Source: a virus. From it: a stretch of 56,075 nt of DNA. Shown here in pieces: positions 1 to 56,075 of the stretch (its first letter is position 1; every line of letters starts with the position of its first letter). The notes beneath the pieces were generated by a model. That model searched no databases and was not told where the DNA came from. It worked only from the letters and a program-made list of their open reading frames with translations. The position numbers and the translations under genes are program-made. The stretch lies in the IMG/VR virus record IMGVR_UViG_3300035118_000209, positions 1 through 56,075 of that record, one strand, 5' to 3'.

Positions 1-127
1 GGACAGATCATGTCGGACAGGCGCGGACCACCGCATACATTTCCCGCTCCACCGGGCCAGCGTGCCAGACCAAACCACGGATCCGGCAGAACCCTTTGAT
101 CGTGATTCGAAACTGGAACTGGTAGGC
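1..127. repeat. Left copy of 127-bp terminal direct repeat
   Basis: Bases 1-127 are identical to 55949-56075. The length and exact identity fit an assembly overlap of a circular or circularly permuted molecule. Joining the copies gives a genome of about 55,948 bp, and the gene ending at base 8 then overlaps the start of the 639-aa gene by four bases (ATGA), as most neighbours here do. A true short terminal repeat of the packaged DNA cannot be excluded. Confidence 0.95.
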
Positions 128-2071
128 AATATACGCCGGACGGCCGGTGATGCTTTCGCAACTTTCTGGAGGAGTGGGCAGCGTCAGCGTGGAGCGGAAG
201 GATTCCTTGAACGGCACCAGCGGATAGCAGATCGGATTATTCACGTCCTCGCATGAGTTGCGCGCGGAGCATTGCTTGAACTCGTCCCACAGTTTCCAGC
301 ACGCGTCTCCGTCCGGACGCCATTCAATTTTGAACACCACTTCCCCGAACAACCGATCGACCCACAGCTCGCCAGACACCAGTTTCTTCAGCGAGAATTC
401 GTCCTGCCAGTTGTAGGCCGGCGTCTCGAAGTTCCACGTGACACGGTTCTCCTGATCGGTGCCGTCGTTCTCGAACCGGTCGTCCAGTGACAGCTCCCAC
501 AGTTCAATGTTGGAGTTGGTCCGGTTGACCACCACGGCGAACGCTCGCTCGGTACCCCGAACCGTGGCCGTGAACAACTGGAGAATGTCGAGCCCCTCCA
601 TCATCCCTTCCCACACCGGAGGCTGCTGTTCGCGGAACGAACTGATCGGCATGAAGTCCAGCGGGATGATTGCCTGATGCACCACGCCCTGCGGCGTCTG
701 CTTGGGAAGCGTCGTCTCAAGCAGCCGGTTGTTAAAGTAGATGCCGCTGATGAACCCAAGGTTCGAGCGGTCGATGAACTTCATGATCCGGTTTTCGTTC
801 GCGCTGATCGGGATGTTTCCGGGCTGATTGAAGTAACGGACGGCCGTGATCAGGGATCGAATCTGCGGCTCGTAGGAGTGGTAGTAGAGATCGCCGTTGA
901 CGGCCACCACGGACCGGTCGTTCACCGAACCGTTGTTGATCTGCACCACGGTCTGCAGCGGCTGGTTCTGGTTGTTGGCGCCGATCCAATCGAGCCGGGT
1001 GACTGGGACGTTCAGACCGTAGACCGAACGCTTGGTGAAAATGTAAAGCCGGCCTTGTCCCAGCGCGGCGTCGATCGCACCGTTGTGGCGCAGGCAGGTG
1101 ATGTTCCCGTCTTGCGTTGGTACCGTGAAGCCGTCACCGCCCACGGCCAGTGGGTTCTCGGTGACGTTGAGCACGGCATCCCGGAACTGATAACCTGCGG
1201 AACCCGCCGGACCACCAACGATGTCCCCAGCCGAATACTTGCGGCCCTGCGCATACCACAGCCGGCCCATGTAGTAATCCATCGGACCGGCCGGAGGAAT
1301 CTCGTTGATGCCATTCGTGCTGACGGCCAGCAGAGGATTGGTGATTCCCTTCGAACGCCTCAACTGCGAGCCGTCCCAGATCAGCGGCAGCGTCACCAGA
1401 TCGCCGGCCTGAATCACCATGAACTGTTCAGCCTGCCTGAAGAACGCCTGCGGCAGAGCCGGAGGGTTGATGAACTGCGTGCCAGCCGGCGTGCCTACTG
1501 CGGAAGTCGCGGCAATGAGATTGAACCCACCGGATGAAAAGATTGTCGGGACAGGTCCGGTCCAAAACGCGGTGATGTTGAAGGTGATGACGCCGGGCGT
1601 GGCCGGAAACAATACGTTCTGGGCCAGCGTGATCGTCCCGGCGGGCGAGTGCATCACGGTCCCGGCCGGAAGGAAGACGCCTGTGCCCACCAGAGTCTGG
1701 AAGGTGACCGTCGGCTGAGGCGTGATCGGCTGGACGGACAGATCGAGGCGATTGGTGACCGCGTCCGGGAAGACCTGATAGATGTGCCCACCGATCGACA
1801 GCATCAGGTAGGGGTTCTCGTCCGCCGGGTCGTAAACTTCACCGCCCTGATACAGCGCGCTGCCGTCGTGAATGGTTCCCAGTTTCGTCCAGCCGGACCG
1901 CTGCGTGATGCCACCGTCGCGGATGGTACCGTTGTTGAGCCACGCAAGCTGGTTACGGTGGAGTCCATTTGGATTCTGGGGAGACTCCATCGTCGTCACT
2001 TTGATCGAGTCGATGCCGCCGGAGAAATCGACTTGACCATCACGAGTCGCCACAGCGCTTGGTGCAGCCAT
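8..2071 (-). CDS. Large beta-rich tail or virion protein (687 aa)
   Basis: The product is rich in beta-forming residues and has no signal peptide. Its C-terminal part carries cysteines (motifs like CWKLWDEFKQC and CEDVNNPIC). I do not recognise a named domain; the composition and place before the Ig/propeller protein suggest a tail tube, tail-tip or fibre-base component. The ATG at 2071 is preferred over an in-frame start 93 bases further upstream, because that extension would run into the divergent terminase gene. The stop overlaps the next gene's ATG across the circle junction, so the two are translationally coupled. The last 120 bases of the window repeat the 3' end of this gene. Confidence 0.75.
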   Translation of the reverse strand: MAAPSAVATRDGQVDFSGGIDSIKVTTMESPQNPNGLHRNQLAWLNNGTIRDGGITQRSGWTKLGTIHDGSALYQGGEVYDPADENPYLMLSIGGHIYQVFPDAVTNRLDLSVQPITPQPTVTFQTLVGTGVFLPAGTVMHSPAGTITLAQNVLFPATPGVITFNITAFWTGPVPTIFSSGGFNLIAATSAVGTPAGTQFINPPALPQAFFRQAEQFMVIQAGDLVTLPLIWDGSQLRRSKGITNPLLAVSTNGINEIPPAGPMDYYMGRLWYAQGRKYSAGDIVGGPAGSAGYQFRDAVLNVTENPLAVGGDGFTVPTQDGNITCLRHNGAIDAALGQGRLYIFTKRSVYGLNVPVTRLDWIGANNQNQPLQTVVQINNGSVNDRSVVAVNGDLYYHSYEPQIRSLITAVRYFNQPGNIPISANENRIMKFIDRSNLGFISGIYFNNRLLETTLPKQTPQGVVHQAIIPLDFMPISSFREQQPPVWEGMMEGLDILQLFTATVRGTERAFAVVVNRTNSNIELWELSLDDRFENDGTDQENRVTWNFETPAYNWQDEFSLKKLVSGELWVDRLFGEVVFKIEWRPDGDACWKLWDEFKQCSARNSCEDVNNPICYPLVPFKESFRSTLTLPTPPESCESITGRPAYIAYQFQFRITIKGFCRIRGLVWHAGPVEREMYAVVRACPT

Positions 2072-2120
2072 AACTATTGATTGCCACCCTACTTCCAGCG
2101 GTGTTAAAGACAAGCTGATT
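2072..2120. promoter_or_regulatory. Divergent gap between tail operon and terminase
   Basis: These 49 bases separate the leftward tail gene from the rightward terminase, so both need a start signal here or inside the neighbouring genes. A weak plus-strand -35 (TTGATT at 2076) and a minus-strand TTGTCT are present, with no convincing -10 for either. A purine-rich AGGGTGG lies before the minus-strand ATG. Confidence 0.3.
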
Positions 2121-3962
2121 ATGGCCAGCCGAATTTTGAAGTACGGCGCCCTCTGGCTCTCCACCGTACATCCCGTTCAGATTGAGTTCGATTGCATCCG
2201 CAAAGGTGGACGCTGGGTCGGACGCAACGGGCTCACGATGGGAAACGGAATGGTCTACCACTACAAGCAGGCAATCAGCCTGATCTGGCCGGAGATCGTC
2301 TGGCACAAGTGGAACAATCTGGTGCTGGAAAAATATCTGAAGCACCGCACCATCGGGATCATCGGACCTGCCAGCAGCGGCAAGACTCACACGGCGGCTG
2401 TGCTCGCTCTGATGGACTACTACCCGTTCCCTTCGGAGACCACGATCATCTGCTGCTCGACCACCAAGGAAATGCTGGAGCAACGAATCTGGGGAGAAAT
2501 CAAATCGCTTCACCGCAAGGCCCGTGAACGTATCCCATGGATTCCCGGTCACCTGATCGAAGGCCGCTTGAGAATTCTTTCCGATCAGAGAAACCAGTTC
2601 CTCGAAGGACGCGACTTTCGCAACGGGCTGATCGGTGTGCCCTGCAAAAAGGGGGACACCTACATCGGGCTGGGCGACTTCGCCGGCATGAAGAACAAAC
2701 GCGTGCGGCTCTTCGGCGACGAGCTGTCGCTGCTGCCGCGCGTCTTCGTTGACGCGATCTCCAATCTGGACAAGAACGATGACTTCAAAGGCACCGGGCT
2801 GGGCAATCCGAAAGAGACCACCGACGCACTGGGATTGCACTGCGAGCCGGCGGCGTATCTCGGCGGCTGGGATGGCGGCATCGATCAGACACCGGAGACG
2901 AAGTCGTGGGAGACCCGACGGCCGCTGGGCATCTGCATCCAACTGGTCGGCACAGATTCTCCGAACCTTGACGGCAAGCTGGGCATCCCGCTGATCACTC
3001 AGGAGCAGATCGATCGCGACGTGGCCTTCTACGGCGTGGACAGCCAGTGGTTCACCATGATGAACCAAGGCATGATGCCCAAGGGACAGGGATCCCGGCG
3101 CGTCATCACCCGGCAGATGTGTCTGAAATTCGGAGCCATGGACGAGCCCAACTGGGCCGGGTCTGATCGGGTAAAGATTGGATTCTTGGATGCGGCCTAC
3201 CGGGGCGTGGGCGGGGACCGATGCGTGTTCGGCGAGCTGCAGTTCGGCTACGAGACTCCGCCGGCTGACGTGGCCGTGGGCAGCCTGATCACTTCCATCA
3301 TCAATCAGAAAGCACTCGATCCGAAACGGAAGCAGATTCTGGCTCTGATCGGGACCGCCGTGGTTCCCATCCGGGACGGCGAGGACGAGATACCGGAAGA
3401 CCAGATTGCGAAGTGGTGTCGCAGCGAGTGCGAGGCGCGCGGCATCTCGCCGGAGAACTTCTTCTTCGATGTCGGCATGAGATCGACGCTCGTTAGCTCC
3501 TTCGCGCGCATCTGGTCGGAGAAGGTGAACCCGATCGACTGCGGCGGCACAGCATCCGAACGGCCGGTGTCGTCAGTGATCACCAAACTGTGCAAGGACT
3601 TCTACTCGAAGTTTGTCTCGGAGTTGTGGTACTCGGTTCGCATGGTGATTGAAGCCGCTCAGTTCCGGGGCATGACTGAGGACGTGATGCTGGAGGGTTG
3701 CGCCCGGGAATGGACCCGGACCGCCGGCAACAAGATCGAAGTCGAGCCCAAGGAAAAGATGAAGTTGAAGACCGGCCGCTCACCGGACCTGTTCGACGGT
3801 CTGGCGGTCGGAGTGGAAGGCGCACGGCGCCGGGGTTTCGCAATCGCCGCGCTGGCAAATCCCCGCCAGAAACGCAACGGCCGGGAGAAAGACTGGCGAG
3901 ATGAACTTACGCAGCGGGCGGTGGCGTTGTCGAAGGCGCCGGTGCTGAACCACGCCGCCTGA
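2121..3962 (+). CDS. terL: Terminase large subunit
   Basis: This is the DNA-packaging motor ATPase and nuclease. The ATPase half has a Walker A loop GPASSGKT (residues 82-89) and a Walker B strand ending in RLFGDE (D200, E201). The RNase H-like nuclease half starts near KIGFLDAAYRG (first acidic residue D357), has FFFDVG in the middle, and ends with SPDLFDGLAVG. The length of 613 aa is usual for the family. ATG 2121 is used because the residues before the ATG at 2238 read as protein; that later start would still keep Walker A. It is the only late gene on the plus strand. Its TGA is directly followed by the stop of the convergent lipoprotein gene, the two together reading TGATCA. No small terminase is recognisable beside it. 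Confidence 0.93.
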   Translation: MASRILKYGALWLSTVHPVQIEFDCIRKGGRWVGRNGLTMGNGMVYHYKQAISLIWPEIVWHKWNNLVLEKYLKHRTIGIIGPASSGKTHTAAVLALMDYYPFPSETTIICCSTTKEMLEQRIWGEIKSLHRKARERIPWIPGHLIEGRLRILSDQRNQFLEGRDFRNGLIGVPCKKGDTYIGLGDFAGMKNKRVRLFGDELSLLPRVFVDAISNLDKNDDFKGTGLGNPKETTDALGLHCEPAAYLGGWDGGIDQTPETKSWETRRPLGICIQLVGTDSPNLDGKLGIPLITQEQIDRDVAFYGVDSQWFTMMNQGMMPKGQGSRRVITRQMCLKFGAMDEPNWAGSDRVKIGFLDAAYRGVGGDRCVFGELQFGYETPPADVAVGSLITSIINQKALDPKRKQILALIGTAVVPIRDGEDEIPEDQIAKWCRSECEARGISPENFFFDVGMRSTLVSSFARIWSEKVNPIDCGGTASERPVSSVITKLCKDFYSKFVSELWYSVRMVIEAAQFRGMTEDVMLEGCAREWTRTAGNKIEVEPKEKMKLKTGRSPDLFDGLAVGVEGARRRGFAIAALANPRQKRNGREKDWRDELTQRAVALSKAPVLNHAA

Positions 3963-4382
3963 TCACTGACACTTCGAACCCATCAGCGCAGCCTTCAATC
4001 CTGTATCCGTTCCACGCAGAACCGGCTGAACGAACTGAGTCTGATTTGTGCCTACGATCTGTCCGGAGTAGATGTCCCACAGGAGAAACGTTTCCCCGAT
4101 GATCAGCGTGGCGCGCGGGTCTGAGAGCTGTTTGATCGGCAGTCCCTGAAGAGCGCCGACGAAGTGTGCCGGGTCGTAATCTCCAGCGGCGTCGAGCTGA
4201 TCGAGCTTCAGCGTCACTGCCTTGTAGTTCGCGCAATGGTTGGTGTGCGAGAGCAGGTCGATGCTGGCGCCGGTGTAAGCCGCGAACGTGGCGGCAGTGG
4301 CCATTTGCTGTGGCGTAGGACCGGTCTTGCAGCCAACGAGGAGGAGTGGAAGGATTGCCGCGAGGAGGATTCTCGTTTTCAT
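3963..4382 (-). CDS. Small lipoprotein, possible lysis or exclusion protein
   Basis: The 139-aa product begins MKTRILLAAILPLLLVGCKTG, a lipoprotein signal peptide with the lipobox LVGC (cysteine 18). The rest is a soluble domain without recognisable motifs, ending in a cysteine. ATGA overlap couples it to the holin-like gene upstream, which suggests an outer-membrane lysis protein (spanin type). A superinfection-exclusion lipoprotein is an equal alternative. Confidence 0.7.
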   Translation of the reverse strand: MKTRILLAAILPLLLVGCKTGPTPQQMATAATFAAYTGASIDLLSHTNHCANYKAVTLKLDQLDAAGDYDPAHFVGALQGLPIKQLSDPRATLIIGETFLLWDIYSGQIVGTNQTQFVQPVLRGTDTGLKAALMGSKCQ

Positions 4383-4696
4383 GGTGTTGCAGTAACTTCC
4401 GTTTTGAGGGGTATGTCAACTGATTTTGCCGATTGGAGAGTGGTCTGCACCGTGGTCTGAGCGACAACCGGAGCGGCAATATCAACCGATCTTCCGTTGG
4501 TGAAGAGGGTCGAGATGAATTGCCCGATCCCTCCCATGAAGAAACCGACGATGATCGCTACTTCCATAACCGTAGCGTGGTTTCCGGAGATGTAGGACAC
4601 CGCGCTAATGCCCATCAGGTAGTGACCGAAGTTCTGTAAAGCCAGCCCCAGCTTGACCGGGTATTTTACGATCCAAGACTTCACAAAGTTGCTCAT
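4379..4696 (-). CDS. Two-TM membrane protein, holin candidate
   Basis: The 105-aa product has two likely membrane helices (about residues 22-38 and 46-66) joined by a short turn around SGNH, with a charged N-terminus and a polar, threonine-rich tail. Size and topology fit a class II holin. The overlap with a lipoprotein gene and the place at the end of the late operon support a lysis role, but no endolysin is recognisable nearby. Confidence 0.6.
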   Translation of the reverse strand: MSNFVKSWIVKYPVKLGLALQNFGHYLMGISAVSYISGNHATVMEVAIIVGFFMGGIGQFISTLFTNGRSVDIAAPVVAQTTVQTTLQSAKSVDIPLKTEVTATP

Positions 4697-4708
4697 GCAG
4701 TTCAGGGA

Positions 4709-6118
4709 TTAACGGCCCATTGAACTTGCCATGAAGGACATTCGGTCCAGCCACAGAAACTGCGCAACTGAATTTGTGGTTGAGTCCATCGCCGCCATGC
4801 ACAGCGCGTCGATCGGAATGTTGCTGATCGTAACCCAATTCTCATTGTCGATCGAACAGAGCACGACACCGGCATTGGTGGACATGAAAGTCAGCTTGTG
4901 GAACGAGTTCGTTTCCACGATCACCGAACTGTTGCCCAGAGTGATCGTCGCATTGCTGCGTGCCTCGAAGATAAAATTGCTGGGATCATTTTTCTTTCGG
5001 TCCCAGCGCAGCATGACGCAGTTGCTCGGGTTCAGTACGGTTGCGGCCACAGCAATCCCTGCATCTTCCAGACCAAGACGGTAGATTGATCCGGCGTTTG
5101 TAATTCCGATCCTGAAGACCGCGTGAAATAACCAGTTGGAACTAAGTCCGAGATTGTAATAGGGTAACAATCCGGTCGATCCGTAGGTGCCGATGCCGAA
5201 AGTGTTGTTGGCAGCGGTAGGACTTTGGAGTGCGATGATTCCATAATAAGGCGGGTCGTTGCTGGCAATGTTCAGAACTGCCCCGCCTCCACCGGATGCC
5301 ACGCCTGTCCATTTCAGTCGACCAAAGTTTCCGCTCGCTCCGGAAGCCCACGTATCAAACTCTTCGTCGACGTAATAGGTGTCGTCATCGGGCCAACGAG
5401 GAGCCTGAAGGGTTCCGGATTGGAGCGCGCTTACAGGGCGAGTGAGAAGACCCGGGAGAGAGGTTCCTCCGCCACCACTGGCCGGCTGTCCATTGGTCCA
5501 CGTCTTACTGGTCCCCTCGTATGCCATGATGTCACCGGACTGAAGTGTGCTCGGAACAACATCGGAATGATTGGTGAACACCGAGGGTGCCGGTGCCGGG
5601 ACGTCTGCTGCGACAAGGGCTCTGAATGTTGGATTACCGGGAGCACCATCTGGGCTGGCGAAGACAAGGTTCTGGTTCTGGCTCACCTGCGCGAAGGACA
5701 GGGCCGGAGTGGTGCCCGGATTGGCAACGCTGGTGGTGAACAGCGGCGAGAGATTGCCGGCGCTGAACGTGGTCACCGTTCCGGATCCGCCTACCGCCGA
5801 CAGAGTGGTGCCCACGTAACTTAGGCCGGCGCCGATCGTCACCGTTCCCATCGTCACACCATTTCCCTGCAGGATCCCGTTCAGTACCGTGTTGTATGTT
5901 CCGTTGAAGGTGCCGGTAAACGTGCCTCCGAGGGTGTATCCGGTTCCGGTGTTGGTGACCACGTAGCCCGGCAGTCCGCTGGGCGTGATCCCCAAATAGG
6001 CGATGTCGGCCGCAGCGCTTGGCTGCCGGAGAAATCCCTCATTGAAGTACGATACTGTTTGACCGCACGCCGCTGACAGGAACGCGACGAGCACCGCGAT
6101 TGTGAGGATAGGTTTCAT
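4709..6118 (-). CDS. Fibre-like protein with N-terminal signal peptide
   Basis: The 469-aa product starts with a clear export signal (about residues 1-19, ending AACGQ). It then has glycine/threonine-rich beta repeats (TGTFTGTFNGT), a segment reading FRALVAADVP of the kind seen in tail fibres, and a C-terminal region from about residue 225 that looks like a compact beta-sandwich. ATGA overlap links it to the 218-aa gene upstream. A signal peptide is odd for a virion fibre, which assembles in the cytoplasm, so the protein may be exported to the host envelope. Confidence 0.65.
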   Translation of the reverse strand: MKPILTIAVLVAFLSAACGQTVSYFNEGFLRQPSAAADIAYLGITPSGLPGYVVTNTGTGYTLGGTFTGTFNGTYNTVLNGILQGNGVTMGTVTIGAGLSYVGTTLSAVGGSGTVTTFSAGNLSPLFTTSVANPGTTPALSFAQVSQNQNLVFASPDGAPGNPTFRALVAADVPAPAPSVFTNHSDVVPSTLQSGDIMAYEGTSKTWTNGQPASGGGGTSLPGLLTRPVSALQSGTLQAPRWPDDDTYYVDEEFDTWASGASGNFGRLKWTGVASGGGGAVLNIASNDPPYYGIIALQSPTAANNTFGIGTYGSTGLLPYYNLGLSSNWLFHAVFRIGITNAGSIYRLGLEDAGIAVAATVLNPSNCVMLRWDRKKNDPSNFIFEARSNATITLGNSSVIVETNSFHKLTFMSTNAGVVLCSIDNENWVTISNIPIDALCMAAMDSTTNSVAQFLWLDRMSFMASSMGR

Positions 6119-6771
6119 GGGTTTGGGTTGAAGAGAGTTATCGTCAGTGTGTCCGGTTTGTCCAGAGAGAAGAACTTACACGGCGCTGTGAAGTCTATCC
6201 AATCCGAGTACGTATTAGTCCCCACCACCGTCGCCGTGACGGTCCAGTTGGTTCTCGGCAACCATAGATTGGTCGTCTCGTAGATCGTCACCTGATCCCA
6301 GTTGGAAGTCCACGTTAGGCGGAAATGATCAGGTCCAAACGGAGGGTAGTGAACTTCGTTTGAGGGATCGCTGTCGATGCCGTCTTGGTTTTTTGAGGTG
6401 ACGACAGCGAAGTGCCGGTACATTCGCTCGTCCCAGTTTGTCCGCATGAAAACGTAAAAGAGATTCGTGCCGGTGTCTTCAATGATCGTGTAAGACCCGG
6501 AAGTGGTGCCCATGTAAAGCGTGAAGGTCGATATCGACGGCATCTGGTCTGGGTCTTCCTGCCACTCGAATCGCATCTTGGAAACGAAGTTAGTTCGCGG
6601 AGGGAGAACCGCCGTTGGCACCGTAAAAATCGACGATGCGGCTTGAGCAACTGTCTTGATCGCCATTGGAGCGCCCGCGTTTGCGGACAACTCTGCCGCC
6701 TTGGGGCTCTGAATCTTTTTGTGAGCGGCAACGCAGAGCAACAAAGGGATTAGAAGAGCGGCGCGCTTCAT
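6115..6771 (-). CDS. Fibronectin-III-like secreted protein
   Basis: The 218-aa product begins MKRAALLIPLLLCVAA, a signal peptide, and continues with two segments that look like fibronectin type III sandwiches (about residues 60-130 and 130-215; motifs like DSDPSNEV and WDQVTIYETTN). The start at 6771 overlaps the previous stop (TGATG) and the end overlaps the next start (ATGA). An open frame extends upstream to 7206, but that part is antisense-like arginine/glutamine-rich filler inside the neighbouring gene. A surface-binding role is inferred. Confidence 0.65.
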   Translation of the reverse strand: MKRAALLIPLLLCVAAHKKIQSPKAAELSANAGAPMAIKTVAQAASSIFTVPTAVLPPRTNFVSKMRFEWQEDPDQMPSISTFTLYMGTTSGSYTIIEDTGTNLFYVFMRTNWDERMYRHFAVVTSKNQDGIDSDPSNEVHYPPFGPDHFRLTWTSNWDQVTIYETTNLWLPRTNWTVTATVVGTNTYSDWIDFTAPCKFFSLDKPDTLTITLFNPNP

Positions 6772-8078
6772 CAGTTCGTGTTCACGGTGTTGCCCAGCCC
6801 GATCAGCGTGGCCTTGTCGGCGACACCGGCTCCAGACGGAGCGGCGTTTCCGGGACTGTTCAGGTTGAAGGTCGCCGCAGTTGGACCGCTGGCAACAGCT
6901 TGGTGGAGGATCGCGTTGATCGATGCTGCGTTCAGCGCGCATGAATCGAAATCGTAAATCAGGTTCTGATACACGAGCACCGGGAAGCTGGCGCTGGTGA
7001 GCAGCGGACAGTTGCATGGAAGGATGGCGTTGATCCCGGTATTGCTGATCGTGGTAAGCGCCGGGAAGCTGACGCTCGTTAGATTCGGGCAGTTGTCGAA
7101 TCTGATCTGGTCTACCACGGTGACGAGTGCGGGGAACGAAAGTGATGTGAGCGCACCACACCCATTGAAGTTCAAAAATTCTCCGTTGAACTGGTACACC
7201 GGGCACGATACGGAAATGATGTTCGGGTTGGTGGAGAAATCCATGTCTCCTTCGGTGGTTGCCAGCAACGGAGATGACCAGTGCGCAATTCCAGAGAACA
7301 CCGAAATGGATGTTGACCCGCCAACGGATACCAGCTTAGGCAGCGTGAGATTTACCAATGCAGGAACGGAAAGAGACAATCCAGAACTGTAGGCTGCACT
7401 GAAGGCGATGTCGCTCAGACTCGAAAGATCGATGCTGGTTATTCCAGCACCGGTGACCGCCAGTCGATTGACTCCCGGACCAATATCTGGGTCGCCAATG
7501 CCACCTACCCTTTCCAACAGTGGAATGCTTACCGTCGTGCACGTCACTGGAAATATCATCTCAAGCTGACGGGTCACTTTTTTCAAATTCGGAAGGGACA
7601 ACGTCGCAAACCCTCCAGTGAAAGTGAACGGGTTGTACAGATGCAACCATCCTACAGTGTTGGAAAACGCGCTGTTCACTCCCGATTTCTTGTACCGAAT
7701 CTGGTAATCAGCAATCCCTGCAGGGCTGTCGGTCGGAAGAGTCAGTGGATCCGTATAAGTCAGCAGTCCTCCTGCGACCGTTGCGATCAATGTGAAAGGA
7801 GTACTGACGACAACTCCACTCACAGCGTTCAGGCCAGACAGTTGCCTCCAGATTTCAAATGTGTCCGCGCCGCCGGCCGGATTGGTCCACGTGAGAACCG
7901 CGTTACCTTGGACAGTGTTGACGGTGTCGAGTGTGAGAACGTTGGCCGGGAGCAGGGCCGGGGTTCCCCCGCCAGCTATGCGCGCGAGCAGCGCCAACTC
8001 CAGCGCCTCGTCCTCGCTGATCTCAAAGCACAGGTAGCACTTCGCTTCATCGAACAGAGTCTGAGGATTGATGGCCAC
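6771..8078 (-). CDS. Fibre protein: CxxC repeat, Fn3 and leucine-rich solenoid
   Basis: The N-terminus (about residues 5-38) carries the same CxxC unit that is tandemly repeated in the 120-aa protein encoded just upstream (AKCYLCF followed by LELALLARIA). Next comes a fibronectin-like domain (about 45-140), then a solenoid of irregular repeats such as LTSLSFPALVTV and LTSVSFPALTTI, as in bacterial leucine-rich surface proteins. The likely GTG start at 8078 lies one base after the upstream stop; a TTG at 8090 is possible. It is a probable receptor-binding or decorating fibre, with the CxxC unit as the likely attachment module. Confidence 0.65.
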   Translation of the reverse strand: MAINPQTLFDEAKCYLCFEISEDEALELALLARIAGGGTPALLPANVLTLDTVNTVQGNAVLTWTNPAGGADTFEIWRQLSGLNAVSGVVVSTPFTLIATVAGGLLTYTDPLTLPTDSPAGIADYQIRYKKSGVNSAFSNTVGWLHLYNPFTFTGGFATLSLPNLKKVTRQLEMIFPVTCTTVSIPLLERVGGIGDPDIGPGVNRLAVTGAGITSIDLSSLSDIAFSAAYSSGLSLSVPALVNLTLPKLVSVGGSTSISVFSGIAHWSSPLLATTEGDMDFSTNPNIISVSCPVYQFNGEFLNFNGCGALTSLSFPALVTVVDQIRFDNCPNLTSVSFPALTTISNTGINAILPCNCPLLTSASFPVLVYQNLIYDFDSCALNAASINAILHQAVASGPTAATFNLNSPGNAAPSGAGVADKATLIGLGNTVNTN

Positions 8079-8079
8079 G

Positions 8080-8442
8080 TCATGACGCAATCTGGACGAG
8101 CAGCGCCAGCTCCATGATCCGCCCGGTGTCCGTGTTCGAGAAGCAGGGGAAACATTTTCCCTGCGTCATCAGTCCCTGCGGAGTGACATCGTTGGCCGCG
8201 TTGTGCGCCAGAGAAATCTGCGCCAGCAACGCCAGCTTCAGCGCCTGAAAGAGCGAGATCCCCATGCACATATAGCACTTCGACTGGGTGAACAGGGATT
8301 GTGGATCAGTGGCTGCCATAGGATTCCGTTGTAACGCGATCTGTGCCCACAGCGCAAGTTCGATCAGATCCTGCTGGTCGGTAAGGCCGAAGCACTCGAA
8401 GCACTTTCCGGCGGCGTACAGTGACTGAGAATCGGTTGCCAA
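8080..8442 (-). CDS. Triple CxxC-repeat protein
   Basis: The whole 120-aa product is three copies of one unit of about 37 residues: (D/T)PQSL, then KC(F/Y)xC, then an amphipathic helix ending L(E/K)LALLAQIA. The cysteine pairs read KCFEC, KCYMC and KCFPC. A fourth copy starts the next gene. Each pair could be half of a zinc site or a disulfide. The start is TTG at 8442 with GGA eight bases upstream and three bases after the previous stop; no ATG fits this frame. The function is unknown; a multivalent adaptor on the virion is my inference. Confidence 0.7.
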   Translation of the reverse strand: MATDSQSLYAAGKCFECFGLTDQQDLIELALWAQIALQRNPMAATDPQSLFTQSKCYMCMGISLFQALKLALLAQISLAHNAANDVTPQGLMTQGKCFPCFSNTDTGRIMELALLVQIAS

Positions 8443-8445
8443 GCA

Positions 8446-8745
8446 TCATTCCATCATCGACGCCATCCCCGAAGCACCGGCTGTTTTCTCCGCCGGATAG
8501 TCTCCTTCGGTTCCTCCACCGCCCTCTTCTTTCTTTTCCGTTGCGTAGGAGACTTCGACTTCGTCGTCGTGGATGGCGTCAATTTTGAGAACGATCTCGT
8601 CGCCGGGTTTGAAATCCTTGCCCATGAGAATCGACTTCGGCAGAAGGCCACGAGGCGATTCATTGGACTCTTGAGATTCATTGTCCGGAGTCGGCTCGGC
8701 CGATTCGTTGTCCGGTGTGTCGGAGTAATTGTCTTCGCCTGCCAT
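8446..8745 (-). CDS. Small acidic virion-region protein
   Basis: The 99-aa product has a disordered acidic head with two DNES motifs, a short beta-rich core around residues 35-70 (GDEIVLKIDAIHDDEVEVSY) and a glycine-rich linker ending GMASMME. The place between capsid and fibre genes suggests a minor head or assembly protein. I do not recognise a family. Confidence 0.6.
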   Translation of the reverse strand: MAGEDNYSDTPDNESAEPTPDNESQESNESPRGLLPKSILMGKDFKPGDEIVLKIDAIHDDEVEVSYATEKKEEGGGGTEGDYPAEKTAGASGMASMME

Positions 8746-8746
8746 A

Positions 8747-9022
8747 TCAAAGGGTGTCTACCGGGGTTGAGGCGATCTCCGCTGGTCCCACAATTCCGGG
8801 AATGGTCTGGACGGAGATGTCGATTTGGCTGTAGCTGGCCGTGAAATCTCCGGACCCATCGACGGACACCAGCGGTCCGGCGCACGCGTTGATCTCGGTG
8901 ATCATCGAAGACTTGGCACGCTGCAGTTGGTTGTTCGCGTTCCCGTTCGGGTTGGCAGGAATCGCGTTGACCGCAGCGATGCACTGCGTCTTGGTCCCTC
9001 TGCTTGAAATGAGCCACGCCAT
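8747..9022 (-). CDS. Small unknown protein downstream of capsid
   Basis: The 91-aa product has a helical N-terminal half (CIAAVNAIPANPNGNANNQL) and a beta-rich C-terminal half. It is the first gene after the capsid terminator, with an A-rich leader and no strong ribosome site. It ends one base before the acidic protein's start. No family is recognised. Confidence 0.6.
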   Translation of the reverse strand: MAWLISSRGTKTQCIAAVNAIPANPNGNANNQLQRAKSSMITEINACAGPLVSVDGSGDFTASYSQIDISVQTIPGIVGPAEIASTPVDTL

Positions 9023-9039
9023 AAGTTTTTGTTTCTTTC

Positions 9040-9079
9040 AAAACTGTCCCGGAGCCGTCCACCACAGCGGCTCCGGGAC
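9040..9079 (-). terminator. Strong terminator after the capsid gene
   Basis: A perfect 12-bp inverted repeat (GTCCCGGAGCCG at 9046-9057 with its complement at 9068-9079) encloses a 10-base loop. In the minus-strand RNA the hairpin is followed by AGUUUUG. It sits 21 bases past the capsid stop codon and should end or thin transcription before the fibre genes. Confidence 0.75.
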
Positions 9080-9100
9080 ACCAGAACACCAACACCAAGG

Positions 9101-10618
9101 TTATTGATCCGGGGTTCCGGGCGCCGGACGGTCGCCGCCGATCGGTCCATCCTGCGTCCCGGTGGGCACACCGGTTCCGAAGAGACCGGTGAACGCTCCG
9201 GGGATCGGGCAGCCGGGCAGCGTGCTGCTGTAGCTCTGCGCCGGGTAACCGGGATCCGCGCTGCAGGTTCCGATTTCGGGAATGCAGAACTGCTCACGGC
9301 GATGGAAGAAGGCTTCCAGAAACTCGTAGTGGAGCGGCCGGACGTAGTATTTGAACCACGCGATGAACTGGCCTTTGTTCTCCCACTTGTTGTTGATGAC
9401 GTTGCCGGAAGCATCGGCTCCCAGATCGTGCATCGCGAAGCGCCACTTGCCGCCGAAGTCCCGGTGACCGAAGGGCATTTCCGCGTTGAGTGGTTTGGCA
9501 TCCGGCACGAGGAGCTCCAGCCCCTTCTTGTGCGAGATGAAAGAGATCGCGAACTGCGCCTTGTCGAAGTCGGGGTTTTCATCCGATCCGAGACCAGCCG
9601 CACCGCCGGCACCGGTAGTTACTCCGTTCACGTACGGAAGCACGATCTGGTATCGGAATCGGTTTCCGTTTCCGCCGTTGGCAGCCGGGCCAAGGTCGGT
9701 CACGAAGTTGTAGCGCAGGCCCATCTCGTCGACCCGCGTCATGAAGTTGCCGATCTGGCCGCTGAAGCCATAGCGCCAGTAGGCGTTGGCCGCGTCAAAC
9801 TCGGTGAAGCGCCAGTTGCCCAGAACGTTCGGGTTGTCGCCGCCGCCCACGCCTTGCTGGCCGCCCAGCTTGTCGAGGAACCAGCAGGTGTCCATGTCGG
9901 TGACCAGCTCGATGAAGGGAGCGGTCTCCTTGAACGGATTCTTGCCGGCATAGCCCCGGCGCATCAGCGGGCTGAACCGGTTCTGCAACATCTGGGGAAC
10001 CAGATGGAACACGCGGTTCGGGCTGACGCTGCAATCGAAGAACAGTTCCTCGTCTCCACCCACTCCGCCCAGAGTCCACTGGAACGTAAACACGCCATCC
10101 GTGTTGTTGCGTCCCATGTTGGCGTTGGCCACGTTTTTCTGCTTGGACCACAGCAGCGTGCGCTTGCGCAGGAAGTTGGAAGCGATCGCGCTGGTCGCCG
10201 GGCGAAGAATTTCGTTGATGATCTGCGAGACATGCTGCTCGGCGTGCGTGATGTGCATGTCCTGATCGTAGCAAAGCAGCGGGGTTCCCCACGTCTGCTG
10301 CTCGGCATAGTAGGTGAGCCGGTCCGCACCCCAGCCGATCTGATGTTCGGTCGGGTCGCACGGGTTGCCAACGCAGCCCGGACCGTTCGCATTGACTCGG
10401 GTCCACGTCTTGGTGGTGTTGGGCCACACAGAGCGGAACCGGTCCTGCGTCACTTCGGTCGGCGTGCCCATCGGGGTCGTGCCGGTCGAGACATTACCGA
10501 TCCAGCCGTCGGTAGGGCGAATGTCTTCCATGATCAGCTCGTCGAAGCGAGGGGTCTGGTCGACAAAGAAATTGGGAAAGTCGCAAGCCTGAATGATTTG
10601 GCCAGTCGGACAGGACAT
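9101..10618 (-). CDS. Major capsid protein
   Basis: The 505-aa product has the length, soluble mixed alpha/beta composition and position (after the scaffold) expected of a HK97-type capsid protein, with no repeats or membrane segments. It is richer in cysteine at both ends (MSCPTGQIIQAC; CIPEIGTC) than most capsid proteins. The assignment rests on gene order and size more than on a diagnostic motif. It has its own promoter and structured leader upstream and a terminator downstream, which fits the high output a capsid gene needs. No Shine-Dalgarno sequence precedes the ATG. Confidence 0.8.
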   Translation of the reverse strand: MSCPTGQIIQACDFPNFFVDQTPRFDELIMEDIRPTDGWIGNVSTGTTPMGTPTEVTQDRFRSVWPNTTKTWTRVNANGPGCVGNPCDPTEHQIGWGADRLTYYAEQQTWGTPLLCYDQDMHITHAEQHVSQIINEILRPATSAIASNFLRKRTLLWSKQKNVANANMGRNNTDGVFTFQWTLGGVGGDEELFFDCSVSPNRVFHLVPQMLQNRFSPLMRRGYAGKNPFKETAPFIELVTDMDTCWFLDKLGGQQGVGGGDNPNVLGNWRFTEFDAANAYWRYGFSGQIGNFMTRVDEMGLRYNFVTDLGPAANGGNGNRFRYQIVLPYVNGVTTGAGGAAGLGSDENPDFDKAQFAISFISHKKGLELLVPDAKPLNAEMPFGHRDFGGKWRFAMHDLGADASGNVINNKWENKGQFIAWFKYYVRPLHYEFLEAFFHRREQFCIPEIGTCSADPGYPAQSYSSTLPGCPIPGAFTGLFGTGVPTGTQDGPIGGDRPAPGTPDQ

Positions 10619-10622
10619 AAAG

Positions 10623-10707
10623 TTCTAAAACGTAAAACGATTTCGTTTTCGAAAACTTCTCTGCGAGCGCCATGCGCAGGCAGTGTTTTCGTTGGGACGT
10701 TTTAGAA
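10623..10707 (-). ncRNA. Folded 5' leader of the capsid mRNA
   Basis: An 11-bp perfect inverted repeat (TTCTAAAACGT 10623-10633; ACGTTTTAGAA 10697-10707) encloses a 7-bp stem (10650-10656 with 10685-10691) and a GCGC-CAT-GCGC tip. A competing hairpin AAAACGA-TT-TCGTTTT lies at 10634-10649. The outer stem ends five bases before the capsid ATG, so folding could hide or present the start. Bases 10619-10835 otherwise hold no gene. Confidence 0.55.
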
Positions 10708-10799
10708 GCTACGTCTCGAAGCGGGCGTCAGGTTCTCGGCCCTGAGTCGGCCTTTGACCGCTGCCCCCACCGGTCGACTGAACGGACAGTTATGTGCGG

Positions 10800-10828
10800 C
10801 TTTTACTCCCGGGTTCTGAAACTGTCAA
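10800..10828 (-). promoter_or_regulatory. Sigma70-type promoter for the capsid gene
   Basis: On the minus strand a perfect TTGACA (10823-10828) is followed after 17 bases by TAAAAG (10800-10805). It lies directly after the scaffold stop codon, so the capsid transcript would begin near 10793 with a leader of about 175 bases. Confidence 0.6.
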
Positions 10829-10835
10829 CAGGTTT

Positions 10836-12116
10836 TTATTTCGCCAGCTTGCGCAGCGCGCCGTAAACGGTCGCTTTGGCTGACGATTCCTGCCCTCCGT
10901 CGGACGACGGCGTGTCTCCGCCGATCGGTGGCGTGGAGCTCTGGTAAGCCTTCAACCGATCCTCCAAATCCTTCACCTGCTTGGCGAGCTGTTCGTTCTG
11001 GTACCGGAGCCGGCCGAACGCCGCTGCCCGGTTTCTCACGGCCGCATGGCGTTCGATGATCTCCTGCCGCTGCTCCGGAGTCAGACTCAGGTCCATCGGG
11101 TTTTCCTTCCATGCCCGGTCCACCATTTCAAATCCTTTGGCCAGTCGATCGTTGCCGGCCTTGTCGCCTTCCACCGGGCGGAAAAGTTTTCCCAACACTT
11201 CGTCCTTCACCAGCGACTCGTTGACCGTGTTCCAATGATCGGTCACGGCCTTCTGAACCGTCCCCATGCTGCGCTGGTATTTCTCGGTGCGGTCCTTCTC
11301 GCGCGCTTCCCCGTTTTTCTTGGCGTCATCGAGCGCGGCCGACTGCGCTTCGAACAGACTGCGGATAGTTTTGCGATGCGCCATGATGTCGTCGGCAAAA
11401 CTCCCAAATGCCTGCTCGGCGACTTCACGGGCCCGGGCCAGCGGCAGGTTCACCAGCTCCAGCATGTCGCGATCGGTCATCGCGCGCTCGCCGTCCGGGG
11501 TCTTGACCGTCAGCTCGCCCAGCTCGGACATGGCTACTTTCCACGCCCGTTCGTACGGCTCCTGATACTGCTTCTGAAACTCGTCGGACTTCCGGTAGTT
11601 GACGAAACGAATCTCCTCCTCCAGTTCCTTCGCCCGGGTCTCGGCTTTGGTGAGGCGTTCCTGATATTCGGTTCGCTCCTTCTCGGGGATGTCCTTCCGC
11701 TCTGCGAGTTGTTTTCTGAGTTCCGCATTTTCGGCCCTGACGGTGTCGACTATTTTCCACGGACTGGGTTTCTTCTCCGCAGCCGGTTGCCCTTCGGTGG
11801 AGGGAGCCGTTGAGGGAGGGGTCGTCTCAGCGGCTCCCTTGGGGGTTTCCGGTGCGGCCGGTTTGCTGTCGGCCGGCGCCGGAGGGGGAGACTGTTCGGT
11901 CGGTTGCGCTTCGTTGCTCGGGTTCTTCGCGCGCTTGCGCAGGTCTTGAAACATCCGGTCCTTGGCGGATCCGGGTACCGGAGGCGGAACGTTCTCCACC
12001 GGTCCGGGCACGACATGGATCTCGCGTTTGGATTCAGGATTGGTCGGAGCCGGCGGCGATGACGGTGTCATCCCGGACGCCTGTGTGGGCGGTGGTGAAA
12101 CAGCGGGAGCGGCCAT
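10836..12116 (-). CDS. Scaffolding protein
   Basis: The 426-aa product has a long disordered proline/alanine-rich head (residues 1-120). A charged coiled-coil region follows (about 125-300), with helices such as ENAELRKQLAERK and KDLEDRLKAYQ. The C-terminus is short and basic (ALRKLAK). Highly helical, charged proteins directly before the capsid gene are typical scaffolds; the basic C-terminus would touch the capsid subunit. ATG 12116 is chosen over an in-frame TTG six bases upstream. Confidence 0.8.
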   Translation of the reverse strand: MAAPAVSPPPTQASGMTPSSPPAPTNPESKREIHVVPGPVENVPPPVPGSAKDRMFQDLRKRAKNPSNEAQPTEQSPPPAPADSKPAAPETPKGAAETTPPSTAPSTEGQPAAEKKPSPWKIVDTVRAENAELRKQLAERKDIPEKERTEYQERLTKAETRAKELEEEIRFVNYRKSDEFQKQYQEPYERAWKVAMSELGELTVKTPDGERAMTDRDMLELVNLPLARAREVAEQAFGSFADDIMAHRKTIRSLFEAQSAALDDAKKNGEAREKDRTEKYQRSMGTVQKAVTDHWNTVNESLVKDEVLGKLFRPVEGDKAGNDRLAKGFEMVDRAWKENPMDLSLTPEQRQEIIERHAAVRNRAAAFGRLRYQNEQLAKQVKDLEDRLKAYQSSTPPIGGDTPSSDGGQESSAKATVYGALRKLAK

Positions 12117-12118
12117 AA

Positions 12119-12463
12119 TCAAACTCGGTGGTCAAGGGTTGCAGCAGTCGCCGGTGTCGGCAGTTTCGGAGTCTCCGCCAGATTCTTCAACTGGCTCAGA
12201 TACTCGACGGCTCCCTGCAGCCGGAGGAACGCGGCCATGGCGTAGTACTGGTTTCCGTCGCTGCTCTGCACGAGCTGCCGAGTCATCTCCGCCAGCGCGA
12301 AGTCGGACGACAGATCGAACTGGTCGCTCGAGACCATGTCCCGGTGACGCGTCAGGATCACCGGAGCCATTTTCATGAACCGGGTTTTCGGTGACGGGTT
12401 GACCGACGGCGTTGGTTTGGAGGCTGCTGGTGATGGATTTTCCGGTGTGGTGGTGGGATTCAT
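12119..12463 (-). CDS. Small head-region protein
   Basis: The 114-aa product has a proline/threonine/serine-rich tail (residues 1-27) and a helical core (about 30-95). It lies between portal and scaffold in a run of tightly packed genes, which suggests a head-assembly role. No family is recognised. Confidence 0.65.
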   Translation of the reverse strand: MNPTTTPENPSPAASKPTPSVNPSPKTRFMKMAPVILTRHRDMVSSDQFDLSSDFALAEMTRQLVQSSDGNQYYAMAAFLRLQGAVEYLSQLKNLAETPKLPTPATAATLDHRV

Positions 12464-12468
12464 AATTG

Positions 12469-12675
12469 TCAGTAGAACTTCACTTTCTTGTGGTTTATGT
12501 GCACGTTCTGATTTGATTGCAAGCCTTTCTTGCCGGTGCTGCGCGAAGTCCGGGCTCTGCCCTTGAACATGCGACCGATGATTTTCTGCAATGGAGCGGC
12601 CTGTTTTCGGCTGGCCACGGGGATCCCGGTGGGCGGATCGTACTGCGGAAATTGAGGGACATCGTCGTCGTTCAC
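12469..12675 (-). CDS. Small basic protein, GTG start
   Basis: The 68-aa product starts at a GTG that overlaps the previous stop (GTGA). It has an acidic start (NDDDVPQFPQYDPP) and a strongly basic second half with RGRART and HINHKKVKFY. The open frame runs further upstream, but that part lies inside two other genes. A nucleic-acid or capsid-contact role is only inferred from charge. Confidence 0.6.
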   Translation of the reverse strand: MNDDDVPQFPQYDPPTGIPVASRKQAAPLQKIIGRMFKGRARTSRSTGKKGLQSNQNVHINHKKVKFY

Positions 12676-12845
12676 AAAAATTTTGCTTTCTTCCGTTTGT
12701 CGCGGCGGATGATTCCCTTGCGCGACATCACCTGATTCGGGCGGGCCGGGCCGCGCTTGCGCACCGCGTTGTCGAACACGGGCGTCTGCGAGACCATGTG
12801 TTGTCCGAAGGAGCAACCGCTCGAAGGTGAAGCGCCGGGTGTCAT
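12672..12845 (-). CDS. Very small lysine/arginine-rich protein
   Basis: A 57-aa product starts by ATGA overlap with the ATP-grasp gene and ends by GTGA overlap with the next. The C-terminal 18 residues (SRKGIIRRDKRKKAKFL) are almost all basic, with the look of a ribosomal-protein tail. Both junctions show the coupling used throughout this operon, which supports it being real. It could be a substrate or partner of the ATP-grasp enzyme. Confidence 0.6.
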   Translation of the reverse strand: MTPGASPSSGCSFGQHMVSQTPVFDNAVRKRGPARPNQVMSRKGIIRRDKRKKAKFL

Positions 12846-14140
12846 GCGTCCTCCAAAACAACTTCTGGTTCGGGCATTTCCTGATCGGTGAATTTGATGC
12901 CCTTCTCTTCCGCCTCTTCGATCTCACGGATGATGTCGGCCAGTTCCTCGACGGCCGCGTCGGCGCCGTCGGGTAACAAATCGGCCAGCCGGTTCATTTC
13001 CTTGGCGCATTCAGTGGGCGTGTCGCCGGTGGCCACCAACCAGCCCAGCTCCTCGATCGGTTTCTCGTCGGCCGGGTACCAGATTTGTCCGTCGACCATG
13101 CAGCAGTCCAGAGCCATGAAATTCTTTTTCAGTTCCGGGTCGAGCAGGATGGTTTCCCAGACGCCGGTACCGCCGTGGATTTTCACCATGCACTCGGCGG
13201 TGAATTCCTTCTCGTATTCCGGCTCGGTCATTTCCCCGTGCGCGCCGTGGTAAACGATCTCGGGAAAGTTCTTCATGTTGATCAACTGGGATGCCGTGCT
13301 GGGCAGTCCCATGCGGGTTGTAGCATCGATGAAAAAGTTTCCTTCGTCGGCGACTCGCACTTCCATCGCCCACTGGCAGGCGTAGCCCAGCTCCTTCAAC
13401 ACCGGGCTGAAGGCGTGCATGATGTGGGTGATCTCTTCGGGCATGTCCTTCAGCGGCGTGACGGCCGCGAAATACGCCGCGTCCTTCTTCTCGATCCCGT
13501 GCACGACAGTCTTGGGCCACTGGCCGTTGATATTGAAAGTGTCGCATCCCAGTTCCAGTTGCGTGTCGATCTGCGCGAAGCACAGGAACCGGACCTTCTC
13601 CTTCACGCCGCCGAACTTCACCGCCCACTCTTCCAGCCGGTGTCCGTCCTGTTCCCGGTTGTGCCAGTGAGTTGTTTCCCACGATCCACGCCAGCGGGAG
13701 ATCTTGATGAACACGTGCTCTTTGTCCCAGAGGTACTCCGCCAGCGCGGAGATCCCCGTCACCATGTCGAACTTCGGAACGTCCAGACCAAGATCCTTCA
13801 GCGTCTTCAGGAAGAACATCCGGTCCAGCTCCAACCGCATAGAATTTCCGGATCCCCAGACGGCCTTGCCCTGCGAGCGAAGTTCCTGCTGCAGACCCTG
13901 ATGGTAGACGTCAGGAAAAACAAACACGTCGATCTCGTTCTTGTGCGACCAGAAATCGTTGCAGCGTTCGATCTCCGGGAACCCGTCGCCGATGATGGCT
14001 TCATTCAACACCGGGTAGGCTTTTTCCCAAGGCGTGTAGTAGAGCACGCGCGATCCCTCTGCGGCCAGCCGGCGCGCGATCGGCAGACCGAACCCGTGGT
14101 CGATCACGCAGAAGGTGGTATTTGGAAGGTCGCAGCTCAT
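12842..14140 (-). CDS. ATP-grasp ligase, PurD-like
   Basis: The 432-aa product has a nucleotide-fold N-terminal domain (HGFGLPIARRLAAEGSRVLYY). An ATP-grasp body follows (about residues 105-335), with a lysine strand (HVFIKISRWRGS) and a metal-site strand (FFIDATTRMG). The C-terminus is acidic. The layout resembles phosphoribosylamine-glycine ligase (PurD), but the usual Asn of the metal strand appears as Thr, so the substrate may differ. ATP-grasp enzymes join a carboxylate to an amine through an acyl phosphate. It is coupled by ATGA overlaps to a 40-aa gene upstream and a 57-aa gene downstream, between portal and scaffold; modification of a virion protein is a possible role. Confidence 0.7.
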   Translation of the reverse strand: MSCDLPNTTFCVIDHGFGLPIARRLAAEGSRVLYYTPWEKAYPVLNEAIIGDGFPEIERCNDFWSHKNEIDVFVFPDVYHQGLQQELRSQGKAVWGSGNSMRLELDRMFFLKTLKDLGLDVPKFDMVTGISALAEYLWDKEHVFIKISRWRGSWETTHWHNREQDGHRLEEWAVKFGGVKEKVRFLCFAQIDTQLELGCDTFNINGQWPKTVVHGIEKKDAAYFAAVTPLKDMPEEITHIMHAFSPVLKELGYACQWAMEVRVADEGNFFIDATTRMGLPSTASQLINMKNFPEIVYHGAHGEMTEPEYEKEFTAECMVKIHGGTGVWETILLDPELKKNFMALDCCMVDGQIWYPADEKPIEELGWLVATGDTPTECAKEMNRLADLLPDGADAAVEELADIIREIEEAEEKGIKFTDQEMPEPEVVLEDA

Positions 14141-14259
14141 ACCGGAGTTGTGCGCGCTATGCGGGACTTTTTCAAGGCTTCTCTCACGGCCTTGGGAGAG
14201 TAGACCAGCAGCACCGGTGACTTCTTAGTCTTCGTCGTCTTCCGGCAGTCCTTCTTCAT
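14137..14259 (-). CDS. 40-aa basic protein before the ATP-grasp gene
   Basis: The frame starts at ATG 14259, 24 bases past the portal stop, with GGATGGG upstream, and ends by ATGA overlap with the ATP-grasp start. The product begins MKKDCRKTTKTKK and ends SRIARTTPV; about one residue in three is basic and it has a single cysteine. Coupling to a ligase gene makes it a candidate substrate or accessory. Confidence 0.55.
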   Translation of the reverse strand: MKKDCRKTTKTKKSPVLLVYSPKAVREALKKSRIARTTPV

Positions 14260-14283
14260 CGTGGTCGACCCATCCTTCAGGCA

Positions 14284-16605
14284 CTACTTTTCTTCGCTCC
14301 CTTCATCAAACGTTTTCATCCGTTGCGCAGCGATGTCGAGGTTGATCTTCGCGGCGTCGCGTTGCATCTCCATCGCGTTGCGCTGGGCGTCCTGACGCAT
14401 CTGGTGTTCGAAAGCGATTTGTCTCTGAGCGGTTTTTTGTCCGTGAGATTTCTTGGCCAGTTCGATCTTGGCCTGAGTCATGGCGTTGGTCGCGGCGATC
14501 TTCGCCACGTCTTTCGGGTCCATGCCGCCGCCCTGCTGCCCGTTGCGCTGCTGCATCGCCTGCTGCAATCGCTGGGCGAATTCCTTCACCTTGTTCATCA
14601 CCTGCGCCAGTTGCTGCTGGAGCGCGCGGACCAGTTCCTTCGACTGTTCGTCGCCGGCAAGGATCTGCAGATTCTGGCCGACGTGCTGGGCGATATTCTG
14701 CAAGCCCTGCAACTGGTCGACGGTGGCCATCTTGGTCGTGTTCTCGACGCGCTGGACGATGATCGCCATGTCGGCAATGAGCGCCTGACAGTATTCGCTG
14801 CGGTTGATCCCCGATTTGATCGCAACCGGAAGACCCTGCATGAGCGTGCCGGCGGCGAGCTGGGCGTCGTGCACCGAGTCGGAAACCACCGGCTCTTCCG
14901 GTACCAGATCGGCCGCTTTGGCCGGATCGTCGGTGACGTTGAGAACCATGTCCCGAAGGATGTTTCTCTGCGCGGCCGGATCAAAGAGCGGGCGGTATTG
15001 CATGAGCTGCTCGGTCTGGGCCATCTCCAGAGTCTTATTGCCGGCACCCATCACGCGCTCGGGCGACACTTCCCACAAATCGAAGTTCAACATCTTTTCC
15101 GGGACGCCGTCCTGCAGACAGCGCTGCCGGAATTCCCGGACATCCGGATCCAGCGAGTGAGGACGCATGAACCGCCGGACGATCTCGCGATACTCGAACG
15201 CCTGATAGTGGTACGCCTGCATCAGACCGGAGGACAACATGCTCGTGCTCGCGTTGACTTCGGCCATGACCTGAAAGCGGGTCTTCTCGACGCGGTCGCG
15301 GGAGAAGTTGGAGTTCTGCACGGAGCCGGCAGACTGCTCGCTGATCAGGTTCTTGTTTTCCGACAGACCAAGCTCCACGAGGTTCGAGTTTACCTGCCAC
15401 CGTTCCGCCGCCGGGACCGGAGAAATGTTCTCGTCGATGAACCCCTTGTGGACGAGTTCCACTTTGAGCGCGCGCTGGACGTCTTCCATGGTTTTGACCC
15501 GGAAGTACTGCATGAGCGATTCGAAGACGGCGTAGTTGAACTGCCCGCGTAATCGGTTTTGAAGGTGGCACACGGCATAGAGAAGAAATCCAAGTGAACG
15601 TACGGAGTGGTAACGGAACGGAGCCACGGAGGACAGGTCTGCAAACTGGAACGAGATGATGCTCTGCATCGTATCTGCAATGCGCCGGTCCTTGGACGTA
15701 TAGAGAAAATCGTCCTTCGTGATCTTCGATAGACCGCCCATACCGTCGTTGCGAGGCATGGTGTATCCGCCGCCGTAAGCCTGCGGTGTGCTCCATGAGT
15801 CGAGGATGATTCGCCGGACCCAGCCTGATTCCTTGCCGCGATCGTCGTAGCCGTAGATGTCGAAGCAGTCGATCGTCGGGAGCTGGTCCGTCGCATAAAA
15901 TCCTCCGTCACCTTTGATCCGTTCCGACATTTTTTCCGGCGCCCAGATTTCCGGCCAGTTGGAACCCATGAGCGCGGTGGCCTGAGAGTCGACCCATTTT
16001 ATGGCTTTATTCACCATCTTCATGTTCCAGCCCGGATCCCGGTGGCGAGCGGCTGTCAGCTTGGCCAGCTCGAACCCGGTGAACGAGCGGTAGGCCACGA
16101 AGAACGGGAGGTTGTCGAATCCGACGAGCGTGTTCGATGGTACCAGTGCGTCCTCCACGCCGATCGATTTGGGACACCACTTCTCCTGATCTTCCCAGAC
16201 GGCCGGCGAGATGCCGTGCAGGACCAGCATTCCGAACTTCGAGCGCATCACTTCGAAGTATTTCAGGGAGCGCTTCATCACGCGGTTCATGTGGCGCGTA
16301 ACCTTGGCTGAAGTCTCGGAGCGATCGTGCTGCGGACCGAAATCCGTATTCAGCGTGAAGAAGACGCCGGGCTTCATGAACGCCTGATAGTATTGCGCCC
16401 GGGCGTCGTGCAAGAGCCGGGTTCCCTCAAGGAAGTTGACGTTGACGTCGATCTTGTTTTCTTCGACTTCCTTTTCCGAGTAGGGCGGCACGCCGTTGTA
16501 GAGATCGTTGAGCAGTGCGCGATTCTTGCCGCGAGGAAAGTCTCCCAGTTTCAGATCGTAGCAGAGACCGTCGAGCAGTCTGGCATCGTCGAAGTTCAGA
16601 GCCAT
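14284..16605 (-). CDS. Portal protein
   Basis: The 773-aa product has the size and composition of podovirus-type portals. An N-terminal wing/stem region includes many aromatic residues. The middle carries NASTSMLSSGLMQAYHYQAFEYREIVRRFM, seen here as a long helix. The last 200 residues are glutamine/alanine-rich helices (ALQQQLAQVMNKVKEFAQRLQQAM) like a portal barrel and crown. It precedes the ATP-grasp, scaffold and capsid genes, as expected. It begins eight bases after the sugar methyltransferase stop. Confidence 0.85.
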   Translation of the reverse strand: MALNFDDARLLDGLCYDLKLGDFPRGKNRALLNDLYNGVPPYSEKEVEENKIDVNVNFLEGTRLLHDARAQYYQAFMKPGVFFTLNTDFGPQHDRSETSAKVTRHMNRVMKRSLKYFEVMRSKFGMLVLHGISPAVWEDQEKWCPKSIGVEDALVPSNTLVGFDNLPFFVAYRSFTGFELAKLTAARHRDPGWNMKMVNKAIKWVDSQATALMGSNWPEIWAPEKMSERIKGDGGFYATDQLPTIDCFDIYGYDDRGKESGWVRRIILDSWSTPQAYGGGYTMPRNDGMGGLSKITKDDFLYTSKDRRIADTMQSIISFQFADLSSVAPFRYHSVRSLGFLLYAVCHLQNRLRGQFNYAVFESLMQYFRVKTMEDVQRALKVELVHKGFIDENISPVPAAERWQVNSNLVELGLSENKNLISEQSAGSVQNSNFSRDRVEKTRFQVMAEVNASTSMLSSGLMQAYHYQAFEYREIVRRFMRPHSLDPDVREFRQRCLQDGVPEKMLNFDLWEVSPERVMGAGNKTLEMAQTEQLMQYRPLFDPAAQRNILRDMVLNVTDDPAKAADLVPEEPVVSDSVHDAQLAAGTLMQGLPVAIKSGINRSEYCQALIADMAIIVQRVENTTKMATVDQLQGLQNIAQHVGQNLQILAGDEQSKELVRALQQQLAQVMNKVKEFAQRLQQAMQQRNGQQGGGMDPKDVAKIAATNAMTQAKIELAKKSHGQKTAQRQIAFEHQMRQDAQRNAMEMQRDAAKINLDIAAQRMKTFDEGSEEK

Positions 16606-16612
16606 GTTCGCC

Positions 16613-17821
16613 TTATACCACTTCCAGTCGGGGAACGAAGAAAATAAAGTGACCGCCGCGCTTCAGATACTCCTCGTTGTTTTTGAGTACTTCGCTGCGA
16701 AAGTTCCAGCAGTGGCAAATTGCGTAGTCAGGCTGACGGGCCAGCAACTCTTCCGGTGGCACGATCGGAATGTCAGTGCCCGGGGAAAGTCGTCCCTGCT
16801 TTTGCGGGGTCGTGTCGGTTATGAATTGGATCAGGCCGGCAATTCCGGCGGCATTTATTGCGACTGTGCTTTTGGCTGACGCTCCGAATCCGCAAACTGT
16901 TTTCCCTTCGAAGTGCAATTCGAGCACCTTGGCTTTCAGGTCTCTGATCTGCTGACAGGCATTTGCGGTGAAGTCAAACCAGCTACGGTCTGTGATCTTC
17001 TCCCGTTCCAGATAATCGTCCACGCTGCGGTCGCGCTGCGCCGTGGAATCGTTCCGACGCAGCGTCATCACGATCGCGCCGCCGTGGACCGGGAACGCTG
17101 TGACCTTGTGCAAGTGAAACTTCGTGTCCTTCAGCAATGCCTCCATCGATCGGATCGTCACGTAGGAAAGATGCTCGTGATAGATCGTGTCCCACTCGCA
17201 GTGGTTCAGGATGTCCAGAGCGTACGGGCACTCCAGATAAACCGTGGTGTTGGTGTTCGACATGACTTCCAGACACCTTACGAATTCCTTCCAGTTGTCG
17301 ATGTGGGCGAACACGTGGCGCGCGACCACTGCATCGACTTCTCCCAAGAGACGCAGCGCGTCCTTCGCGGACTGCTCGTCGAAGAGGCTGTTGATGGTTC
17401 TCACGCCACGCGCGCTCGCGGCCGGAGACAGGTTCACGGCCGGGTCGATGCCGACCAGTTGCTGCCAGCCGGACTCGGAAAGATGTTTCAGGAATAGCCC
17501 GTCGTTGCTGCCGATCTCCACCAGTGTTCCGTGGCCGCTCTGCAGTTCAATGTCCGCCGACAGACGATCGAAGTGATGCTTCATCGTCTGGCTGGGCGAC
17601 GTCACGTAGGGATAGTCCTCGTACAGAATCACCGGGTCCACCACGACTGAGAGCTGGGCCAGAGTGCACTTCGGGCAGAAGAGAACCTGCAGTGGAGCAA
17701 ATCCGTTTCGCGCTTCTCCGGGCTTTCTGAAGTCGTTTGCCAGCGGCTGAATGCCCAGATCGAAGACGGGGATCAGTTCTTGGTTTCCGCAGGCCCGGCA
17801 GGTGTGGTGGTCTCGGTACAC
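16613..17821 (-). CDS. Sugar C-methyltransferase-like enzyme
   Basis: The 402-aa product has the three-part layout of the sugar C-methyltransferases. There is an N-terminal zinc module (C8, C11, C49, C52), a Rossmann SAM domain (VEIGSNDGLF, residues 101-110) with the hallmark YHEH (214-217), and a C-terminal domain with GFGASAKSTVA. In TylC3/TcaB9-type enzymes the YHEH residues are catalytic on dTDP-keto-sugars. The only usable start is GTG 17821, since a stop lies 12 bases upstream in frame; GGAGG is just two bases before it, unusually close. It ends the glycan cassette, next to the portal gene. Confidence 0.82.
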   Translation of the reverse strand: MYRDHHTCRACGNQELIPVFDLGIQPLANDFRKPGEARNGFAPLQVLFCPKCTLAQLSVVVDPVILYEDYPYVTSPSQTMKHHFDRLSADIELQSGHGTLVEIGSNDGLFLKHLSESGWQQLVGIDPAVNLSPAASARGVRTINSLFDEQSAKDALRLLGEVDAVVARHVFAHIDNWKEFVRCLEVMSNTNTTVYLECPYALDILNHCEWDTIYHEHLSYVTIRSMEALLKDTKFHLHKVTAFPVHGGAIVMTLRRNDSTAQRDRSVDDYLEREKITDRSWFDFTANACQQIRDLKAKVLELHFEGKTVCGFGASAKSTVAINAAGIAGLIQFITDTTPQKQGRLSPGTDIPIVPPEELLARQPDYAICHCWNFRSEVLKNNEEYLKRGGHFIFFVPRLEVV

Positions 17822-17862
17822 GTCCTCCGTTTATGCCTCTGCGGAGATTCCGTCAACGCTTT

Positions 17863-18735
17863 TCAGATCACGGTTTCGACGAGCCATCGGTGGACTGAGT
17901 CTTCGACGGCTTCCCAGACAGGACGCATTGTCACACCAGTCGCGAGCAGTTTGTCTACGTTCAAAATGCAGTTGCTCTTGGGCGTGCGAGCGACTTTCTC
18001 CATGAATTCCTTGTCGTCCCAGAATTCAAAGTTGTTTTTGAGACCGGCCGATTTCAGCATCGTGCACAGCTCTGTTGATTTCACCCAACCCGGATTGGTG
18101 ACGTTGTAAGTCCCGAACGGCGCCTTCAGCTTCAGCAGGTCCAGACACGCATTGACGAAGTCTCCCCGGTGCGACAGAGAATTCGTGGCTCGCACAACCT
18201 TCGGGTAGTACTGCAACTTCGAGAGATAGTTTCGGTGATGATCGAAGCGATCGAACGGCAGACGGATGCGGCAGATGTAGTGCTTCTCGTACTGCCGGAC
18301 GAAGCGCTCCGCCAGTTCCTTCGCGCCGACGTAGACGCCGCACTTCGTATTGAACGAGAGCTGCGGCTCGTCGGTTTCGCTCCAGCCCTTGCCGCCGTTG
18401 TCGCCGTTGAAGAGACAGCCGGTGGAGACGTGGAGCAGTGTCACTCCAGCCCGCTGACACTCTTCGGCCAGCATGACCGGCAGAGCAAGATTGCTTGCCA
18501 GAGTTTGCGCCTTGTCGTCTTCGCATTTGTCGACGACTCCTTCTTTCACAAACGCCGCGCAGTTGATCACGACGGTCGCCTTTTCCTCCTGTATCGCACA
18601 GCGCAACGTTGTTCGGTTACAGTAGTCGAATCCGGGTGATCTCAACCACGAGAACGCTTTTACGTGTCGGTTGTTCAGCACGCGCACAAACTCCGATCCG
18701 ATGTAGCCGGTAGCTCCCAAAAGCAAGATGCTCAT
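17863..18735 (-). CDS. NAD(P)-dependent sugar reductase, RmlD-like
   Basis: The 290-aa product is an extended short-chain dehydrogenase: GATGYIG nucleotide loop at residues 7-13, VINCAAF, VSTGCLF and the catalytic YVGAK (Y-x-x-x-K). It is close in plan to dTDP-4-dehydrorhamnose reductase, so it would reduce or epimerise a nucleotide sugar. It is coupled by ATGA to the zinc-knuckle gene upstream. ATG 18735 is chosen because the residues before it do not look like protein. Confidence 0.8.
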   Translation of the reverse strand: MSILLLGATGYIGSEFVRVLNNRHVKAFSWLRSPGFDYCNRTTLRCAIQEEKATVVINCAAFVKEGVVDKCEDDKAQTLASNLALPVMLAEECQRAGVTLLHVSTGCLFNGDNGGKGWSETDEPQLSFNTKCGVYVGAKELAERFVRQYEKHYICRIRLPFDRFDHHRNYLSKLQYYPKVVRATNSLSHRGDFVNACLDLLKLKAPFGTYNVTNPGWVKSTELCTMLKSAGLKNNFEFWDDKEFMEKVARTPKSNCILNVDKLLATGVTMRPVWEAVEDSVHRWLVETVI

Positions 18736-18923
18736 TCGTCGATTGGTTTTAATGGAATTGCCTGAACTTTCCGCACGGTGCCGCAACACGGACAGCGGAC
18801 CACCAGCAGCACGAACTGTCCGCTGCGGAGACGCGACACGAACTCTTCGAACTCCGGGCAGTGCGGCAGCCGGATTTCATTCATCCGATCGGAGATCATT
18901 TCTTGGATTTTGGAAGGCGTCAT
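18732..18923 (-). CDS. Small zinc-knuckle-like protein
   Basis: The 63-aa product is helical in its first half (SKIQEMISDRMNEI) and has a CPCC motif near the end (RCPCCGTVRKV), half of a zinc site that could be completed by C22 or a dimer. ATGA overlaps on both sides support it as a real gene. The function is unknown. Confidence 0.6.
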   Translation of the reverse strand: MTPSKIQEMISDRMNEIRLPHCPEFEEFVSRLRSGQFVLLVVRCPCCGTVRKVQAIPLKPIDE

Positions 18924-19315
18924 AGTGTCATCGTCTCCTGCTGCTCCGGAATCTTTGCTTCGATCACTTCAAACTGAACTTCGATTTCCTTGCACAGCCA
19001 ACGGGTGCCTCCCTTTTTCTGAGCCCATCCGTGAACGAGTATCCGGTTGCCAGACGCGAGCCAGATACCGGCCTCAGGGATCTGTTTGATCTTGTTCAGC
19101 CGGGAAGAGATGTTCGCCTTGCTGGTGGTCTGGACGAGGACGACCGATGACTCGCTGATTTTCACCGCAAGGATGTCGCCGAATCCCCAGACGTCTTTTC
19201 GTATGATGGCGCCTTTGAATCCGGCCGGGGTTTGCGGCACCCACTTCTCCACGAGGGAGACCGTGTATCCGTCCTTCCGAAGTTTGTTCAGGCTGAGTTG
19301 TGTTGGGCTGCTCAT
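18920..19315 (-). CDS. Holliday-junction-resolvase-like nuclease
   Basis: The 131-aa product matches the small PD-(D/E)XK plan: an N-terminal helix (LNKLRKDGYTVSLVEKW), then KDVWGFGDILAVK with the metal-binding aspartate, then VVLVQTTSKANISSRLNKI with the Q-x-T/S active-site strand, then a tryptophan-rich tail. The family cuts branched DNA or nicks. ATG 19315 overlaps the previous stop. It is embedded between sugar-modifying genes, which is unexpected. Confidence 0.7.
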   Translation of the reverse strand: MSSPTQLSLNKLRKDGYTVSLVEKWVPQTPAGFKGAIIRKDVWGFGDILAVKISESSVVLVQTTSKANISSRLNKIKQIPEAGIWLASGNRILVHGWAQKKGGTRWLCKEIEVQFEVIEAKIPEQQETMTL

Positions 19316-19956
19316 GTGGTGGTTTTCTTTTTGAATACGGCCAGTTCTTTTGACAGGTAAATCGAGTCGATGTCCCCGTTGGTTGTGTTCATCGCATCGA
19401 CGTGCGCTTGCACCCAGTCCATGTGAAGCGGCCATCCGGGTTTGACGAAGATGCTAGAGCCGCTGTAAGAGCAGCCCAAGTCTTCGACCGCGTAGAATCC
19501 ACCGGGCCTGACAGCCGGCCACAGTGATCTAAATGACGTGATGATGCCGTCGTTGAAGTGTCCTCCGTCGTCGATCACGATGTCGAGATCCCCGCCGTGG
19601 TCCGACAGCCAGCAGGCCCAGAAGGTCGGACTGGACTGATCGCCGCAGTTGAAGTAGTAACGTCCGAAGTGTCCGGGTGCCAATCCGGGAGTATTAAACT
19701 CATTGGTGTCTTTGACGATGTCGACACCGAAGATTTTGGTTCTCGCATTGTCGAAATACTCCATCCACATTCTGATTCCTTCACCGCCAGCAGCACCGAT
19801 CTCCAGCAGCTTCACTGGCTCGTGGCGAAGGTGTGAGAACAGCTTGTCGTAGTGGGCGGCGTACCCATGCGGCTTGGCGTACGTCCGGGTGAACACGCTT
19901 GCGCGGTCGGTCTGGCAGCGAATCGCGATAGTGTCAAGATCGTCCAAGGTCTTCAT
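19312..19956 (-). CDS. SAM-dependent O-methyltransferase
   Basis: The 214-aa product has a SAM-binding strand LLEIGAAGGEG and the metal-site motif DLDIVIDDGGH. It is followed by AVRPGGFYAVED, the plan of macrocin/demethylmacrocin-type sugar O-methyltransferases. These enzymes methylate a hydroxyl of a bound sugar, using a divalent metal. ATGA overlaps on both sides place it firmly in the cassette between radical SAM and nuclease genes. Confidence 0.8.
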   Translation of the reverse strand: MKTLDDLDTIAIRCQTDRASVFTRTYAKPHGYAAHYDKLFSHLRHEPVKLLEIGAAGGEGIRMWMEYFDNARTKIFGVDIVKDTNEFNTPGLAPGHFGRYYFNCGDQSSPTFWACWLSDHGGDLDIVIDDGGHFNDGIITSFRSLWPAVRPGGFYAVEDLGCSYSGSSIFVKPGWPLHMDWVQAHVDAMNTTNGDIDSIYLSKELAVFKKKTTT

Positions 19957-21020
19957 ATTTCCGGCGTCCATTTCTTCTGGTCGGTGATGTGGAAATAATA
20001 TCTCAGCTTGTACTTCGAGCACTGCTGACAGACCGGATGATTCATGCGTTGCGCGGTTCGCTCGTCCTGCGTCGTGTCCAGAAAATCTCCCAGCACCAGA
20101 CGTCGATCGGCCACGCACGCGCACATTTCGGTTTTCCCGTCGTGCCGGATGAAACAGAACATCGTGCCGATCGGGCACTCCGGCGGCGCCGGGATATTCT
20201 CGTACATCTTCTGCGACTCGGTAGGCGGGATCACCAGCCGCTTCATCGCGTCGACGTAGGTCTGGCTGATCGGTGGCAGCATGGAGTTGTAATCCGGTTT
20301 GCCCGGCTGAATCTCGAACGGTGTGGCGTCAGGGTCCAGACTCCGGTTGTACTGGATCGCGTTCTCCATCGAAATCGCCCGGGCGTAGGACGTGAAGAAA
20401 TCAATCCCGAGATTGGTGGCGTACTCCTTCATCAACGGAGCCTCGTGCTGGTTGTCGTTGTAGAGATGGAAGTTCACCGCGATGTTGATTCGCTGTCCGA
20501 TCTTTGCGTTGGCTTCGGCGATCAGCCGCATGTTGTCCTTCACCTTTTCGATCTTGCCGCCCGCGTGACCGCGCTCGTAAATCTCCTGCGTGAAACCGGA
20601 GAGCGAAATGATGATCATGTCCGGCCCGGCCGCGAGCAGCTCGTCCAGCCGGCGCACCGAGTTCAGGTTCGTGGAAATCTGCGCGTTGAGACCACGGCGT
20701 TTGACTGACGCCACACACTCCGGAAGCCGGGGGTGCAGCATGGGTTCGGAGTTGCCATACATCATGACCATTGCCTTCGGGTTCTCGGCCGCGATCTTGT
20801 CGAGAATCTTCTCCATCAGTTCCTCGTCCATGATGCCGGTCTTGTGATCGTAACCTTCGGGCACGCCTTTGGTGCACGTCGGGCAATGGAGCGAGCAGAG
20901 CGAATTGATCTCCAGAAAATATCTCCACGCCATCATCCGCGTCTGCTCAAGTCCGATCGCGCCGCCGTCGATGAAAGGGGTCGAAGCGTCGTCGAAGGCT
21001 TTCTGTTGTTCGGGTGTCAT
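19953..21020 (-). CDS. Radical SAM/SPASM enzyme
   Basis: The 355-aa product has the radical SAM cysteine motif CSLHCPTC (C42, C46, C49) after a beta strand (RYFLEINSL), and NSEPMLHP as the following GGE-like loop. The C-terminal region from about residue 290 is cysteine-rich (CPIGTMFC, MCACV, CQQCSK), as in SPASM domains that hold auxiliary iron-sulfur clusters. The substrate cannot be read; SPASM enzymes act on peptides, proteins or sugars. ATG 21020 is used, since the open frame before it has no protein-like sequence. Confidence 0.85.
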   Translation of the reverse strand: MTPEQQKAFDDASTPFIDGGAIGLEQTRMMAWRYFLEINSLCSLHCPTCTKGVPEGYDHKTGIMDEELMEKILDKIAAENPKAMVMMYGNSEPMLHPRLPECVASVKRRGLNAQISTNLNSVRRLDELLAAGPDMIIISLSGFTQEIYERGHAGGKIEKVKDNMRLIAEANAKIGQRINIAVNFHLYNDNQHEAPLMKEYATNLGIDFFTSYARAISMENAIQYNRSLDPDATPFEIQPGKPDYNSMLPPISQTYVDAMKRLVIPPTESQKMYENIPAPPECPIGTMFCFIRHDGKTEMCACVADRRLVLGDFLDTTQDERTAQRMNHPVCQQCSKYKLRYYFHITDQKKWTPEI

Positions 21021-21021
21021 G

Positions 21022-21699
21022 TCAGAATGGTAGCGCAGTTCGGTAAGACCGCACGTTCGGACGAGGACCGTTTCCCCAGAACACTTCGGCTTCGAATCGG
21101 GCAGTGGCTGCGCCGATACCGTCCTTCTGGATCCGGTCTCGTAGCATGATGGAAGGCAGCTTCGCGACGAAGTCTGACGTGGTCCACAGAAAGTTCCCGG
21201 CCGGGATGTGCTGGCTCTTGTCCCAGCCCTGTTCCCACAACCAGACCATGCAGGCGATGTCGTGAGTCTCAAGGTCCGCGACACACGTGCGCCAGTTCAC
21301 GACCAGATCGTTCATCATAGCTACGCGCCACGGCCGAGAGACATTGAACCCGTACTCGCTGTTCGGATCGTGCGTGGCCCCTTTGCTGTGCAGGTAAAGC
21401 ACGTTCCATCCCGGATTGATCTTTGCCCATTCGTGGAGCCAGACAACGGTTCGATTCTCCGACCGGCAGTCCAGTCCGTGGTACAGGCACAACGCTTTTT
21501 CAGGGATGATCGAGTTTGCCACCGGGATACTTTCCTGTCCGCCGTTGATGCCTATGTTGATTTGTTCTGCCGCGTCCCACAGGCCGCTGTTCTGCATCAT
21601 CGTGATCTGGTCCGAGACGATGCACCCGGCGTTGGGCAGATGCTTCGGAGGATCACCTATGAAGAACAGTCCGTGGTAAAAAATCGCGATGCGTCTCAT
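21022..21699 (-). CDS. Glycosyltransferase-like protein (LYLHSKG type)
   Basis: The 225-aa product begins MRRIAIFYHGLF and contains VLYLHSKGATHD, a motif typical of a group of bacterial polysaccharide glycosyltransferases, then AGNFLWTTSDF, a likely acceptor/donor-site strand. It overlaps the upstream gene by ATGA. The sugar and acceptor are unknown. Confidence 0.65.
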   Translation of the reverse strand: MRRIAIFYHGLFFIGDPPKHLPNAGCIVSDQITMMQNSGLWDAAEQINIGINGGQESIPVANSIIPEKALCLYHGLDCRSENRTVVWLHEWAKINPGWNVLYLHSKGATHDPNSEYGFNVSRPWRVAMMNDLVVNWRTCVADLETHDIACMVWLWEQGWDKSQHIPAGNFLWTTSDFVAKLPSIMLRDRIQKDGIGAATARFEAEVFWGNGPRPNVRSYRTALPF

Positions 21700-22418
21700 G
21701 GCGTGTGGTAGTAGGGCGGCGCGGTCAACCGATCTCCGACCAGAACGTTCGACTGGTCGCCGTTGTGGAAACCGTTCGGAATCGCGTTGCAGTTGGTGAC
21801 TTCGTGGACGCAGTCCCAGCCGACGACCAACGCCTGCTTGCCCTGACGGACGAACCAACCGGTGAGGCACTGCTGTCCGTGCTCCATTTCGTAGCGCTGT
21901 CCGCCCGCTCCGGGCTGCGTAACCTTCAGAGGGTATTGCGCCATCATCGCGGGCGAGCACCAGAAGCCGGTGGTGCGGACGTGCGGATAAACATTGAACC
22001 CCGAATCGCCCTGATTGCCGGTTGACCCGTAGAGCGAGTTTCCAAACTGCTCGAACACGTCGCGCATCCGTAGCATCCATCCGCGCTTGCGGAAGTAAGT
22101 GTGACTGCCGCAGAAGATCATGATGTCCGCGTCCGATTTGCTGGCGGCGCACTGAAAGGCGCCTATATCCCAGCCCGAATTGTCGTGGTCGATGAAGGAG
22201 ACGTTCGGCAACGGATTGAAGAGCGCCTTGGACGTGTCGGCCGCGCGCTCGCCGTTGCACACGATGATCGTCTCGTGCTCGTGGCCGGGAGGATGCTGTT
22301 GATAGCTGGCAACGAATTGTGCGGCCAGTGGCGCGAAGTTCTGCTTTCCGTCCAGCGGATACACGTAGACCAGCGCGATCTTCATTAACGGTTCGGCGAT
22401 GAAAAAGCAGTTGCTCAT
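21696..22418 (-). CDS. Glycosyltransferase-like protein (GT-A type)
   Basis: The 240-aa product has MKIALVYVYPLDG, HETIIVCNGE and DADIMIFCGSHTYFRKRGW, matching the first strands and the DxD-equivalent region of GT-A glycosyltransferases (here C-G-S-H instead of a clear DxD). It carries GWDIGAF, often seen in polysaccharide enzymes. The ATG at 22418 overlaps the upstream stop; a second ATG at 22385 would also fit. The missing DxD leaves its activity uncertain. Confidence 0.6.
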   Translation of the reverse strand: MSNCFFIAEPLMKIALVYVYPLDGKQNFAPLAAQFVASYQQHPPGHEHETIIVCNGERAADTSKALFNPLPNVSFIDHDNSGWDIGAFQCAASKSDADIMIFCGSHTYFRKRGWMLRMRDVFEQFGNSLYGSTGNQGDSGFNVYPHVRTTGFWCSPAMMAQYPLKVTQPGAGGQRYEMEHGQQCLTGWFVRQGKQALVVGWDCVHEVTNCNAIPNGFHNGDQSNVLVGDRLTAPPYYHTP

Positions 22419-24097
22419 TTCGCTGTCAGGTAACTGAAATCACCCGGGACTTTGTTCAGGTTGTGCCGTAGATACGGTTCCCACTTTTTGTGAAAGAGCC
22501 GGTTGGAGTCCGCGATGAACTTGCCCGCACCGCCGATCTTGTTCGAACTCTGATGACCCAGATGGATCCCGGTCGCAAACGGCGTGTACATGATTTTCCA
22601 GCCGGCGCGGCGCACGCGCATGGCCAGATCGTTGTCCTCCGAGTACAGGAAAAACTCCTCGTCGAACCCGTCGATGCCGAAGAAAACGTCGCGCCGGATC
22701 ATGACCGAAGTCCCGCAGACGTTCTCCAGTTCGGTGACCTGCTGGAAGGTGGCGTCCAGTTGCAGGTGGTCGATGTGGTACCAGTCTTTCATGCCCGGCT
22801 TGCGGTCGACTCCGGCGTGGTAGATGCGGCCGTCCGGGTACCGTAACAGGTGGGCCACCATGCCGACGTCCGACTTCATTTCCTGTTTCATTTTCTCCAC
22901 CGCATCCGGATCGAGGAAGACATCGTCGTTGAGTGTCAGGAGATATTTCCCGTTGGAATGCCGCGCGCCGAAGTTGGTGTTGCGGCCGTAGCCGATGCGG
23001 CAGTCCGGCTTCTGTACGTAGCGGATCTTCGGGTGTTGGAGCGCACCGTCTGGTACCCGGCTGTAGCCTTCGCCAGTGACGATGACTTCGGAGACCTGCG
23101 GCAGCACGCACTGTAGACAGCGGTTCAGGACGTTCACGTCGGGCTGATAGATCGGGACAATCGCCGAGACGTCCTCGCTGAACTTCGAACGCAACCGGGC
23201 GTTGGCCCACTGGGCGATGAACTCCGGATCGATGGTCTGGCAGGGCGGGAGGTTGTCGGCGATGGGGCAGATGTTCTTCTGACAGTTGAGACAGTCCAGC
23301 TTCGGCGCGATGGAGATGAAATCGTTCTGGTCATTCAGGTGCAGCTCCGGGCTGGAGGACTGGCTAATCACCACCATCGGGATCCCCAGAGCGGCGGCGA
23401 CGTGCATCGGCCCGGTGTCGACCGTCACCAGCAAATCAGCGGCCGTGAGCCATTGAATGACGCTTTCGAAATGAACCGCCTTCAGGTCGATAAAGTTCTT
23501 GGGCGCCGGGTGCCGGGCGATCCAAAACTTCGTTCCATTGATCTTCGTGGCCGCTCGTTCCCAGATCCAATCCGGTACCGTCCGCACTTTGTAGAAGTCC
23601 GATCGCGGGCAGACAAACACCCACGGCCGGGGCCACTGTTCAAACAGAATGCTGTTGACGTCCCGCACAGCTTTTGGAACGCAGATCGCCGGCTTGCAGT
23701 TGAGCGGGTCTCCCAGCGAGATGCCGCGTGAGAGCAACTGCTGGTTGGCTTTCTCGAAAAACATCTGGTGAAAATGTTTCTTGGTTCGGTTGGGATCCTT
23801 CTCGTAGGCGCCGTCAAGGTTGATGTGGCAGAAGCCCTGCGGACTTTCCACTCCGGCCAGACCGGGATGTAGTTTCACCACGCACTGACAGTGCGGGTGC
23901 GTCTGCATGGTGACGCGGTAGCCCTGACGGATTAAATTGTCGGCGACGACCGTGGCGCAGAGGGAGTCCCCGATCGCCGCCGTTCTCCGCAGGATGATCG
24001 GTGACCCTGCGAAATTATCCCGCTCCTGCAGCGCGCCGAACGCCGCGTTGCCACCGCCGCCGGGATTGCCTTTGATTATGAAGCAGGAGTCTTTCAC
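22415..24097 (-). CDS. GT9-GT2 fusion glycosyltransferase
   Basis: The 560-aa product joins two enzymes. Residues about 30-300 resemble heptosyltransferases (GT9), with RRTAAIGDSL and VTVDTGPMHVAAALGIP (224-240). Residues about 310-545 are a GT2 domain: GYGRNTNFGARHSNGKYLLTLNDDVF (DD at 391-392) and FFLYSEDNDLAMRVRRAGW. A cysteine group (C269, C272, C277, C286) sits at the join. It is the largest enzyme of the cassette and probably adds two different sugars. Confidence 0.85.
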   Translation of the reverse strand: MKDSCFIIKGNPGGGGNAAFGALQERDNFAGSPIILRRTAAIGDSLCATVVADNLIRQGYRVTMQTHPHCQCVVKLHPGLAGVESPQGFCHINLDGAYEKDPNRTKKHFHQMFFEKANQQLLSRGISLGDPLNCKPAICVPKAVRDVNSILFEQWPRPWVFVCPRSDFYKVRTVPDWIWERAATKINGTKFWIARHPAPKNFIDLKAVHFESVIQWLTAADLLVTVDTGPMHVAAALGIPMVVISQSSSPELHLNDQNDFISIAPKLDCLNCQKNICPIADNLPPCQTIDPEFIAQWANARLRSKFSEDVSAIVPIYQPDVNVLNRCLQCVLPQVSEVIVTGEGYSRVPDGALQHPKIRYVQKPDCRIGYGRNTNFGARHSNGKYLLTLNDDVFLDPDAVEKMKQEMKSDVGMVAHLLRYPDGRIYHAGVDRKPGMKDWYHIDHLQLDATFQQVTELENVCGTSVMIRRDVFFGIDGFDEEFFLYSEDNDLAMRVRRAGWKIMYTPFATGIHLGHQSSNKIGGAGKFIADSNRLFHKKWEPYLRHNLNKVPGDFSYLTAK

Positions 24098-24538
24098 TCA
24101 AGCAGAAGCCGCTTTGGACGCTCGACGCTTTTCAATGTATTCCACGATTTCATCTGCATGATGAACGAGCCCGGCCGCTTGCTTTCGGAATTCTTTGGCG
24201 CGCGACAGCAACTCAGAGTCACTGATCAATTCGATAGGAACGAGCGTGCGCTCTTCATCGCGTTCGACGGTGTAGGCTTCCTGCAGGCAATCGTAGCCTT
24301 CGAGAATCATTTGTTGATCGTCCACTTCCGGCTGCTCGTATTTGTCTACGGCTTTTTTGACGATCCGGTAGACATGCTCTCTGGCACAGAGCATGTAAAA
24401 CGGAAGTCCCGCGCCGGAGATTTTTCCCTGTTTTTTTATCACTGCATAAACGGCCCACTCCATCTGAACGATCTCCCCAGCCTTGAGTTTGTCGGAGATC
24501 AGATCGTGGGCGATTTTTTCGAGTTCTTTTGTGGTCAT
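24098..24538 (-). CDS. Unknown helical protein
   Basis: The 146-aa product is mostly helical and charged, with a possible recognition segment around residues 50-70 (LCAREHVYRIVKKAVDKYEQ). The start overlaps the previous stop (ATAA context at 24535-24538). It lies between the conserved regulator-like genes and the glycan cassette. No family is recognised. Confidence 0.6.
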   Translation of the reverse strand: MTTKELEKIAHDLISDKLKAGEIVQMEWAVYAVIKKQGKISGAGLPFYMLCAREHVYRIVKKAVDKYEQPEVDDQQMILEGYDCLQEAYTVERDEERTLVPIELISDSELLSRAKEFRKQAAGLVHHADEIVEYIEKRRASKAASA

Positions 24539-25194
24539 AATTTTTCTTTCAGTTTGTCGAAGTAGGTTTCCAACGTTTTGATGTTGCTCCGGATTTGGTC
24601 GCGCTCATGCGGCATTGATCCGTCCACCACGTCTTGCAGACCGTATTCCTTGGTGGTCTCCACCATGTCCCGAAGACGGCCACGAAAGTACATCCCAACT
24701 TGAAACGCTTTCTTGGTCATGCCCTGCTGGACGTAATGCGGAACGGCTTTGGATTTGCCCTGTTCGGCCAACGCGGTGATCGTCGGCGGGTTGTCGCTCT
24801 CCATTTGGCGCTCGAAGGATTCTCCGTTGACCTTGGCGACGCGCAGCGCGTCTTTCATCTGGTCGTCTGACATTCCGGCGGCTTTAGCGGCTGACTTGCG
24901 AGACACCAAAGGGGACTTGCCGCCCCTTTGGTCGCGGCGATCACCGCCTTGTTTCTTTTCAATTTGGTCCAACAGTTCACCGCAGCGCCGGATCGCTCGT
25001 GCCCTGATTCGCATGGCCGTGTTTTCCATTTCCTTGTCGGCACCTTGCTTCGCGTAGGATGCCAGAGCGGCCGACTTGTCCGCCCAGTTCTTGCACTCGT
25101 CGATGCGGTTGCATTCGGCCAAGGCAACTTTCGCGGCTTCGTATTTCTCCGGAAGCGTGGCCCGACTAATCGACGGCAGCAGTGAGTGGTTCAC
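24535..25194 (-). CDS. Conserved phage protein with possible HTH
   Basis: The 219-aa product has the segment LPEKYEAAKVALAECNRIDECKNWADKSAALASYA, typical of a widespread phage/prophage family of unknown function. RIRARAIRRCGELLDQIE and a possible helix-turn-helix (SRKSAAKAAGMSDDQMKDALRVAK) follow. A DNA-binding or ParB-adjacent role is inferred. The GTG at 25194 overlaps the upstream stop (GTGA), so it is preferred to the longer frame. Confidence 0.7.
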   Translation of the reverse strand: MNHSLLPSISRATLPEKYEAAKVALAECNRIDECKNWADKSAALASYAKQGADKEMENTAMRIRARAIRRCGELLDQIEKKQGGDRRDQRGGKSPLVSRKSAAKAAGMSDDQMKDALRVAKVNGESFERQMESDNPPTITALAEQGKSKAVPHYVQQGMTKKAFQVGMYFRGRLRDMVETTKEYGLQDVVDGSMPHERDQIRSNIKTLETYFDKLKEKL

Positions 25195-25868
25195 GGCGTC
25201 TCTTTCCTGATCCAGCACCAGTCGGGAAATTCCGACATCGTGACCGGGTTCATCTTTTTGGAAATGTTCTCGATCGGTAAATGCACCTTGAGACTGAGCG
25301 GGCAGTCGCACACTTCGCAGACCCCGATCTGATCGTCGTGCGGCGTCGTCAACGACATTTCGTTTTTCCGCTCGACTGTTCTCCGGATGGCTTCAGCGGC
25401 CGGCTTGGTGAAGTAGGAGAGCAGATCGCCCTTGCCGTTCTTCGGGCAGGTGGAGCAGACCAGCGCGCGGGCGCACGATTGTTCCGCCGGTACGGCTGGC
25501 GCTCCCTCCTCCAGCCAATCAACCAATGTCTCCTTACCCGCCGCAACATTTGCCCCTCGGCGCAGGAGGCGCTGCGGGAGGGGCACTGTAAGTGGGGGGC
25601 CGGCTTCTCCTGCTGACGAGATGTAATCGCGCCAGCCCATGTGTTCACAGACCTTGGCGTTGTAGCGGTCCAGCTCTTCGCGAACCGTGTCCGGGTCTAT
25701 CGGCCAGCCGTTCTTTTCCTTCAGCCACGGGTTGGCGTTGCGGTGGGCGATGATGGCGGCAACGATGGTTTCGAAGGACTGCATCCGCTGGGGCTGCCAG
25801 CCGGTTTCGGCTTGATAGAAAACGAAGCCGTTGGGAATAAATTTATTCCGATCTTTGAGGCGACTCAT
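25191..25868 (-). CDS. Conserved zinc-binding phage protein
   Basis: The 225-aa product is of a type common in phages of Proteobacteria and others: FIPNGFVFYQAETGWQP, a central low-complexity linker, and a cysteine region (CARALVCSTCPKNGKGD, then GVCEVCDCPLSLKVH and WCWI) able to bind zinc. The function is unknown. It is the first gene of the leftward block; AAGGGCAG precedes the ATG, echoing the AAAGGACAG element of the rightward genes. Confidence 0.75.
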   Translation of the reverse strand: MSRLKDRNKFIPNGFVFYQAETGWQPQRMQSFETIVAAIIAHRNANPWLKEKNGWPIDPDTVREELDRYNAKVCEHMGWRDYISSAGEAGPPLTVPLPQRLLRRGANVAAGKETLVDWLEEGAPAVPAEQSCARALVCSTCPKNGKGDLLSYFTKPAAEAIRRTVERKNEMSLTTPHDDQIGVCEVCDCPLSLKVHLPIENISKKMNPVTMSEFPDWCWIRKETP

Positions 25869-25911
25869 GCTGCCCTTCTACCACCACCGCCGCAGGCGTC
25901 AAGAAAATTAG

Positions 25912-25940
25912 TTGACAAGAAAGCGTAAAAAGGGAATTGT
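25912..25940 (+). promoter_or_regulatory. Early rightward promoter candidate
   Basis: TTGACA at 25912-25917 is followed after 17 bases by AATTGT (25935-25940). The -10 is weak, but the -35 is perfect and the 80-bp gap is the only place from which the regulator gene can start. The same gap must also serve the minus-strand block; TTGACG lies on that strand. Confidence 0.45.
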
Positions 25941-25948
25941 CCACAGCC

Positions 25949-26173
25949 ATGAGCAAAGCACCACGTTGCGAATGTTGCGCCGGAACCGGCAAGAAACTCA
26001 ACCACTACGACGTCGGCCGGAAGATGCGGGAGCTGAGGATGTCCAAGGGTCTCACCCTGAAAGAAGTCGTCGCCGCGATCGGCTACACCGCTTCCTACCT
26101 TTCCGATTTGGAACATGGTCGCCGGAGTTGGAACACCGGGCTGATCGAAAAATACAAGGCTGCCTGTGAGTGA
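25949..26173 (+). CDS. XRE-family transcriptional regulator
   Basis: The 74-aa product has a short cysteine head (CECCAGTGK) and a single helix-turn-helix of the XRE/Cro type (residues about 20-70: VGRKMRELRMSKGLTLKEVVAAIGYTASYLSDLEHG). It is the first gene of the rightward block next to the divergent gap, so it may control both blocks. ATG 25949 is used; a TTG 12 bases upstream is possible. Confidence 0.8.
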   Translation: MSKAPRCECCAGTGKKLNHYDVGRKMRELRMSKGLTLKEVVAAIGYTASYLSDLEHGRRSWNTGLIEKYKAACE

Positions 26174-26411
26174 CCAACGCCACGCAAACAAGGGATGGAA
26201 TTTGCCCACTTCTGCGGAAGGACGAATTGAATCTTGGGATATGGTGAAGATCGCGGTGCTGATGGACATTCGCGACGAGCTGCAACGATTGAACACCCTG
26301 CTCTACTGCAAGAATTTTACCGGTCTTCCGTTCACGTTGAAACAGATCGATAAAAACACCCGCAAACGAAAAAAGAAACATGAAACTACTCGGCAACCGA
26401 CTCCTCGTTAA
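26166..26411 (+). CDS. Small unknown early protein
   Basis: The 81-aa product starts at GTG 26166, overlapping the regulator's stop. It ends in a very basic tail (KNTRKRKKKHETTRQ) that overlaps the start of the co-chaperonin gene by 32 bases. The helical middle (MDIRDELQRLNTLL) could dimerise. No family is recognised. Confidence 0.6.
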   Translation: MSDQRHANKGWNLPTSAEGRIESWDMVKIAVLMDIRDELQRLNTLLYCKNFTGLPFTLKQIDKNTRKRKKKHETTRQPTPR

Positions 26412-26715
26412 ACCTGTCATCGTAGAGCGATCGGCCGTCGGGCTTCATCTTCCGTCGGGGGCTCAAGACCCGTGGTATCTGGGCGCGGCGAAAATGTTCG
26501 ATGTCCTCGCTGTCGGCACTGGAAGGGTAGTCTGCAAGAAAGGGTTCCAGACATTGATTCCCGTTGAAGCCAAACCCGGAGAGCGGGTGCTGGCCCGGTC
26601 CTACACCGAAGGCGTGCTGCAACTCGACGATGGCACCGGCATCATCAGCGAACACCTGATTCTGGCAATCATCCCCAAAGACAAACGGTATGAGATACAA
26701 ACCACTGTGCCTTGA
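26380..26715 (+). CDS. GroES-like co-chaperonin
   Basis: The 111-aa product has the chaperonin-10 plan: MKLLGNRLLVKPV at the start, DVLAVGTGRV in the middle, then KPGERVLARSYTEG and SEHLILAIIP at the end. The mobile-loop region (about residues 20-40) is longer than in bacterial GroES. Phage co-chaperonins replace the host GroES to fold capsid proteins. No GroEL is present, so it would work with the host's. Confidence 0.75.
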   Translation: MKLLGNRLLVKPVIVERSAVGLHLPSGAQDPWYLGAAKMFDVLAVGTGRVVCKKGFQTLIPVEAKPGERVLARSYTEGVLQLDDGTGIISEHLILAIIPKDKRYEIQTTVP

Positions 26716-26827
26716 GATGCTCGACGCTCTGCTGAGACTGTCTGCCGGCGGCAAAGCATCTGCCCGGATCGATGCGGCGTGGTGGTACCGGCACTTCGAG
26801 CGGAAACTCAACAAAAGAAAAAAATGA
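26690..26827 (+). CDS. 45-aa basic protein
   Basis: The frame starts inside the end of the GroES-like gene and ends by ATGA overlap with the membrane protein gene. The product (MRYKPLCLEMLDALLRLSAG and a WWYRHFERKLNKRKK tail) is amphipathic and basic. Clean coupling supports it; the function is unknown. Confidence 0.5.
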   Translation: MRYKPLCLEMLDALLRLSAGGKASARIDAAWWYRHFERKLNKRKK

Positions 26828-27111
26828 AAATCAAATTCTCCTTCGCCTGTGCCGCTGTCGTCGGCGCCTTCGCACTCACACTCCTCTACTTCTGGCTCCA
26901 GAACAGCGGCTTTGCCGCTGGGGTCTTCGTCGTGGTAACTGTGGTGCTGACCGCGATCCTGACGATCATCAATTTGTTCATGCTCCTGTACCTGTTCAAA
27001 CTCAAAACTATGAATCGTTATGAAATCCCTCATTCTAGCTCTGTCCATGATGCTGATAACGGCACTGATTGTCCTCCCCATTCCGGATGCCAAAGCAAGT
27101 CCGCCGCCTGA
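26824..27111 (+). CDS. Two-TM membrane protein
   Basis: The 95-aa product has two hydrophobic helices (about residues 5-22 and 28-56, FAAGVFVVVTVVLTAILTII). The cytoplasmic tail is coded over the start of the next gene in another frame, a 92-base overlap. The role may be envelope modification or lysis control. Confidence 0.55.
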   Translation: MKIKFSFACAAVVGAFALTLLYFWLQNSGFAAGVFVVVTVVLTAILTIINLFMLLYLFKLKTMNRYEIPHSSSVHDADNGTDCPPHSGCQSKSAA

Positions 27112-27613
27112 AGACGTGACAGCGTGCGGACCTCCTTGTGTGCTCGCTCTGCTCGCCTTGGGAATCGGAGCCGTAGTTGTGGTGTCGCTGGTGGGCTTCT
27201 GCAAGAAACATATCCCACAGGACAACCCCCCGCCGCCGCCACGTCACCACAGCGACGACACGGATACGAACGAGCCGCCTGTCGTCCCTCCAATCATCAT
27301 CATTCCGCCACTTGTACCGGGGGCGCTGATCGACTACAGCGACATTTCAACGAACGGCTGGACGGACGAGCAGGAAAACCTCTTCGCGCTGTACTTCGAA
27401 GCGACGTTGCACTGCTCAACCAACAATGTGAACTGGGAGCCGATTCCGTTGCGCGTATATCTGAGTTTCGGCACGGTGGGCGGAATGCCGAACTACAACT
27501 GGCCGTCCAACTCGATCGTCGTGGGGCCGAACTTCACCAACTATTCCGGCGGTCCGATCGCGAAGTTCGATCGCGTGGCCGATCAGCAATACTTCCGGTT
27601 GAGCGTGCCGTGA
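27020..27613 (+). CDS. Exported membrane-anchored protein
   Basis: The 197-aa product has an N-terminal signal (about 1-26, ending DAKAS), a second hydrophobic helix (about 38-60), and a proline-rich spacer (DNPPPPPRHH). A beta-rich, probably periplasmic domain follows (about 95-197). It begins inside the upstream membrane gene in a different frame. The function is unknown. Confidence 0.6.
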   Translation: MKSLILALSMMLITALIVLPIPDAKASPPPEDVTACGPPCVLALLALGIGAVVVVSLVGFCKKHIPQDNPPPPPRHHSDDTDTNEPPVVPPIIIIPPLVPGALIDYSDISTNGWTDEQENLFALYFEATLHCSTNNVNWEPIPLRVYLSFGTVGGMPNYNWPSNSIVVGPNFTNYSGGPIAKFDRVADQQYFRLSVP

Positions 27614-27897
27614 ATCAGGGAAAGAAACTACCACCGGATGAACAGATCGAACTTACGTTGATCGGTGAAGACCGTTTGTTCAGTTCGTACGTCAAATTCT
27701 GTCGCGAACACTTCACGCCCCGACTGGTCGAGCAATGCCCGTATGTGGAGCGGCGGCACGACCCGAAGACCAAGCGTCCATCGTTCCGTGTGGTCTGCCC
27801 GGTGCTCACGTGCCAACGTCAGACGGTGTGGACGAACACGCAGCGCAAGGCGATCGCGACGTGGAACATGATCATCGCCCTGACTTCGAAGAGATAA
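27610..27897 (+). CDS. Lar-like zinc-ribbon protein
   Basis: The 95-aa product starts at GTG, overlapping the previous stop. Its second half, CPYVERRHDPKTKRPS then VVCPVLTCQRQTVWTNTQRKAIATWN, follows the Lar restriction-alleviation pattern (cysteine groups, then T-x-x-x-A-I-x-x-WN). Lar proteins protect phage DNA from type I restriction; only the pattern supports the call. Confidence 0.5.
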   Translation: MNQGKKLPPDEQIELTLIGEDRLFSSYVKFCREHFTPRLVEQCPYVERRHDPKTKRPSFRVVCPVLTCQRQTVWTNTQRKAIATWNMIIALTSKR

Positions 27898-27933
27898 TTT
27901 TCAGTACTAACCCCACAACCAAAAGGACACCAC

Positions 27934-28215
27934 ATGGCAGGCAGAAGCAAAACCGGCGCGCTTCCCGGACTGGAGCGCAAAGCGATCAAGGAGATCGAAA
28001 CACTGGCCGACGAATACGCCGGGCACCGCGACAAGCGGATGGCCGCGCTGGAGAAGGAAGTTGCCGCCAAGGCAATGCTGATCGAAGCGATGCACAAGCA
28101 CGAGCAGACCGAGTACGTCTTCGAAGAGGACGGCGAGACCGTGACCGTCTCTCTGAAGAGTGAGGAGAAGGTGAAGGTCAAACGCGGTCGTCAGGAGGAC
28201 GACGAAGAAGATTAA
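27934..28215 (+). CDS. Small charged coiled-coil protein
   Basis: The 93-aa product is charged and helical (residues 15-55), then a short beta strand pair (EYVFEEDGETVTVSLK) and an acidic end. The start follows CCAAAAGGACACCAC, a variant of the conserved leader. It is the last gene before a terminator. No family is recognised. Confidence 0.65.
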   Translation: MAGRSKTGALPGLERKAIKEIETLADEYAGHRDKRMAALEKEVAAKAMLIEAMHKHEQTEYVFEEDGETVTVSLKSEEKVKVKRGRQEDDEED

Positions 28216-28280
28216 CCGGAAGGAAGGTGATGATCCATGGGCAGAGCACATCCGCCTGTCAAAGCACAAATCCCACTGAA

Positions 28281-28325
28281 TCGCCCCGAACGGAGATCGG
28301 CTCCCAGTAGGGGCGAAGTTTTTTT
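28281..28325 (+). terminator. Rho-independent terminator
   Basis: TCGCCCC (28281-28287) pairs with GGGGCGA (28310-28316), enclosing an inner GGAG/CTCC stem, and is followed by seven T residues (28319-28325). It closes the first early transcription unit. A 30-codon frame from 28237 that reads through the hairpin is not taken as a gene. Confidence 0.8.
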
Positions 28326-28409
28326 GTGAACAACCTGTGAGTATCTCCGTACTTCCTGACAGTAAGTTTTCGTTGCACGAATTTCGGTTGCGGGAGTAGG
28401 CTCGCCATT

Positions 28410-28502
28410 CGTGACTCAGGATCGATTTTTCTCCACTCCTTCGAGAGAGCACGGCGCCCGCCGCGCACGAGTCACGTCGTCTTGGGGAGTGGAGAGTTTT
28501 TT
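28410..28502 (+). promoter_or_regulatory. Pseudoknot-capable leader before primase operon
   Basis: CGTGACTC (28410-28417) pairs with GAGTCACG (28469-28476), and TCTCCACTCC (28430-28439) pairs with GGAGTGGAGA (28486-28495). The two stems interleave, as in a pseudoknot, and six T residues follow the second stem right before the ATG. It may act as a leader attenuator or regulatory RNA. Bases 28326-28409 hold no gene I can support. Confidence 0.5.
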
Positions 28503-28652
28503 ATGAAACGCGCCGCCACCAAAAAGAACGGGGATCCCCAGCCCTGCAACCACCGCTACCGGGTCTGGTTGGAAGTCAAATGGAGCGGCACTCGTCACTG
28601 CAAGAAACCTGTCGGGCATACTGGCCCATGCGGAACGGGAACCATCAAATGA
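28503..28652 (+). CDS. Small cysteine/histidine protein
   Basis: The 49-aa product has cysteines and histidines spaced as in a small zinc fold (PCNHRYR, TRHCKKPVGHTGPCG). No ribosome site precedes it: the ATG follows a T-run of the structured leader. Its stop overlaps the next start (ATGA). I consider it real because of that coupling. Confidence 0.55.
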   Translation: MKRAATKKNGDPQPCNHRYRVWLEVKWSGTRHCKKPVGHTGPCGTGTIK

Positions 28653-28855
28653 TCGACTTCACCAAAGAACTTCCGACCGACACGTCCCAGATGAATCAGT
28701 CCGACGTGCGCCAGCTTCGCGACTACGTATTCGAACGGACCCTCTCTGACACGAGCTGGTCGCAGGTCGCACTGCGCTGGATGGTACCCGAAGAGCGCGA
28801 GTGGCTGCTGCGCTACGCCCGGGAGATGCAGCGCACGAGGAACACCAAGAAATGA
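28649..28855 (+). CDS. Small primase-operon protein
   Basis: The 68-aa product is helical (SDVRQLRDYVFERTLSD, REWLLRYAREMQRTRN). ATGA overlaps on both sides couple it to the zinc-like peptide and to the primase. The function is unknown; a replication accessory is likely from context. Confidence 0.6.
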   Translation: MIDFTKELPTDTSQMNQSDVRQLRDYVFERTLSDTSWSQVALRWMVPEEREWLLRYAREMQRTRNTKK

Positions 28856-30849
28856 CTTCCACCGACTCCTTCCGCGCGGCGATGCGCGAGCGCGGGATTG
28901 CCTACGACGGGTTCATCGCTCCGGACGGCAAGCTGCATCGTTTCAAGGCGGAGGGCGACTCCGACGCCAGCTCGTGGTACGTGCTGCACGACGACGGCAA
29001 ATTCATGGCCGGCGCCTTCGGGTGCTGGCGGCGATCACTCAACGAAAAATGGAACTCGGCCAACGGCGACCAGCTCACGGCGGAAGAGAAGCGTCTCCTG
29101 TCGCAGCGCTGGCGCGAAGCCGATAACGCAAGGAAAACCGATGAAGAAAAACGTCAGACCGAAGCCAAGATCAAAGCCAGCCAATTGCTTAGTGGGGCCG
29201 CAGCTTGCGTGTCCCATCCCTACTTGGAACGGAAAAGAGTGGCTGCTTTTGGAGCGATACGAAGTGACGATCGCGGATGTCTCCTTCTTCCTCTGTGTGA
29301 CGTACAGGGCGTCCTGCATTCTCTTCAATTTATCGCACCCGACAAACGGTTCCACGACGGGCGCGATAAAGATTTCCTACCCGGCGGCAAAGTCCAAGGC
29401 TGCTTCTACGAAATCTCAGACAATCCCGCCGGCCCACTCGTCATCTGCGAAGGCTACGCCACCGGCGCCAGCATCCACGAAGCCACCGGCTGGGCCACCG
29501 TCTGCGCTATGTTCTGCGGAAACTTGGCAGCGGTGGGCACGGCGCTGCGGAAAAAATTCCCCGGGCGCACACTCGTAATCGCCGCCGACAACGACCGGTT
29601 CACGGACAAGAACCCCGGCGTGCTCAAGGCCACCGAAGCCGCCAAAGCGGCCGGCGCGCATCTTGCCGTCCCCGACTTCGCCGACGAGGACACGCTCTCC
29701 ACGGACTTCAACGATCTGGCCCGCCTTGCGGGACCGGAAGCCGTAGCGCGCGTCATTACCAAAGCGATCCCCGTCTTCGCCACCCCACTCGGCGAGCTAC
29801 AGCTCCCGCCGGACGAGGATCCCACCGAACTCTTGAAACACCGGTTTCTCTGTCAGCGCATGTCGCTCCTGATCATCGGGCCCACCGGCAAGGGCAAATC
29901 ATCCCTCCTGCTCCAAGCCCTGATCTGCTGGTCGCTCGGCAAGGAATTCTTCGGCATCAAACCCACGCGCTGTCTTTCGTCGATCTACGTTCAGGCCGAA
30001 AACGACGACGGCGACATTGCTTCCATGAGGGACGGCATCGCCACCGGGCTCGGTCTCACCGAAGAGGAACGCCGACAAGCCTTCGCTCGAGTACTCGTCT
30101 TCACCGAAACCTGTCTCACCGGAAAACGCTTCTGCGAAGAAGTCCTCCGCAAACTCCTCCAGAACCATCACCCCGATCTCTTGGCCATCGATCCCGCCCT
30201 GTCCTACCTTGGAGCCGACACCAAGGAGCAGCGTGACGTCGGCGCTTTCCTTCGTACCTACCTCAATCCCCTGCTCTTCGACTTCAACTGCGCGGGCATC
30301 ATCAACCATCACACCAATAAAATCGGCGCCGGTTCCGGTTCCGCCGATGACTCCGAACAACGCGACTTCGCCTACTACGGCTCCGGTTCCGCCGAATGGG
30401 CCAACTGGGCCAGAGCCATCCTCGCCCTCGAACCTACCCGCACCAAAGGCGTCTACCGCATGCACGCCGGCAAACGCGGCCAGAAACTTCACTGGACCCA
30501 GCCCGGCTCCAATCCCGAATCTCCTACCCCGCGCTACGCCGCCATCATCGCCCACTCCAAGGATCCAAAGATCATCCACTGGCGCGAAGCCGATCCGGCC
30601 GAAGTCGAAGAAGCCAACGTCTCCAAAACCGGCCGACGTTCCAAAATCGACCCGGCCAAAGTCGGCGACCTGCTCTCCGAGAAATCTCTCCCCTACAAGG
30701 ACTGGCTCAAACTCGCCATGGAAACTTACGACATCTCGCTGGCCACTTTCAAACGCTGCAAAACCCAGCTCGGCGATCGCGTCCTTCGTTCAAAAGTCTC
30801 CGGCAACTGGTGCCTCGTCTCCACCCGTCAGGAAGAACTTCCTTCTTAA
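28852..30849 (+). CDS. Toprim primase / RepA-type helicase
   Basis: The 665-aa product joins a primase-like part (residues 1-290) and an AAA/RecA-type ATPase (about 325-620). The first has a Toprim domain with PLVICEGYATG (E200) and VIAADNDR (D246, D248) but no clear CHC2 zinc head. The second has Walker A GPTGKGKS (343-350), LLAIDPALSYLG as Walker B, and IINHHTNK as a sensor strand, as in RepA-like helicases. It should prime and open the phage fork; no DNA polymerase is seen, so the host enzyme is probably used. The ATG overlaps the previous stop. Confidence 0.88.
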   Translation: MTSTDSFRAAMRERGIAYDGFIAPDGKLHRFKAEGDSDASSWYVLHDDGKFMAGAFGCWRRSLNEKWNSANGDQLTAEEKRLLSQRWREADNARKTDEEKRQTEAKIKASQLLSGAAACVSHPYLERKRVAAFGAIRSDDRGCLLLPLCDVQGVLHSLQFIAPDKRFHDGRDKDFLPGGKVQGCFYEISDNPAGPLVICEGYATGASIHEATGWATVCAMFCGNLAAVGTALRKKFPGRTLVIAADNDRFTDKNPGVLKATEAAKAAGAHLAVPDFADEDTLSTDFNDLARLAGPEAVARVITKAIPVFATPLGELQLPPDEDPTELLKHRFLCQRMSLLIIGPTGKGKSSLLLQALICWSLGKEFFGIKPTRCLSSIYVQAENDDGDIASMRDGIATGLGLTEEERRQAFARVLVFTETCLTGKRFCEEVLRKLLQNHHPDLLAIDPALSYLGADTKEQRDVGAFLRTYLNPLLFDFNCAGIINHHTNKIGAGSGSADDSEQRDFAYYGSGSAEWANWARAILALEPTRTKGVYRMHAGKRGQKLHWTQPGSNPESPTPRYAAIIAHSKDPKIIHWREADPAEVEEANVSKTGRRSKIDPAKVGDLLSEKSLPYKDWLKLAMETYDISLATFKRCKTQLGDRVLRSKVSGNWCLVSTRQEELPS

Positions 30850-30865
30850 TTATGAGAATTCTCCC

Positions 30866-31037
30866 GGGCTCAGGCTCATTTGATCTGAGCCCACTCACCC
30901 ACATTCACGAGTTCGTAGACCCAAGCATGCGGGCTCATAGCTCACACCCTATAGGTGTGTGTGAGCTCGTGAGCCCTCGCTTGTGCGACGTGAGCTCAAA
31001 ACTCACTTATGAGCCATTTTGAGCTTTTGAGCCCAAA
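30866..31037. repeat. GAGC-repeat cluster with large dyads, possible origin
   Basis: About 170 non-coding bases after the primase gene hold at least ten copies of TGAGC(C/T) or its complement. GGGCTCAG and CTGAGCCC (30866-30873, 30885-30892) form a hairpin. GGGCTCA/TGAGCCC (30931-30937, 30970-30976) enclose GCTCACAC/GTGTGAGC (30940-30947, 30959-30966). Further copies follow to 31033. Iteron-like density next to a primase suggests an origin or a repressor array. Bases 31038-31154 hold no gene. Confidence 0.5.
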
Positions 31038-31154
31038 CCTGTCAGGTAGGCAATTTCTGCCGGTTTGCGGTGTCTGTCCAAGGTCGGGTTCTTACAGAGA
31101 CGGCGCCGACGATTCCCCCTCTCCCGGGGTGGGGGTGCCGGGGGTGGTCCAGCG

Positions 31155-31176
31155 AAAAAGAGATTCCTTCTCTCTT
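31155..31176 (-). terminator. Terminator of the minus-strand gene
   Basis: In the minus-strand RNA AAGAGA and UCUCUU (31171-31176, 31158-31163) form a stem with a seven-base loop, followed by a run of U. It touches the stop codon of the gene at 31176-31493. Confidence 0.5.
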
Positions 31177-31493
31177 CAGGTCGTGGCCGGCGGCGGGGTC
31201 GGTGCTTCGATCATCGCCGGCTCCGCTGGTCGTCGCGCGGCGCGTGCGAGTCGCCGCTGCTCCTTGGCCTGCGACACGTCAATCGCCTTCGGCATTGGCA
31301 CCTTGCGCAACACCCGTTTCCGTTCTTCGAGAATATCCCATGTGCGCGCGCAAACTGCGCGGACTGCTGGCTTCGTGTCCTTTGCTCTGCAGTCGTCGAG
31401 TAAAAGCTGCTGGAGTTCAAGCGCGACCTGATACGAGTGTTTTCGCTTCGGGTGCGTTGCTTTGCCGTTTGGCTGGCTGGTTGCGGTGAACAT
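31176..31493 (-). CDS. Small basic protein opposite to the early genes
   Basis: The 105-aa product is helical and basic (KHSYQVALELQQLLLDDCRAK, EERKRVLRKVPMPKAIDVSQAKEQRRLARAARR) with a proline-rich tail. A terminator directly follows it, and a TTGACA box lies 34 bases before the ATG, so the transcript would be nearly leaderless. A longer frame upstream is antisense to the 181-aa gene and is ignored. It is the only leftward gene in the early block and lies beside the repeat array, so it may be a regulator; no HTH is certain. Confidence 0.5.
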   Translation of the reverse strand: MFTATSQPNGKATHPKRKHSYQVALELQQLLLDDCRAKDTKPAVRAVCARTWDILEERKRVLRKVPMPKAIDVSQAKEQRRLARAARRPAEPAMIEAPTPPPATT

Positions 31494-31503
31494 CGGACGA
31501 AGT

Positions 31504-31532
31504 AAAAACGGGCAAGCATCATGGTTTGTCAA
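31504..31532 (-). promoter_or_regulatory. Possible leftward promoter
   Basis: A perfect TTGACA (31527-31532 on the minus strand) is followed after 17-18 bases by GTTTTTA, a poor -10. The start would fall within a few bases of ATG 31493. Bases 31533-31596 hold nothing else I can support. Confidence 0.35.
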
Positions 31533-31596
31533 GAGTGTAGTTGCGAGTGGTTTGCTGGTTGCCGTTGAGTCACTGGCTTTGGTCGGTGATTCACGG

Positions 31597-31631
31597 CAGC
31601 CAAACACTGGCTGTCGCCGGGATTGTCCCGG
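31597..31631 (+). promoter_or_regulatory. Two tandem hairpins before an early gene
   Basis: CAGCCA/TGGCTG (31597-31602, 31608-31613) and CCGGGA/TCCCGG (31617-31622, 31626-31631) stand directly before the A-rich leader and the start of the 181-aa gene. Their role may be RNA stability or processing. Confidence 0.45.
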
Positions 31632-31652
31632 TGAAAGAAAACGACAGACAAA

Positions 31653-32198
31653 ATGCAAAACACAAATAAAAGCAATGGCAACGGACAGATTCAATTGTTC
31701 GTTGGGTTCAACGTTGGTAACGAGATGGTCAAGGCACTGGACGTTAAGAACGTCAATCTGCCGAAGACTGCGCTCGTGGATGACAAGGGCCAGCCGAGAC
31801 TGAACAAAAAGGGCAAGGCGATGTTCAAGGCCGCGCAGAATTACACGCAAGTTGCAATTCTGCCGTCCGTGGCCAAAGAGGGTTCGGAGAGTCTGGCGAC
31901 TCGCACGAATCTGGTGGGACAAAACCTGCTGGCGTTCGAGCGGGACGCGCAGCGCGAAGTCTCGTTGGGGTTCTTGGCCGCGATCACGGAGTTGATTAGT
32001 TCGGGCAAGTACGACCTGAGTCGCGCCCGGCTGAACAACAAGAGCGGTGCGTTGTCGAGCACGTTGAAACCCAAAAAGGAACATCTGGTCCCGGTTATCA
32101 CGCTGCAAGAAGCGCTGAAGTTTGTGGCCGACAGTTACGGCATCAGCGTTGAAAAACTGGCGTCGATGAAACCGGCCACGGTGACTCCGAAGAGCTAA
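31653..32198 (+). CDS. Unknown early protein (181 aa)
   Basis: The product has a beta-rich N-terminal region (QIQLFVGFNVGNEMVKALDV) and a helical C-terminal region (ITLQEALKFVADSYGISVEKLASM). GAAAACGACAGAC, a variant of the conserved leader, precedes the ATG. It is the first gene after the repeat array. A replication role is possible; no family is recognised. Confidence 0.7.
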   Translation: MQNTNKSNGNGQIQLFVGFNVGNEMVKALDVKNVNLPKTALVDDKGQPRLNKKGKAMFKAAQNYTQVAILPSVAKEGSESLATRTNLVGQNLLAFERDAQREVSLGFLAAITELISSGKYDLSRARLNNKSGALSSTLKPKKEHLVPVITLQEALKFVADSYGISVEKLASMKPATVTPKS

Positions 32199-32225
32199 CC
32201 AGCAATCACAGTAACTACAACGAGA

Positions 32226-32270
32226 GCGAGACCGGAGCGGGTGCGAGTTGCACCTTGCTCCGGCTCTTGC
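32226..32270 (+). promoter_or_regulatory. Intergenic hairpin
   Basis: CCGGAGC/GCTCCGG (32232-32238, 32257-32263) encloses GGTGC/GCACC, and the stem can be extended by GAG/CTC around a bulged A. No T-run follows, so termination is unlikely; the site precedes the 91-aa gene by about 20 bases. Confidence 0.5.
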
Positions 32271-32291
32271 CGTTTACCAAGGAATGGAATT

Positions 32292-32567
32292 ATGAATGGC
32301 GAAATCAAATGGACAGACGTACCCCGCGACGACGTGATTGCGGTGTTGAACCGGGACATGACAGACGACGGCACCATCGCGAGAGCGAGGGAATATCATC
32401 ACGCTTTGGTCAACGTGGCGACGGCGGCGCGGGAACTGGTCCGGCTGTACGAGGCGTTGACGATCAGGCCGGGACACGCACCGGCGCACTACATCACCGT
32501 TGAGGCGCTGCGCGAGCTGGCCGGAGCGGAGCGGGCGATGATGGTGGCGAAAGGAGCGCGATCATGA
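32292..32567 (+). CDS. Small early protein (91 aa)
   Basis: The product is helical (ARAREYHHALVNVATAARELVRLYEAL) with a short charged start. ATG 32292 follows AAGGAATGG. The stop overlaps the next start. No family is recognised. Confidence 0.65.
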   Translation: MNGEIKWTDVPRDDVIAVLNRDMTDDGTIARAREYHHALVNVATAARELVRLYEALTIRPGHAPAHYITVEALRELAGAERAMMVAKGARS

Positions 32568-32866
32568 GTAATGAAATAATCGACGCCAACCAGTTCCGCG
32601 CCGACGGGCTGCGGGCAAAAACGGTTCGCATCAGCTACAACTACTGCGGCATCTGCGGGCGCGTGCCCAAGCAAAACGACGAGCCCAACTACGCGCCGCT
32701 GAAGTGGTGGGATTGCGACGACGGCTGGAAGATCGGGACGCTGTGCCACTGGTGCCACGATGAAGTGTTCGGCCAGAAACCGAAGCCGGACGACTATGCG
32801 TTTAAGCGCACGAACGGCGTCGCCGACGACGTGAACACCGACGAAGATCCGTCGAGCTGCTTTTAG
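32564..32866 (+). CDS. Zinc-ribbon early protein
   Basis: The 100-aa product has CGICG and CHWCH 33 residues apart, a probable single zinc ribbon (about residues 28-66), and a disordered end. ATGA overlap joins it to the gene before. It may bind DNA or a protein. Confidence 0.65.
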   Translation: MSNEIIDANQFRADGLRAKTVRISYNYCGICGRVPKQNDEPNYAPLKWWDCDDGWKIGTLCHWCHDEVFGQKPKPDDYAFKRTNGVADDVNTDEDPSSCF

Positions 32867-32883
32867 TAAAAACCAAAACAACG

Positions 32884-32892
32884 AAAGGACAG
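32884..32892 (+). promoter_or_regulatory. Conserved AAAGGACAG start element (type copy)
   Basis: The nine bases AAAGGACAG precede ATG by 2-6 bases at eight genes of the rightward block: 32884, 34295, 35022, 35301, 36594, 38391, 39996 and 41518. AAGGA can pair with the 16S tail; the constant CAG after it cannot be explained by that pairing. An A-rich run (CCAAAAAC or CAAAG) usually comes before it. Genes that start by stop-start overlap lack it. Degenerate copies lie at 27920, 31641 and 40331. Confidence 0.75.
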
Positions 32893-32897
32893 AGACA

Positions 32898-33242
32898 ATG
32901 AAAACAGGAACACATACACCGGGACCGTGGGCGACAGCTCCGGCATTTCCGGATCAGGTCTACAGCGTGCCCGAATTTGAGCGCGCACAACGTGAAGAGC
33001 CGGACGCGAATCCATACGACGAATCGTTGATCGTGGAGACAGCCGGCCACGAAGCCAACGCCCGTCTGATCGCGGCGGCGCCGGAGCTGCTGGCAGCGGT
33101 CGTGGTCCTGCTCCCGCACGCTGAGAAACTGATGGAGGCGTCTGGTGCAATCGACGGACTGGTCGACTCCAGATTAAATCTCGACTGCGAACTGGAACAG
33201 GCGAAGAAAGCGATCGCCAAAGCGAAAGGAGAGCAGACGTGA
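32898..33242 (+). CDS. HTPGPW-type early phage protein
   Basis: The 114-aa product starts with HTPGPWATAP and contains ANARLIAAAPELLAA, a pattern found in many phage early proteins of unknown function. A helical charged tail follows (EQAKKAIAKAKGE). It opens a run of five short coupled genes and carries the AAAGGACAG element. Confidence 0.75.
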   Translation: MKTGTHTPGPWATAPAFPDQVYSVPEFERAQREEPDANPYDESLIVETAGHEANARLIAAAPELLAAVVVLLPHAEKLMEASGAIDGLVDSRLNLDCELEQAKKAIAKAKGEQT

Positions 33243-33463
33243 GCCTGCAATACGAATACATCCTGCTGGACGATCCGGGAGTGTGCTTCGAGTTCGATTA
33301 CACGAAGCCGAAGGAAATCCGCTTGAACTTCTGGATGTCTCCGTACGACCGGATGGAGCACAAGCCGCAGCCGTCGTTTTCCGTTCACTGCGTCAGCCCT
33401 GAAGTGGCACATTGGGTGGCGCGACAACTGGTGGCGAAAACGAAGAAAGGAGAGCTGTCATGA
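33239..33463 (+). CDS. Small early protein (74 aa)
   Basis: The product starts at GTG, overlapping the previous stop, and is beta-rich (YEYILLDDPGVCFEFDY, EIRLNFWMSPYDR). ATGA overlap leads to the next gene. No family is recognised. Confidence 0.6.
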   Translation: MSLQYEYILLDDPGVCFEFDYTKPKEIRLNFWMSPYDRMEHKPQPSFSVHCVSPEVAHWVARQLVAKTKKGELS

Positions 33464-33651
33464 CAATCCTCCGGCAGACGATCTGGGAATGGCCGCAAGG
33501 CGAAGTGGCGTTTGTGGAATACTCCGACGGCGACATTGCGGTGGTCGTACGTCCCAAAGGCGAGCAGGACTTCGCGACCGTGTGCCGTTCAACTCGTGAA
33601 GCGTTGCGCTTCGTCCGCTCGCTGATCGATCTTCCGTTTTACATCACATGA
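33460..33651 (+). CDS. Small early protein (63 aa)
   Basis: The product alternates short strands (GEVAFVEYSDGDIAVVVRP) and one helix (STREALRFVRSLIDL). Overlaps on both sides. No family is recognised. Confidence 0.6.
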   Translation: MTILRQTIWEWPQGEVAFVEYSDGDIAVVVRPKGEQDFATVCRSTREALRFVRSLIDLPFYIT

Positions 33652-33989
33652 GCAAAACCATCTTCGAGCGCGATGCTGGCAGCACTGGCAGAGGAGACTG
33701 GAAAGGTTCCATGAAACCCGGTGAATTTCTGGAAGCCGAAGGCCGCTACTTCTGGGTGGTGGACAAACCGGAAAACGTGAGGGATTCGGATTTTGGTGAG
33801 TGGGCGAACTGCTCAAGACTGGAACTGAACATTCGTGCGGCACGAATTCACCGGACATGGTGGAGAACTGCCACAACGTTCGAAGTCGGATCCGGCAACA
33901 GAAAACTGCTTTTCCTTCGCGAGTTCGACCCGCTGACATTCGCGATGATGAAGGCACTGGAAAGGAGCAAGCATCATGAACGGGCATGA
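33648..33989 (+). CDS. Small early protein (113 aa)
   Basis: The product has aromatic-rich strands (RYFWVVDKPENVRD, RTWWRTATTFEV) and ends DPLTFAMMKALERSK, very like the end of the next protein (DPLTSSMVKALAAKQ). The two genes may derive from one another. The last codons overlap the next gene by 14 bases. Confidence 0.6.
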   Translation: MSKTIFERDAGSTGRGDWKGSMKPGEFLEAEGRYFWVVDKPENVRDSDFGEWANCSRLELNIRAARIHRTWWRTATTFEVGSGNRKLLFLREFDPLTFAMMKALERSKHHERA

Positions 33990-34257
33990 GTGGCCGGAGT
34001 ATGTCGTCGGACTGAACGGGGTCGCGTATCGCCGGCTTGAAGACGGCACAGTCATCGACGTCGACGATGTTCCTGTAAACAAAGCCGATGGAATGCGGCC
34101 GGCGTGGCACCTGAAAGTGACCGGATGTTTCGGGGAAAAAGTTGGCACTCCGAATATGAATGGGTCGTTCGTTTACTACAGGCCGATCAGAGATCCGCTG
34201 ACGTCGTCGATGGTCAAAGCGCTGGCAGCCAAGCAATCGGAAGACAAAGCCGGCTGA
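33976..34257 (+). CDS. Small early protein, probable paralogue of its neighbour
   Basis: The 93-aa product shares the closing motif DPLT-x-x-M-x-KAL with the 113-aa protein before it, and both have a beta-rich body with tryptophans. A local gene duplication is likely; the function is unknown. Confidence 0.6.
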   Translation: MNGHEWPEYVVGLNGVAYRRLEDGTVIDVDDVPVNKADGMRPAWHLKVTGCFGEKVGTPNMNGSFVYYRPIRDPLTSSMVKALAAKQSEDKAG

Positions 34258-34263
34258 CGGCTG

Positions 34264-34279
34264 CCCGCAATCACGCGGG
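34264..34279 (+). promoter_or_regulatory. Small intergenic hairpin
   Basis: CCCGC and GCGGG flank AATCAC just after the preceding stop codon. The A-rich leader and AAAGGACAG follow directly, the same layout as at other early genes. Confidence 0.45.
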
Positions 34280-34309
34280 AGCAAAACAAAAACGAAAGGA
34301 CAGAAACCT

Positions 34310-34939
34310 ATGGGACAGTACTGGAAAGCAGTGAACCTCGACAAAAAGGAATTCGTCTCACCGTACCGGCTTGGGCACGGAGCAAAACTGTGGGAACACT
34401 TGGCCAATCACCCGGGCGTGGGCGCGGCGCTGATCGTGCTGTGCGCGGCGATGCCGGTACCACGCGGCGGCGGTGATCTGGACAAGACGGATAACTGGCA
34501 CGGGCCGGAGCGCGATTACGACGTCAATCCGGAACATGGCAGCAACGCGGCGCCGATGCCTGACGAGTATTCGGCCATTGCGGCTCGCACGATCGGCAGA
34601 TGGGCTGGCGATCACATTGCGCTGATCGGGGACTACGCCGAAGCGGACGACATTCCGGGCATCAGGGCCGACATGCTGTACGGCTGCTGCTGTTCGGAAG
34701 CGGACTTCAAAGCGTGGCTCTCCGACAATAAGATCGATCCGGACATCAAAAAGGCTGCGCGATCACTCGGCCGATTCACGGACATCTCCGCCGACGTCCA
34801 GCGGGTACTCGAGCACGAGCTGCACGGCAAGTTCGTTCCTTATAGTAAAGAGGAAGACTCCGGCTGCGAATGGCTGGACAAGGACGCCTTCGCGCAGAGA
34901 ATCAACGCGGCAGCGAAGACGCACGAAGTAGCATCATGA
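34310..34939 (+). CDS. MGQYWK-type conserved protein
   Basis: The 209-aa product begins MGQYWKAVNLDKKEFVSPYRLGHGAKLWE, the signature of a family found in many phages and some bacteria with unknown function. A glycine/acid-rich middle (PEHGSNAAPMPDEYS) and a cysteine run (YGCCCSE) follow. It has its own hairpin and AAAGGACAG leader. Confidence 0.75.
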   Translation: MGQYWKAVNLDKKEFVSPYRLGHGAKLWEHLANHPGVGAALIVLCAAMPVPRGGGDLDKTDNWHGPERDYDVNPEHGSNAAPMPDEYSAIAARTIGRWAGDHIALIGDYAEADDIPGIRADMLYGCCCSEADFKAWLSDNKIDPDIKKAARSLGRFTDISADVQRVLEHELHGKFVPYSKEEDSGCEWLDKDAFAQRINAAAKTHEVAS

Positions 34940-34953
34940 CCTGCACCATGTGA

Positions 34954-34994
34954 GCAGCACAAGAGCCCGACAGAGCGCGGGCTCCCTGTGCTGC
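34954..34994 (+). promoter_or_regulatory. Strong intergenic hairpin
   Basis: GCAGCACA/TGTGCTGC (34954-34961, 34987-34994) encloses GAGCCCG/CGGGCTC (34963-34969, 34978-34984), together 15 pairs with a small internal loop. No T-run follows. The conserved leader begins about 20 bases later. Confidence 0.65.
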
Positions 34995-35034
34995 CCGGAT
35001 GAACCGGAGCAGTAACAAAGAAAAGGACAGACAA

Positions 35035-35283
35035 ATGAGCAGTTCGACAGTTCCAACTCCACCGGCTATCAACGATAGCTACAAGAAAAACTTCAAGACG
35101 CTGGAGCGTGCTTGGAAAAACAAAGCGGTCGCACTGGTGAGCGCGATCGACAAGGCGACCGGCGAACCACGCGTCCTGATCTGCGCGATGCAGGTCAACG
35201 AGGACGAATCGATCACGCCGGTACCGTTCGCGGTGATGGTGTGGGGCAATCCGTTCGAGATGTTCCACGACCCGACAGTTTAG
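35035..35283 (+). CDS. DUF6117-like protein
   Basis: The 82-aa product reads YKKNFKTLERAWKNKAVALVSAIDKATGEPRVLICAMQV and ends PFAVMVWGNPFEMF, resembling the small DUF6117 family of phages and plasmids, whose role is unknown. It precedes the AAA+ gene with a 29-base gap carrying another AAAGGACAG. Confidence 0.6.
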   Translation: MSSSTVPTPPAINDSYKKNFKTLERAWKNKAVALVSAIDKATGEPRVLICAMQVNEDESITPVPFAVMVWGNPFEMFHDPTV

Positions 35284-35312
35284 TTAAACCACCAAAAACG
35301 AAAGGACAGAGA

Positions 35313-36359
35313 ATGAAAATCAGTGAGTTCAGATCGCTATGCGAAATAGCGTTCAAGAGCGGTCGCCGAGTGTTCGGCATCGGCAAACACGGTATCGGCA
35401 AAACCGAAGCGGCCATGGAAGCAGCGCGGATGCTGCACATGGAGTTCATCGGACTGTGCTCCGCACTGGAAGACCCGTCGTCAATTCGTGGGTATCCCAG
35501 CCGGGGTGAGAATGGAGAAGCGACGCACTGCCTCTTCGATGGCATTGCCCGGGCGTTCAAGGCGACCGTTCCGACGGTGCTGTACTTCGACGACCTGCCG
35601 ATGGCGTCGGAGTCCACGATGCGGTCCATCATGCGGCTGATCCAGTTCGGGGAGATCGACAACCGCAAGCTGCCGGACTGCGTCGTGATCGGAGCGGCCG
35701 GCAATGATGTGGGCCACGGGGCCGGCGTCACGGGAATGATCGAACCATTGAAGAGCCGGTTCCACGCGATTGTGAACGTGGAGACCAACGTCGACGACGT
35801 GGTTCTGTACGGGCTCTCACACGGCTGGCCGGGCGACATGCTGGCGTATCTGAAGAACAGTCCCGAAGCAATACATGACGGAAAGCCGACGCGGGACATG
35901 CAAGTCAGCGGCTCCTGTCCTCGCGGCTGGGGCTACGCCGCCGAGTGGATCAATGCCGGCGTGGACGGTCATGAAGTGTTGGCCGGCGCGGTGGGCAAGG
36001 GACACGCGACAGGCTATCTGGCGTTCCGCGCTCTGATCAACGAGCTGCCGGACGTGGACGGGTGCATTCTGGCTCCGGACAGTTCTCCCTTGCCGGATAA
36101 CCCGTCGGCGAAATGGCTGATCGCGATGGCGCTGGCGTCCAAGATGACGGGACGCAACTTCGGCAACGTGCGCAAGTATCTGGACCGGATGCAGCAGATG
36201 TTCCGGGCCTACTCCATCCGTTCGGCGGTCATGGCGGAGATGGAGCGCAACAAACTGGGCAATCTGCCCAAGGGCTATTCGATGATCACGAGCAGCGGCG
36301 AGTTCACCGCATGGAGTGCGTCGAAGGACGGGCAAGAAACGCTGGCGGCAGACCGATAG
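35313..36359 (+). CDS. MoxR/CbbQ-type AAA+ ATPase
   Basis: The 348-aa product has Walker A GKHGIGKT (residues 24-31), Walker B VLYFDDLP (D93, D94) and a sensor region VVIGAAGND, as in MoxR/CobS-like AAA+ proteins. This clade remodels a partner that carries a VWA domain; exactly such a protein is coded 250 bases downstream. The start is fixed by AAAGGACAG three bases before ATG. Confidence 0.82.
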   Translation: MKISEFRSLCEIAFKSGRRVFGIGKHGIGKTEAAMEAARMLHMEFIGLCSALEDPSSIRGYPSRGENGEATHCLFDGIARAFKATVPTVLYFDDLPMASESTMRSIMRLIQFGEIDNRKLPDCVVIGAAGNDVGHGAGVTGMIEPLKSRFHAIVNVETNVDDVVLYGLSHGWPGDMLAYLKNSPEAIHDGKPTRDMQVSGSCPRGWGYAAEWINAGVDGHEVLAGAVGKGHATGYLAFRALINELPDVDGCILAPDSSPLPDNPSAKWLIAMALASKMTGRNFGNVRKYLDRMQQMFRAYSIRSAVMAEMERNKLGNLPKGYSMITSSGEFTAWSASKDGQETLAADR

Positions 36360-36368
36360 GAGGCAATC

Positions 36369-36614
36369 ATGAAGAAAAGCGACAACAATCGTTGCCAAGG
36401 GTGGAGACGATTCGGCGGAGCATTCACGCTGGGCCCGGTGCGTTGGGAGCAATGCAAGGAAATCCCGATCGTCATGCTCCAAATCAGGGAGGACGATGGG
36501 AAAATCCGCAACCTGCCGGCCTGTAACACGTGCTGGCAAGAGTGCATCTCCACCAAAGTCAAAATCCTGAAGGTGACACCGATCAAATCAAAGAAAGGAC
36601 AGAAACATGAATGA
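36369..36614 (+). CDS. Small cysteine-bearing protein between ATPase and VWA genes
   Basis: The 81-aa product has an excellent ribosome site (TAGGAGG, seven bases before ATG). Cysteines are spaced C-x19-C and CNTCWQEC, possibly a zinc site. It overlaps the next start by eight bases. A link to the ATPase/VWA pair is inferred from position. Confidence 0.6.
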   Translation: MKKSDNNRCQGWRRFGGAFTLGPVRWEQCKEIPIVMLQIREDDGKIRNLPACNTCWQECISTKVKILKVTPIKSKKGQKHE

Positions 36615-37836
36615 CCAACAACGAAACAAGCGGATCGACCGTGCCCAGCTCACAGTGATGTTCAAGGTGCCGTTCTTCGCACCGGCCATCGCCAAGCTGC
36701 CGGTCATCTGGGATGACGCCGTGGAGACGGCCGAAACCGACGGTACCAGCATCTGGTGGAACCGGAAATGGTTCGACGAGCTGAAGGACGAAGTCGTCGT
36801 CACTGTGCTCTGCCACGAAGCGATGCACCCGCTTCTGGGGCATCTGTGGCGGATCCCGGACAAGAACGAGATGGAGACGTGGAATCAGGCAACGGACCAC
36901 TCCATCAACACCAGTCTGCGGGAGTTCGCGGATCTGGAGACAGCCAAGCACCGGGCCGACCCGTTCCCGATGCCAGACGGGGACATCTGTTGCGACAAGC
37001 AATATCTCGGCAGGGCGGAAGAGGCAATTTTTGCCGAGTTGATGCGGAATAAGCCGCCGGGAAGCCAGCAGGGCAATCAGGGGGGTAAGACGGGGCCGGG
37101 AAGTGGTAAAAGCGGCCCCAGCAAAGCCGGCGGGGGCAATTCACCCCCTTCCCGCAAGAAGTTCGGGGAGATGCGGGCGCCGGCCGGCACACCGGACCAG
37201 AAGAAGAAGCAGGCCACCGAGTGGCAGGCGACCCTGATGCAGTCCGTGGCCGCTGCCAAGCAGCAGGGCGAGCTGCCGGGCTGCATGGAGCGCTACGTAG
37301 GGGAGCTGCTGCACCCGACGGTCCCGTGGTTCGAGAAGATGGCGCAATGGCTCCGGGAGAAGGCGACAGATGACTGGAATTTCATGAAGCCGAACCAGTA
37401 TTTCGACGAAAGCGGGTTCATGCTGCCCAGTCTGGACAGCGAGCGGTTCGGGACGGCGGTGTTCGCCACGGACACGTCCGGGAGCATCAATCAGGAAGTC
37501 CTGAAACACTTCCAGAGCGTCAAGCAGGCGTGTCTGGACGAGATGAAGCCGGGCAAGCTGGTCGACATCTATTGCGACTCGCAGATTCAGGCGGTCAACG
37601 AATACGTGCCGGGTGAAGAGATCAGCCGCAAAGCGCCGGGCGGCGGTGGTACCCGGTTCGAGCCGGTGTTCGAGAAGGTCAACGATCTGCCGGAGCCGCC
37701 GAAGCTGCTGGTGTATCTGACGGACCTGCAGGGGAGTTTCCCGACTGAGGAGCCGCCGTATCCGACCTTGTGGATAGTCTACAACAACAAAGGCGCGAAG
37801 GCACCGTTCGGTGAAGTCGTGGAGGTGGACGAATGA
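36607..37836 (+). CDS. HExxH / VWA-like metallopeptidase
   Basis: The 409-aa product has a zinc-peptidase-like motif CHEAMH (H70, E71, H74) in the N-terminal half. A disordered glycine/proline linker follows (about 150-190), and then a VWA-like C-terminal domain with the metal site DTSGS (289-293) and YLTDLQGSF. The pairing is that of the VWA-like metallopeptidase family often coded with a MoxR ATPase. Substrate unknown; in phages the pair may act on host proteins or metal-dependent complexes. Confidence 0.8.
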   Translation: MNDQQRNKRIDRAQLTVMFKVPFFAPAIAKLPVIWDDAVETAETDGTSIWWNRKWFDELKDEVVVTVLCHEAMHPLLGHLWRIPDKNEMETWNQATDHSINTSLREFADLETAKHRADPFPMPDGDICCDKQYLGRAEEAIFAELMRNKPPGSQQGNQGGKTGPGSGKSGPSKAGGGNSPPSRKKFGEMRAPAGTPDQKKKQATEWQATLMQSVAAAKQQGELPGCMERYVGELLHPTVPWFEKMAQWLREKATDDWNFMKPNQYFDESGFMLPSLDSERFGTAVFATDTSGSINQEVLKHFQSVKQACLDEMKPGKLVDIYCDSQIQAVNEYVPGEEISRKAPGGGGTRFEPVFEKVNDLPEPPKLLVYLTDLQGSFPTEEPPYPTLWIVYNNKGAKAPFGEVVEVDE

Positions 37837-38093
37837 AGAACAGGCAAAAAGTGATCGCCTTTGCAAAAGAACGTTGGAACAGAGACTGGTCGTTTTTCAA
37901 CGCCTACGGAAAGCTCAGAATAATTCTGGAGTGCGAATTGGCTGGGCGCAGATCACTCGGCGAGCACGATCCGGTGTACAGAGCCGTAAGGGCGCACGTC
38001 GAACGCATCTCTGCGGTTGAAGTGACAAAAATCATCAAGAGCGAACGCCAGATCGCGCGCCACGCCATGATCATCAAACTGACGAGGCTATGA
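37833..38093 (+). CDS. Small basic early protein (86 aa)
   Basis: The product is basic and helical (RQKVIAFAKERWNRDW, VTKIIKSERQIARHAMIIKL). ATGA overlaps at both ends. No family is recognised. Confidence 0.6.
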   Translation: MKNRQKVIAFAKERWNRDWSFFNAYGKLRIILECELAGRRSLGEHDPVYRAVRAHVERISAVEVTKIIKSERQIARHAMIIKLTRL

Positions 38094-38371
38094 ACTCGCC
38101 AATCGAATTACACGAGGACGCGTGGAAGTGGGAAGTGCGTCGAGTGCACCCGATGGGAAACGGTCCGCCATTGTTCGAAGGCGAGTGCCAGTCGTACACC
38201 GCGTGCCTAATGACGTTCAAGATGCTTGGAATGTATATGCGACAAGCTGGCGGTCGTGATCGTTGGTTCCACTGTGAACGACAGGTGTTCATCCAGTTCT
38301 GGAGAGTTTCAGATGGCAAACAAATGCAGGACTGGGGCGGTAGTGGATTCACAGAATTTCCACCGGGATGA
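38090..38371 (+). CDS. Small early protein (93 aa)
   Basis: The product has a beta/alpha/beta pattern with many aromatics (AWKWEVRRVHPMGNG, RQVFIQFWRVSDGKQM). The end of its gene forms half of a hairpin (38359-38381) placed before the next leader. No family is recognised. Confidence 0.6.
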   Translation: MNSPIELHEDAWKWEVRRVHPMGNGPPLFEGECQSYTACLMTFKMLGMYMRQAGGRDRWFHCERQVFIQFWRVSDGKQMQDWGGSGFTEFPPG

Positions 38372-38381
38372 ACTCGGTGGA
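38359..38381 (+). promoter_or_regulatory. Hairpin at gene end
   Basis: TCCACCG and CGGTGGA (38359-38365, 38375-38381) enclose the stop codon region. The sequence after it, up to AAAGGACAG, resembles the one after the 34954 hairpin (GGATGAAC, GGAG-AGTA-CAAAGAAA), which suggests copied leader cassettes. Confidence 0.5.
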
Positions 38382-38403
38382 GTAGCAAAGAAAGGACAGA
38401 ACT

Positions 38404-38880
38404 ATGGGAGACAGATGCTTCATGCGGGTGACCTGCCTGCCGAAAGACAAAAAGGTTTTCGAGGACTTGGGGTTCCAAGTTCAAGACGAAAAACTAACCG
38501 CGTGCACGATGGAGGAATACGAGGCCAACTACGCGCACTGTGACGAAATGCCGGAAAACATTCCTTACTACGGATACCACGCCGAAGGTGGCGAGTACGG
38601 AGCCAACGAATTCTGCTGCGACGGTGAAGCATTGTTCGAAGCGCCACTGCACAAGGATGGTCACCTTGTCGTGTTCTGGGACGAGAAGACTGACAGCCCT
38701 AATGAGAAATCGGTCGCTCGTCTCAAGGGTTACCTCGCAGCGCGCGAACGCATCAAAAAGGTGTTCAGCCGAGACCCGCTGATCTCCGCCATGTCGCAAT
38801 CACTTTTGCTCGCCTCACACTCCGGCAGTGGCGAGCAGCAACCAACAACCGCCGGGGAAAAAGGAATGACAGACAAATGA
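38404..38880 (+). CDS. Early protein with acidic middle (158 aa)
   Basis: The product has a strand-rich start (CFMRVTCLPKDKKVFEDLGF), a region rich in Y, E and C (YGYHAEGGEYGANEFCCDGE) and a helical tail. Start marked by AAAGGACAG; stop overlaps the next gene. No family is recognised. Confidence 0.65.
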   Translation: MGDRCFMRVTCLPKDKKVFEDLGFQVQDEKLTACTMEEYEANYAHCDEMPENIPYYGYHAEGGEYGANEFCCDGEALFEAPLHKDGHLVVFWDEKTDSPNEKSVARLKGYLAARERIKKVFSRDPLISAMSQSLLLASHSGSGEQQPTTAGEKGMTDK

Positions 38881-39722
38881 GTTCAATCGCAAAACGAGCC
38901 GTGCTAATGCGGCTCTCTATCGGCCTGCCGGGTCAATCCGCGCAGGATGACGAGCTGAGTCAGGAAGTTAAATCGGAGCACAACATCGGAGAAGACGCCG
39001 GGGCGTGGAGCAAGAAGCTCTGGCCACCGGACGCACTGAAGCCGATCAAAACGCTGGACGGCCAGATCACCAAGTACCACAACTCGGTGACGCTGCCGTT
39101 CGACAAGGGTTCAGGGATTCTGCCCGCGCAGTTATACCCTGAATACTGCGAGAAGATGCGGGTCTTCAAGAGCGAGCGGGAACGCTTGGTTCAGGACCAC
39201 TTCGTCGCGAAGTACGACGAGTTCGTGGCGTGGGCCCAGAAGAACCAGAACGGGACGTTTGACGCGTCGCTCTATCCGGGGGCGGATGTGCACGCGAAGA
39301 AGTTCTACGTGAAGACCATCCCGATTCCGGTGCCGGACTCGAATCACTTCGAGACCAACGTGAAGGACTTGCTCGGACTGGACTCCACGTCAGTCGACAA
39401 GCGGATCGAGGACGCCACAGCGGAAGGGCAGCGCGAGCTGCTGCGAAGGATGATGGCGCCAGTCGAGCACATGGCCAAGGTGTTGTCGGGCGAGAAGCCG
39501 CGCATCTACAAAACGCTGGTCAGTAACATTGGGGACATCGCCAAGCTGGTGCCGGCGTTGAACCTGATGGATGATCCGGAGCTGAACAAGTTCGCGAAGG
39601 ACATGGAAGCCATCGCCACCACCACGGCCGACGAATTGCGCGACTCAGACGTCGTACGCAAACTGCGGCAGAACGAAGCCAAGGAGCTGATGGATCGGCT
39701 CAGTGGTTACAAGCTGGCCTGA
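38877..39722 (+). CDS. DUF3150-like protein
   Basis: The 281-aa product is mainly helical with the plan of DUF3150 proteins: AWSKKLWPPDALKPI, KSERERLVQDHFVAKYDEFV, and a long C-terminal coiled region. Such proteins often occur near CobS/MoxR and CobT/VWA genes, as here. I am moderately sure of the family; the function is unknown. Confidence 0.55.
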   Translation: MSSIAKRAVLMRLSIGLPGQSAQDDELSQEVKSEHNIGEDAGAWSKKLWPPDALKPIKTLDGQITKYHNSVTLPFDKGSGILPAQLYPEYCEKMRVFKSERERLVQDHFVAKYDEFVAWAQKNQNGTFDASLYPGADVHAKKFYVKTIPIPVPDSNHFETNVKDLLGLDSTSVDKRIEDATAEGQRELLRRMMAPVEHMAKVLSGEKPRIYKTLVSNIGDIAKLVPALNLMDDPELNKFAKDMEAIATTTADELRDSDVVRKLRQNEAKELMDRLSGYKLA

Positions 39723-39732
39723 AAGGAGACCA

Positions 39733-39783
39733 ATGAGCAACGAAGAAGAGGAAGTCACACACTACGTGGAAAAGAAAAAGTGA
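39733..39783 (+). CDS. Possible 16-aa peptide
   Basis: A short frame (MSNEEEEVTHYVEKKK) follows the best ribosome site in the area (AAAGGAG, five bases before ATG) and its stop overlaps the next GTG. It may be a leader peptide that couples translation of the next gene. Confidence 0.35.
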   Translation: MSNEEEEVTHYVEKKK

Positions 39784-39983
39784 AACCACCACACCTAATG
39801 AGCAACTCGGAACGAACGGAAATGCTCGAAGAGAGCCTGACCAAAGCCGAGTTTATGCTCAAAATGGAATGCGACATCGCTTCAGCCAGAGGCTGGTCTG
39901 AAGAGAGAAAGCAGGCAGCCAAGGACGCAATTCCCGGATGGGAAAACAGAGTGGCAGAACTGAAGAGACTGCTACGTCAGTAA
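39780..39983 (+). CDS. Small helical protein
   Basis: The 67-aa product starts at GTG by overlap (an ATG 18 bases later is also possible). It is helical and charged, with a leucine-rich end (WENRVAELKRLLRQ). No family is recognised. Confidence 0.55.
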   Translation: MKPPHLMSNSERTEMLEESLTKAEFMLKMECDIASARGWSEERKQAAKDAIPGWENRVAELKRLLRQ

Positions 39984-40007
39984 AACCAAAAACAGAAAGG
40001 ACAGAAA

Positions 40008-40208
40008 ATGAGCAGACCAAGAGATCCGTTGGGCAAGGCGATTCAAAAAGCCTACCGCTCAACCAACAAATACCCCGTCGACCTGCTGATGCGGGAGCAA
40101 TCGCGGTGGCAACGCAAACTCACCATCGCCCAGAACAAACTGGCGTGGGTGCGAAGACAGATCGACGCCAAGCTGATCGAGCTGGCGACGCCTAAAAGCG
40201 AGTCGTAG
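40008..40208 (+). CDS. Small basic helical protein
   Basis: The 66-aa product is basic and forms one long helix (EQSRWQRKLTIAQNKLAWVRRQIDAKLIEL). It follows AAAGGACAG. It lies before the recT hairpin and may bind DNA or RNA, by charge only. Confidence 0.6.
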   Translation: MSRPRDPLGKAIQKAYRSTNKYPVDLLMREQSRWQRKLTIAQNKLAWVRRQIDAKLIELATPKSES

Positions 40209-40256
40209 ACTCCACTGAATCTTGAAAGCTGACAGCATTCAACTGAAAAACAATTA

Positions 40257-40323
40257 GCGGCCGGGAGAGTGCGGACACCATTCCCCGCACACGGCTCTGT
40301 CACCCGTCAAAACTCCCGGCCGC
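40257..40323 (+). promoter_or_regulatory. Nested hairpin before recT
   Basis: GCGGCCGGGAG and CTCCCGGCCGC (40257-40267, 40313-40323) form an 11-bp perfect outer stem. GTGCGG/CCGCAC (40269-40274, 40285-40290) forms an inner one. No T-run follows on the plus strand; on the minus strand TTTTT follows seven bases after the stem. It could control recT translation or end antisense transcripts. Confidence 0.6.
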
Positions 40324-40348
40324 ATTCCAAAGAAAGAGATAGAAACCA

Positions 40349-41371
40349 ATGAACGGAAATCCCAACACCGCTCTGGTCCAGCAGAAGAGGACTGTGTCCG
40401 AACTGCTGAACTCGGAGCGCGCACGCACCGAACTGGCCAAGGTCGTGCCCAAGCATCTCACGCCAGAACGAATGACACGGGTCGCGATGACCGCGTGTCT
40501 GAAGTCGCCCGGTCTCTTCAACTGCACGCCGGAGAGTCTGCTGCAGGCAGTCATGCTGTGCGCGCAGGCCGGGCTCGAACCCGACGGTCGCCTTGCTCAC
40601 CTGATCCCCTTCGGGAACTCGGTGCAGGTCATATTCGATTGGAAAGGCATCGTGACTCTCGGGCTCCGCAACGGCGGACTGGATCAGGTCTACGGCGACA
40701 AAGTCTGCGAGCATGACGAGTTCAATGCGTCGGTCGAAGACGGCGTGAAGAAAATCCACCACAAGATCAACTGGCTCAAGCCTCGGGGAAACCCCTATGC
40801 CTACTACGCCGTCACCAGCAAGAAGGGACAAATCGATTGGGAAGTGATGACGCTGGAGGAAGTCGAAGCGATCCACCAGCGCAGCAAAGCCAAGGACTCG
40901 GGCCCGTGGAAGACCGACTACGACGAGATGGCCAAAAAGACGGTGATCAAACGCATGTCCAAACGGTGGGATCTTCTGCCGGAGATCGGCGAGCTGATCA
41001 ATCAGGAAGACGACACGCCGGCTTTCGGTATGCCGGTCGTTTCATCGCCAGTGTTCAGCACGCCAGCCAAGGCAGCTCTTACCAGCGCGCCGGAAAACGA
41101 GGAGCCCGGTGATTCGCCGGCAACTAGCGAACCGGCGACACCGGCTCCGGCGCCGGCCGCTGAAGTCAGCCCGGTGAAACGGCTGCGCGAGCTGTGCAAG
41201 GAAGCCAAGCTGAAGGAAGCGCAGGTGATCGAGTTCCTGACGGGCATCGGCTCGCTGGAGCCGGGCGTGACGACGTTCGAGCAGGCGTTCCTGCAGAACG
41301 CTTCGTCGGTGAAAATGGTGGTCGACCAGTTCGAAGACATCTCTCTGCGGATCAAACTGCCGCCGGGATAA
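40349..41371 (+). CDS. recT: RecT-family single-strand annealing protein
   Basis: The 340-aa product carries the RecT core (about residues 20-215): LTPERMTRVAMTACLKSPGLFNCTPESLLQAVMLCAQAGLEPDG, NSVQVIFDWKGIVTLGLRNG and WKTDYDEMAKKTVIKRMSK. An acidic proline/alanine linker and a helical C-terminal domain follow. It anneals complementary strands in recombination and replication restart. The partner nuclease is coded 800 bases downstream. Confidence 0.92.
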   Translation: MNGNPNTALVQQKRTVSELLNSERARTELAKVVPKHLTPERMTRVAMTACLKSPGLFNCTPESLLQAVMLCAQAGLEPDGRLAHLIPFGNSVQVIFDWKGIVTLGLRNGGLDQVYGDKVCEHDEFNASVEDGVKKIHHKINWLKPRGNPYAYYAVTSKKGQIDWEVMTLEEVEAIHQRSKAKDSGPWKTDYDEMAKKTVIKRMSKRWDLLPEIGELINQEDDTPAFGMPVVSSPVFSTPAKAALTSAPENEEPGDSPATSEPATPAPAPAAEVSPVKRLRELCKEAKLKEAQVIEFLTGIGSLEPGVTTFEQAFLQNASSVKMVVDQFEDISLRIKLPPG

Positions 41372-41381
41372 AAACCAATTA

Positions 41382-41499
41382 CAACTCTCCCGTGGCGACG
41401 TGGCCGGAGTGGCTTCATAAACACTCAGCGGTCTGGAAATCGCCTTGGCAGTATGCGCAAACATCCCGTACTGGTCGCCTCTGCTGCGCGGGGGAGTTG
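41382..41499 (+). ncRNA. Cloverleaf-like structured RNA
   Basis: An 11-bp outer stem (CAACTCTCCCG 41382-41392; CGGGGGAGTTG 41489-41499, one G-U pair) encloses a four-way junction. The closing stem is GGCGAC/GTCGCC (41394-41399, 41474-41479). The arms are GAGTG/CACTC (41407-41411, 41422-41426), GCGGT/ATCGC (41428-41432, 41439-41443) and CAGTA/TACTG (41449-41453, 41469-41473). GTGGCCGGAGTGGC and CTGGAAA resemble parts of tRNA-Ser, but there is no T-loop sequence. It ends 29 bases before the next gene's ATG. Confidence 0.55.
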
Positions 41500-41528
41500 T
41501 GAGCAACCAACAAAAAGAAAGGACAGTT

Positions 41529-42152
41529 ATGAGTCATGCAACAGTGCTCGTCGCAGTGAACTGCGCGCGAGCGGACATCGAAGCAGAAGTTGAAAAACAA
41601 ATGCAGCCGTTCGACGAGAACGGAGGCTGGCTGGCCGACGGAACTCGGTGGGATTGGTGGGTCATAGGTGGCCGCTGGGACGGATACATGGGAAAGGGAA
41701 ACATCCTTCAGGTGAAGGCGATTCATCCGAACAAATTCAAGTCGAAGCGGCAGAAGGATGCCGAGGAGTCTTGGGATAACTTCTCTAACGACAAAAAGGA
41801 CAAAGGAGAAATCGTCGCAGTGCTTTGGAACTGCGATCCGAACATCACAAAGGAGAAATTCATCTCCGACCGAACTCAGGGCTGGTTCCCGTCTCACTAC
41901 GCATTCCTCTACGATCGCAAGTGGCACGAGCGGGAACGTATGGGCTTCTTCGGCATGAGCGCCAAGACGGAGTGTGAGATCGCCGGTAAAGAAAACGTTC
42001 ACCGCTGCAAGGCGAAATCACAAACCGATCCGGACGCTTACATCGTCACGTGGGGTGAAGATCGCCCCACATGGGAGTGCAAGTTCTACGACCGATTCAT
42101 CAAACCATTGTCACCCGAAACCTTCCTCGTCACTGTGGACTACCACGTTTGA
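41529..42152 (+). CDS. IGGRW-type early phage protein
   Basis: The 207-aa product contains DENGGWLADGTRWDWWVIGGRWDGY, a motif found in unrelated phages (WDWW-x-IGGRW) without a known role. FKPL-type strands near the end read FIKPLSPETFLVTVD. Start set by AAAGGACAG two bases before ATG, directly after the structured RNA. Confidence 0.7.
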   Translation: MSHATVLVAVNCARADIEAEVEKQMQPFDENGGWLADGTRWDWWVIGGRWDGYMGKGNILQVKAIHPNKFKSKRQKDAEESWDNFSNDKKDKGEIVAVLWNCDPNITKEKFISDRTQGWFPSHYAFLYDRKWHERERMGFFGMSAKTECEIAGKENVHRCKAKSQTDPDAYIVTWGEDRPTWECKFYDRFIKPLSPETFLVTVDYHV

Positions 42153-42155
42153 AAT

Positions 42156-43301
42156 ATGACCACTGAACTCGCAATCCAAAACGAACGTCGCGGCAGTACG
42201 TCTGCCAGCAACGCACAAGCAGACTCTCTCTGCCCCGGACGCCATCTGGCGCAGCGTGGGCTCTCTGAAACCGAAAGCAAGGACGCCACGCACGGCACGA
42301 TGATCCACGATGCACTGCGGACCGGCGACACCAGCAAGCTGTCCGTCGATCAGCGCGACACGTACGACGCGTGCATCGCCGTCGAACAGAAGCTGGTCAA
42401 CGCACTGTTCCCGGAGCTGGCCGCGTCCAAGGCACAGCCCAAGGTGTGGCGGGAGGAACGGCTGTGGGTGAAGATCAAAGGCGCGGCCGATCAACTGCTC
42501 GAACACTCCGGCAAGCCGGACGTGGTCTACCGAGTCGGCAACAAGGCGGCAGTGTTCGAATACAAGTCGTTAATGTCCGACGTGCCCAGCTCGCCGCTGA
42601 ACCTGCAGCTCCGCGATCAAGCGGTGCTCGTCCACGGCAATCTTCTGGTACCGGAATTGATGGTGGCCGTGATCCAGCCGCTGGTCACACGCTCGCCGGA
42701 AGTCTGTTACTACAACGCCGACGATCTCCAGAAGTCGATGCAGGAGATGTTCGCCCGCGTAGTCGCCAGCAACGACCCTGCCAGTCAGCGCGTGGCCGGC
42801 GAAGTCCAGTGTCAGTATTGCTTGGCCAAGACGAAGTGTCCGGCGTACCAGAAGTGGGCCGGTGCCATGGTGCCGAACATGGCGAGTCTCTTGGACGTGG
42901 CGATCGACCTGTGGACTCCGCAACAGCGGGGAATGTTTCTCGACCGGGAAGCCGTCGCTTCGAAGTGGCTGGAGGATTGCCGCAAGGCGATCAAAGCCGG
43001 ACTGAAGATGGACCCGGAGTTCTGTCAGGGCTGGACACTGAAGGAGGGAGCCAAGCGGGAAAAGATCATCGACCCGCAGGGCGTCTTCGATCGGTTCCAC
43101 ACACTGGGCGGTACGATCGAACAGTTCATGTCGTGCGTGGAGATCGGCAAGACCAAGCTGAAGGAAGTTCTGTCGACGGTCACCGGAGCGCGCGGCAAGG
43201 CGCTGGAAGCATCCGTCAAGACGATCACCGACGGGCTCACCGAGTCGAAGCAGAACGAGCCGTCGCTGGAAAGGAAAGTGAATGAACAAATCCCAAACTG
43301 A
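42156..43301 (+). CDS. Cas4/RecB-like Fe-S exonuclease
   Basis: The 381-aa product has the PD-(D/E)XK order: HGTMIHDAL, then KGAADQL (D112), then AVFEYKSL (E135, K137), then the glutamine helix LNLQLRDQAVL. One cysteine near the start (C26) and three at CQYCLAKTKC (C219, C222, C228) match the iron-sulfur latch of Cas4/AddB nucleases. It probably resects ends for RecT. A C-terminal extra domain (about 245-381) is helical. Confidence 0.82.
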   Translation: MTTELAIQNERRGSTSASNAQADSLCPGRHLAQRGLSETESKDATHGTMIHDALRTGDTSKLSVDQRDTYDACIAVEQKLVNALFPELAASKAQPKVWREERLWVKIKGAADQLLEHSGKPDVVYRVGNKAAVFEYKSLMSDVPSSPLNLQLRDQAVLVHGNLLVPELMVAVIQPLVTRSPEVCYYNADDLQKSMQEMFARVVASNDPASQRVAGEVQCQYCLAKTKCPAYQKWAGAMVPNMASLLDVAIDLWTPQQRGMFLDREAVASKWLEDCRKAIKAGLKMDPEFCQGWTLKEGAKREKIIDPQGVFDRFHTLGGTIEQFMSCVEIGKTKLKEVLSTVTGARGKALEASVKTITDGLTESKQNEPSLERKVNEQIPN

Positions 43302-43569
43302 TGCCACTGGGGCAAAGCTACCGGAGATGAAATGTCCGACGTGCGGATACGTGATGGATGGTGCCACTTGTCTGTACGTCCACGGAGACGATCGGCCAGA
43401 ACCCGATGACATCGCTCTGTGTGTCAACTGCGGTGAAGTGCTGGAGTTTGGAAAGGAATTCGTGCTTCAAGTTGCCACACTCACAGCGTTGATGACCCTC
43501 TCACAAGAACAACACCACCACGTTGAGATCGCGCAGAAGCTGATCCGGAAAGGAGACAGGAAATCATGA
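43282..43569 (+). CDS. Zinc-ribbon protein
   Basis: The 95-aa product has CPTCGYVM and LCVNCGEVLEFG, a classic two-knuckle zinc ribbon (about residues 17-56), then a helical tail with HHH. It overlaps the nuclease gene by 20 bases. A DNA-binding or accessory role is likely. Confidence 0.7.
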   Translation: MNKSQTDATGAKLPEMKCPTCGYVMDGATCLYVHGDDRPEPDDIALCVNCGEVLEFGKEFVLQVATLTALMTLSQEQHHHVEIAQKLIRKGDRKS

Positions 43570-43646
43570 TTACAGCAATACTGTTCGCTCTCTTAATACT
43601 TGCACCGCTGGTCTGGTTGTCGTGGAGAATGTGGGTGGGAAAATGA
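43566..43646 (+). CDS. 26-aa membrane peptide
   Basis: One hydrophobic helix (ILFALLILAPLVWLSW) with a basic end. It overlaps the genes on both sides by ATGA. Very small, but the coupling is exact. It may help the next membrane protein. Confidence 0.5.
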   Translation: MITAILFALLILAPLVWLSWRMWVGK

Positions 43647-43792
43647 AGCAACATCACCTTGCCGCCGTCATCGGAATCGTTGTGCTCGCCATCGCCAGCG
43701 TCACGAAAGATCAACAGCTCGTGGGCTGGTGGATGGTGGGCGGTCTGCTCTTCCTTGCACTGGCCTTCGTCCTCAAGATCACTTCCCGGTGA
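43643..43792 (+). CDS. 49-aa two-helix membrane protein
   Basis: Two membrane helices (about residues 6-19 and 28-45) are separated by a short TKDQQ loop. It is the last rightward gene; its last 14 bases overlap the end of the giant convergent gene. The shape fits a small holin or antiholin, though it lies with early genes. Confidence 0.5.
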   Translation: MKQHHLAAVIGIVVLAIASVTKDQQLVGWWMVGGLLFLALAFVLKITSR

Positions 43793-46700
43793 TCTCGCCG
43801 GAGTGCATCACGTACCAGTCGATGTATTTGTTGAGCAGGTCTTGCCGCTCGACGTTTGCGTTGTTGAACAGTTCGAAGTCCTGATCGTTCAGGCTGTCCA
43901 AGAACATCGCCTCGTTCTCCCAGCTTCCGGTCATCGGCCGCTGTGCCCACGTCGCCATGGCCTGAGCGATCGGGTCTTTGATCACGTTGCCCTTGCTGTC
44001 CAACTTCAGAGGGTGAGTCTTGCGCAACTCGGTGAACACCCGCCGGGCTTCCTTCACGTCGTCGTTGCGCAGCGCGCTACGGAGCGCGGCGTAGGACGGA
44101 GCATCCGTAGGCTGCAAAAAGAAGCCGGCGTCTGGTCTCAGATTGTTCTTCTCCACGAAGTCATTGGCCAGCCTCAGCGTCTGAGTCAGCGGCGTCTCGG
44201 CCGGCTGCACCTTCATTCCCGCCCAGCCCAGCATCTGCCGCTGAACCGCTCCGCGTCGCGGCGGTGAGATGCTTTCCGGTGCGATCGCGTGACCGATCGC
44301 TTTGGCCGGCGCACCGAAGGACAGAGGCAACGGCGCCAGTTGTCCGGCGGCTTCCTTCCACACGTCAGTAGTCTTCGTGATCCGCCTTCCAAATTCATCT
44401 TCACCGCTGGCGATCACCTTCGCGGCCTTGCCCACTGGGCCAAGCGCATTGGCTCCGATCTGGAGCATGACATCGTGCGCTCGTGGACGGCTGCCCATAA
44501 GCCGGTTTACGTCGTGCGTCATCTCCATGAACACGGACATCGGCGAGAGCCAGAAACCGTTTCCTTTTCCGGTCGGGATGAACGCGTCGAACTTGTGATC
44601 CCTCTCGTTGTTCTGCCACGTGAATTGCTTGCGGCTGATCAGGTTCAACACCTGAGTCAGTACGAAGTAACCGGCCAGACCGCGCAGCATGGAGCGAGTG
44701 ACCGGAGTGCTCACGTGGTACTGCGCGGCACGCAGATCGCCTTTGGCCAGACTGCCCGCCGCTTTGGCCAGCCGGGTGTAGGTCTCTACTTCCTTCATGA
44801 TGATGCCCTCCCGCCACATTGGGGCCAGCATCACGATCTGGGCCATGTCCCTGAAGGTCGGGTTGCGGAAGATCCCCTGCCGTCCCATGTTTCCGAATTC
44901 GATGTTCATGCCTCGAACCACATCGCGAAGAAGATCGGGAAGTCGTCGACCCGGGAATTGATCGTGCAACCGTTCGAAGTTCTCCACTCCTTTCTGAAGC
45001 ATCAGGCCGCTGGTGTATTTGTCGAAGAGCCAGCGGTTGTAAGGACCGATGACTTTGTGCCACGGCTCTCCAACGAGCGGGATATTCCGGATCGCATCCT
45101 TGTAAAGCGCATCGATCACGCGGCTGGCATTGAGTCCATTACCGAGAAGTCCGCGTCCTACTTCATGACGGGTTGCGTACTTGAAAGTCCCGTCCCGATC
45201 AATAAGTTGGATTGTTCCTTTCGCCCAGTCCGCTGCCTCCTGCGTGATGAACCCTTTCTCCACGGCTTCAGGCATGTCTTCCAGTCTCCAGTTCAATACT
45301 GCGAACCCGCCCTTGAAGTTGGGATTGATTTCCCACCAGCGTTTGCCGGACAACGTCGCGCCGTATTGCGCCAGCCGGCTGAAGTGGAACATATCCCCGA
45401 TCAGGAGCCAGCCGTGCTTGAGCATCGAAGCGCCTAACAAAGCCTGCCGCCCGCCGGGCATGTCCGCGATCTGGGACGTGCGGGACAGGGAACGAATCAT
45501 CTTCACGTAGGGCTCGCTCACCGACAACGGGACACCGCGTTTGTTTTCCGTCGGCCAGATCAGGTGCGGGTAATCCAGACTCGCCGGGACGTATTCCATG
45601 TGCACCCGACCGGTCTGCGGGTCTTCTTTGGGAATCGACTTGGGCGCCACGGCGATCGGCTTGCCAGTCTCCGGGTCGCGCAAATCCTTCCACATTTCCC
45701 GGGCCTGTGCCGCTGCCACTTTGTAGCGGCCGGAGCGGACGCGCGATTCCATCAGCACGGCCGGGTCGTAGCTGCCCGGGATGAACGGTCCATGGGCGAT
45801 AGCCTCGTACATGTCCCGGAACCGTTTGCCGCCGCGATACTGTTCGCCCAAGAGCTTTCTGGTACCGCCGAAGGGAGCGAAGGCCACCTGCTGGTCGCTC
45901 CAGAATTCTCCCTCGTACCGGCCGGGCAGATAGTAGGCGCGTTCCTTCACGTCGAAACCGTTGGCGTTCTCGAAATCAATCTCGTCCTTGCCCTCTTTCA
46001 AAATCTGCGCGGCCGTCCGCTGCAGTTCCGGGTCATCCCAATGGTCTCGGGCGTAATCGATCTCTTTCTCCAGCCGGTCTGCCGCCTTGGAAATCTTTCC
46101 GGACCACAGCCGCTTCACGGGGTCTCGGCTGATGCCCCACAGTTCGGCTTTTGTCCGGGCCGACGCGATGTCTTTGCGCAGAAACTCCAGACCCTTCGGG
46201 GTGAACCCGGAAAGCGGTGGCGTTTTCTCGTACTTCATCGCGCGATTCGTGGACGCGATCACCGCTTTGGCAGCGGCGCGAACCATCTGCGCCTGCTTTG
46301 TGTCGGCACGGCTGGCACTCTTGGCCGATACCATTCGAATCAACTGGCCCACCTGACGGGCATACTGGTCGGCAACTCGCTCCTGTCCGTCGAGAATGCG
46401 AGGCAGATCGCGTTTCACAACTCGCCGGGCGCCGATCGCGCGCAGTGATTTGAAGAGCTGGATCGTCTCGTCGTTGGTCACCTGCTTGGCGCGACGAAGC
46501 GAGGACGGATCACGTTCGCGAAGTGCGGACACGCCGTAGCGCAGACTGCTTTCCAAAGTGTATTTTTTCTTGGGAACTTCACGATGCGCCAGCGTGCGCA
46601 GTGCGGCTTCGCCCATGTATGGGTTTTCGCCTTGAGCCAACTCGGCAGATAATGCCTGCTGCGCTTCCGGACTCAGCATCTCCGGCTCATGCGGCACAGC

Positions 46701-49700
46701 CGGCGGCGGCGGTTCCGCTGGGGTTCCACGTGGAGCGCCGGCAACTTCGGTCGGCGCGCGTCCACGGAGCGTGCTGATCTCACGCGCAGTCGGGCTCACA
46801 AATTCAGCCGGAGGCGGCGGAAGCATCGATTCTTTCGGGCGAATGGTTGTCGCTGATCCCAGACCTGCTTGTTCCCGGGTGATGCCGGCCATCGGTCCGG
46901 TAAAGGAGGAGGTTCGAATGCCGGGCGTCCCCTCAATGCCGACATCTCCGAACCACTTCTCGAAATCATTCACGCTGTCGAACTTCTGGTGGAACTTCTG
47001 CACCGGATCCCGCAGCGTCATCACGACCATCGGCGACCATGACTTCAGCAGCTTGTCAGTGATCTTCTCGCTGGGCAGAGAAGCCCCGTCCGGGTTGGTG
47101 ATCTTCGGACCTGTTCGTGGGTCTCTCCATGTGGAGACCAGCGTCACCTTGCCGTCGCGGTCGAGCAGGGCCATCACGTTCTTGCTGACGGTGCGCGGCG
47201 GCGCGGCCTTGCCGGTGGCATCGACAGCCGCGTTGGCGGTGGCCAACTCTCCGACTCGCTTGGCGTCGCCGGCTTCTTCGGCCGGGATACGAGTGATCAG
47301 ACGGCGCGATTCGATCGTCGGAAACTGGCCAGCCATTTCGCCGGCCTGAACCTTTTCCGCTTCGGTTCTCGGCAGCGCGCCTTGCACGTCGTAGGTCTGG
47401 CCGATGTCTTCGGGTCCGATCTCTTTCCGGTCCCACGGTTTCTCCGGAGCATCGCCGGCCTTCTGCGTCAGCTTGTCCATGATCGCTCCGATGGCGGCGT
47501 AGCGCCGTTGAAACGGGACGTTAAATTTCTGAGCGATCTGCGGACCGTACTTTCGCTTGAATTCTTCCTGCGTCATCCACGGCTTTTTGCTGAACATCTT
47601 CCGGACGTACTCGATCTGACTGGCCATTTGCTCTTCGTTCATCACGTCGGGAATCTTGCCGATGTAGGGATCACGCTCGCTGGGTTGCAGCGCTTCGGCC
47701 ACGTCGCGTTTGACTCCCACTTCCGGCAACATGCGGGCCAGCTCGTCGCCGGTGGCCTGCATCAGATGCTTCGTCAGCGAGTCCTGCCACGCGTAGTAAA
47801 TCGAATCACGGGTCACCTGACTGCCGAACTGCGCGCGCAGCGTGTTGGAGAACTCCTCGAAGGATGGCAGCTTGCCCGACGCCTTCACGTTGCTGAAGAA
47901 CTGGTCGGTCATCTTGTCGATCTCGCCCGCAGCCGGCTGGCGGAATCCGCCGCGCTCAACTTCAGCCGTGCCTTTGACCGGCGGCAGCAAAAGTTCGGGG
48001 TGTTCCTTCGGCGCCTTCGGACGCCGGAGGGACATCGGCAGTTCCATCTGCGAAGGATCGTAAAGAGTCTCTCCACGTCCGCTATGTCCGGGGTCTCTTT
48101 TGACCGCCATCCCCTGTTCGATGCCCCAATCGATAGCGGACTGACGGACCTTCGGTGAGATGTCTCCTCGACTGCTTATCCAAAGAGTGTTTGCTTTACG
48201 ATCGGCCACTGCTCGAACCCATCCTCGTGTGAACATTTCTCGGTACAGGTCGGTGTCTTCCATTACTTCCGCTTCATCCTCTGGAATGACGTCCTTCAAT
48301 TTGTTGTATGCGAATTCCTTGTGGCCCTCCGGAGCCTCGTGAAGTTCTCCAGAGGAGTTGAACCACTTTTCGAGAGTCCCCTTTGGACCGTACCCTTCAG
48401 TTGGTTTCCATTCTTTTTGACCGGCAGTCTTCGGACGTCGGAGGGAGGACGGTCCTTCAGCCTGTTCGGCAGCTTTGCGTTTAGCAGCTTCCAACTTAGC
48501 CTGCATTCCGTAATAATTCCTTGCAGCCGGAACATCCTGTGAGAGTTTTAGAATTACAGCAAAAGGATTTCTATCAGCAGTGACAACCCAACCACGCGCC
48601 GCTAAATCTTGACGTTGTTTGGGTGTCAATGTTTTCCAAATCGGAGCTATGTCTTTTCCGTAAAGTGGATCATTCTTTTCCCTTAATTCTCCCAGCACTT
48701 TATCCAACATAGAGGCTGGTTCAACCCAACCCGGCCTCTGCATAAGAGTTTCGGCATCGAACCTCGCGGCAAAACGTGGTACAACGGTTGCCTGCTCTTC
48801 CTCAGACAATGCTTTCGGTCTTCTCAGTGAACTCGGTCGCGGCGTCTCCAGCCGCTGCGCCAGACTCTCGGTCGCTGTGAGCTCCCGGCCGCTCGTGCGC
48901 TCCAGAGCCTTCACAGATTCAACTGTGTGTTTGAGTGGAGCGCCAGCGCGTTTAGGTACCATTCCTTCCGCAGAACCTTCATCGAACGCAGCCTCGATAA
49001 TTTCACGAGGGAATTGCACGATTGTTCCGAGACCGAATTCCGGACTCATGAGCAGAGCCATTTTCTTTTGTGGATCAGTCTCCGTCTGGAGTTGGTCACG
49101 AACTTTCTGTCCGTCTTCGATGATCTTACGCCGCGTGTACTCCAACGCCGCGATCACGGGCTTGGCTTTCTCTTCTCCAAGCTGGCGCAGGAATAGTCCG
49201 GCCTGATACGCGGACTCCTGCTGGTAGACGTCTCCCTTCAGGAAGCGCTTCATCACACTCATCCAGTAATCCGGAGAGTTCACCGCGTCGCCGGCATCGT
49301 GAAAATACTTCGGTCCGAGCGCTGGCTTGCTGACGCCCTTGGAAACGAACTTGTCAGTGGCGTACTGCTCCTGCTTCGGGTCTTCAGATTCTTGCGGTCT
49401 CCGCAGCGACGAAGGGTTCCCTCCAGCCGCAACGAACCGGGCGGCGTCGAGATTGCCTTGCACTTTCTCCAGCAGAGACCGTCGCACATTCCCGCGCTCA
49501 GTCGGCAAGGTCTCCATGATCCGGGAAACGATCCGTTGAAGCGTGTTGAGCTGTTCCATCTTCCAACGTTCCCGGCCAACGGTCATCACTGTTTCGGTGG
49601 GAGACATCTTCCGCAACTGGGCCAGCCTACGCGCGATCGATTCGTAACCCAGCATCCGGTCCGTGAATGGCCTTCCGTGAGCGGCCTGTGCCCCGGCTCG

Positions 49701-51305
49701 CGTCCACTTGCCGGTGTAGACTCGGGTCTCCATAACCTTCTCGACTCCACTCATGGCTGCGGCGTATTCATCCGCGTCCTTGTCGGTCGTCTCCAGATGG
49801 TCCCGCTCTTGGGCGATGAGACTCTTCACGTATGTCGAACGCTCCTCGGGCGGAAGATCGGCCAGTGACTTACTGAACTCTTCGGGGTTGATGACGACCT
49901 TGCCGGTCTTCCGGTTGATCGTCGCCGCTTCGTTCGGAGCGAACGGTTGTCCCTCTTCCAGATGCTCCGAACCGACTTCGATGCCGGCTCCCATTCCCTT
50001 GCGCTCTTCGTCGAGATAATCCTGATCGTCGGCAGTCAGTCCGCCTTTCGATCGCTCAAGTCTCATTCCGGGTTCGAGGTGGAATTCGCTTCCGGCAACA
50101 GTATTCTGGCCCTCGTGGTCAACGAACAAAGTGCCGTCCTTGGAAACCTGACGGACGACTCTACGCACTCCATCTTCATCCACCAATACATCTCCCGGTT
50201 TCAGAGATTGAGCGACAGTCTTTAGAGCCTTAGCTCTTTCGGAGAATGCCTGATCTCGTTCTTCCCCGACCTTGGTGCGTGAAACCAGAGATTCAGTGGT
50301 TTCGAAAGCCTGTTGCTCTCCGGGCCTCAGTGGTACCGGTGCTTCTTTGACGGGCACTTGCCCTTCGCCGCCCCCGGGTTCCGCAGGAACGGTCGGAGGG
50401 GCAATGCTCTCTGCCATGTCCTTGCGTATCTGCTCGGCCTGAGAGAGTGGTTCTCCTCGGCGTACTTTGGCCTGAACACGCTCTAATGGTATTTGTGCTG
50501 CTTCGGCCATTTGTTCGGGCGATGCGAGAACTCTCGCGCCACCTTCTTTGACGGGCACTTGCCCTTCGCCGCCCCCGGGTTGTGCGCGCACATCGCCATG
50601 AACCGCTGCTGTTTCTTCGACACTGCGGGCATAGGGAACTCCTTCCTTTGTTAGTGCGCCTTTACCCATCAAGCCAAGCATCGTGGCGCTCTGTAATGCT
50701 GGCTCAATATCTTCACGGTTTCCAGTCTGCACTGCTTTTTCAATTTGACCGGGAAGCGCTTCGGCCATAGAGCCCGCGTATAAGATTTGGATGGGCTTGG
50801 CTAATTTGGTTGCAGTCAAAGGAAGAGTAGCGATTTGTCCCGGCGTGCTCATTCCCTCGATAATTTTTCCCATCGACGATCCCGCTTTGATTGCATTCTC
50901 CGGAGTAAGTTGAATAATCGGCTTGCCCGGTGCAAACGGGTAGTCGGCTTCGGTCAATTCGAGAGGCGGCGTCGGGTGCTCGGTCGACGTGTCGATCACA
51001 AACTTCTTGGGCACCAGACTGGGAATGTTGAGCGCTTTTCCAGCTTGCCGTTTGATGAAAGACGGAGCGTTGAGTCCGAGAGCAGCGGCCTCTTCCACCA
51101 ATCCCATCGTATAACCGAACGGTCCCAGCCCTTCAGGAAGAGCGGATTCTTTTTGCGCGGCTTCGGGACTTACTTCACTGGCGAGAAGCGTCTGCTCCAG
51201 AGCCGGAGACAGTCGGGTTCTGGGAGGCGGTGATTGCGCCGTGTCGAACTGGTCGTAAGGATTTTTCTCCTCGACATCGAACTGGTCGTAAACATTCTGC
51301 GGCAT
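43779..51305 (-). CDS. Giant internal-virion-type protein (2508 aa)
   Basis: This gene takes 13% of the genome. The N-terminus repeats YDQFD twice. Low-complexity linkers separate globular parts, and the motif SLRRP or SLRRA recurs at residues about 632, 825, 953, 1091 and 1601. The last 900 residues are mostly helical, with membrane-prone segments (SMLRGLAGYFVLTQVLNLI), like the DNA-ejection proteins and polyvalent proteins of podoviruses. It probably rides in the capsid and enters the host with the DNA. No lysozyme or polymerase motif is visible. ATG 51305 lies one base past the previous stop. Confidence 0.75.
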   Translation of the reverse strand: MPQNVYDQFDVEEKNPYDQFDTAQSPPPRTRLSPALEQTLLASEVSPEAAQKESALPEGLGPFGYTMGLVEEAAALGLNAPSFIKRQAGKALNIPSLVPKKFVIDTSTEHPTPPLELTEADYPFAPGKPIIQLTPENAIKAGSSMGKIIEGMSTPGQIATLPLTATKLAKPIQILYAGSMAEALPGQIEKAVQTGNREDIEPALQSATMLGLMGKGALTKEGVPYARSVEETAAVHGDVRAQPGGGEGQVPVKEGGARVLASPEQMAEAAQIPLERVQAKVRRGEPLSQAEQIRKDMAESIAPPTVPAEPGGGEGQVPVKEAPVPLRPGEQQAFETTESLVSRTKVGEERDQAFSERAKALKTVAQSLKPGDVLVDEDGVRRVVRQVSKDGTLFVDHEGQNTVAGSEFHLEPGMRLERSKGGLTADDQDYLDEERKGMGAGIEVGSEHLEEGQPFAPNEAATINRKTGKVVINPEEFSKSLADLPPEERSTYVKSLIAQERDHLETTDKDADEYAAAMSGVEKVMETRVYTGKWTRAGAQAAHGRPFTDRMLGYESIARRLAQLRKMSPTETVMTVGRERWKMEQLNTLQRIVSRIMETLPTERGNVRRSLLEKVQGNLDAARFVAAGGNPSSLRRPQESEDPKQEQYATDKFVSKGVSKPALGPKYFHDAGDAVNSPDYWMSVMKRFLKGDVYQQESAYQAGLFLRQLGEEKAKPVIAALEYTRRKIIEDGQKVRDQLQTETDPQKKMALLMSPEFGLGTIVQFPREIIEAAFDEGSAEGMVPKRAGAPLKHTVESVKALERTSGRELTATESLAQRLETPRPSSLRRPKALSEEEQATVVPRFAARFDAETLMQRPGWVEPASMLDKVLGELREKNDPLYGKDIAPIWKTLTPKQRQDLAARGWVVTADRNPFAVILKLSQDVPAARNYYGMQAKLEAAKRKAAEQAEGPSSLRRPKTAGQKEWKPTEGYGPKGTLEKWFNSSGELHEAPEGHKEFAYNKLKDVIPEDEAEVMEDTDLYREMFTRGWVRAVADRKANTLWISSRGDISPKVRQSAIDWGIEQGMAVKRDPGHSGRGETLYDPSQMELPMSLRRPKAPKEHPELLLPPVKGTAEVERGGFRQPAAGEIDKMTDQFFSNVKASGKLPSFEEFSNTLRAQFGSQVTRDSIYYAWQDSLTKHLMQATGDELARMLPEVGVKRDVAEALQPSERDPYIGKIPDVMNEEQMASQIEYVRKMFSKKPWMTQEEFKRKYGPQIAQKFNVPFQRRYAAIGAIMDKLTQKAGDAPEKPWDRKEIGPEDIGQTYDVQGALPRTEAEKVQAGEMAGQFPTIESRRLITRIPAEEAGDAKRVGELATANAAVDATGKAAPPRTVSKNVMALLDRDGKVTLVSTWRDPRTGPKITNPDGASLPSEKITDKLLKSWSPMVVMTLRDPVQKFHQKFDSVNDFEKWFGDVGIEGTPGIRTSSFTGPMAGITREQAGLGSATTIRPKESMLPPPPAEFVSPTAREISTLRGRAPTEVAGAPRGTPAEPPPPAVPHEPEMLSPEAQQALSAELAQGENPYMGEAALRTLAHREVPKKKYTLESSLRYGVSALRERDPSSLRRAKQVTNDETIQLFKSLRAIGARRVVKRDLPRILDGQERVADQYARQVGQLIRMVSAKSASRADTKQAQMVRAAAKAVIASTNRAMKYEKTPPLSGFTPKGLEFLRKDIASARTKAELWGISRDPVKRLWSGKISKAADRLEKEIDYARDHWDDPELQRTAAQILKEGKDEIDFENANGFDVKERAYYLPGRYEGEFWSDQQVAFAPFGGTRKLLGEQYRGGKRFRDMYEAIAHGPFIPGSYDPAVLMESRVRSGRYKVAAAQAREMWKDLRDPETGKPIAVAPKSIPKEDPQTGRVHMEYVPASLDYPHLIWPTENKRGVPLSVSEPYVKMIRSLSRTSQIADMPGGRQALLGASMLKHGWLLIGDMFHFSRLAQYGATLSGKRWWEINPNFKGGFAVLNWRLEDMPEAVEKGFITQEAADWAKGTIQLIDRDGTFKYATRHEVGRGLLGNGLNASRVIDALYKDAIRNIPLVGEPWHKVIGPYNRWLFDKYTSGLMLQKGVENFERLHDQFPGRRLPDLLRDVVRGMNIEFGNMGRQGIFRNPTFRDMAQIVMLAPMWREGIIMKEVETYTRLAKAAGSLAKGDLRAAQYHVSTPVTRSMLRGLAGYFVLTQVLNLISRKQFTWQNNERDHKFDAFIPTGKGNGFWLSPMSVFMEMTHDVNRLMGSRPRAHDVMLQIGANALGPVGKAAKVIASGEDEFGRRITKTTDVWKEAAGQLAPLPLSFGAPAKAIGHAIAPESISPPRRGAVQRQMLGWAGMKVQPAETPLTQTLRLANDFVEKNNLRPDAGFFLQPTDAPSYAALRSALRNDDVKEARRVFTELRKTHPLKLDSKGNVIKDPIAQAMATWAQRPMTGSWENEAMFLDSLNDQDFELFNNANVERQDLLNKYIDWYVMHSGEITGK
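50342..50380 (-). repeat. 39-bp exact repeat, copy 1
   Basis: Identical to 50543-50581, 201 bases away and in the same frame of the giant protein. It codes for GGGEGQVPVKE plus flanking residues. The perfect identity suggests a recent duplication or an active recombination point. Confidence 0.9.
50543..50581 (-). repeat. 39-bp exact repeat, copy 2
   Basis: Second copy of the sequence at 50342-50380. Between the two copies the protein has another linker region. Confidence 0.9.
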
Positions 51306-51306
51306 G

Positions 51307-52203
51307 TCATTCAGAGTAGTCCGGTTCTAACCCCGGTGCTGCCTGCTGTTTCAGAATCTTCGCCGATTCTCCCTTTCCATACTTCGCATCGAATTGCGGA
51401 GCCGTATCGGGAAACCGTTTCAGATGTTCGATCGCTGCCGGCGGAATCGTGGCGGGCTTGGACGTTGCAGTCGCCGTGGTCGGCTGTCCCAAACCGGCCA
51501 TGCGAGCGTTGATCTTTTTCTGCGTCGCTTCGTAAGGCGTTTCCTTTGGAACGTTGTGGATTCTCATACCGCCCGGTCCGGGAATTCCAATCATGCCCGG
51601 CACTTCCTCACCGTTGGGTCCGATCACGGGAACAGCCTGTGGAGCGTTGGTGGAAACGTTCGGTGGAGGCATGATAATCCGGACGCTTCCTGTTCCTGTT
51701 CGAATGGAATCAACTTTTCTTCCATCTGACAGTGTGATCGGAGTAACCTTGTTCAAATCGACAGGTGGCTTTGTCAGCGCCGACAGACTGGATCCGGTCA
51801 TTCCCAACAGCGGACCATATTTCATCCACACTTTGGAAGGATCTCCACCGGCGTCCAGTTCAGCTTGTGCTGCCTGCATCACCTGCGACTTCGCGGCCGC
51901 AGCCTTTACATCCATCTGGAACTGCTGCTCCGATTGCTCCTGCTGCTGTTGCTTCAGTCCGATCTCCGCCTGTTGGTACTCGTGCTGATAGGCGAGCTGC
52001 TGCTCTTCGCGCTGCGCGTTCTGTTGCTCCTGTTCGCGGCGAGCGGCCATTTCCTGCTGGGCCTGAGCGGCGCGCATGTTGGCAATCGCACCCTCCTGTT
52101 GGAGACGCTGACGGCCGAGAGAAATCTCCGCGCCACGAGCTGCGGCTTGACCGAAGTCACTCGGCGAAACGTTGAGCCACGGAGGGATGGGGTACTGTGC
52201 CAT
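51307..52203 (-). CDS. Coiled-coil internal virion candidate
   Basis: The 298-aa product has a glutamine/glutamate-rich coiled coil (about residues 28-115, QQEMAARREQEQQNAQREEQ). A proline/glycine-rich region and a short helical end follow. Such proteins next to the giant virion protein are usual for podovirus ejection complexes. ATG 52203 is used; a TTG six bases upstream is possible. Confidence 0.65.
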   Translation of the reverse strand: MAQYPIPPWLNVSPSDFGQAAARGAEISLGRQRLQQEGAIANMRAAQAQQEMAARREQEQQNAQREEQQLAYQHEYQQAEIGLKQQQQEQSEQQFQMDVKAAAAKSQVMQAAQAELDAGGDPSKVWMKYGPLLGMTGSSLSALTKPPVDLNKVTPITLSDGRKVDSIRTGTGSVRIIMPPPNVSTNAPQAVPVIGPNGEEVPGMIGIPGPGGMRIHNVPKETPYEATQKKINARMAGLGQPTTATATSKPATIPPAAIEHLKRFPDTAPQFDAKYGKGESAKILKQQAAPGLEPDYSE

Positions 52204-52205
52204 GA

Positions 52206-52922
52206 TCAAACAAACCCGGGATCACCGGGATAAATGTGAGTAATTCCAGCCTTGCCACGCGACCACCACGGTTGGGTCATATCCAAGCCTGAGTCTCCAG
52301 ACGACAGGTTCTCCAGTTTGTTTGCTGCTGCGCTGGGGACTGGTGCCGCTGCGTACAGACTCGCTGCCATTGCCGCTTCCTGTTCCATCTCCGGAGTGAC
52401 AAACATTTTGCTGATGTCGAACGGTTGAACGATCGGGCTTCGCGCCACCGCGCCGGACAAGTTCTGTTCGCCGGTCTGAGTCAGTCCAAGCGAACTGCCG
52501 AGAAGTTGCTTCACCAGAGCCGCGTTCATGTTGGCCGAACCGGGTGTCCCGGTGGCGATGCCTCGCTCCGCACCGCCTTGAATGATCTGGTCCAGCACGC
52601 CCTGCGGCAGTTGACCGGCCAGCTCGCTGCCGATGTTCGCCGAGGACTGAGCGGCCATGCCGGAGTAGTTAGGGATCGCGGCATTGTAGGCGCCTTGGAG
52701 TTGTCCCTGCTGGAAAGTATTCACGCCGCCGCCCAGACCGTAGAGCGCTGCGAGGTTGCCGATGTTGCCGCCTATTGCGCCACTGGCCGACGCCGTCGGG
52801 TTGGGCACCGAAGGCTTGCCGCCGTACGTCGCGGAGTAAGATGTCGGAGGAAGTCCGGGCAGGACCGCTCCACCACCGCCACCACCACCACCAAATGATC
52901 CCATCAGTCCGAGAGATGCCAT
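52206..52922 (-). CDS. Glycine-rich virion-type protein
   Basis: The 238-aa product starts MASLGLMGSFGGGGGGGG and is rich in glycine and alanine throughout, with helical stretches (VLDQIIQGGAERGIA, MNAALVKQLLGSSLG). It ends in an aromatic motif (QPWWSRGKAG). Gene order suggests an internal virion or tail-tip component. Confidence 0.6.
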   Translation of the reverse strand: MASLGLMGSFGGGGGGGGAVLPGLPPTSYSATYGGKPSVPNPTASASGAIGGNIGNLAALYGLGGGVNTFQQGQLQGAYNAAIPNYSGMAAQSSANIGSELAGQLPQGVLDQIIQGGAERGIATGTPGSANMNAALVKQLLGSSLGLTQTGEQNLSGAVARSPIVQPFDISKMFVTPEMEQEAAMAASLYAAAPVPSAAANKLENLSSGDSGLDMTQPWWSRGKAGITHIYPGDPGFV

Positions 52923-52929
52923 AACGTTG

Positions 52930-54000
52930 TCAGATTAAAGTTCCGATCTTGTTGTGTCCGGCCAGACGAGCGGCGCCGAATGGCGCCACGTTGATCGCCG
53001 GATCGGTGATTCCCAGATAGTGCGCCAGCTCGCCGTTCAGAAAACCTACGGCGTTGAGATGATGTTGCGCGGCCATCGCCTTCGCGGCCGGCGTGTCGAC
53101 TCGGGAATAACGTATCGACTGGCTCTCCTCGATGATCGCTTCGAGATTCTGAATCAGGCAGTAGTCGGTGTCCACCACCACGGGGATCAATTCGAGCTTC
53201 GCGATCGCCGTGACCAGCACCATCTGTGGCAGGTTAGGAGCGACGCACGCATTGACGAAAAGGCCGCAGCAGTTTCTCGGGATCGGGTTCAGGAAGTACC
53301 GGCGATACGACGCTGTCTGCTCGCCGGGCTCCATCGTCAACAGGAGGATCTGTTCGCCGGTCGTGGGATCCACCTGAAAGAACTGCACCTGCCCGTTGGT
53401 GATGTCCTTCTGGATTCCGGTGAACGAGCTGAACGTCATCGGCGCCACCGCAAAGGGACTCGTCAGGGAAACGAAGACTCCGGTCACGCGGTTCACTCCG
53501 TCCTGCGTGTAGATGATTCGGCCGTTGGCATCCAGCCCGGACAGCATCACGCGCTTGCCGACATCGGCCGGGTCCGTGAGGTACACGTAAATGTTCTGAG
53601 GCGCATTGGTCAGGTCGCGGAAGGTGACCGCCGTATTCCGTGTGTAGACGTTGATCAAACCCGGACACTGAGTAGACCGTTTTGGAAGCCTGCCATTTCC
53701 GAACTGGAGATATTCGTGAAATTGGTTGAACAACGGAACCGGATGATTGCAGATGTCGAATGCTTCTATTCGTGCAATCTCTCTAGGGGTTGTGATGATC
53801 GGTTTCAGTGGGTCAACAGCGAAGGCAACTTCAGCAAATGTTCCCCACCAGCCTTCGTCGCCGGCTTCCTTGCACATGATCAGCCGGCGCTGGGCGGCGT
53901 TGACGTACTGCGCGATCTCGTGGGCGTCTTGCTGGCACTTGCCAATCGCCGCCGGGAGTTGGCTGATGCGGCAATCGTAGAGTCGGAGGCGTGATGCCAT
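52930..54000 (-). CDS. Head-tail connector or neck-like protein
   Basis: The 356-aa product has a helical N-terminus (AIGKCQQDAHEIAQYVNAAQRRLIMCKEAGDEGWWGTFAEV), a beta-rich middle and a helical end (EAIIEESQSIRYSRVDTPAAKAMAAQHHLNAV). The opening, with residues of the type RRL-x-x-AGDEGWWG, resembles virion proteins of environmental podoviruses. The role is inferred from position. Confidence 0.6.
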   Translation of the reverse strand: MASRLRLYDCRISQLPAAIGKCQQDAHEIAQYVNAAQRRLIMCKEAGDEGWWGTFAEVAFAVDPLKPIITTPREIARIEAFDICNHPVPLFNQFHEYLQFGNGRLPKRSTQCPGLINVYTRNTAVTFRDLTNAPQNIYVYLTDPADVGKRVMLSGLDANGRIIYTQDGVNRVTGVFVSLTSPFAVAPMTFSSFTGIQKDITNGQVQFFQVDPTTGEQILLLTMEPGEQTASYRRYFLNPIPRNCCGLFVNACVAPNLPQMVLVTAIAKLELIPVVVDTDYCLIQNLEAIIEESQSIRYSRVDTPAAKAMAAQHHLNAVGFLNGELAHYLGITDPAINVAPFGAARLAGHNKIGTLI

Positions 54001-54039
54001 GGTGCTGCTTTACTACCAGCAGCCGGTATTGGCAACACT

Positions 54040-55959
54040 TTAAGAGAAGATCGAAATGGTGTTCGCGTCGTCGCGGCCCTTGAACACCTTGCCGGAAACG
54101 TAGTCGATGGCGATGCTTCCTCCCAAGTCGCCGTTCTCCAGCTCGCAAACAACCGTATGAGCAACCGGGTCCAGCACCGCCAGTTGTCCGATGCCTGACG
54201 TGCCGATGACCGCGCCGGTGACCGGGTTGAATTCCAAGAAGGTGATGGCCCCTCCAGTGTTGGGCATGTCGTAAACGTGCTCCGACAGGAATGTCGTCGA
54301 GTTGATCTCCCAGACTTCGGCGTTGAAGGTGACGGCTTGGAAAACACCCACAAAGATTTTACCTGTCGCTGTGTCGAAACAAAAACCGCCTGAGTTGCCG
54401 CCGGGTGCGGTGTTGATCTGGCCCAGCAATGCCATGCCGGGCAGGCTTCGGATGTCCCACGTTGAAGAAAAGTTCAACGCGATGCTGTTGGTTGGCAGCC
54501 AGAAGCTGGGAGCATTCAGTCCGGCGCTTCCGACACCCGTGTTGGTGTTGGTGACAACTGTGTCGGTGTGTGGGTTTATAGTCGTCAACGTGAATGACGG
54601 GAAGTTGGCATCAGTCAACACGTAGACACGGTCGTCCACTGGACTGTAAAAGGGATTGGTCAGGGGTTGACCGGTCAAAACGATGTTGATGACGAACGCT
54701 CCGGCGATGGTATAAACCCTTACGTTGTTCGAGCTCACCACGTAAACTTTTCCAACCGACGAAGCGTAACACCCCTGATCGAACGTCAATGAAGCCACCA
54801 GCGGATCGGTAGCGATGACCGCTTGAGTTTGCGTGTTTACGAATTTCAATTCAGGGACAGTGGGCTCTTCCGACACCAAGAACCGGTTAGCGGCATCACG
54901 GCTGGCCACCGAAATGATTGGAGGATGCCCCATGTCGATCGAGCCCGTGAGCGCAAGGCACACGATCGGAGTACTGCCGCCTTGTGTCTGCATCGTGAAT
55001 GCCTTCTGGCAGGTGATACTCCCGTCCCCGACTTGCACGGTGAAAGCCGAAGAGCCGGCCGTGGTCGGAGTCCCGGAAATGGCACCGCTGGAGTTCATCG
55101 ACAAGCCCGCCGGCAGAGAGCCTGAAACGATACTCCATGTTGCCGGAGCCGCCAGAGTCCCCGCCAGCGAGAAAGTAAAATTGTAAGGGGTGCCAACTGT
55201 CGGGTTGGGAAGAGCCCCTGTGGAAATCGAAATCACATTCAACGTGTAAGCCTTCACCATGAAGTTGCCGTGCGAGTCCGTGGCCTTCAGCGAAAAGTTG
55301 AACGTGCCGGCCATGGACGGGTTGCCGGCCAGCTTCACGGCAGACGAAGATACGGCCGTCAGCAACATGCCGGTCGGAATACTTCCCGATACCACGGTGA
55401 AAACGAACGGGCTGAAGGTGCCGGTCGCGGAGATGAACGCCGAATAGGTTTGCCCCAGACAGCACTCGGTCGGGATCAACGAACCCATGCACACCTGATT
55501 GATCGCCAACTGACGGCAGGCGAACGAGTGCGCCATGTTGTCGGCTTCGATCTGGGAGAGCGCGAAGAACTGGTCGGCACGCACTGTGAACGAGAAGAGC
55601 AGTCCGTCTGGACACAGCGCGCTGCAGGTCTGCGGCGTGTTGCCAAACACGTCCACGTCCCACGGTGTCGGCACGTCGGGCGGATCCACGAAGTCGAAGG
55701 CCGGCGGAGTGCGGTTGTTCAGCGCGACGCAGTGATAGTAACCGGACAGCGCCAGCGAATCGGCCGTGTCCTGATCGCAGGCATCCGCGAAGGCGACGCA
55801 GTTGGAGTTGACCCAGTTGGAACCCAGCGCGGGCAGTTGACCGCCGACACCGTACTGGACACCGATCCTCGTGCAGCAGTCAGCGGCATCGGTGTTGAAC
55901 CCCGTGAAAGGGTTGTCGTCACCGGCGCAGGCGATTCTACTTTTGCATGGACAGATCAT
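54040..55959 (-). CDS. Ig-domain / beta-propeller tail protein
   Basis: The 639-aa product has a cysteine-rich head (residues 1-160, with CPCKSRIAC, DCCTR, ACDQD). Two putative-Ig units follow (about 165-330: SGSIPTGMLL and SGSLPAGLSMNSSGAISGTPTTAG). The rest is a propeller-like region of YVTN-type repeats (about 335-639: GKVYVVSS, DRVYVLTD, GKIFVGVF, GKVFKGRD). These are typical of host- or surface-binding proteins, so a receptor-binding tail part is likely. ATGA overlap with the 687-aa gene across the junction. Confidence 0.75.
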   Translation of the reverse strand: MICPCKSRIACAGDDNPFTGFNTDAADCCTRIGVQYGVGGQLPALGSNWVNSNCVAFADACDQDTADSLALSGYYHCVALNNRTPPAFDFVDPPDVPTPWDVDVFGNTPQTCSALCPDGLLFSFTVRADQFFALSQIEADNMAHSFACRQLAINQVCMGSLIPTECCLGQTYSAFISATGTFSPFVFTVVSGSIPTGMLLTAVSSSAVKLAGNPSMAGTFNFSLKATDSHGNFMVKAYTLNVISISTGALPNPTVGTPYNFTFSLAGTLAAPATWSIVSGSLPAGLSMNSSGAISGTPTTAGSSAFTVQVGDGSITCQKAFTMQTQGGSTPIVCLALTGSIDMGHPPIISVASRDAANRFLVSEEPTVPELKFVNTQTQAVIATDPLVASLTFDQGCYASSVGKVYVVSSNNVRVYTIAGAFVINIVLTGQPLTNPFYSPVDDRVYVLTDANFPSFTLTTINPHTDTVVTNTNTGVGSAGLNAPSFWLPTNSIALNFSSTWDIRSLPGMALLGQINTAPGGNSGGFCFDTATGKIFVGVFQAVTFNAEVWEINSTTFLSEHVYDMPNTGGAITFLEFNPVTGAVIGTSGIGQLAVLDPVAHTVVCELENGDLGGSIAIDYVSGKVFKGRDDANTISIFS

Positions 55960-56075
55960 GTCGGACAGGCGCGGACCACCGCATACATTTCCCGCTCCAC
56001 CGGGCCAGCGTGCCAGACCAAACCACGGATCCGGCAGAACCCTTTGATCGTGATTCGAAACTGGAACTGGTAGGC
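55949..56075. repeat. Right copy of 127-bp terminal direct repeat
   Basis: Identical to bases 1-127. From 55956 on it repeats the 3' end of the 687-aa tail gene (minus strand), so a gene cut off at the window end here is not a separate gene. Confidence 0.95.

Follow-up and report, generated by a model that had tools for sequence, protein, structure and literature searches.

A three-way-junction RNA family of unrelated phages, with copies in Verrucomicrobiota genomes

We found that a short non-coding stretch downstream of recT in a viral contig encodes a member of a family of structured RNAs. (The contig, which we call the window, is the whole 56,075-nucleotide stretch of DNA that was analysed.) Comparison of the members shows a conserved three-way junction of ~115 nt, apparently made as RNA from this strand, with a single copy per viral record searched and unrelated neighbours. 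Using pattern scans and covariance models, we traced this RNA to about 30 viral contigs from about 16 lineages, which have few or no flanking genes in common. We tentatively interpret it as a new, free-standing structured RNA family of phages, Verrucomicrobiota prophages, and probable chromosomal remnants, which may dock on a host component via the loop between helices P2 and P3. This reading seems quite possible to us, if somewhat short of probable.

The element occupies 118 non-coding bases of the window (41382–41499), with the recT stop codon (41371) on one side and an ATG (41529) on the other, just as the original prediction had placed it. Its conserved fold has three parts that meet in a three-way junction: P1, which closes the structure with 11 bp; P2 and P3, which together make one arm; and P4, an arm with a CUC bulge. 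The genes and the parts of the structure are as follows.

40349–41371 (+): recT gene (Pfam RecT, E 3e-35); the RNA begins 10 nt past its stop codon
41382–41392 (+): P1 5' strand (CAACUCUCCCG), pairs with 41489–41499; 8/8 modelled P1 pairs are double-changed across 24 members
41395–41398 (+): P2 5' strand GCGA, pairs with 41440–41443; 3/4 pairs double-changed
41399–41401 (+): internal-loop strand CGU between P2 and P3, invariant in 24/24 aligned members (partly ascertained by the search pattern)
41402–41411 (+): P3 5' strand GGCCG GAGUG, pairs with 41422–41426 and 41429–41433; 99.2% of cells paired
41422–41433 (+): P3 3' strand with a two-base bulge A-N at 41427–41428; the bulge A is in 24/24 members
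41434–41439 (+): internal-loop strand UGGAAA, conserved (consensus URGNAA; shorter in some members)
41440–41443 (+): P2 3' strand UCGC, partner of 41395–41398
41448–41453 (+): P4a 5' strand GCAGUA, pairs with 41482–41487; 6/6 pairs double-changed, 94.2% of cells paired
41455–41457 (+): P4b 5' strand GCG, pairs with 41476–41478
41479–41481 (+): CUC bulge of P4, in type A members only; present in the window
41482–41487 (+): P4a 3' strand UGCUGC, partner of 41448–41453
41489–41499 (+): P1 3' strand (CGGGGGAGUUG), partner of 41382–41392
41529–42152 (+): next gene, 207 aa and without a Pfam match; the related locus L015 lacks it

The window's RNA has a folding energy of -49.2 kcal/mol (z -2.7; 3/200 shuffles were equal or better). 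Three-way-junction pairs dominate its ensemble, with pairing probabilities of 0.94–1.0 for P1, 0.8 for P2, 0.86–0.99 for P3, and 0.6 for P4. P1 consists of 10 Watson-Crick pairs and one U-G pair. This is the further 11-bp stem that had been proposed, and covariation at all modelled P1 pairs confirms it. The window thus has everything that defines the family: P1, P2-P3, and P4, with covariation, plus the CUC bulge in P4.

The nearest relative (L002/L015) has a RecT that is 93% identical to the window's and carries the same element. Its version folds more clearly than the window's (z -4.85, 0/200 shuffles). The gaps between the two elements have lengths not divisible by three, and there are paired changes: for example, GAGUG/CACUC in the window is GAGCG/CGCUC in the relative. 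The proposal of a folded, non-coding RNA holds. In L015, a gene for a PD-(D/E)XK nuclease lies directly 3' of the RNA. Across the interval between recT and the nuclease gene (41372–42155 of the window), the RNA is kept and the small genes that flank it differ: a 45-aa ORF in L015 and the 207-aa gene in the window. Among relatives of the RecT protein beyond L002, we did not find the element. In L003–L005, recT runs directly into the nuclease gene, and a covariance model of the family (R1, see below) had zero matches in L003 or L006–L013.

Other parts of the window also have structure. Directly 5' of recT, a perfect 11-bp inverted repeat (GCGGCCGGGAG/CTCCCGGCCGC) surrounds two hairpins (40257–40323; z -4.86, 0/200 shuffles). 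This structured leader has identical letters in L002, where the sequence farther upstream diverges. It is a separate structure, outside the three-way-junction family. The window's strongest fold for its GC content is a long hairpin region at 31521–31668, before an ORF at 31653 (z -6.35, 0/200 shuffles). Dense GAGCTCA / TGAGCC repeats at 30870–31035 fold strongly on both strands. We also noticed that one open reading frame on the minus strand (43779–51305) runs for 2508 aa, in a phage contig of 56 kb.

The element had originally been described as a four-stem cloverleaf, perhaps a decayed tRNA or a tRNA mimic. (No stems were listed, so the cloverleaf stems considered here are our reconstruction: CAGTA/TACTG, and the second TCGCC with a 5' GGCGA.) The resemblance is understandable: the RNA and tRNAs or tRNA-like structures are alike in size, both have several short stems, and the window does contain short words like those of the D and anticodon arms of tRNA-Ser (GTGGCCGGAGTGGC, GGTCTGGAAATCGC). 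However, what these words represent is the P2/P3 core that the new family conserves. That core varies by paired changes that have nothing to do with tRNA (P3a in L231 is an example, below). The cloverleaf itself does not hold up. L015 lacks TACTG (the likely T-stem strand), the second TCGCC, and GGCGA, which are strands that the cloverleaf would need. When covariation is checked in relatives, the outer stem passes and the cloverleaf stems fail. The fold that covaries is a three-way junction without a T-arm, an anticodon arm, or a 3' CCA. ARAGORN found no tRNA in the window, and the Rfam tRNA model had no match at E up to 10 within 41300–41600. We consider a decayed tRNA or a tRNA mimic to be extremely improbable.

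To find more members, we scanned viral contigs with a core pattern (GUGGCCGGAG...CUCANCGGUCUG) and looser forms of it. These scans recovered loci with unrelated flanking genes whose non-coding bases repeat one design. In an alignment of 8 members, 93.4% of cells were paired and 19/33 pairs were double-changed. The covariance model R1, which was built from this alignment, gave members scores of at least 37 bits; chance matches in about one megabase of viral loci reached at most 19.4 bits. With 21 members, 24/30 pairs were double-changed. With 24 members, 25/30 pairs were double-changed (versus 18.2 in shuffles) and 93.8% of paired cells were standard pairs. None of 500 shuffles matched the observed values for pairing and covariation, and if the structures were slid by 1–3 bases, at most 42.5% of cells were paired. 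P1 and P4 covary at every pair (8/8 and 6/6). Because neither helix was part of any pattern that led to the distant members, the search itself cannot have produced their covariation. Other searches added little. A BLAST search of phage and plasmid collections, with the element as the query, returned nothing beyond short chance matches; the loosest pattern gave almost entirely chance matches and a single new member (L198); and a pattern with a long hairpin gained none.

The alignment also indicates which nucleic acid is under selection. Among the 21 members, and leaving out the one fixed G-U pair, there were 33 G-U pairs versus 7 A-C pairs, and therefore selection acts on the molecule as RNA, read from this strand. 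This argues against an element that works as DNA, such as a replication or recombination site, a folded single strand, or a miniature mobile element with inverted ends. In several phages the element does lie among recombination and replication genes, the two strands of P1 form an inverted repeat, and the chromosomal sites (below) are unrelated to each other. But P1 differs in sequence from member to member, as terminal repeats would not, and each of the 22 viral records that we searched whole has exactly one copy. A DNA-level element is very unlikely.

Within the family, P1 is mostly 8–12 bp, has no conserved sequence, and is always the open helix. One arm has P2 (~4 bp), an internal loop (CGU / URGNAA), P3a (5 bp), the A-N bulge, and P3b, whose loop varies in length. 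The other arm has P4a (~6 bp), the CUC bulge in most members, and P4b. About 20 near-invariant positions cluster at the junction loops, while the helices vary. For instance, P2 is CCCA/UGGG in L037 and GCAA/UUGC in L053. The CUC bulge is shared by the window, L014, L015, L016, L018, L020, L021, L030, L031, L037, L053, and L231, and is UCUC in L051; it is missing from the type B members (the L104 group, L017, L019, L107, and L116). The CGU strand is also kept in four members that only a covariance model detected (L231, L232, L233, and L240). P3a at first sight is invariant, which is an artefact of patterns that enforced its sequence. L231 replaces GGCCG/CGGUC with GAAUG/CAUUU, and because that member was found by model alone, we conclude that P3a covaries too. 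We found no pseudoknot or additional covarying pairs of columns in the alignment.

We compared the RNA to known families using Rfam 15 (4227 models), with the gathering threshold or a low E-value as the criterion. The window had no match at the gathering threshold, and its best match (RF00382, 10.3 bits, E 9) is almost wholly off the fold. Apart from one true tRNA, the other members had only chance matches elsewhere in their loci. In the literature, as distinct from unpublished or supplementary lists of candidates, we found no description of this RNA. On these comparisons, we rate the three-way-junction family as new, which applies to the family itself and not to its mode of action. Of the options in the original prediction, a new structured RNA class is the one that is strongly supported, by covariation across unrelated loci and the lack of a match in Rfam.

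Several known RNAs have similarities to the family. 5S rRNA has much the same shape: it is ~118 nt long and has an outer stem and two arms, with a two-base bulge in one arm. Its loop sequences differ from this RNA's. It was included in the Rfam scan, with no match, and we do not propose it as a relative. The packaging RNA of phi29 is another phage RNA of ~120 nt with a three-way junction. By eye, our RNA lacks complementary kissing loops, and although TerL is near a few members, there is no constant link to packaging genes. Orphan structured RNA candidates (such as the 104 motifs of Weinberg et al. 2010, PMC2864571) and Rfam families such as manA and wcaG in phages are also comparable. Like this RNA, they have covarying folds that were identified by comparative genomics in phages and bacteria. 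However, manA was described as common in potential 5' UTRs, and wcaG as a probable regulator of exopolysaccharide or light-induced genes. Our RNA has no consistent downstream gene and matches 0/4227 Rfam models.

A conserved junction core with freely varying helices, scattered among phages without fixed neighbours, is also reminiscent of self-cleaving ribozymes (hammerhead, twister, pistol, and twister-sister), and such ribozymes are known to occur among phage-associated genes (PMC10085705). The family might then be a new class of self-cleaving ribozyme, as its near-invariant loops would suggest. Against this, it has no Rfam match to known ribozymes and no recognised known catalytic core. Also, P1 is always the open helix, and we saw no permutations of the helices (pattern searches could miss them). 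We view a ribozyme as improbable.

We then considered the neighbouring genes. Beyond pairs of related phages, no gene family is common to the neighbourhoods. In the window, the RNA lies between the genes for RecT and a PD-(D/E)XK nuclease, with one gene intervening, and in L021 its two neighbours encode an annealing protein of the Mgm101 type and a PD-(D/E)XK nuclease. From our reading of the neighbouring sequences, other members adjoin genes for DnaB-like helicases, terminase or portal proteins, or tail proteins. In 8 of about 16 lineages, P1 starts between -10 and +11 nt from the upstream stop codon. This spacing, along with the presence of the RNA downstream of single-strand annealing genes of two families (RecT and Mgm101-type), would fit a cis-acting element in the 3' UTR or between cistrons, which would stabilise, process, or insulate phage mRNA (as an exonuclease block or an RNase processing site). 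A caveat is that phage genomes are dense, which pushes any intergenic element beside a stop codon; gene packing alone could account for the position. Also, apart from the annealing proteins, the genes upstream show no relationship, and the chromosomal copies are located past another gene's terminator-like hairpin or opposite a neighbour. An internal loop that hardly varies is more than a simple barrier would require. We consider a cis-acting element unlikely, although it is the alternative to which we give the most weight.

Downstream, the members have no gene in common, and several have no downstream gene on the same strand. A riboswitch is unlikely because of this and because the start codon of the window's next gene is outside the fold; a consistent 5' UTR location is lacking. 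Stop-codon readthrough would also place a structure shortly after a stop codon, and in some phages the RNA is before a gene. But L015 and L020 have in-frame stops soon after (as read from the sequence), and the spacing from stop codon to structure varies. We think it highly improbable that the RNA is a readthrough element or a riboswitch.

Not all of the copies are in phages. A metagenome-assembled genome from the Verrucomicrobiales (G001) has two: one in a prophage with an integrase, and one between tRNA-Asn and argG (L030/L226 16629–18751). The second is a near copy of the prophage RNA, with its fold intact. Besides the RNA, it has the same terminator-like hairpin as the prophage site and a weak resemblance to the end of the convergent prophage gene there. 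Because these three features match, the site beside tRNA-Asn is possibly a prophage remnant that kept the RNA. Overall, there are chromosomal copies at unrelated places in five Verrucomicrobiota genomes, one of which is also the prophage host. Those in G329, G343, G313, and G356 were found by model-only searches and are intergenic, beside ordinary metabolic or transport genes. Chromosomal copies are present in 4/39 genomes of the order (including G001) and in one more among 39 genomes of the class. Since they are sporadic, the host does not need the RNA.

Wider searches of genomes yielded little. (Scans that covered more than 40 genomes used strict filters and are weak negatives.) Across 41 Bacteroidota genomes there was no credible match; the sole one, at 23.6 bits, was in G468, a genome that a pattern had picked out to begin with. 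When we ran a pattern over 85,000 species, with one genome for each, the G001 copies were the only true members among the matches. Weak model matches in genomes (~18–28 bits) were discarded, and those that we inspected (L234–L236, L243) were inside coding genes or lacked the core. The assignment of Verrucomicrobiota as hosts is based on one metagenome-assembled genome and a few other genomes.

The position of the RNA, its single copy, the lack of a conserved downstream gene, and the likely remnant beside a tRNA gene all favour a trans-acting RNA. In phages, the RNA would share a transcript with its upstream neighbour, given that in 8 of about 16 lineages the stem starts no more than ~11 nt from the stop codon. 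P1 would close it into an autonomous domain, which may be trimmed out or may work inside the mRNA. A host-cell component would dock on the invariant P2/P3 loop, and a protein or a ribonucleoprotein is the best candidate for it. (We suspect a host component because no phage gene travels with the RNA.) Holding or mimicking that component would aid infection, or would aid a cell that retains the prophage remnant. Several points tell against this trans-acting reading: a housekeeping partner might be expected to bring a wider host range, the chromosomal copies are sporadic, and the packing of the RNA against upstream stop codons in phages fits a cis element equally. As for the broader idea that this is an undescribed class of RNA that captures or replaces a host component (or cleaves itself), and that Verrucomicrobiota keep it after the prophage decays, we regard it as speculative and rather doubtful.

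That so compact an RNA, its core strictly conserved, is common to unrelated phages and has been kept next to host genes suggests a specific molecular partner. The consensus, the structure, and the ~30 loci give a handle for hunting that partner, in a phylum whose phages have hardly been studied. And phage contigs from uncultivated hosts still contain entire RNA families that are missing from Rfam.
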